Of a stretch of DNA of 26,394 nt, positions 1 through 26,394 are shown in pieces. The notes beneath the pieces are model-generated. The model ran no database searches. It saw only the letters and a list, made by a program, of their open reading frames with translations, and was not told where the DNA came from. Position 1 is the first letter of the stretch. Each line of letters opens with the position of its first letter. The position numbers and the translations under genes were made by a program. Source of the stretch: a virus; the IMG/VR virus record IMGVR_UViG_3300023235_000112, positions 1-26,394 of that record. One strand, 5' to 3'.

Positions 1-1
1 A

Positions 2-490
2 TTTTGGAATGACACTGCTCCTACCTCGACAGTAATTTCTGTCGGTACAAATAATCAAGTGAACGAAAACACTAGAGCACAACTTCTTTATGCTTTCAGG
101 TCTATTCCAGGTTTTTCAAAAGTGGGATCTTACGTTGGAAATTCGAACGACGATGGTGTCTTTGTTTATCTCGGATTCAAACCCGCTTATTTGCTAATAA
201 AAAAAACCACAGATTCAGGTGGTGCCAATGATTGGTTTATTATTGATTCTAGTCGTTATCCCGTAAATGGAGTCACAACCCCGTCTGGATCTATAGGTGG
301 AACTCTAGAAGCTAATGATACAACCATCGAAGAATCTCATGCAACAAATTGGACAGACAATCAAGGCATTGAATTATTGTCAAATGGTTTTAAATTAAGG
401 ACTAATTCAGGTACTATAAATGCCTCCGGACGAGTGTATATCTACATAGCGTTCGCCGAGCAACCATTCAAATATGTCACCGCGAAGTAA
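2..490 (+). CDS. Tail fibre / adhesin C-terminal part, DUF7483-like (5' end outside window)
   Basis: The reading frame is open from base 2 and ends at TAA 488-490, so only the C-terminal 162 codons are in the window. A GTG at 59 is in frame, but the protein clearly continues upstream of it (FWNDTAPTSTVISVG precedes it), so it is not the start. Visible motifs are GFKPAYLLIKKT, NDWFIIDSSR, GIELLSNGFKLRT, and the terminal block YIYIAFAEQPFKY. This pattern is typical of the lectin/concanavalin-like DUF7483 repeats of marine and freshwater phage tail-fibre and appendage proteins. Inferred role: distal receptor-binding or surface-decorating fibre. It is followed after 34 bases by a DUF4376-like gene on the same strand, which fits a fibre module. 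Family assignment is from motif memory, not a search. Confidence 0.72.
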   Translation, partial: FWNDTAPTSTVISVGTNNQVNENTRAQLLYAFRSIPGFSKVGSYVGNSNDDGVFVYLGFKPAYLLIKKTTDSGGANDWFIIDSSRYPVNGVTTPSGSIGGTLEANDTTIEESHATNWTDNQGIELLSNGFKLRTNSGTINASGRVYIYIAFAEQPFKYVTAK

Positions 491-497
491 TAAATAA
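491..497 (+). promoter_or_regulatory. Late-type promoter core TAAATAA
   Basis: TAATAAATAAGAG lies just after the stop of the fibre gene, 28 bases before the ATG at 525. The TAAATAA core recurs before the neck, sheath, tube and one other virion-type gene in this window. It resembles the T4 late element TATAAATA. Inferred, not measured. Confidence 0.5.
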
Positions 498-524
498 GAG
501 AAAGGATTCATTAAGGAGTTTGAT

Positions 525-1142
525 ATGACATGGGCTAGAGTTTACAGAGGAGAAGTTATTGAGATTTTTGAACAAATTCCTGCTCGCTTGGAAATCAATG
601 GTTTCACTTTCGATCAAAAGGTTTTTCGCAATGAACTGAAAAGAGCCGAATTAGGTTTATTCGAGGTTGTCTATCCTTCAAAACCGAATGCACAACGCTT
701 TAACATCACTGCAACAAACATCGTCTTTAATGAAAATACCGGCCAAGTAGAAGCTTCTTATGAAACTGTCGAACGGTCAATCGAAGGTGCTAGAGCATCG
801 TTGCTAGAAAAAATCAAACCTCTATATGATTCAAAACTAAAAGAAGGCTTTGTCTATATGGGGAACAAATATGATATCGATGACCGCGCGATTTTGTTTA
901 TTGATATCGAATCCAGGGCCGCACAAGACGATAATGTTGTCTGGCCTAATCCTTATTATTGGCGTGATTACGACAATGATCTAGTAAGTATGGGAAAGCA
1001 AGAAATGGTGGCCTTTGCTTATGCTGCTCGCGATTTTAGACTAGCACTTCAATCAGCCAAATGGCAACATGAAGCTCAAATTTCTAAATTGATTACTCAT
1101 GATGCGATTGAAGCTTACGATTTATCGACTCTTTGGCAATAA
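525..1142 (+). CDS. Tail-fibre-associated protein, DUF4376-like
   Basis: 205 residues, ATG start with AAGGAG seven bases upstream. The N-terminal half (about 1-85) reads like the short 'what I am measuring' head found in phage fibre-tip proteins. The C-terminal half (about 90-200) has a helical pattern with SKLKEGFVYMGNKYDIDD, then YDNDLVSMGKQEMVAFA and a closing helix, which resembles DUF4376 proteins that sit beside tail-fibre genes. Inferred role: fibre tip, attachment or fibre assembly. It shares a strand and a likely transcript with the preceding fibre gene and ends before a terminator hairpin. No catalytic motif is seen. The late-type TAAATAA element upstream supports late expression. 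Confidence 0.6.
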   Translation: MTWARVYRGEVIEIFEQIPARLEINGFTFDQKVFRNELKRAELGLFEVVYPSKPNAQRFNITATNIVFNENTGQVEASYETVERSIEGARASLLEKIKPLYDSKLKEGFVYMGNKYDIDDRAILFIDIESRAAQDDNVVWPNPYYWRDYDNDLVSMGKQEMVAFAYAARDFRLALQSAKWQHEAQISKLITHDAIEAYDLSTLWQ

Positions 1143-1150
1143 AAGAAAAG

Positions 1151-1179
1151 AGTACCCTAGTTGACTAAGGTACTTTTTT
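1151..1179 (+). terminator. Intrinsic terminator, probably bidirectional
   Basis: AGTACC pairs with GGTACT around a short inner TAG/CTA stem and TTGA loop, followed by TTTTTT on the + strand. The minus strand tail is also T-rich (CTCTTTTCTTTT). It separates the convergent fibre gene and thyX. Confidence 0.75.
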
Positions 1180-1228
1180 GTTGAGTAAGTAATTGATTTT
1201 CTTATTAGAATTATTGGAAAAGACTAAA

Positions 1229-2155
1229 TCAGAGGTCTAGTTTCTCTTTGAACTCAATTAACTCGCGTCCCGTTAATCCAGCTTTTTCAAACCACTCTTC
1301 CTTTTCGACTAATGAAACATCGACTAATGCTTTCTTTGCCAAAAATTTCACTAGATCCCCTTCCATTCGACTTAATGAAATCGATTCACTTATATAATCT
1401 TCATATGCTTCTAAAGCTATTGGACAACTATTCTTAATTAATTCATGCATCGCATTTGCAAAAACTTGAATCTCCCATTGAGCGTGAGAATCTTCTCGCA
1501 ATTTCAAAAAATGTAGGAGATTCTTAAGATCGCATTTCCAATACCATTCGGTATAGTTGTTCAGTGGCAATACCATTCTTGCTAGCTCTTTGGCGATGCC
1601 GTCAAAATCGTCGTCGAACATATCGCCATCAAATGGACCATAAGATGCATCGGGATTTTCTCTGTTATTCCCCAATAGAGTCTGATAGATGTCATAATTG
1701 GTTTCAGATGCAGCATTGATAAACCACTCCGCCGACTCTTTGTTTTTTTTGTCCATTTCACCAGACCGACCTTGATGATTTGACTTTGATTGAGGTGCTA
1801 GAACATCAGGTGACGGAATGTAAAATTCATTAGGCATTTCAGAATAGCGTCCTGAATATTCATTCACACTTGCAGTCCGGTGACGGATCAACTGTCTAGC
1901 CACAAATATTGGCAATTTCATGTGGAATCTAAATTCAACTTGCTCGAACGGACTTGTATGATTGTGACGTAGCATATATCTAATTAGATGTCGATCTTGT
2001 TCTGGCATTCGATTTGCATTATTTTGTCCGTATGATACTCTCGCCGATCTTACGATGGTTTGGTCATCTCCAAATGATCCATCTAACCTAACAAAACCGT
2101 GATCTAAGCATTTGATTGCATCCGGGTCGTCTTTCATTTCAATCCATGCCGTCAT
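1229..2155 (-). CDS. thyX: Flavin-dependent thymidylate synthase ThyX
   Basis: 308 residues. The ThyX signature RHRTASVNEYSGRYS is intact at about residues 91-105, matching the family motif RHRxxSxNExSxRYS. Other family blocks are visible: SARVSYG near 38, the HxSPFEQVEFRFH stretch near 66-79, and the C-terminal LLHFLKLREDSHAQWEIQ block holding the catalytic/substrate-binding Arg region. The enzyme methylates dUMP to dTMP using methylene-tetrahydrofolate, FAD and NAD(P)H. T4 itself uses ThyA, whereas many marine T4-like phages carry ThyX. ATG start, with AGGA upstream. Its start overlaps the stop of the upstream broken gene in an ATGA arrangement, so it is probably translationally coupled. 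Confidence 0.96.
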   Translation of the reverse strand: MTAWIEMKDDPDAIKCLDHGFVRLDGSFGDDQTIVRSARVSYGQNNANRMPEQDRHLIRYMLRHNHTSPFEQVEFRFHMKLPIFVARQLIRHRTASVNEYSGRYSEMPNEFYIPSPDVLAPQSKSNHQGRSGEMDKKNKESAEWFINAASETNYDIYQTLLGNNRENPDASYGPFDGDMFDDDFDGIAKELARMVLPLNNYTEWYWKCDLKNLLHFLKLREDSHAQWEIQVFANAMHELIKNSCPIALEAYEDYISESISLSRMEGDLVKFLAKKALVDVSLVEKEEWFEKAGLTGRELIEFKEKLDL

Positions 2156-2542
2156 TTCATTCCTCGTTTCCAGTTATTACCAGGACACTCAACACTGCGT
2201 TGAGTATTTCCATTTCCATCATTCCACCAAACTCTTCCTTTAACGGTTTTTGCATTAGGTGATCTTTTTACAGTTCCCATTGATTCTATCCATCCATCAC
2301 CGGGGCAGTATACACTTCTTTTTCGTTTGTCAGTTGATACTTCTAGCCACCATGTTGATCCCTTCACAGCCTTCCCACCACATTTATCGTAACTATGACA
2401 GCCGGCTCCTTTCTCATATGATGCTCTACCACCTCTACTAGCATTTTCTCTTGCGAGGACAGGATCTGCATTTATAGCATGAATACCAATCCCTTGATCT
2501 CTAGTAGCTTTTCCAACCTTAGAAGATATTTCCCTTCTTCAT
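2152..2542 (-). pseudogene. Frameshifted WW-repeat / HNH-accessory-type small gene
   Basis: A continuous frame from about 2520 to 2152 encodes a protein starting KVGKATRDQGIGIHA and containing two copies of a WW...RSV.CPG..W unit (STWWLEV...RSVYCPGDGW and RVWWNDG...RSVECPGNNW). This short aromatic repeat is common in phage HNH endonucleases and their stand-alone relatives. There is no ATG or TTG in that frame, and the only GTG (2367) lies in the middle of the conserved part. An ATG at 2542-2540 overlaps the upstream TGA (ATGA) and reads MKKGNIF, then meets TAA at 2521-2519. Removing one base near 2521 would join both frames into an intact protein of about 129 residues. So this is a gene with a single-base frameshift, or a +1 recoding site. 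A shorter product from GTG 2367 (71 aa) is possible. No HNH active-site motif is seen. Confidence 0.6.
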
Positions 2543-2814
2543 TTCTTCTTCATAATCGGATCAAGGAGCTCGTTAATGTCCTGTTCTACTTCTTTCTTGA
2601 TCACCTCATAATTGAAGTCAATTTCTAATCCCGCCACAGAATCTTGTTCTGAATCAAACCGGAGGGTTTCCATTGCATCACTAAGCTCTTGATTATCCTT
2701 AACATCTATCGTTGAACCGTCTATTAGACGGATAGTCATTTTAGTGATAAATCGTTCAGGAACTTCATCAACAAAAATTCTAGATAAAATCGTCTTCCAT
2801 GATTTTCTATCCAT
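2539..2814 (-). CDS. Conserved small phage protein of unknown function
   Basis: 91 residues, ATG one base after the stop of the upstream gene, so it probably depends on coupled translation; only a weak CTAAG precedes it. The N-terminus reads MDRKSWKTILSRIFVDEVPE, followed by a beta-rich stretch TKMTIRLIDGSTIDV and an acidic C-terminal helix ending in KKK. No catalytic motif is recognised. The arrangement (one-base spacing upstream, ATGA overlap downstream) places it in one operon with the genes from 3947 to 1229. I recall similar small proteins in T4-like marine phages, but cannot name a function. Confidence 0.7.
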   Translation of the reverse strand: MDRKSWKTILSRIFVDEVPERFITKMTIRLIDGSTIDVKDNQELSDAMETLRFDSEQDSVAGLEIDFNYEVIKKEVEQDINELLDPIMKKK

Positions 2815-2815
2815 C

Positions 2816-3577
2816 TTAGTCGGTGATCTTTTGTTGGGGATTATCCGCTTTTTTCCTTCGAGTCTGTGCAGCTTTCAATGCAGCGTTGGTCTTGTATTCT
2901 TTCCCGCTTTCTTCGTCAATGAACGGTCCAGAATCTATACCCTCTACCAGCGCAATAAGCTCGTCAACTTCAACATCTGATTCTTCTTGTAGAGTTATGA
3001 AAGTTTCTTGACCAGGACGCAAAGCTGGATTGTAATTATAAGCGCGTTCACGACGTGCACTGGCGTCGACAGCTGCTTGCCGTTCAATCAGGTCAGCTTC
3101 CAATAATAGATGATTTGCTATTTTCTTTTTTTCAGCCTCATTTGTAGCTTGTCTATTGGCGTTGAAATTGTTCTGAGGAATATTCGGAGCTACATTCTTT
3201 TCATCATGAACAACCTGTTCATGTTTTTCATTTCTCACTTGAGAAAGTCGATCATTAATCTCTCGAAGATTAATGTGATGGCTGTTGTCTGGGGTCATTA
3301 TCACATCATCAACCTTCACCTTCAAGAAACGGTTGGTTTCGAAAAGAGTTTTGGACATGATGGAGCCATCGGGGAAGCGACGCTTTGAAAGAATTTCAAG
3401 CAATTTCGTTTCGTTCTGAGCATCTTTTGAGAAGACAACATTCATTAACGAGTCTTGATAACGGATTGGAAGGGTGTCATATTCTATCACCAGGCAGTGA
3501 TCATTATCATCTGGCAATGCCATCGAAGCTACAGCATATCGTGCCTCGGTTGATTTATTTTTTCCGACATGTCTCAT
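2816..3577 (-). CDS. Conserved T4-like phage protein, unknown function
   Basis: 253 residues, ATG with AGGAG upstream, overlapping the preceding stop by 4 bases. The N-terminal 110 residues form the conserved-looking part: MRHVGKNKSTEARYAVASM, LPIRYQDSLMNVVFSK and LLEILSKRRFPDG. A low-complexity Asn/Glu/Lys-rich linker follows (about 125-180), then an acidic, basic-ended tail. Proteins beginning MRHVGKN with a following LPxRYxxxLMxxL block are familiar from large marine T4-like phages, where they are unassigned. No enzyme motif is seen. It lies in the short operon leading to thyX. Confidence 0.72.
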   Translation of the reverse strand: MRHVGKNKSTEARYAVASMALPDDNDHCLVIEYDTLPIRYQDSLMNVVFSKDAQNETKLLEILSKRRFPDGSIMSKTLFETNRFLKVKVDDVIMTPDNSHHINLREINDRLSQVRNEKHEQVVHDEKNVAPNIPQNNFNANRQATNEAEKKKIANHLLLEADLIERQAAVDASARRERAYNYNPALRPGQETFITLQEESDVEVDELIALVEGIDSGPFIDEESGKEYKTNAALKAAQTRRKKADNPQQKITD

Positions 3578-3777
3578 TTTTTTGTCTCCTGTTTTTGTTT
3601 TGATTCTTGTTCTTTTCTTTGCTGTTCTTGATATGCGAGCAAAAAATTCTGCATCTTTTCATAAACGGGCATGATCTGTAAAAGTTCCTGTGCAGAAAAA
3701 GAACCTTTGTTTATCGCTGCTTCGATGATCTTAAAAGAATCGACTATATCAACCACATCAAACGTTAATTCAGTCAT
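3574..3777 (-). CDS. Small helical protein, paralogue A of a tandem pair
   Basis: 67 residues, ATG overlapping the stop of the upstream paralogue (ATGA), with AAGGAG upstream. The core FKIIEAAINKGSFSAQELLQ and MPVYEKMQNFLLAY is followed by a Glu/Gln/Lys-rich tail ending KQETKK. It aligns along its core with the 57-residue gene directly upstream. The family looks like a two-helix small phage protein with an invariant G-x-F/K-x-F...EL...(V/I)(M/L)P spacing. Function unknown. It is read with the following 253-residue gene through another 4-base overlap. Confidence 0.72.
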   Translation of the reverse strand: MTELTFDVVDIVDSFKIIEAAINKGSFSAQELLQIMPVYEKMQNFLLAYQEQQRKEQESKQKQETKK

Positions 3778-3947
3778 TGATTCTCCTTGAGGTCATGGTA
3801 CGCAGTTAGAAAGTTTGCTAATTTTTGATGCAGCGGTAAAATAACTTCCAGTTCGTCTTCTTTAAAAGTCTTGCGATCGATCGCCGCCTTCAAAGATTTA
3901 TGGAGATTTTCTAAATCCCGTACATCTAATGGTTCAGGTTTATTCAT
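3774..3947 (-). CDS. Small helical protein, paralogue B of a tandem pair
   Basis: 57 residues, ATG 3947-3945, TGA 3776-3774. It is preceded by AAGGATTAGAA and by an almost perfect sigma70 promoter. The core reads LHKSLKAAIDRKTFKEDELE then ILPLHQKLANFLTAY, which matches the neighbouring 67-residue protein: AAI..K.F...EL..I.P...K..NFL.AY is shared. This is a tandem gene duplication with divergent tails. First gene of the operon running to thyX. Function unknown. Confidence 0.72.
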   Translation of the reverse strand: MNKPEPLDVRDLENLHKSLKAAIDRKTFKEDELEVILPLHQKLANFLTAYHDLKENQ

Positions 3948-3958
3948 TTCTAATCCTT

Positions 3959-3988
3959 ATTATAGTGAATGTTCACTAGTCTTGTCAA
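3959..3988 (-). promoter_or_regulatory. Sigma70-type promoter with inverted repeat in the spacer
   Basis: On the minus strand TTGACA (3983-3988), an 18-base spacer and TATAAT (3959-3964). The TGA stop of the metallophosphoesterase lies inside the -35 hexamer. The spacer carries the inverted repeat AGTGAA-CA-TTCACT (3964-3977), a possible operator. Drives the 3947 to 1229 operon. Confidence 0.85.
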
Positions 3989-4764
3989 TAATAATCGTGA
4001 GAAACCAATTCAAATAACCGGTTGTCTTCTGATTGCTTAAGAGTGATAGAAAGCAAGCGTCCTCCCTTAGAAGACCCGGCGTCAGTAAAAATTACCTGAC
4101 CACCATGCCCATTTTTCTCAATCACTAGATCTTCGTTGCTTTTAATATCATGTCCTACTATCACAATCACATCTTTATTTATTTTGTTCACCCAGTCATA
4201 TCTACGAATAGGGAAGCCATCATCATTCTGCTCGTCTCTGGACACTTGACCAAAGTATGCAGAATTTCGGATCTTTCCGTTAAGTCGCATTGTCTTTTCA
4301 GTTGAAACCCAATACGCCGGTTCCAGTGCTCCATGGACGAAGCGTAGATTTTTGAATTTTGCGATCAACGGGCTTCCATCGATCATCCAAAAGAATAGAT
4401 CGACGAATTTTTCAAATTCATCTTTAGAAAGTTCTTCAAGCTGCTCTAATGTTTTGAGGATGCCACCTTTAAGTTTGACTCTAACGTCTTGTTCTCGAAG
4501 ACCAATAAAATATCTAGTCAGCTTTCTTTCATGGTTTCCTTGGATAAGAATAGCTTTATCTTCAGCTATAAGCTTTGCCATTAGACGAACAGTTTCAACT
4601 GAATTTGTTCCGTAATCCACTATATCACCGAGAGAAACCAGATAAAGATTTTCTTTCTCGGCTTTTTCTACTGCTTTTAGAAAATCAGAGTAATTACCAT
4701 GAACGTCACCTATTGCGAGGATCCCATCATGATCTCCTATGTTAATATTAATGACCTCTTGCAT
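3985..4764 (-). CDS. Calcineurin-like metallophosphoesterase
   Basis: 259 residues with the ordered metal-binding blocks of the family: GDVHGN (19-24), GDIVDYG (46-52), GNHER (76-80), a VHGA block near 144 and a GHD block near 205, followed by FTDAGSSKGGRLLSI. This is the two-metal Ser/Thr protein phosphatase / symmetrical Ap4A hydrolase-like fold. The substrate cannot be told from sequence; protein phosphatase, nucleotide hydrolase and 3'-end repair phosphatase are all possible. No clear Shine-Dalgarno precedes the ATG, and a weak TTTACT-17-TACATT pair ends only a few bases before it, so a very short leader is possible. It faces away from the exported-protein gene at 4829. Confidence 0.88.
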   Translation of the reverse strand: MQEVININIGDHDGILAIGDVHGNYSDFLKAVEKAEKENLYLVSLGDIVDYGTNSVETVRLMAKLIAEDKAILIQGNHERKLTRYFIGLREQDVRVKLKGGILKTLEQLEELSKDEFEKFVDLFFWMIDGSPLIAKFKNLRFVHGALEPAYWVSTEKTMRLNGKIRNSAYFGQVSRDEQNDDGFPIRRYDWVNKINKDVIVIVGHDIKSNEDLVIEKNGHGGQVIFTDAGSSKGGRLLSITLKQSEDNRLFELVSHDYY

Positions 4765-4794
4765 AATTTAATGTAACATAGATTATGAGTTGAG

Positions 4795-4801
4795 TAAATA
4801 T
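4795..4801 (+). promoter_or_regulatory. Possible late-type promoter TAAATAT
   Basis: GAGTAAATATC lies 28 bases before the GTG at 4829, the same spacing seen for the clearer TAAATAA elements, but it matches one base less. Weak. Confidence 0.25.
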
Positions 4802-4828
4802 CTTTATTACTTCAGATAGGAGATAATT

Positions 4829-5182
4829 GTGAAAAAGATTCTTTTGACTATGGCATTTATTTTATTTTCGAGTTCTGTGATGGCACAGGAACTTCTTTGT
4901 GCACCTCGAAATGAGGTTTTGAATAGTCTTTCCAAAACCAATGGTGAAGACCTGGTATTCACCGGCATCAGAACAATTCCTCTCCAGGGGAATATGCAAT
5001 GGTTTGAGGTAACCGCATTGATGGAATTTACGGCAAATCCTAGAACTGGAAGTTGGACAGTTTTGATGACACGACCATCCGGAATATCTTGTTTTGTTTT
5101 TGGTGGAACAAAATTTAATTCGTATATTCCTGACCTCGGATCAGAAAATAAAGAACAAAAAAATGATCTCTGGGAAGAATAA
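4829..5182 (+). CDS. Small exported protein with signal peptide
   Basis: 117 residues, GTG start with TAGGAG eight bases upstream. The first 19-20 residues are a textbook signal peptide: MKK, a hydrophobic core ILLTMAFILFSSS, then VMA before QE, giving a likely cleavage after Ala19. The mature part is about 98 residues with two cysteines (LLCAPR and SISCFVF-like positions near 23 and 91) that could form a disulfide, and an acidic tail. No lysis motif (SAR endolysin, spanin lipobox, Rz pattern) is visible. Exported phage proteins of this size may modify the envelope, block superinfection or take part in lysis, but nothing here decides between these. It stands alone on the + strand among minus-strand genes, ending in a hairpin at 5219. 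Confidence 0.72.
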   Translation: MKKILLTMAFILFSSSVMAQELLCAPRNEVLNSLSKTNGEDLVFTGIRTIPLQGNMQWFEVTALMEFTANPRTGSWTVLMTRPSGISCFVFGGTKFNSYIPDLGSENKEQKNDLWEE

Positions 5183-5184
5183 TT

Positions 5185-5337
5185 CTATCTGACAAAATTT
5201 AAGATTGTCTGATAGTCATCCCACGCTAAAGAAAGCGTGGGATTTTCCCTATGTAATTTTATGATAGCTGTGGATTGATTATACAGAGCCCGATAAGCGT
5301 CAGACGATACTGTTTTAGTTATAAATTTTGAATTCAC
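5185..5337 (-). CDS. Mini-ORF (50 aa), possibly the second half of a frameshifted gene
   Basis: GTG 5337-5335 with AAGG five bases upstream, stop TAG 5187-5185. The product starts MNSKFITKTVSSDAYRALYN and contains HRENPTLSLAWDD, a composition that looks coding. It overlaps the upstream 31-codon ORF by 23 bases in the +1 frame, so either two coupled mini-genes or one gene of about 75 codons with a frameshift near 5315-5337. The hairpin that ends the opposing gene lies inside this ORF. Function unknown. Confidence 0.42.
   Translation of the reverse strand: MNSKFITKTVSSDAYRALYNQSTAIIKLHRENPTLSLAWDDYQTILNFVR
5219..5249 (+). terminator. Terminator of the exported-protein gene
   Basis: TCCCACGCT pairs perfectly with AGCGTGGGA across a six-base loop, followed by TTTTCCC on the + strand. 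It lies within a convergent minus-strand mini-ORF. Confidence 0.7.
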
Positions 5338-5410
5338 TATAACCTTGTTCGTCTAGTACAGACAATGCAAGTTCAATTTTTTCATAATCTCCGGAATTCG
5401 GATCAAGCAT
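5315..5410 (-). CDS. Mini-ORF (31 aa), possibly the first half of a frameshifted gene
   Basis: ATG 5410-5408 overlaps the end of the ligase gene by 8 bases; stop TAA 5317-5315. It reads MLDPNSGDYEKIELALSVLD then EQGYSEFKIYN. An amphipathic helix is likely. A shift to the +1 frame near its end continues into the 50-codon ORF. Translational coupling to ligase is plausible. Confidence 0.35.
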   Translation of the reverse strand: MLDPNSGDYEKIELALSVLDEQGYSEFKIYN

Positions 5411-6506
5411 TTCGCTTTCCTTTCCAGAAATAATAAGCCACTGGAAAACGAGGGATACCATAGGTTGACTTGTTCTGATACCGGATCGTTACTTCAGTGC
5501 CTATGTATTCATCAGCTGACTCAGTCAATTTCTTCAAGAATTCTTGTGATCCTTTAATGCCGGAATCAAACACGTGTTCACCATCAGTGACCGTCACCGA
5601 TTTAATCATCCCTGAATAATTTCCTTTTCCTTCATTCATTGAGACGACAGTGAATTCTTCATCTTTGAACTCTTTCCTCTTGAGAAGGAATTTCGAACGT
5701 TTTCCTTCGTATTTTCCTGTGAGATCACGGATCATCTGTCCTTCAAACCCTTCTCCCATGTACTCTTCGTAGAGTTCATCGAGTCTTCCCTGGTCACCAA
5801 CCAAGTCTGTCTGGACGAATATAACCATCGGATCATTGATTTCTTTGACCATCTGTTCCACTTCACGCTGACGAATTTCAAACCCTCCAGCAATAACAGC
5901 ATCGTAGATATGTAACTGAACCATCTTACTAGATGCATCAAGGTCTTCTGGTTTCGGCTTTGATTTTCGTGCTAAGGATATTAATTCTTCAAAGTCTTCT
6001 CGTAGAGCATGATTATAAAGTTCACCATCTAAGACCAAGTTTGGATTTTTGTCAAACAACGATTTCACGGCTTCAAAGATATGAGGCGAAGAATGAATAT
6101 GTTTTCCACTTCGACTGAATAATCCAGCCTTACTTACTAAGCAGCGCATTCCATCCAGCTTGGGTTGAGAATAGATTGGGAAAGAGCCTTTGAATTTATC
6201 ATCGTAATTATGAGCTAACATTGCCTTGACGAATTTTACTTCATCAACATCTGCGATATCACGGAAATAATGCTTCTCAAGTTGCTTGTCGAATCGTGCT
6301 ATTGCTTCGGCATTTGCCTGTTCTTCATCCGTGGTCTCATTCGACTTACCGAGGTTTTTTCCAAAGCACTCAGTCCATTCACTTGTGGTCTTTTTGCCGT
6401 CAGTCTTACCAGAGATCGTCCGGAATTTATTTCCTTCGACTTGAATTGCCCACTGTTGCACCTTTCCAGTGCTTGTGCGTTTATAGATTGTATCAGAGAC
6501 TACCAT
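5403..6506 (-). CDS. ATP-dependent DNA ligase
   Basis: 367 residues. The nucleotidyltransferase motifs are in order: motif I SQPKLDGMR with the adenylated Lys near residue 116, motif III LVLDGELYN, motif IV EGFEGQMIR and motif V KFLLKRKEF. An OB-fold C-terminal domain (about 275-360) follows. The first 65 residues (IYKRTSTGKVQQWAIQVEG...GKTDGKKTTSEW) resemble a WGR-like DNA-end-binding module seen on several phage ligases, and differ from T4 gp30, which is longer (487 aa) with another N-terminal domain. Seals nicks in phage replication and repair. ATG with GGAG six bases upstream. A sigma70 promoter lies just upstream. Confidence 0.95.
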   Translation of the reverse strand: MVVSDTIYKRTSTGKVQQWAIQVEGNKFRTISGKTDGKKTTSEWTECFGKNLGKSNETTDEEQANAEAIARFDKQLEKHYFRDIADVDEVKFVKAMLAHNYDDKFKGSFPIYSQPKLDGMRCLVSKAGLFSRSGKHIHSSPHIFEAVKSLFDKNPNLVLDGELYNHALREDFEELISLARKSKPKPEDLDASSKMVQLHIYDAVIAGGFEIRQREVEQMVKEINDPMVIFVQTDLVGDQGRLDELYEEYMGEGFEGQMIRDLTGKYEGKRSKFLLKRKEFKDEEFTVVSMNEGKGNYSGMIKSVTVTDGEHVFDSGIKGSQEFLKKLTESADEYIGTEVTIRYQNKSTYGIPRFPVAYYFWKGKRNA

Positions 6507-6551
6507 TGATCACTCCATTGATTTTCATATGACTCTTTCCTAAGTGTCTTT

Positions 6552-6579
6552 ATTGTAACATATTTTAGAGGAATGTCAA
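6552..6579 (-). promoter_or_regulatory. Sigma70-type promoter of the ligase gene
   Basis: Minus strand TTGACA (6574-6579), 16-base spacer, TACAAT (6552-6557), 46 bases before the ligase ATG. The -35 contains the TGA stop of the upstream gene. Confidence 0.82.
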
Positions 6580-7247
6580 GAAGGAAGTTGAGAAAGGATG
6601 GTATGTATTGTGTTCAAACAAACGATGAATTCATCTCTCTTAAATATAGCTTCTGACAGTGCTCGGGCTGTCAATGTCGTTTCATTGACATCAACTTGTC
6701 TTTTCTTTAGGCGTTCGATAAAATTAACCAATTGAATGCTATCTTTTTCAATAGCTTCGATTATTTCCTTTCGATTTTTTTTAACGAAAGCAAGAATGAA
6801 TGTATTGATTTCGTTCGGTTTCGAAACAGCATAATCTCCCATCTTCTCATGGAAAGCTCTGCTAGCTTCATAGGTCAAAATCAAAACTGGATTTTCATCA
6901 AATGGATATCCCGAATGAACTGATGGGCTTCTAAAAATAGGATTCAAAGTTTTGAAATTCTTCTTAATCCTTCGCAATCGGACGATCTCTGGATTTTCTG
7001 ATTCCTGCAGTTCTTCGTTGATTTTCTTCTTCTTATCTTCGATAAAGATATCGTGCATCGTCCAGATAATCTTTGTTAATACTGGGTCATCTTCCACGGA
7101 AGTTTGCCAATAATTACAAAGAGTCCGGATATCTTTAAATTCTTCAAGAAATTGATCCTCTGAAATGAGAGATGGAAGGATTCCCGTTTCTAAGAATCCT
7201 TTCAAATATTTTTTGATTTTTTCCTTCTCGAAATTAATTATGTTCAT
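6576..7247 (-). CDS. Unknown protein downstream of the VWA gene
   Basis: 223 residues, mostly helical by composition, with Lys/Glu-rich helices and no recognisable motif. The ATG overlaps the end of the VWA/metallopeptidase gene by 14 bases and has only a weak GAAGA upstream, so translation probably depends on the preceding gene. This tight link makes it a candidate third member of the MoxR/VWA module rather than an independent gene. A central block (NPIFRSPSVHSGYPFDENP) is the least helical part. No membrane segment. Confidence 0.65.
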   Translation of the reverse strand: MNIINFEKEKIKKYLKGFLETGILPSLISEDQFLEEFKDIRTLCNYWQTSVEDDPVLTKIIWTMHDIFIEDKKKKINEELQESENPEIVRLRRIKKNFKTLNPIFRSPSVHSGYPFDENPVLILTYEASRAFHEKMGDYAVSKPNEINTFILAFVKKNRKEIIEAIEKDSIQLVNFIERLKKRQVDVNETTLTARALSEAIFKRDEFIVCLNTIHTILSQLPS

Positions 7248-8490
7248 TATTTTCTTCGAAGTATGTCACCAAACCAAATGGAGCTTCCCAATCCTTCTGG
7301 CCGTGAATTAACCAGATCGTGTCTACGTAGTCGGGATCACAATCTGCGAAACCACATAATCCATCAGTGAACATCAAGAATCGATCTGGTTTGATTTCGT
7401 TCTTCTTCATATGATTCCAGTTGATTCCGAAGTTAGTTCCGCCACCACCCTTGATCGTAAAATCTTCGATCCGATTACCGTTCGTTTCGTTGAAGACCAT
7501 CTGCGTTTTACTGTAGACTATATGATCGAACGTCCATACCGTAACCGTGTATTGTTTGAACTGCTGCATTATTCCAGCTACTTCCGAGAGTAAATCAGTT
7601 CCCTGTTGGATTGAAATCGAACCACTCATATCAATCGCCACGGCAACGTTAATTGCCTTTTCTGGAACAGGACCTGGCATGATCCAACCTTGGGTCCAAG
7701 ACCGACGATGTGGATTAATCCAAGAACGATGTGGTTTGAAAGCAGACTCAATCGAAGATCGAATCAATTCTCGCCAGTTTTTACGAGGTTCTTTGAGCGT
7801 TTTGATCATCCGTTTGATTTTTCCCGGTATCTGACCGGCATCACAGGTCGCTTCTGCATTCATGACCGACTGAAAAAATTCCTGCTCTGCCCTCTCAATT
7901 TCATCTGATGACATCGAAGGGAGTTTTGGGAGTGCGTCTATTTCTTCTCCAAGAGTTTCACCATCATCTTCTTCTTGTTTATTATCTTTATCATCACCTT
8001 CTTCAGGATCCATGTGCTGATCCATCGTTGATTTTTTTGGCCATTTTTCGTCTTCAATAATCTTATAGATTTCTTCGGCTGACATTTCCGCGAAACGTTC
8101 GTCATACAACCAAGAAGGCTGAATAGAACCAATGCCTTTAATACGAGTTCCGTCACCTTTGATATATTCTTCGTTCACAATATCATAGTTGATCTCATAA
8201 TCACCTGCCATATTCCAATAATCAGCGTCTCGGCCTTCTCGACGAAGGAAATGACCATGCACACAATGCTTCAATTCATGTACAAACGCGGCGACCCGAT
8301 TATCATGGGTGAGACTCTTGACAAAATCTGGATTGTAGAAGATCCGTTTATAATTCGTTGCTAAGGTTGGAATAGATTTTACCTCTACCAATGGCATTTT
8401 TGAGGCTAACAAACCGTAGAAGGGAAAATTCAACAAAAGATCAATTTTCGCATCTTCTAAGGTCTGTTTAACTGTTGGATCTGCTTTCAT
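7234..8490 (-). CDS. Metallopeptidase-like + VWA domain protein (DUF2201-type), MoxR partner
   Basis: 418 residues from the ATG that follows GGAGG by five bases; a TTG 12 bases earlier is in frame but lies on the Shine-Dalgarno itself. The N-terminal domain (about 1-140) has HELKHCVHGH at 71-80, an HExxH-like zinc-site pattern of the DUF2201 N-terminal putative metallopeptidase family. An acidic Asp/Glu linker (about 160-200) follows. The C-terminal VWA domain (about 275-418) has an intact MIDAS DMSGS near residue 285, GGGGTNF and FTDGLCG. Such proteins work with MoxR-type AAA+ ATPases, and the upstream gene is exactly that. Known bacterial pairs act as metal-dependent chaperone or remodelling systems; the target here is unknown. 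Confidence 0.85.
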   Translation of the reverse strand: MKADPTVKQTLEDAKIDLLLNFPFYGLLASKMPLVEVKSIPTLATNYKRIFYNPDFVKSLTHDNRVAAFVHELKHCVHGHFLRREGRDADYWNMAGDYEINYDIVNEEYIKGDGTRIKGIGSIQPSWLYDERFAEMSAEEIYKIIEDEKWPKKSTMDQHMDPEEGDDKDNKQEEDDGETLGEEIDALPKLPSMSSDEIERAEQEFFQSVMNAEATCDAGQIPGKIKRMIKTLKEPRKNWRELIRSSIESAFKPHRSWINPHRRSWTQGWIMPGPVPEKAINVAVAIDMSGSISIQQGTDLLSEVAGIMQQFKQYTVTVWTFDHIVYSKTQMVFNETNGNRIEDFTIKGGGGTNFGINWNHMKKNEIKPDRFLMFTDGLCGFADCDPDYVDTIWLIHGQKDWEAPFGLVTYFEENNEHN

Positions 8491-8512
8491 GATTTCCTCC
8501 AATATTACCTTT

Positions 8513-8540
8513 ATTATACACTCTTCTGGCCTTTTGTCAA
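8513..8540 (-). promoter_or_regulatory. Sigma70-type promoter of the VWA gene
   Basis: Minus strand TTGACA (8535-8540), 16-base spacer, TATAAT (8513-8518), 23 bases before the ATG at 8490. The TGA stop of the MoxR gene is inside the -35. Confidence 0.88.
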
Positions 8541-9649
8541 GACTTTCGAATATATTTGGAGATCACCGCACCATGCTTCTTAATGAAATCCGAAAAAGCT
8601 GGCATCGACTGGGCATCCAACCGAACCTTATGTTTCGACATAGCCGTCTTCACAGCCATGATCAAAATCCCAGTGCTCCCACTGAAGTTCGTTGAAATGA
8701 ACGTCAAAAAATTATCACCGAGCTTATCGTAGTCTTCTTTCATCAGTTCGCCAGCCTGTTCTGCATCATAGAACTCTTTCAGTTTGTAGCAGAGGCTCGT
8801 CGCCATGCTGTACAATATGTCAGTCCGCCTGTTTTCAATCGTCTTCACCTTACCAGTCAAAACATCAATCGGATCGGGAAGATCTTTGGTGACTTCACGA
8901 TAAGCAAGGAATTCAGTCGCCAGTCCCTGACCAACTCGACCGGCGATCAATGCCTGTTGGATACCATAAGGAAGGTCAGCCACCAAATGATCATCGATCT
9001 TTGCCCAAGAACGAGGAGTAGAAAACGTTAAACTCTTCCCAAGCTGATCATATTGTGCGAGGGCTTCCATTCCTTTGTGAGCAATGAAGCCGATGATATC
9101 TGCATGGACGTTGTTATCGAGAGCCCAATCGGTCCAATCTTCAACGTTTGGTTTAATTTCAAGGTGAGTAAACCGATCTGCCAAAGGTGCCGGAAGATCA
9201 AAATCACTACCATAGTCACCTTTTCGGTTACCTGCAGCCATACAAACCACATTTTCAGGAAGAGTGTAAGAACCAAGTTTCCGTTCTTGAATCAACTGAT
9301 ATGCAGCCGAGAGATTCGTTGGGATAGCGTGATTCATCTCGTCAAAGAAGATGATCGCTTTAGTGTCTGGATCTTTTGGAAGAAACTCTGGAAGAGCCCA
9401 GATCATAACTGCATCTTTTCCTTCGTGTTCTTTTGGAATCATTGGCATTCCACGAAGATCGATCGCGTCCATCTGTGACATGCGAATATCAATAAAAACG
9501 TAACCCAACTCTTCAGCGAGCTGTAAAAGAATCTGAGATTTACCAACCCCAGGAGGTCCCCAAACAAAGGCTGGATCCCGTATCGAAACACAATGCACGA
9601 GTGCCTGTTTAAGATCTCCAGGACGTAATGCTAATTCTAAACCTGACAT
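8537..9649 (-). CDS. MoxR-type AAA+ ATPase
   Basis: 370 residues. ATG 9649 follows AAGGAAG by six bases; a TTG two codons earlier is less likely. Walker A GPPGVGKS (31-38), a MoxR-like insert with DLRGMP near 69, Walker B IIFFDEMNHA, sensor-1 region MAAGNRKGDYG and a LADRF arginine-finger block are all intact. The order and spacing are those of the MoxR/CbbQ/RavA group. These hexameric ATPases remodel or activate protein complexes together with VWA-domain partners, and the next gene encodes one. It has its own promoter, as does the VWA gene, so the two can be made separately or together. Confidence 0.92.
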   Translation of the reverse strand: MSGLELALRPGDLKQALVHCVSIRDPAFVWGPPGVGKSQILLQLAEELGYVFIDIRMSQMDAIDLRGMPMIPKEHEGKDAVMIWALPEFLPKDPDTKAIIFFDEMNHAIPTNLSAAYQLIQERKLGSYTLPENVVCMAAGNRKGDYGSDFDLPAPLADRFTHLEIKPNVEDWTDWALDNNVHADIIGFIAHKGMEALAQYDQLGKSLTFSTPRSWAKIDDHLVADLPYGIQQALIAGRVGQGLATEFLAYREVTKDLPDPIDVLTGKVKTIENRRTDILYSMATSLCYKLKEFYDAEQAGELMKEDYDKLGDNFLTFISTNFSGSTGILIMAVKTAMSKHKVRLDAQSMPAFSDFIKKHGAVISKYIRKS

Positions 9650-9678
9650 AATCAACTTCCTTTTCCAAAGTGTATATT

Positions 9679-9707
9679 ATAGTAACACCTTCTAAACGAT
9701 TTGTCAA
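9679..9707 (-). promoter_or_regulatory. Sigma70-type promoter of the MoxR gene
   Basis: Minus strand TTGACA (9702-9707), 17-base spacer, TACTAT (9679-9684); an overlapping TATAAT at 9676-9681 would give a 20-base spacer. The -35 holds the TGA stop of the upstream gene. Confidence 0.75.
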
Positions 9708-10060
9708 CTGTTTTTTCGACCCAAAAATAAATTAAAATCATTATCACACAAGATAAGATAAGATATGATATCTGGATCGTAGGTGATAAATCGACTTGAA
9801 TCGACCAAAAAGGGGAATTCATGTTTTTTTAAGATAAGAGTTAGATCTTTGGGTGAAATCTGTTTACAGTGCTTGATCTTCACTGTCAGTGGATTTCCTA
9901 AGGCCTTTGATTTCTTTAACCATTGCGCTCCTTTTGGAGTTAGTCGCAATGGTGATCTATTCATAAAGCATTCGGTGATAAACTTCTTGTCAGAAAGTGA
10001 GGCCGGATAATCAATAACCGGCCTCACTTTTTCTAAAAAAACCTGATGGAATTTATGCAC
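9704..10060 (-). CDS. Unknown basic protein
   Basis: 118 residues from GTG 10060, which overlaps the preceding stop by 8 bases; a TTG at 10093 (129 residues) would overlap by 41 bases and lacks a Shine-Dalgarno. Lys-rich, with LTPKGAQWLKKSKALGNPL in the middle and a C-terminal ITYDPDIISYLILCDND. No family recognised. Its first codons contain a perfect 13-bp inverted repeat (9994-10030), described separately. It follows the virion block and precedes the MoxR promoter. Confidence 0.6.
   Translation of the reverse strand: MHKFHQVFLEKVRPVIDYPASLSDKKFITECFMNRSPLRLTPKGAQWLKKSKALGNPLTVKIKHCKQISPKDLTLILKKHEFPFLVDSSRFITYDPDIISYLILCDNDFNLFLGRKNS
9994..10030. terminator. Perfect 13-bp inverted repeat inside a coding region, terminator-like
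   Basis: AAAGTGAGGCCGG and CCGGCCTCACTTT flank an 11-base loop. The GC-rich stem is followed by T-runs in both directions (TTTTT on +, TTTCT on -). It lies 30 bases inside the 118-residue ORF, so it could attenuate transcription from the late block. Confidence 0.5.
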
Positions 10061-11219
10061 TTTTCTTGGTGAAAGTTTCGAATTCTTCTGCAAGTTTCTT
10101 ATATGATGTTTCGTTCAAATTATCAGGATTCTTCAAAGAATTACTTCCATGACGGGCATGAACAAGGCGTTCATCGTCCGTAGAACCACCTGATTGATTA
10201 TCTGAAGTAACAACCGGAGCGTCACGATGATCTCCTCTGTTCTCGAAATCAATGTCTTCTTCCATATTCCCGGAAAGAATCTCAAACATCCTTTCCTCGA
10301 TTTTTTCGAAGTCGTCAACTGGATTAAGTCCTTCTTCGCTTGAGATATTATCATACATTGCTGATAAACCTTCAGAGTCTTCGATGATATCGTCAATCAT
10401 GGTACCGCCTTGTTCCCAATCATTCAAAAAAGCCTGTCGATCTCTATCAGAAACGGTTTCTCTTGATTCGTCCGTCATGTTCATCGTTTCTCTCATACTG
10501 TCACGAAAGCCTTCATTCTTCTTATTTTCTTTTGTAGAAACATCTTTACAATCAATGCTAGTGTCTTCTTTGATGCCCGATGCTCGAAGAACACCATTTA
10601 TTTCTTCCTGTAGATCATCCTCATAATAAAGTTCCAATAATTCGTCTTTCATTTGATTGAATTCTCTATCAGACATGCGGTTTACCAAATCTCTTAAGGT
10701 TTCATCATCGTTATTTCTCGAGTATTTTTCGACGTATCGTTCCACGATAGATGTGAATTTTGCTGCATCTTCACGAGAAACCATCACATCTAAGTCTTCG
10801 ATGAAGTCTCCTTTTGTCTCAAATCCGGCATACTCTTCCATCATTGGTTCTTCAATTGGTTCTGATCCTAATTCACCTGGAATACCCTCATCATCCATTG
10901 GTTCAGAACCCAAGTCATCAACTGGAACTTCGGTGCCAGTAAACATATCATCGCCCATTGCATCATCGCCTGGCATCAGAGCATTGGTTGATCCTAGCCC
11001 TAGGTCAGCGTCCATAGGAGAACCGATACCATTGACACCATTCGCTGCTTGACCAGCAAGAGTCAAGATACGAGAAAGAGCGTCTGCGTCAGCCGAGTTC
11101 AATCCATCAACTGATAAGGTATAGCTTGCTTCTGATAGTTTTTTCTTGTTTTCGTTTAGATCTTCAACAACCCATCCGTCTTTGGTCATAAGCGCCTCTT
11201 TCCCTGTCATATTTTCCAT
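10053..11219 (-). CDS. Acidic virion-type protein, unknown exact role
   Basis: 388 residues from ATG 11219, six bases after GGAG; in-frame ATGs at 11222 (ATGA overlap) and 11231 are alternatives. Strongly acidic and Met/Asp/Gly-rich. An N-terminal segment SYTLSVDGLNSADADALSRI, then LTLAGQA, resembles the short beta-strand plus helix module of acidic structural-type proteins in T4-like marine phages. Residues about 70-130 are a Pro/Asp/Glu/Met linker with repeated LGSEP motifs (two GSEP copies). The C-terminal half is helical. It sits between other virion genes. Possible roles: scaffold, internal head protein, or tail-associated chaperone. No protease or enzymatic motif seen. Confidence 0.65.
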   Translation of the reverse strand: MENMTGKEALMTKDGWVVEDLNENKKKLSEASYTLSVDGLNSADADALSRILTLAGQAANGVNGIGSPMDADLGLGSTNALMPGDDAMGDDMFTGTEVPVDDLGSEPMDDEGIPGELGSEPIEEPMMEEYAGFETKGDFIEDLDVMVSREDAAKFTSIVERYVEKYSRNNDDETLRDLVNRMSDREFNQMKDELLELYYEDDLQEEINGVLRASGIKEDTSIDCKDVSTKENKKNEGFRDSMRETMNMTDESRETVSDRDRQAFLNDWEQGGTMIDDIIEDSEGLSAMYDNISSEEGLNPVDDFEKIEERMFEILSGNMEEDIDFENRGDHRDAPVVTSDNQSGGSTDDERLVHARHGSNSLKNPDNLNETSYKKLAEEFETFTKKSA

Positions 11220-11869
11220 CATATTCTCCATTTTGGGCTAGATGCCTCTGTTTCTCTAGTTGGACCCGGATCATCTTTTACCAAAGGGTCTTTAGGTGCT
11301 TCTGGGAACATTCCTTCTCCGGCGGGATAGTCGTATTTTGCATATCGATTATCAAGCTTTTCTTTTTCTGCTCTGAATACCTTAATCATTTCAGCATTAT
11401 ACTCATCACCGTAAAAATCTTCTGCTTTCACATCTTCTTCATCTTCATAAAAAGGATCATTGAGCTTAGCTTTCTTATCCTCATCAGGCATGAACATCGC
11501 TTCTTCATCTTCTTGATCTTCAATTATGTCATCTGCTTGATCTAGTAGAGGATCATGTTCGCCTCTAACTACTAAGAATTTCTCGGAAACTCTAAACAGT
11601 TGCCTAATCTCTTCTTTTAGAACTGAAGAAGGTACCGGAAAACCAACGACGATGTCCATGATCCAAATCTCCGTATTCTTAATTTCAGCGAAATCTGTCG
11701 GATTCGTTTGGAAGATGGTTTTTGACAATGGACCTACGTCCTTTAGATCATATTTTCGTAGATGGCGTTCCAGTCTATCTTGATCAACAGACTTTGGTTC
11801 GAAGGCAAATTTCAATCTGAACCGATGTTCTTTCTTCTGTCTGATTAAATAATCTTCAAGTTTCTTCAT
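11219..11869 (-). CDS. Conserved virion-type protein of T4-like phages, unknown role
   Basis: 216 residues, ATG with AAGGA upstream. The N-terminal 110 residues form a compact-looking fold: HRFRLKFAFEP, then KTIFQTNPTDF, EIWIMDIVVGFPVPSSVLKE and KFLVVRGEHDPL. The rest is an acidic tail with repeated FYxDE-type segments and a proline-rich end. A protein with this N-terminal pattern occurs in cyanophage-type genomes, where it is unassigned (recollection, not searched). The late-type element CTAAATAA lies 30 bases upstream. Its stop overlaps the next start, so it is coupled to the 388-residue protein. Confidence 0.68.
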   Translation of the reverse strand: MKKLEDYLIRQKKEHRFRLKFAFEPKSVDQDRLERHLRKYDLKDVGPLSKTIFQTNPTDFAEIKNTEIWIMDIVVGFPVPSSVLKEEIRQLFRVSEKFLVVRGEHDPLLDQADDIIEDQEDEEAMFMPDEDKKAKLNDPFYEDEEDVKAEDFYGDEYNAEMIKVFRAEKEKLDNRYAKYDYPAGEGMFPEAPKDPLVKDDPGPTRETEASSPKWRI

Positions 11870-11898
11870 TCGCTAATCCTTCAAATAAACTGTTTTTA

Positions 11899-11905
11899 TT
11901 ATTTA
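11899..11905 (-). promoter_or_regulatory. Late-type promoter core TAAATAA
   Basis: GACTAAATAATAA on the minus strand, 30 bases before ATG 11869. The TAA stop of the 164-residue gene is part of the element. Confidence 0.5.
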
Positions 11906-12397
11906 GTCATCCTCTAGGATACTGTCCCGATCATCATCGATGTATTCACCATCTCCGTCAACCGTTCGTTGTCCTATCTCTGAATTTTGCTTCTTCTCAA
12001 GTAAATCAAGACGACGTTCTTTAAGACGGAGATCAATTGCCTTCAATTTTCTTTCTACTTTGATTTTAAGTGCGGAAAGCTGCGTGTTCTTGAATCGTTC
12101 AGCTGCACTGACGATCTCCGCAGTATATTTTGTCTCTACACTCAACCCTAAATCAAAGAGATCTTTAAATGCTTCGTGTGATTCTTTTGCAATCTCATTC
12201 ATCTCCGAATCAAATTCTGGATCTTCATCGATCATCAACGCTTGGTCTAGATTTCTGTATTCTTGAAGAGCATTTTCAACCTCTTCTTCGTTAAACTCTT
12301 CTTCAGATTCATTCTCTTTTTCGTGCAAAATCTTTAGAGCTTTCTTTACTCTATCCAAGTCATTCATTCCAAGGCTTTCTGCCATTTTTTCAGTCAT
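11903..12397 (-). CDS. Candidate small terminase subunit (gp16-like)
   Basis: 164 residues from ATG 12397, six bases after AAGGA; the longer frame from 12433 would overlap the gp4 gene by 35 bases. The protein is nearly all helix: an acidic N-terminal part, then SEMNEIAKESHEAFKDLFDL, then a long helical pair AEIVSAAERFKNTQLSALKI and RKLKAIDLRLKERRLDLLEK, and an acidic tail. Length and layout (acidic head, paired central helices, acidic tail) resemble T4-type gp16, which forms a ring and presents DNA to the large terminase. There is no large terminase in the window to support this, so the call is tentative. Another helical head-assembly protein is the main alternative. Confidence 0.45.
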   Translation of the reverse strand: MTEKMAESLGMNDLDRVKKALKILHEKENESEEEFNEEEVENALQEYRNLDQALMIDEDPEFDSEMNEIAKESHEAFKDLFDLGLSVETKYTAEIVSAAERFKNTQLSALKIKVERKLKAIDLRLKERRLDLLEKKQNSEIGQRTVDGDGEYIDDDRDSILEDD

Positions 12398-12398
12398 A

Positions 12399-12830
12399 TT
12401 ATTTCCTTGCTCTTCCAAATAATCTATGTTCATGCAGTACTTCGAATTCTAATCCGGCTCTCTGACAGAATTTAATAGCCGCTTGCCATTTTGCTCTATT
12501 CATTATCAAATTAACTTTGTCCCATTTTGATTTAGCATGTTCCATCATAGTTTCTTTCAATGGTTTAATCTCGAGAAGTTTATTCTGGATTACTCCATCT
12601 TTGTTCAAATAACGTACCAAGAAATCTGGGAAATATTTCGCTGGTCTATTTTTTACTGGATTAAAATAAGGTATTGATATGACTTCTGATCCCCATTGAA
12701 TAACTTCTGGATGTTCATCTAAATAACGCATGAAAGAAGTTTCCCAACTTGAGCGACTTGTAATCTTTCCAGTGTTTAGACATTTTTTTGGGTTTTTTGG
12801 TATAAATTCATGAGTTTGATACTTAGTCAT
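12399..12830 (-). CDS. Head completion protein, gp4-like (TnsA/nuclease fold)
   Basis: 143 residues. Conserved blocks SRSSWETSFMRYLDEHP, EVIQWGSEVISIPYFNPVK and RPAKYFPDFLVRY...LLEIKPLKET match T4 gp4 and its cyanophage relatives. The D...ExK pattern (PDF, then EIK) is that of the TnsA/PD-ExK nuclease fold. gp4 acts with other head-completion proteins once DNA is packaged, before tail joining. ATG three bases after the TAA of the tube-like gene. It lies in the virion block, which supports the call. Confidence 0.85.
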   Translation of the reverse strand: MTKYQTHEFIPKNPKKCLNTGKITSRSSWETSFMRYLDEHPEVIQWGSEVISIPYFNPVKNRPAKYFPDFLVRYLNKDGVIQNKLLEIKPLKETMMEHAKSKWDKVNLIMNRAKWQAAIKFCQRAGLEFEVLHEHRLFGRARK

Positions 12831-12833
12831 CTT

Positions 12834-13829
12834 TTATCCAAATAGGTTTCTAACTGCTCGACTAACTGTATTTATCACTGAAGAAGATCGAGAACCTGTA
12901 AGAGTAGACGCCTGAGATACTGCGCCTTGCCAACTATTCGGTAAACGAGTGTTCCTCAATCGAGGAGGTAGGACTCTATTGGCTATGGTCTGGATAGCTT
13001 GGGCAGGTGATTGTCCGATAAGGCCAGCAATGGTTTCTGCGTCCTGTGCCAGCGACGTCCCCCGATTCGGGTTGGCGTCGGTTCCAGAAACGAATGAGTT
13101 ACCATTTGAAACGAATCTAACCCCGACTTTTTCTGCTATCTCTGGTGTGATTTTTTCATTGATGAGATCACGCCCTTCAAATCCTGGAAGCTGATGAGTC
13201 ACCCCTTCATATTCAAGCGTAACCGTAGTCTCTGATATGGCTTCTTCGGTGATGTCTCGTGGATCCATTTCGAAGCTTGTGATTTTTGGATGAATTAAAT
13301 TATAGACCGTAAATCTATCATTGTAGAATTCATATATGTCAAGTTGCTTGAAGAAGTATGATGTTTCTCCATCACCGTTATTAGATGTGCTTAGTCCCCA
13401 ATTCGAAGCAGATGCTTCGAACGTAGAAGAAACCGTATCATACGCCCACGACGTCGACGCATCCTTATTCTGGAAATCTCCGAAATAGAAGCGTCTATAT
13501 TCATTGAAGACTTTCAATGCAGTATTGTCAACATCATCATAATAGATGACACGAACAGATTGGTATTTGATTTTTCCGTGAACTACTCTTGGTTTGTTAT
13601 ATTGATTATAAGTCTGTGTCTCGATATCAAATTGTGGACGATCAATTGTCCTAACCATCAACGGCATTCTTTTACCGACTATGTCAGAAACGTTGGCATT
13701 AGCGTTAATGCCTCCACCTAGAATAAATTCAGCAAAGAAAAATGTTTTGGGTTTTGGACGAAGCCAGTTATCACCTGATAACCCAAAACGATATACTGCA
13801 TCAGTCGACGGACGCGGAGTCCTTGCCAT
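12834..13829 (-). CDS. Tail-tube-fold protein, gp54/gp19 family (baseplate tube initiator-like)
   Basis: 331 residues, ATG with AGGAGG nine bases upstream. The middle (about 60-215) has the gp19-like tube layout: RPQFDIETQTYNQYNKPRVV, HGKIKYQSVRVIYYDDVDN, LKVFNEYRRFYFGD and a late strand ITSFEMDPRD...TTVTLEYEG. It is longer than the true tube protein that precedes it because of a C-terminal extension (about 225-331) rich in Ala, Ser, Arg and Asn. In T4-type phages the tube-fold paralogue with an extension is the tube initiator gp54 or gp48 at the baseplate. This is inferred from order and motif only. Confidence 0.65.
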   Translation of the reverse strand: MARTPRPSTDAVYRFGLSGDNWLRPKPKTFFFAEFILGGGINANANVSDIVGKRMPLMVRTIDRPQFDIETQTYNQYNKPRVVHGKIKYQSVRVIYYDDVDNTALKVFNEYRRFYFGDFQNKDASTSWAYDTVSSTFEASASNWGLSTSNNGDGETSYFFKQLDIYEFYNDRFTVYNLIHPKITSFEMDPRDITEEAISETTVTLEYEGVTHQLPGFEGRDLINEKITPEIAEKVGVRFVSNGNSFVSGTDANPNRGTSLAQDAETIAGLIGQSPAQAIQTIANRVLPPRLRNTRLPNSWQGAVSQASTLTGSRSSSVINTVSRAVRNLFG

Positions 13830-13849
13830 TGCTGACTCCTCCTAATCTA

Positions 13850-14440
13850 TTAGTTGATCGCGTCGAGCGGTGTTGAACCTGGATCCAAGACAGTCTGACT
13901 ATCAATGTCTAGTGTTGCATTATCGAAACGAATTGTAGATGTGATAATACGTGCTTCAGATGACGTATAATCCATATCACCGAAATTCAGTGCTTGAATG
14001 AAACATCCTTCAACAAACCATTCTGAAGTAACTCCATCGACGGTGCCATCCATCGTCTGAATGTTCATTGAGAACTTATAAGAACCAGCAGCTCTTTCAC
14101 CTACCTGATTGAAATGATCGAATTGTTTCTGCTGTTGTTCTGCAAATGAACGTAGAACTGAACTATCGGTGATATCACGTACGACTAGTTCAATCGGTTG
14201 CCATTCATATTTTCCAGCGTAATATGCTCTAGAGTTATATCCATGCACGACCTGTTCTTCGAAATTAATGTTTGGAAGGCCAACAGTGTTGGTTTCCAAT
14301 GTCACCGAATTAGAAGAGTTTCCCCCTGCACCAAATTGAGAAAGAAGCACACGAAAACGGTGCTTCTGGACCGGCTGCTTCATACCGATAGCAGTGCCGT
14401 TTAATGGAACGCCAAAACGTCCGAGTGTTCTTTCTGCCAT
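13850..14440 (-). CDS. gp19: Tail tube protein, gp19-like
   Basis: 196 residues, ATG with AGGAGG six bases upstream and a late-type element 31 bases upstream. Blocks HRFRVLLSQFGAGGNSSNSV, VVHGYNSRAYYAGKYEWQPI, LVVRDITDSSV, FAEQQQKQFDHFNQ, then SEWFVEGCFIQALNFGDMDY and TIRFDNA match T4-like gp19 and its marine relatives. It forms the hexameric rings of the inner tail tube. Followed after 20 bases by the tube-fold paralogue and separated from the sheath by an accessory block, unlike T4 where 18 and 19 are adjacent. Confidence 0.92.
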   Translation of the reverse strand: MAERTLGRFGVPLNGTAIGMKQPVQKHRFRVLLSQFGAGGNSSNSVTLETNTVGLPNINFEEQVVHGYNSRAYYAGKYEWQPIELVVRDITDSSVLRSFAEQQQKQFDHFNQVGERAAGSYKFSMNIQTMDGTVDGVTSEWFVEGCFIQALNFGDMDYTSSEARIITSTIRFDNATLDIDSQTVLDPGSTPLDAIN

Positions 14441-14470
14441 GTCATCCTCCTGTGGTAGAACTTGTTATTC

Positions 14471-14477
14471 TTATTTA
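14471..14477 (-). promoter_or_regulatory. Late-type promoter core TAAATAA of the tail tube gene
   Basis: GACTAAATAAGAA on the minus strand, 31 bases before ATG 14440. Confidence 0.55.
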
Positions 14478-14502
14478 GTCTACAACAAAGGAGAATATCG
14501 AT

Positions 14503-15087
14503 TTACTTCTGGATTAAAGCATAAACACTTACACCATCATTTGATAAACCTGGACGCATTTCCCATTGACCACCACCATTATAGAACGATGTAAAGAATT
14601 TAGCACCGAACGACGAAAGAAAAATTTCCCAGGTGTCTTTATTGTATTCGGCCACGTGGAATGGATTATTTTCTCCTTTCCAAATATCGAACTGGTCAAG
14701 ATACGTTTGACCAGTAAGATTCACTGTTCCGATAACGACGTTTCGTCGTGAAAGATTCAAAAAAGATTCCATAATCCCATGATGATGAATATAGGGGACA
14801 TGTTCGATAGTTTCGAAACTGAAGATAGTATCATATAGCCTGTCTTCAGGAATTTTCAGAATGTCCATCTTTTCTACATTCGGTCCTTTGGTTTCGAAAT
14901 CACCTGATCGAACATCATGCCAATTTTGTTGAAGAATAGACAACTGAGGATTATTCCCACACGCTAAATCCAAGACCGATCGAGTTGGCCCACCTAGCAT
15001 CCAACTGAAATATTTGTAAGGAAATAATAACCAATCATCAATCTGATAAGGTGCTCCACCTTCATTTCGTTCTGTTGCTTCTTGCAT
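14503..15087 (-). CDS. Class I SAM-dependent methyltransferase
   Basis: 194 residues. Motif I is VLDLACGNN (38-46), followed by a DF acidic loop near 62 and TIFSFETIEHVPY, the post-II/IV region typical of small-molecule or lipid/protein methyltransferases. A DNA methyltransferase catalytic motif (PCQ, DPPY, NPPY) is absent, so modification of DNA is less likely. ATG follows the upstream TAA directly, with AGGA seven bases away. It is paired with the P-loop gene upstream. The substrate is unknown; cell-surface sugar or nucleoside modification are possibilities. Confidence 0.8.
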   Translation of the reverse strand: MQEATERNEGGAPYQIDDWLLFPYKYFSWMLGGPTRSVLDLACGNNPQLSILQQNWHDVRSGDFETKGPNVEKMDILKIPEDRLYDTIFSFETIEHVPYIHHHGIMESFLNLSRRNVVIGTVNLTGQTYLDQFDIWKGENNPFHVAEYNKDTWEIFLSSFGAKFFTSFYNGGGQWEMRPGLSNDGVSVYALIQK

Positions 15088-15663
15088 TTAAATTCCTAAC
15101 GCTTGACGAATCAAGTCTACTGATATTGTGTCACCTTTATATCTAGGTCCTGATATTTTTGTGAATTCGACATTTTCTTCTTCCAGCATTGTTATGATAC
15201 CTTGATCGATATGTTTTGCTTCTTCTTCGGTTTGATTTCTACCAACCGGATCATAAGGCACCGTTCGCTCTAGGAGAAAATTGATATTCTCGTAATGATT
15301 CCACACTTCAAAAATAAATTTTTTATAGAATTGAGGAAAATAATCTGGTGGAACGTAGTGGATTCCTAGTAATAAAGGACTGTCAGAAACTATCCAGTCA
15401 ATTTGTTCTTTTAATCTCCAAAGACGACGATTCTGATTCGCGACGATATAAAGCTGATCTTCTAATTTAGCAATATTCTTATCCCAAGTCACGCTTTTGG
15501 CATATTCTTCGGGGGCTTCTGCCCTAAATCCTCTCATCTTTAAATAATATGTGACACCAAGAGCAGTGGTTGATTTCCCTAAACCCGGCCCACCAAAAAT
15601 ATTTATCACTTTGGCTGATTGTTTCTGTCCAGCTACACTCTTTTCCCATTGATTATTTTCCAT
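15088..15663 (-). CDS. P-loop NTPase, AAA_28 / nucleoside-kinase-like
   Basis: 191 residues. Walker A GGPGLGKST (24-32), a Walker-B-like WIVSDSPLLLG near 90-100, then a possible lid region RNQTEEEAKHID. The layout is that of the NadR/AAA_28 type of kinase-like ATPases commonly found in phage genomes. Candidates for the substrate include nicotinamide riboside or a nucleoside, but there is no motif that decides. ATG preceded by AAGGAAATC. It sits between a methyltransferase and the amber-interrupted gene on one transcript. Confidence 0.75.
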   Translation of the reverse strand: MENNQWEKSVAGQKQSAKVINIFGGPGLGKSTTALGVTYYLKMRGFRAEAPEEYAKSVTWDKNIAKLEDQLYIVANQNRRLWRLKEQIDWIVSDSPLLLGIHYVPPDYFPQFYKKFIFEVWNHYENINFLLERTVPYDPVGRNQTEEEAKHIDQGIITMLEEENVEFTKISGPRYKGDTISVDLIRQALGI

Positions 15664-15672
15664 GATTTCCTT

Positions 15673-15972
15673 TTAAAGTTTTCCAAAATCTGTCATATTT
15701 TTTTGTTCTTGTGAATAGTAAACTTCATATGATTCATTGAATATTGCTTCTTTACATGAATGTTTTTCACCGTCGAAAGTGATAATATAATCACCTGGTG
15801 TCACCCACTACTCTCCATACTCACTTCCTACCACGTCTATTCGCCCTATTATTCCTAGAGTAGTGTGTTTAATCTCAGTCACATTATCTACCTCTTCACC
15901 TGGCCACCATTGCTCAGCAAAGAGAGGAATCGACTTCTTGACAAACATTCCTTTCTTGGGTAATTTATTCAT
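15673..15972 (-). pseudogene. Small conserved phage gene interrupted by an in-frame amber codon
   Basis: ATG 15972, in-frame TAG at 15810-15808 (codon 55), and the same frame continues to TAA 15675-15673. Reading through gives a 99-residue protein. The first part (MFVKKSIPLFAEQWWPGEEV, then HTTLGIIGRIDVV) and the second part (WVTPGDYIITFDGEKHSCKE, then AIFNESYEVYY) together make one unit: the second has the PGDYII...GE...C...F...YE pattern of a known small phage protein family. The frame is unbroken, so the lesion is one base substitution, or the TAG is read as an amino acid. AGGAGAATA precedes the ATG; the start shares one base with the upstream stop (TAATG). See the finding. Confidence 0.75.
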
Positions 15973-16223
15973 TATTCTCCTACTATTTCAGTTGCTTTTC
16001 CAATGTCGTATAGAAACATGGTGACTGGACTATTCCATTGTTCCGCAAATACCAAAGCAGAATAGACAGTGGTTCCTAGAAGTTCTTCGTAGGTGATTTC
16101 CTCTGACCAGTCAAATTGAGCAGCGTCTTCAATGTCATTGTCGTGACAAGAAGGCTCAAAGATACAGTCGCATCGGGTATCGTAGCTGTTTGTACGCTTA
16201 TCGATAATATTTGCTATTGGCAT
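15972..16223 (-). CDS. Unknown small acidic protein
   Basis: 83 residues, ATG with AGGAAG upstream. An acidic product with a CDCIFEPSC cluster of three cysteines near residues 18-26, which could bind a metal, and a hydrophobic helix TVYSALVFAEQW. No family recognised. First gene of the 16223 to 14503 transcript, driven by the promoter below. Confidence 0.65.
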   Translation of the reverse strand: MPIANIIDKRTNSYDTRCDCIFEPSCHDNDIEDAAQFDWSEEITYEELLGTTVYSALVFAEQWNSPVTMFLYDIGKATEIVGE

Positions 16224-16247
16224 GAGGTTCTTCCTATCTATATGATA

Positions 16248-16276
16248 ATCATAACAGATTGGGGAGCATAAGTCAA
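16248..16276 (-). promoter_or_regulatory. Sigma70-type promoter of the 16223 operon
   Basis: Minus strand TTGACT (16271-16276), 17-base spacer, TATGAT (16248-16253), directly after the sheath terminator and 25 bases before the ATG. Confidence 0.7.
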
Positions 16277-16305
16277 AATAAAAGGGGAGGACCGAAGCCC
16301 TCCCC
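16275..16305 (-). terminator. Intrinsic terminator of the tail sheath gene
   Basis: GGGGAGG and CCTCCCC flank an 8-base loop containing CTTCGG, followed by TTTTATTTT on the minus strand. The T-tract touches the -35 of the next promoter. Confidence 0.9.
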
Positions 16306-16330
16306 GAGTTTTGTCTAATTCAATCTTTTA

Positions 16331-19300
16331 TTATAGTGTACCAGTATTCACAATTCGAATTGGAATAAAGATGAAGTTGATTGATTTTTGTGGTTCGATT
16401 GCACAATCAAGCCACAACTCGTTCCTATCAATTCTGGTTGGAGTATTATTTTGCAAAGAACAAACCGTAACGAAGTCATACATTGCTTCCTTGGAAACCA
16501 AGTCTGCTAGGTAACGATCAACGGCATCTTTGAAATCAATTCGTGTCGCATTATTATTAAGTTCAAAGAAGTATGGACGAGAAATCCTGTCAAGATCTGT
16601 TCTAATCTGAACTGTCAAACGTGCAACATTTTCACGATCAAGGGCAGATGCTGTGTTGTGCATCGTCTTGTCACCCCAGACAACCAATCCTGCACCAGGC
16701 AAGAACGTATGTGGGTTGATATTGTTATCGTAAATTACATCACGAAGTCCTTCAGACATCAAAGTTGATTGGTATTCACCTTCACTTGTAAGGAAACCTA
16801 CAGAAGCTGCGTTGCTAATAACGCCGCGACGCAGGCCAGCGGCTGATTTCCATGGATAGGAAACGCTATCGGAGAACGCAATTGTGCGCATCTTGACGGC
16901 CGACGGTGGAATCATAACCTCGGATCCATCTAAGTTTGTTCCAAGTGCCCAAGGATAACCCATTGTGCTATACGTGTAACGAGTTGTTCGACCAATTTCT
17001 CCATTACTTGCAGCATTGTTGACATTAGTTGCCCAATTATTGATAGCTGTTCCGTTCGGTGCTAGACGCATTGGAGTATCAGAAACGATAAATGCTGTTT
17101 CCTTTCTATCGATATTTAGAGTTTGAAGTTCGTCTAATAGTTCGACGTAACCTGGAGCAGCGATCAAATTATAACTGATGAACTCAGAACGGATATCTTC
17201 GTTAGCGGCAACGGCTGCAGCAAGTGCCTGCACAATAGAGGCACGCTGTGCTTTGTAACCACCATACATCGAACCGTCCAATTGGTTACCGGAGGAATTA
17301 ATCCAACGATCAACGCTTGGGTTTCCAGATTCTCCTGGATTAGTAAACGTTGTTGATTGACCAACGGTAAAGGTTGTTCCTGAAAGCTGGAAATCAGCGC
17401 CAGAGCCTAAACCAAAATAAGTTGGTTTATATTCCTTTACATTCTGTGTACTTAAACGAGTATTAAACAGTAAGAAACCTGCTGGATAAAGCTGCGGATC
17501 AGGTGCATCTGGATCGACGTAATCTGAAATCACTAGCTCATCACCATCAGTACTGAAGGCCGTATGAGTTGAAGAAGTGTAGCTTGGACCAGCGTTTTCA
17601 CGAGCATCATCAAAGATAATACCAAATGGAGTGGATTGATCTGTCTTATCAATTGCGGTCCAATCCGAAATGCTCGTATCATAACGATATAGAGCAGGAT
17701 AATTGTCTACATCTGAACTGTCTAACCAAATATCCCCGTTGATTAATGCTCCACCACCCGGTGTTGCTTGAGTCGTTGGTTTGGAAGCAGAAATCTGAAC
17801 ACCTTCTGGGTCGAAGTTTGCATTGTCGTTTACAAGACCAACCCATTTCGTTCCGTCAGATACTAACAGGTCGACCACTAAACTGTCATCAAACCATAGA
17901 GTGCCTTCAGGTGCAGCGGCTGATGGTGCAATAGATGCTGCCTGGTAAGTCAATGCTGCCCAGTTTGATTTTTGACCTTCAGTATGACCCGAGTCAACTA
18001 ATGGAGTGCTAGTTATTTCTGCTAGAACGAAAGCTGACCCATCAAGTGAACTGATTCGTAAAGCATTTCCACCGGTGATTGCGGTTTCTGTTGCTTCAAA
18101 TCTACTGCTGATTCCTGCTGTTGAGAAAGCTGCGTTAATATCAATTACTGTCTGAGAATAGCTGTTCGTTTCACCCGTTAGAGTAATGGTAATCGTCGCT
18201 GCTGTTCCGCTTGCGTTGTATTTGAAACTGAACTGATCAGAAGCTGTTACGGTATTTGCCGTATCGTTTACCGTTCCGTCAACATTAAAAGCTGCAATGG
18301 AAGCTAAACGACGGAACACCTGCTGTGCATCACCGTTTTCATCTGGATCATATTGAGTGTAAATATCACCGATACCTAAACCAGTACCGTAAGCAATTTC
18401 TGCTTCGATGTCACCCGCATACCAATTATTGACTTCAGTTGTAAATTGTGCAGTAGAAGAGTTGAACTGTTTGATAACCCAATCTACTCCATTGTTTGGA
18501 GTAGTGGTTTTAATCCAATACGCGTTAGAAGTGGATCCAGCTGGAACACTGCTATGCTTATTGTAATAAAGAGTGACACCTAACGTCGTCCCTTCAACGT
18601 GTCCAGCTAATGTCCATGCTCCCGTTCCATCTGCAAGGACGATGTCAGCGCCTGTTGAATCTGTTAGGACCAGAGTATCACCGCCAGTGATTGAAGCACT
18701 AACCCCGGTTGAACCAGTGATTGCATCGATCCGAGTCTCAACTTCAGAAAGCGTATCTGCGGTCATTGTAGAGGTTGTTGCTGTACCAGAAGAACCGGTG
18801 ACCGTTAGCGTCAAACCATTAAGTCCAGTTGTTGCTGGAGTAGAAACTGCTGTACCAGCAACAACAGTTGGATGAGCCGCTTTCCACGCCGTAGAACCAA
18901 CGATTTCCCAGGTTCCTGCGTTCTTTTCATATAGATAATTGTTTGTCGTTAAGGTAACCAGCGCTAGATTGCCATCTGCACCATATGCATCTAACGGAAT
19001 GTTTCCACCATCGACATCAGACGACGTTGGAAATTTAATAGATGAAGCTGCATCCCAGGCTAGTCCCGGTGTCGCCGAACCATTTGAACGGAAGATACCA
19101 AGAGTAGTTGAAGCCAAATCCCACCAATAAGTTCCATTTGTTGGATCAGCTGTTGGCTCAATTGCAGTTGCCTGAAGTTGGGTGGTGTTGATGTTTGCGC
19201 GAAGAGCATATGCACGTGATGCGATTCCAAGATAGGAATGCATTGCCCAAAGTCCCCATTCATTAAGTTCAGAACCCTGAACAATTGTACCAGAATCTTC

Positions 19301-19522
19301 TGTGAAGGACGGGACACCAAATTTGCTTACTGCGTCACTTTGTGAAGTTACTAATTGAAGGACTTCCGCAGTTGCTGCTGTCGTAGCAGAGGCAACTGAA
19401 ATTGCATCTTCAAGTAATTTATCTTGTGCAGTGACGAAAACAAAAAGAGGAACTGTTCCCTGTCCAGCATCAACGAATTGTGATTCATCCGTTACGGTAA
19501 TTGTCGTCTTTACAGATGCCAT
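16331..19522 (-). CDS. gp18: Tail sheath protein, gp18-like, enlarged
   Basis: 1063 residues, about 1.6 times T4 gp18 (659). The N-terminus (1-120) and the C-terminal part (about 700-1063; MRTIAFSDSVSYPWKSAAGL, FLPGAGLVVWGDKTM, VARLTVQIRTDLDRISRPYF, then NFIFIPIRIVNTGTL) are those of T4-type sheath proteins. Between them lie insertions: a GTYWWDLASTTLGIF unit near 130, two related beta domains of about 100 residues (near 220-317 and 417-517) that share ITGG-(D/N)-x-L...VLA...GHxEG, and two short WLD/WFDD display-like units near 535-620. These probably project from the sheath surface. The protein forms the contractile sheath. Own late-type element and own terminator. Confidence 0.95.
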   Translation of the reverse strand: MASVKTTITVTDESQFVDAGQGTVPLFVFVTAQDKLLEDAISVASATTAATAEVLQLVTSQSDAVSKFGVPSFTEDSGTIVQGSELNEWGLWAMHSYLGIASRAYALRANINTTQLQATAIEPTADPTNGTYWWDLASTTLGIFRSNGSATPGLAWDAASSIKFPTSSDVDGGNIPLDAYGADGNLALVTLTTNNYLYEKNAGTWEIVGSTAWKAAHPTVVAGTAVSTPATTGLNGLTLTVTGSSGTATTSTMTADTLSEVETRIDAITGSTGVSASITGGDTLVLTDSTGADIVLADGTGAWTLAGHVEGTTLGVTLYYNKHSSVPAGSTSNAYWIKTTTPNNGVDWVIKQFNSSTAQFTTEVNNWYAGDIEAEIAYGTGLGIGDIYTQYDPDENGDAQQVFRRLASIAAFNVDGTVNDTANTVTASDQFSFKYNASGTAATITITLTGETNSYSQTVIDINAAFSTAGISSRFEATETAITGGNALRISSLDGSAFVLAEITSTPLVDSGHTEGQKSNWAALTYQAASIAPSAAAPEGTLWFDDSLVVDLLVSDGTKWVGLVNDNANFDPEGVQISASKPTTQATPGGGALINGDIWLDSSDVDNYPALYRYDTSISDWTAIDKTDQSTPFGIIFDDARENAGPSYTSSTHTAFSTDGDELVISDYVDPDAPDPQLYPAGFLLFNTRLSTQNVKEYKPTYFGLGSGADFQLSGTTFTVGQSTTFTNPGESGNPSVDRWINSSGNQLDGSMYGGYKAQRASIVQALAAAVAANEDIRSEFISYNLIAAPGYVELLDELQTLNIDRKETAFIVSDTPMRLAPNGTAINNWATNVNNAASNGEIGRTTRYTYSTMGYPWALGTNLDGSEVMIPPSAVKMRTIAFSDSVSYPWKSAAGLRRGVISNAASVGFLTSEGEYQSTLMSEGLRDVIYDNNINPHTFLPGAGLVVWGDKTMHNTASALDRENVARLTVQIRTDLDRISRPYFFELNNNATRIDFKDAVDRYLADLVSKEAMYDFVTVCSLQNNTPTRIDRNELWLDCAIEPQKSINFIFIPIRIVNTGTL

Positions 19523-19574
19523 GTTCTTTTCTCCTATCGAATTAGACTAGAAATAGAGTTGATCCATTCTACTC

Positions 19575-19581
19575 TTATTTA
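19575..19581 (-). promoter_or_regulatory. Late-type promoter core TAAATAA of the sheath gene
   Basis: CACTAAATAAGAG on the minus strand, 53 bases before ATG 19522; ATAGGAG precedes the ATG. Confidence 0.5.
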
Positions 19582-19613
19582 GTGACAAAAGGAGAAAACT
19601 GAGGTAAATCCAA

Positions 19614-20309
19614 TTACCTTTTTGCTAATTGAGCCGCACAACCCTTCAATGAGGCTAAAGACAAATTATTAAAAATTATGAAGTCAGGCATATCGATTCC
19701 AATCCATTCTGATTCCGAAGGATGAATATTTTCTGCAAGCCATTCTCCGTGATGAATTAATTCTTGTTCATCTACTTCGACTTCTGCACCATCCTTCCAC
19801 ATATTATATTGGATTGTCTTTTCCCAATGTTCCGGAAGATCGCCTCTTTGAACCCGAACTATAATTCCACCTAATTTTTTAATCAATTGAATTTCGTTTG
19901 CAAAACGAACATCTGGTATCACAGCTCCAACAACACTTTCACCGTCTTCTGTTACTGCTTTAACTTCATGTTGAAAATCCAACATTTTTTTCTCAAGACT
20001 GGCGACCCAAATATCTTTGCCAAAAACATCTCGACCAGCTTCAGTTCCAAGCAATTGCAAAGCAAGACGAGGAGTAAAGTTTGGTTTTCCTAAACGTTCT
20101 GCCCAAAATTCATCTACCTGTTCTCGCCATTTTCGAGATTTTTCAGTGTCACCTTCAAGGAGACTACGAGACCAACCGAACATAACAGCAGCCGAATCCT
20201 TCAATGCGTCTGCGAAACTCATCTTCAAAAATCCATGGTCTTGAATAATACATTCTGCAAGCGTCCCTTTTCCTGAACTGATTAGCCCGGTAATTCCGAT
20301 GATCTTCAT
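19614..20309 (-). CDS. Deoxynucleoside monophosphate kinase (T4 gp1-like)
   Basis: 231 residues. P-loop GLISSGKGT (8-16), KMSFADALKD near 29-38, LQLLGTEAGRDVFGKDIWV and PDVRFANEI are the blocks of the T4 gene 1 / phage dNMP kinase family, which phosphorylates dNMPs (including modified ones in T4) to feed phage DNA synthesis. AGGAGG eight bases before the ATG. Together with ThyX it forms a nucleotide-supply set. It lies right upstream of the sheath but with a sigma70-like promoter, so expression is probably early. Confidence 0.9.
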   Translation of the reverse strand: MKIIGITGLISSGKGTLAECIIQDHGFLKMSFADALKDSAAVMFGWSRSLLEGDTEKSRKWREQVDEFWAERLGKPNFTPRLALQLLGTEAGRDVFGKDIWVASLEKKMLDFQHEVKAVTEDGESVVGAVIPDVRFANEIQLIKKLGGIIVRVQRGDLPEHWEKTIQYNMWKDGAEVEVDEQELIHHGEWLAENIHPSESEWIGIDMPDFIIFNNLSLASLKGCAAQLAKR

Positions 20310-20334
20310 CGTTCCTCCTATTAAAGTTTCAATT

Positions 20335-20363
20335 ATGATAAATCTTTAGAAGCCTGAATGCAA
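20335..20363 (-). promoter_or_regulatory. Probable promoter of the dNMP kinase gene
   Basis: Minus strand TTGCAT (20358-20363), 17-base spacer, TATCAT (20335-20340), 25 bases before ATG 20309. Matches are moderate. Confidence 0.4.
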
Positions 20364-20365
20364 TA

Positions 20366-20623
20366 TTAAAACAAACCGGCCTGACAATAAATCCCGATTT
20401 CTTCTTTCAATGGTTCTTGTAAGTCTTCAAGATATCCTTCCCAAGGAAGATCGAGACCACCGAAATTAGTGACACCTATGAAATGAGTAGAGTCGTCCAC
20501 TTCTAACACTCTACCAACCTGAGCCACCCCTCCTCTTTTCTGCTGTTCATTGAATTGTTTTCCAGGCATCATACCTGCTTCGATGTTTGGGACATAAATC
20601 GTATCACCCGGCGATGGAACCAT
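20366..20623 (-). CDS. Small SH3-like protein, unknown function
   Basis: 85 residues from ATG 20623, which follows GGAGG by four bases; the longer frame from 20662 would start inside the upstream gene and without a ribosome site. The order PGDTIYVP, GGVAQVGRVLEVD, IGVTNFGG, WEGYLEDLQEPL reads as a small five-stranded barrel similar to KOW/SH3-like proteins that many phages carry. No catalytic residues. Cotranscribed with the SLOG-type gene ten bases upstream. Confidence 0.65.
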   Translation of the reverse strand: MVPSPGDTIYVPNIEAGMMPGKQFNEQQKRGGVAQVGRVLEVDDSTHFIGVTNFGGLDLPWEGYLEDLQEPLKEEIGIYCQAGLF

Positions 20624-20633
20624 AACTTCCTCC

Positions 20634-21191
20634 TTAGTTGAATACCGAAACAATAGCTTCAAATCCTTTATCGCTTAAATCCCGGGAACCAATACCAGTC
20701 CACTTCCCTGTTGGCTTGGGAGGAAACTCAATATAAATCCATTTCCCATGTCCATCCGGTAAATAATTCCATTGATTCCAGTGATTTTGTTTTTGATCAA
20801 AAACAAAGATTTCAGAGACTTTAAGATTTAATGCCATCTCAATCGCCCAGGCGGTTCCACCGTCAACACCAGAGCGAGATTTGGAAAATGGGGAAAGACC
20901 AGATACTGCATAGACCTTGTTGGTGTCTCTGACTTGATACCAGTTTCGTCGTAACAGATTCATAATCCAAGGCTTTTTGTATGGAAGTTTTCGTTTGAGA
21001 AAAATAGCTGCTTTCTGCAGATAGACATCAGCTTCTTTGAGTTCGGTGTCGTTAAGAATGCGAATGTTTTCTCGTGTTCCTGGCTTATGACCAACGAAAG
21101 AATAATGAACGACCTGATGCCCTAATTCTAAGGCTGCTAGTCCCCACACGCTGTCTGCGCCTTTTGCACCACCCGAAAAACAAATATCCAT
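20634..21191 (-). CDS. SLOG/YspA-like Rossmann-fold nucleotide-binding protein
   Basis: 185 residues. FSGGAKGADS (5-14) at the first strand-loop, then a second glycine-rich block GGTAWAIEMAL (111-121), a strand VSEIFVFDQ and a closing TGIGSRDLS. The order SGGAxGAD...GGT...GxGSR is that of the SLOG superfamily (YspA/DprA-like), whose members bind nucleotides or related ligands. Phage SLOG proteins are unassigned; a role in sensing or processing a nucleotide signal, or nucleoside-related metabolism, is inference. ATG without a clear Shine-Dalgarno. Confidence 0.75.
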   Translation of the reverse strand: MDICFSGGAKGADSVWGLAALELGHQVVHYSFVGHKPGTRENIRILNDTELKEADVYLQKAAIFLKRKLPYKKPWIMNLLRRNWYQVRDTNKVYAVSGLSPFSKSRSGVDGGTAWAIEMALNLKVSEIFVFDQKQNHWNQWNYLPDGHGKWIYIEFPPKPTGKWTGIGSRDLSDKGFEAIVSVFN

Positions 21192-21196
21192 ATCTT

Positions 21197-21224
21197 AATA
21201 TAACACGTCTTCTCAATTAATCAA
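21197..21224 (-). promoter_or_regulatory. Probable sigma70-type promoter of the SLOG gene
   Basis: Minus strand TTGATT (21219-21224), 16-base spacer, TATATT (21197-21202), six bases before ATG 21191, implying a very short or absent leader, consistent with the missing Shine-Dalgarno. Confidence 0.45.
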
Positions 21225-21320
21225 TTAATCTTTTCGTTTTCTATGTCAATTCTAACAGAGCTCGTTGTATAGTTTAGTCGTACTCTTCTGCTGAGCTCGA
21301 CGAGAATAGCTCTAAGAGCC

Positions 21321-22070
21321 TTATCCGTGAATCCAGCCTAATGGTGCCGAACCATCGACAAAATTCTTGAGGTCTTCCAATAGGTTAGCCTTCTCTTCTG
21401 ATGACTGTGCAAGCAAATCGGTGCCATTTAAGGTCGTACCACCAGAAGGTCCAGCGATCTGACTGAATTTTGAACGGATCTGACCTTCAATTGCCTTGGC
21501 TTCAGCTAGTGCATAATCTTCAATCCATGGCCTACAGTATGGATCGGTTAACAGTTCTTCGTCTGTCACCTTCTTCCAACACCAAAGGAGAACCTCTTCA
21601 GCGTCTCTTGGCAGTTGCATGATGGTTAGTTTCCGATTGCGAGGTTCCCAACTGAAATTGATATACATGCCGAACATTTTGCCGGCAGTTTCAAGATAGT
21701 TATGATAAAGCTCAAAGGTTAACAATCCACCTGAACGTCCTGCCTGAAGAAGATAAACGTTCGTGTATGCTACAGAGAAAGGATCGATTTCCGCTCCCCT
21801 TGATGCATTCTGTGAATAACCTCTTCGGAAGATCTGTCTAATCTCGGTGATTTCGTCGGGGAGAGTGTAGGTCTGGGTGTTCGCGGTGAGTGTAAAGACG
21901 ACGTAACATTCTTCCGCCGCATTTTCCGCACGTTGACGATAAACCGAAAACGCTCTGGCGATGGCTGTGTCCATTTGCTTATCATTCATATGAACTTCGA
22001 TTTCGCCTCCACCGAGACGATTAAAAATCTGGTCCGCTACTTCGTGCCGCAATGATGATTCCTGTGCCAT
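21321..22070 (-). CDS. Neck / head-completion protein, gp13-like
   Basis: 249 residues from ATG 22070, which follows GGAG by six bases; the in-frame TTG at 22082 overlaps the ribosome site. The N-terminal part has LRHEVADQIFNRLGGGEIEV and then HMNDKQMDTAIARAFSVYRQ, the (V/I)E(V/I)..(D/N)..(L/M)..AI..A...Y pattern of T4-like gp13 neck proteins in marine phages, followed by TQTYTLPDEITEIRQIFRRG and a WEPRNRKLTIMQLP beta segment. It seals the head after packaging and takes part in tail joining. T4 gp13 is about 309 residues, so this is shorter. Late-type element 24 bases upstream. Confidence 0.65.
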   Translation of the reverse strand: MAQESSLRHEVADQIFNRLGGGEIEVHMNDKQMDTAIARAFSVYRQRAENAAEECYVVFTLTANTQTYTLPDEITEIRQIFRRGYSQNASRGAEIDPFSVAYTNVYLLQAGRSGGLLTFELYHNYLETAGKMFGMYINFSWEPRNRKLTIMQLPRDAEEVLLWCWKKVTDEELLTDPYCRPWIEDYALAEAKAIEGQIRSKFSQIAGPSGGTTLNGTDLLAQSSEEKANLLEDLKNFVDGSAPLGWIHG

Positions 22071-22093
22071 TCTGATCTCCAATTTTCCTATTG

Positions 22094-22100
22094 TTATTTA
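22094..22100 (-). promoter_or_regulatory. Late-type promoter core TAAATAA of the neck gene
   Basis: CAATAAATAACAA on the minus strand, 24 bases before ATG 22070. Confidence 0.5.
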
Positions 22101-22128
22101 TTGATCAGCCAAAGCAGATCAGAGAACT

Positions 22129-23010
22129 TTATTTGAAAGTTCTTAGGAACACCATCTCGTTTCTCGTTCGCCCGGTAGTTCTTTGGGGTTTCGCTGCGAG
22201 ATCTCCAACAACCAATGTCACCCTCTTTTCAGTGGCATCCACCAAAGACGGGATGCAATCTTGTGGCTTTCGAACCGTCTTCTGGAAGCTTCTTTCTTCG
22301 TCAAAATTCTGAAGCGTGGTTCCACTAAAGGTTAGCTTCTCACCTTCTGTCGCTTTGAACACTGTCACCTGACGACGCTTCGTATCGTATGTTACCAAAA
22401 CTCGAGAACCAATAACCTCTGCTGGATCCAGACTCGTAATACCCAAAGCATTAAACTCGGCCTGAAACTTGACGCTCTGAGTCAGCTTCTCAATTCGCTG
22501 ACTTTTCTTCACGGCCTGGGTTGCCATCGCCTTCTTGCCGCTGACCAATCCTTTCAAGATGATTTCAACTGTTCGAGCAAGATCCTTGACATTCTTTTTT
22601 TGCTTTTCTGTTAACCACGAATAAGCTTCGGTGATGTCTTCATCGGAATCGATCTGAGCCAGTTCGTTCGACAGTTCTTTGAACCTTTTCGCGGTATCGT
22701 TGATCTGTTTCCGAGATGCACCGCTCATCTTGACGATGCGGGACACTGACGTGATCTCATCTTTATCTTCAAGCGTTGCAAAAAGGATGTCTTCGATGTC
22801 TGAGACCAATCCCCATGCAACTAATTTGTTCTTCATCTCCTTCGAAATTTCTTTCTTTTCGACTACCTTGATCTTGGGTGTAGGTTTCTCTTTCTTCTTC
22901 TTAGGAACCACCCACTTTTCATATTTCTGTGTTTCGATATCAGTCGATTTTATTTCCAAGGGTTCCCGTTTCAGGAATTCCGGGATTTCAAACAAAACTG
23001 TAGTCGACAT
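22129..23010 (-). CDS. Unknown protein with Lys/Glu-rich N-terminus
   Basis: 293 residues, ATG with AAGGAG eight bases upstream. A basic, Lys/Pro-rich segment (about 35-65, PKKKKEKPTPKIKVVEKK) follows a short N-terminal strand. The middle is helical, with an acidic stretch near 115-130. The last 90 residues look beta-rich (VIGSRVLVTYDTKRRQVTVF, then GEKLTFSGTT). No motif is recognised. It has an early-type promoter (23038-23066) although it lies between the neck gene and another virion-like gene. Possible DNA/RNA-binding or host-takeover role is inference only. Confidence 0.62.
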   Translation of the reverse strand: MSTTVLFEIPEFLKREPLEIKSTDIETQKYEKWVVPKKKKEKPTPKIKVVEKKEISKEMKNKLVAWGLVSDIEDILFATLEDKDEITSVSRIVKMSGASRKQINDTAKRFKELSNELAQIDSDEDITEAYSWLTEKQKKNVKDLARTVEIILKGLVSGKKAMATQAVKKSQRIEKLTQSVKFQAEFNALGITSLDPAEVIGSRVLVTYDTKRRQVTVFKATEGEKLTFSGTTLQNFDEERSFQKTVRKPQDCIPSLVDATEKRVTLVVGDLAAKPQRTTGRTRNEMVFLRTFK

Positions 23011-23037
23011 TTTCGTCTCCTTTTAATTGTAAATTTT

Positions 23038-23066
23038 ATATTAACACATATGGGCGTCATTGTCAA
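23038..23066 (-). promoter_or_regulatory. Sigma70-type promoter of the 293-residue gene
   Basis: Minus strand TTGACA (23061-23066), 17-base spacer, TAATAT (23038-23043), 27 bases before ATG 23010. It lies upstream of, and partly under, the divergent + strand ORF. Confidence 0.75.
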
Positions 23067-23068
23067 CA

Positions 23069-23075
23069 TAAATAA
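23069..23075 (+). promoter_or_regulatory. Possible late-type element TAAATAA on the + strand
   Basis: ACATAAATAAAGA ends five bases before the ATG at 23080. If it is a real late promoter the transcript would start near or just inside the ORF. Confidence 0.25.
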
Positions 23076-23079
23076 AGAT

Positions 23080-23352
23080 ATGAAGATCAAAGAAATTATG
23101 GAATCCTCATTGGATTGGCGTTATCATTCTACCAAAGATTACAACCATGACGATGTCTTGGCTGATATCGAGGCTGAGATGAAGAACGATATCAAACAAT
23201 CCGAGGAAAGCAAAAAAGAAACGCAGAAAATGAAAAGGAAGGATAAGCCGGAGACTGCGAAGCCAGCTGGCCCAGTGTCAAATCATCCAAATAAATCAAA
23301 CCCAAACGCTGGACCTCTTTCTGCACCAATGAACTTCGGCGGACTTGGTTGA
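23080..23352 (+). CDS. Small hydrophilic protein on the + strand
   Basis: 90 residues from ATG 23080 (MKIKEIMESSLDWRYH); ATG 23050 is in frame and would add ten residues but has no ribosome site; ATG 23098 would fit the late-type element better. Acidic and basic residues dominate the middle; the tail is Pro/Asn/Gly-rich (KSNPNAGPLSAPMNFGGLG). It looks like a small virion-associated or assembly protein, but this is inferred from composition. It ends directly at the terminator hairpin of the convergent AAA+ gene. No Shine-Dalgarno is convincing, hence the moderate confidence. Confidence 0.55.
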   Translation: MKIKEIMESSLDWRYHSTKDYNHDDVLADIEAEMKNDIKQSEESKKETQKMKRKDKPETAKPAGPVSNHPNKSNPNAGPLSAPMNFGGLG

Positions 23353-23377
23353 AAAAAGACCGCCCCGAAAGGCGGTC
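23352..23377 (-). terminator. Intrinsic terminator of the AAA+ ATPase gene
   Basis: GACCGCC and GGCGGTC around a six-base loop, followed by TTTTTT on the minus strand. The + strand gene stops on the first base of the A-run. Confidence 0.9.
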
Positions 23378-23400
23378 AAAGTCTACGGAGTTAATTCGTC

Positions 23401-24351
23401 TTAGCTCTTTGGACGCAAGAGTGTTACTTCTGCAATGTCCATCCAATCTTCGTCCGTAGCAACGAACTGTGCCAATTTCAATGCCGTACGACAACAAAGA
23501 GTCCGGAGGTTAGCAGAGTTTTCTTTCAACCAATCTATTGCCAGTTTAACTTCACCTTTGCTCAATCCCTTGCTGTAAAGCATTGGAGTGTTAAAGGCCA
23601 AGTCTTCCACCCGCGCCATAACCGCCTTGCGATCATGCAATGCGAGATCCAAGTATACCGAACGACTGATCAATGCTTCCATGTGCGGGGCCATTGCCTT
23701 CCCGGCATCAATGATCGATTGGAAGTTGAGGTTAGTAATGAAAATCACTGTACCATCAAAACGGAACTTCTGAGGAATGCCTTCTTTCTCCAATGACAGT
23801 GAATCCGTATTCCACGAAATCCAACGTTCTTCGCTGCTATCCAAAGCACCCTTCAAAACGTTCATCGCTGTATCGTCTGCAAAAATGTCATCACAATCAT
23901 CGATTACAACCACTGCACCTTTGTCACTGTTTTCAAACAGCTTCTTAAACAAGCCAATTGCACTCATGCGACCCTTGATGTGATCGAAACGAATCATGCC
24001 GTCTGCTTCGGCTGCTTTCAACATCCGCTCTGTACCGTAAGTCTTACCTACGCCAGGAGCGCCAGCGATGATCAATGATTTGATTGTACCGTTAATAACA
24101 CCCGAAGTCATGCGCTCCATAATGTTAAACCGTTTATTGATACGAGCAAGAATGTCTTCGTATGATTCCGTGGAAACTGCTTCCATCACGTTTTCCTGTG
24201 CAACGTTAATCCGAATCGTCTGTGTACCGTGCTTAACTGTCACGTGACCACCCTGTGGTTTCGTATTCGACTGCCAATCCTTAACGAGAATGAATTCACC
24301 GTTCATTTCTTTACCGCAAAAAACACCGTTTTTAATCGTTACGTTCGTCAT
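23401..24351 (-). CDS. AAA+ ATPase of large T4-like phages
   Basis: 316 residues, ATG with CGGAG upstream. Walker A GAPGVGKT (97-104), Walker B AVVVIDDCDDI near 145, sensor 1 VIFITNLN near 205, and SRSVYLDL as a candidate arginine-finger region. The first 90 residues form a small N-terminal domain with the look of a substrate- or oligomerisation-domain. No helicase-specific or protease domain is attached. Function is unknown; roles in recombination, replication or remodelling are plausible. Own promoter and own terminator, so a single-gene transcript. Confidence 0.88.
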   Translation of the reverse strand: MTNVTIKNGVFCGKEMNGEFILVKDWQSNTKPQGGHVTVKHGTQTIRINVAQENVMEAVSTESYEDILARINKRFNIMERMTSGVINGTIKSLIIAGAPGVGKTYGTERMLKAAEADGMIRFDHIKGRMSAIGLFKKLFENSDKGAVVVIDDCDDIFADDTAMNVLKGALDSSEERWISWNTDSLSLEKEGIPQKFRFDGTVIFITNLNFQSIIDAGKAMAPHMEALISRSVYLDLALHDRKAVMARVEDLAFNTPMLYSKGLSKGEVKLAIDWLKENSANLRTLCCRTALKLAQFVATDEDWMDIAEVTLLRPKS

Positions 24352-24384
24352 TTGCTAACTCCGTTTGTTTGTTATTACTTGTAT

Positions 24385-24412
24385 ATAATAACATTAAACA
24401 GGAAATTGTCAA
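24385..24412 (-). promoter_or_regulatory. Sigma70-type promoter of the AAA+ gene
   Basis: Minus strand TTGACA (24407-24412), 16-base spacer, TATTAT (24385-24390), 34 bases before ATG 24351. Confidence 0.75.
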
Positions 24413-24489
24413 GCGAATAATGCAGAAAAACTACTCTGTAACCTATTGAAAAATAACAGAACAGAAGAAAAATTGAAGTTTTTTGAGAC

Positions 24490-24525
24490 CAAAAAGAGGG
24501 TTCTTTGACTATCAAAGAACCCTCT
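24490..24525 (-). terminator. Strong intrinsic terminator after the helix-turn-helix gene
   Basis: A perfect 14-bp stem (AGAGGGTTCTTTGA with TCAAAGAACCCTCT) around a 3-base loop, followed by TTTTT on the minus strand. Confidence 0.92.
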
Positions 24526-24544
24526 TCGAAAGTTCGAATACTGC

Positions 24545-24720
24545 TTAGACTAGGAGTTCAACCTTGCCTTTTCCAGCCCAACGTGCCGACGCACCGCGTT
24601 TACAACGCTTCCGAACGGCCGATTCCGAGCAGTTGAAGTAGTCAGCCGCTACTTTTAGTTCTACAACATAACCAACCTTTGGTGACGAATCTGGCTTATT
24701 CTGCCTATCATCTCGCTCAT
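24545..24720 (-). pseudogene. Frameshifted small helix-turn-helix DNA-binding gene
   Basis: Stop TAA 24547-24545. The open frame upstream encodes DDRQNKPDSSPKVGYVVELK, then VAADYFNCSESAVRKRCKRG and SARWAGKGKVELLV. This has the helix-turn-helix look of small phage repressor/excisionase-like proteins: VAADYFNCSESAVRKRCKRG is the two-helix core. The frame holds no ATG, GTG or TTG and is closed by TAG just upstream. An ATG at 24720, within reach of the promoter, reads MSE in the neighbouring frame and stops after 19 codons. Adding one base near 24710-24713 would join the two into a protein of about 58 residues. Treat as frameshifted, recoded, or a sequencing error. It has its own promoter and terminator. 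Confidence 0.6.
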
Positions 24721-24750
24721 TTTTTCTCTATTTCTTTCAATTTATTCTTG

Positions 24751-24778
24751 ATAGTAACATCATTCCAGGTTTTGTTAA
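24751..24778 (-). promoter_or_regulatory. Sigma70-type promoter of the helix-turn-helix gene
   Basis: Minus strand TTAACA (24773-24778), 16-base spacer, TACTAT (24751-24756), 31 bases before ATG 24720. Confidence 0.65.
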
Positions 24779-24781
24779 GCT

Positions 24782-25483
24782 TTATTTTACAAAAACTTCG
24801 AGCTTTTTGATTTCTTCTTGTGCCCAAGCACGCATGTGTTCTTTGGCTTCGGATTCATCATAAAAAAAGTCTTCGCCGTACACCGACGTATTCAATTGAC
24901 GATGATCTTTGTCACCAATTACGCTAATCGTCTTGTCGCCACTGAGACTATATTTCAAGAATCCATTGTGCGTAACTTCAATTTCGTCAATCGTGTGTTT
25001 TGTGATGCCGGTTTTCCATCCACGGCCAGAATTGATATTGGCGACCCAAACCGGAGTACCGACAGGCATGATTTCTGTGATGCCTGCTTGTAGTTCAATT
25101 TCATCTGGAAGTGCTTCTACTTTGATTTCAAAATCGCAATCCATCTTATCCTTCAATTCTTTGAGCCAATCATCGATCTGTTTGATTTGGCGGCGGCGAT
25201 ACGGCGATGGATTGTGTGCGTACCGCTGTTCGGCCATACGATCACGAATGTGATCAACTTCGTTGTATTGTACTTGCATGGATTCTTTTGAATCTTTTTT
25301 CGCTTGTTTCATCGCGCCGATGAAATCCGTGCCTTCATTTCCAAAAACTTCAACTACCTTATAGGTCGCAGGCCGATGATTTCGCAGTCCAGGAACATCA
25401 GGTCCATTAGGCAATTTAACGTGTTGATCATACCGGGTTACAAACGAAGAACCGAGTACCTTCTTGATTTCGTTGGTCAACAT
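24782..25483 (-). CDS. Unknown protein
   Basis: 233 residues, ATG with AGGGAG nine bases upstream. The middle has a basic arginine-rich helix (SPYRRRQIKQIDDWLKELKD) and the C-terminal half a beta-rich part (VGTPVWVANINSGRGWKTGI, then VTHNGFLKYSLSGDKTISVI) that resembles a small barrel, ending in a helical acidic segment. No family or catalytic motif is recognised. It has its own promoter, as do its neighbours on both sides, which suggests an early accessory gene. Confidence 0.62.
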   Translation of the reverse strand: MLTNEIKKVLGSSFVTRYDQHVKLPNGPDVPGLRNHRPATYKVVEVFGNEGTDFIGAMKQAKKDSKESMQVQYNEVDHIRDRMAEQRYAHNPSPYRRRQIKQIDDWLKELKDKMDCDFEIKVEALPDEIELQAGITEIMPVGTPVWVANINSGRGWKTGITKHTIDEIEVTHNGFLKYSLSGDKTISVIGDKDHRQLNTSVYGEDFFYDESEAKEHMRAWAQEEIKKLEVFVK

Positions 25484-25518
25484 ATCTTTTTCTCCCTTTC
25501 AATTTCTCAATATACATT

Positions 25519-25546
25519 ATAATAACACATCACTAGAAAAAGTCAA
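25519..25546 (-). promoter_or_regulatory. Sigma70-type promoter of the 233-residue gene
   Basis: Minus strand TTGACT (25541-25546), 16-base spacer, TATTAT (25519-25524), 36 bases before ATG 25483. The TGA stop of the repeat-protein gene is in the -35. Confidence 0.75.
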
Positions 25547-26196
25547 GTGATTAATGCTTTTATTGTTAGGAATTCTTCTCGATTACCTGATTCCCAAGCT
25601 TTTTTCAACGAGGGATCCTCTTCACCCATTTCAGTTGAATAGATGAGTTTATTGTATTCCCACCATTCTTTGGATCCATTTGATCGTAAAATTGCCGGAC
25701 CCTGTTCACGATGACGTTTTCCATTCAGATACCATTTTTTGGTTCCATTTGGCCTTTCAACAGCTGGGCCATCTACTCTATGGAGTTCTCCATCTAACCA
25801 CCATTCTTCATATCCACCTGGCCAAATAAAAGCTGGGCCTTGTTCACGATGTCGTTTTCCATTCAGATACCATTCTTTAGATCCATCTGGTGATATAACA
25901 GCCGGACCATCTTCATTTTGGCGTTCTCCATCTTTCCACCATGCTTTATATCCACCTGGTGATATAACAGCCGGACCTTGTTCATGATGGAGTTCTCCAT
26001 CTAACCACCATTCTTCATATCCATCTGGTGAAATAACAGCGGGGCCATCTTCACGATGGTATTTTCCAAATAGATACCATTCTTTAGTTCCATTTAACCG
26101 TTCAACCGCTGGACCATCTTCACGATGGAGTTGTCCATCAAGTAACCATTCTTTAGATCCATCTTCAAGTTCACTCATTGTTGGTTCACCGGTCAT
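25543..26196 (-). CDS. 23-residue-repeat protein (HREDGPA repeat family), copy 2
   Basis: 217 residues from ATG 26196, which overlaps the upstream stop (ATGA); the ORF could extend to ATG 26247 but would then overlap the upstream gene by 55 bases. It is built almost entirely from about seven tandem units of 23 residues with the pattern P-(D/N)-G-x-(K/E)-x-W-(Y/W)-L-(N/D)-G-x-x-HRE-(D/Q)-GPA-(V/I), then a distinct C-terminal cap ELIYSTEMGEE-type segment (here NKLIYSTEMGEE) plus a helix. Such W/G/HREDGPA repeats occur in phage and bacterial proteins, related to MORN-like or toxin-immunity (YwqK-type) repeats; function is unknown. The 69-bp DNA repeats are imperfect. Confidence 0.8.
   Translation of the reverse strand: MTGEPTMSELEDGSKEWLLDGQLHREDGPAVERLNGTKEWYLFGKYHREDGPAVISPDGYEEWWLDGELHHEQGPAVISPGGYKAWWKDGERQNEDGPAVISPDGSKEWYLNGKRHREQGPAFIWPGGYEEWWLDGELHRVDGPAVERPNGTKKWYLNGKRHREQGPAILRSNGSKEWWEYNKLIYSTEMGEEDPSLKKAWESGNREEFLTIKALIT
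25570..26170 (-). repeat. Tandem imperfect 69-bp repeats encoding the 23-residue units
   Basis: About seven direct repeats, 69 bp apart, seen on the + strand as recurring CCATCTTCACGATGG..GTTTTCC, CCATTTAACCG and ACAGCxGGACC strings. They continue into the upstream paralogue (26290-26394). Confidence 0.75.
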
Positions 26197-26394
26197 GAGA
26201 TCAAAGCCTTCACAGTATCGAATTCTTCTCTTGAACCGAATTTCCAAACTTTCTTCAACGTAGGATTCTCTTCACCCATTTCAGTTGAATAAATGAGTTC
26301 ATCGTGTTCATACCATGCTTTATATCCATCTGGCCATATAACAGCAGGGCCATCTTCACGATGGAGTTGTCCATTCAGATACCATGCGTTGAAT
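26193..26394 (-). CDS. 23-residue-repeat protein, copy 1 (5' end outside window)
   Basis: Only the last part is present, ending at TGA 26195-26193. It has one full repeat (WYLNGQLHREDGPAVIW, then PDGYKAWYEHDE) and the same cap as the next gene, LIYSTEMGEENPTLKKVWKF then a GSREEFDTVKALIS helix. It is therefore a tandem paralogue of the 217-residue gene downstream, joined by an ATGA overlap. The start and the other repeats lie beyond base 26394. Confidence 0.7.
   Translation of the reverse strand, partial: FNAWYLNGQLHREDGPAVIWPDGYKAWYEHDELIYSTEMGEENPTLKKVWKFGSREEFDTVKALIS

Follow-up and report, generated by a model that had tools for sequence, protein, structure and literature searches.

An in-frame amber codon in a variable accessory gene of a jumbo phage lineage that carries CUA-anticodon tRNAs

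The interrupted gene and its surroundings

The DNA analysed here, referred to as the window, is a 26.4-kb viral fragment (26,394 nucleotides, IMG/VR record IMGVR_UViG_3300023235_000112) with a coding fraction of 0.88 and long intact genes. In the region between its tail sheath and tail tube genes lies a small gene interrupted by a single TAG. The features of this region are as follows.

16331..19522, minus strand: tail sheath protein, used as an anchor for the phage lineage
15972..16223, minus strand: upstream gene, 83 aa, matching no known family, with a homologue in contig G001
15811..15972, minus strand: first half of the interrupted gene, ATG start, 54 codons, MNKLPKKGMFVKKSIPLF...EYGE, with a Shine-Dalgarno-like site upstream (-7.3 kcal/mol)
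15808..15810, minus strand: in-frame TAG at codon 55, next base T; a sense codon in 77/77 homologues
15802..15816, minus strand: GGAGAG (15816-15811) and GTG (15804-15802), a possible incidental restart (-6.8 kcal/mol)
15673..15807, minus strand: second half, codons 56-99, WVTPGDYIITFDGEKHSCKEAIFNESYE..., and TAA; holds the conserved family block
15088..15663, minus strand: thymidylate-kinase-like P-loop protein, intact
13850..14440, minus strand: tail tube protein

At the right edge of the window (25543-26247, minus strand) we also observed a 234-aa ORF with about nine repeats of the type EDGPAV...G..EW.LDG..HR.

An initial annotation of this DNA, made from the sequence alone, had described an amber codon followed in frame by 44 sense codons and a TAA, with no other base change needed to restore the gene. 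We confirmed both the coordinates and the single frame: the ATG (15972-15970), the TAG (15810-15808), the 44 sense codons (56-99) and the TAA (15675-15673) lie in one minus-strand frame that runs from 15972 to 15673 and encodes a 99-residue read-through product, with the TAG as the only lesion. The ATG shares a base with the stop codon of the 83-aa gene upstream (TAATG), and the thymidylate-kinase-like gene starts at 15663, nine bases past the TAA. After the TAG there is no further lesion and coding usage is intact. Only in this frame is the codon usage of the second half that of a real gene, with a score of 0.299 compared to -0.199 and -0.541 in the other two, where real 44-codon stretches in the window score 0.076 to 0.362 (5-95 % range).

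To place the window we looked at its tail genes. Among named phages, Phosso (from Sinorhizobium) and Atu_ph07 (from Agrobacterium) have the nearest tail sheaths, at 42-48 %. The tail tube is 74-78 % identical to those of the two closest IMG/VR contigs, G001, of 48.6 kb, and G002, of 29.2 kb; some 36 kb of G001 run collinear with the window. Genomes of 354-378 kb, which we take to be Rak2-like, are more remote, with 40-43 % in the tail tube. The window belongs to a Rak2/Atu_ph07-like jumbo phage, and the interrupted gene sits in a variable island between sheath and tube. In G001 its slot between the 83-aa gene and the kinase holds an unrelated 132-codon gene (L004:2703-3101) with a GTG start and hydrophobic stretches, apparently encoding a membrane protein. 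At the limits used we found no match to the family of the interrupted gene anywhere in G001, G002 or Phosso; this, together with its absence at the site in G001, shows the gene to be accessory. Uninterrupted members are present in two Rak2-like genomes, G003 and G013. The G001 homologue of the 83-aa gene (L004:2469-2710) is broken too, its coding sequence passing into a different frame after about residue 40, so that the island contains a second damaged small gene. In G002 (L003:3-755) and G001 (L004:4593-5654 and 6632-7870) the tail tube gene has apparent mobile-element genes beside it, TnpB-like or repeat-rich and putatively endonuclease-like; the window has none at this place.

A protein family that continues past the stop

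The initial annotation had assigned the two halves to one small phage protein type, with the characteristic block located only after the TAG. Profile searches support this assignment. PHROG 419 covers residues 10-90 of the read-through product (E 1.6e-5), a stretch that spans the TAG, and PHROG 4502 covers residues 53-97 (E 1.4e-5). When the halves were searched separately, the second again matched PHROG 4502 (E 2.6e-5) and the first gave no significant profile match. The PGDYII...GE...CK...IF...YE block lies entirely 3' of the TAG, as claimed. The 99-aa product did not match PF14083 (PGDYG), for which three relatives scored 13-18 bits against a curated cut-off of 27.

Homologues from phages, viral contigs and bacterial genomes follow the pattern KKP..VEA..W ... 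IxTLEGxHxVxPGDWIITGVKGExYPCKPDIFxxTYE, with the motif IxTLEG before the site of the stop and PGDxII, GE, YPCKPDIF and TYE after it. The window protein retains PGDYII, GE, CK, IF and YE and is altered at TLE, at the GV after II and at P72, P75 and D76. It therefore appears to be a divergent family member with changes on both sides of the stop.

We compared codon 55 across 77 homologues, the residue that the initial annotation had singled out for alignment. The column is always sense, mostly His or Met (His 39, Met 29, Leu 3, Gln 2, Tyr 2, Ile 1, Val 1), with a stop in 0/77. None of the 77 ends at codon 54 with a separate gene for the second part, an arrangement that had been named as contrary to an interrupted gene. 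The homologue codons at the site are one change from TAG in 4/77, two changes in 70/77 and three changes in 3/77. Since 70 of them are two changes away, the TAG probably did not arise in a single step from the commonest residues. Our searches found no second copy of the interrupted gene and no close relative in viral contigs; a search with a degenerate DNA pattern that flanked codon 55 and allowed any triplet there gave no match, and the kinase used as bait recovered no close relative. One candidate, L001, was a short match to an unrelated GC-rich phage contig and was judged to be due to chance.

An AlphaFold2 model of the read-through product, built with 38 aligned sequences, has a mean pLDDT of 85 and a pTM of 0.67. 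It consists of one small beta-rich domain with strands at 18-21, 31-36, 40-45, 55-57, 62-66 and 69-73 and a helix at 75-81. Codon 55 falls at the start of a strand in the model, according to which a 54-residue product would lack about half of the strands. A search of the PDB by fold gave a best match no better than E 1.4.

TAG stops and CUA-anticodon tRNAs in the lineage

The initial annotation had also stated that TAG ends no other confidently called gene. In agreement with this, 0/30 long ORFs in the window end in TAG; a 50-aa ORF at 5185-5337, the sole other listed one with a TAG stop, is of doubtful reality. The fraction of long ORFs ending in TAG is 4/50 in G001 and 3/26 in G002, and in the pieces of Atu_ph07 and Phosso that were covered it is 3/19 and 1/17. 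Four Rak2-like genomes and Phosso keep TAG stops at 2-5 %, and at 13 % in a noisy ORF set. A cross-comparison of conserved genes in the window, G001, G002, Phosso and most of Atu_ph07 revealed no convincing single in-frame TAG among the matches listed, which were ranked by support and were mostly antisense frames with several stops. The four Rak2-like genomes, compared in the same way, have 18 candidate in-frame stop sites of all three kinds, TAG accounting for 2/18, and this mixture does not point to TAG. We therefore rejected genome-wide recoding of TAG: the conserved genes compared have no convincing internal TAG and the relatives use TAG as a stop.

We also considered whether back-up stops behind TAG could be a footprint of readthrough. 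In G001 and G002 combined, a further stop follows within 10 codons of the TAG in 7/7 cases compared to 32/70 (Fisher p 0.006). This excess was set aside, the sample being small and several of the seven ORFs mobile-element-like or antisense-like. No excess of back-up stops behind TAG was found in Phosso or in the four Rak2-like genomes. Selected readthrough has thus not clearly left a footprint in the lineage.

No tRNA genes were found in the 26.4-kb window. The nearest contig, G001, carries a CUA-anticodon tRNA (L117 3540-3613, 62 bits; found by ARAGORN, which prints it as tRNA-Pyl, and by Infernal) that falls an estimated 3 kb or so beyond the right end of the window on the collinear map. Phosso has two (L121:6732-6807 and L125:184-259; ARAGORN), and the Infernal scores of the G001 and Phosso tRNAs are 62-67 bits. 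All of the four Rak2-like genomes examined (G003, G005, G007 and G011; L200-L203) have a CUA tRNA, listed by ARAGORN between tRNA-Arg(UCU) and tRNA-Leu(UAA). Atu_ph07 carries a UCA-anticodon tRNA, which reads UGA (L132:114-188), and no CUA tRNA in the tRNA regions covered; its published description mentions the UCA tRNA and names no target. CUA tRNAs have also been reported in other jumbo phages, including XacN1, which has two (PMC5852040), RsoM2USA, which has one (PMC8504454), and the Sinorhizobium jumbo phage AP-J-162 (PMC11242549). CUA tRNAs are thus widespread in this jumbo-phage lineage while TAG remains a stop.

At acceptor positions 3:70 and 4:69 the pairing is non-standard in both the G001 tRNA (L117:3540-3612) and one of the Phosso tRNAs (L121:6732-6804), an unusual trait for such distant phages to have in common. 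The shared oddity marks these two tRNAs as related, and non-standard pairs at two acceptor-stem positions make their activity uncertain.

Origin of the amber codon

The initial annotation had left three options: a recent nonsense mutation, TAG read as an amino acid, or partial readthrough. The recent nonsense mutation fits everything seen and reading of TAG as an amino acid genome-wide does not survive the comparisons above. The presence of CUA tRNAs in most of the relatives examined makes partial readthrough more plausible.

We consider it probable, with reservations, that the TAG is a recent nonsense mutation, possibly leaky, at codon 55 of a variable accessory gene. Under this explanation an accessory gene in the sheath-tube island would have acquired the amber mutation, and recently, since the distal half retains every appearance of coding sequence. 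Translation would normally yield 54 residues that lack the second half of the predicted fold and are probably inactive. The gene would be dispensable, given that a different gene occupies its slot in the nearest relative. If the phage carries a CUA tRNA, some full-length protein may be made, which would render the mutation more tolerable. In line with a nonsense mutation, the two halves form one family, continuous in all 77 homologues, and the conserved genes compared in the window, G001, G002, Atu_ph07 and Phosso hold no further convincing in-frame TAG. In E. coli, termination at UAG is strong when the next base is U. Several points count against a plain nonsense mutation: of the three stops, the one present is that with a cognate tRNA in the lineage; the distal half shows no decay at all; and most homologue codons are two changes from TAG.

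An alternative, possible but in our estimate rather unlikely, is selected readthrough, in which a phage CUA suppressor tRNA reads the TAG and full-length protein is limited to the time or level of the tRNA. Such tRNAs occur in G001, twice in Phosso, in 4/4 Rak2-like genomes, in AP-J-162 and more distantly in XacN1 and RsoM2USA; the G001 copy falls about 3 kb beyond the right end of the window on the collinear map, and none of the 30 long ORFs in the window terminates in TAG. However, the window fragment itself contains no tRNA, other conserved genes have no convincing in-frame TAG, the Rak2-like genomes and Phosso use TAG stops and have no excess of back-up stops, and the G001 tRNA and one from Phosso, with their unusual acceptor stems, may not be active. 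We regard it as unlikely that selection maintains the TAG and that a phage CUA tRNA reads it; if so, this gene would be the first identified target of the suppressor tRNAs found in many jumbo phages whose genomes are not recoded. The nonsense and readthrough explanations overlap in practice: if the phage had an active CUA tRNA when the nonsense mutation arose, the mutation would have met partial suppression from the outset.

It is conceivable that the metagenome contig contains a sequencing or assembly error, or that the assembler picked a minority strain variant. The gene is known from this contig only, and one wrong base would be enough if the true codon were one change from TAG; only 4/77 homologue codons are that close, the rest of the window is clean, and we judge an error quite unlikely. 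The gene may also have been split by a stop and a restart at GTG 15804, three bases past the TAG, giving 54- and 43-residue fragments that may associate. The GGAGAG is suitably spaced before this GTG, and a site of its strength is found at 2.2 % of internal in-frame start-like codons compared to 29 % of gene starts, which at first looked significant. An equally strong site precedes the same codon in 40/77 intact homologues, since the Glu-Gly codons of the family resemble a ribosome-binding site, and we discarded a designed restart on that ground. Furthermore, no homologue is split here and the cut would run through predicted beta-structure, making a functional split highly improbable. Accidental restart at GTG 15804 may occur, with no sign of design.

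Genes with an in-frame nonsense codon that are otherwise intact are reported to be widespread in prokaryotes and often still under purifying selection (PMC7918605). The gene described here resembles them in having one stop, a conserved frame and no other damage, and differs in being known from one sequence. Like XacN1, RsoM2USA and AP-J-162, the phage is a large myovirus in which TAG otherwise serves as a stop; the closest to its lineage by host or sequence are AP-J-162, Phosso and G001. In XacN1, RsoM2USA and AP-J-162, whose CUA tRNAs have no known target, the tRNA has been seen in the phage itself, unlike in the window fragment. The XacN1 study looked for a target by extending translation past 18 amber stops and reported no similarity downstream (PMC5852040), whereas here a known family clearly continues past the TAG. 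A TAG inside a conserved gene and CUA tRNAs in the lineage are also found in the code 15 phages, crAss-like and others (PMC9523058, PMC11210395), in which many genes carry TAG compared to one here; TAG-recoded phAss-1 has 41 ORFs with an in-frame TAG (PMC10607447).

There is nothing unusual in itself about an amber mutation in a phage accessory gene. The comparison also sets limits: in these genomes back-up stops are not generally in excess, and no further in-frame TAG is convincing. The interest of the finding is that the lineage carries amber-reading tRNAs yet stops at TAG, and this gene provides a concrete test case for the role of such tRNAs.
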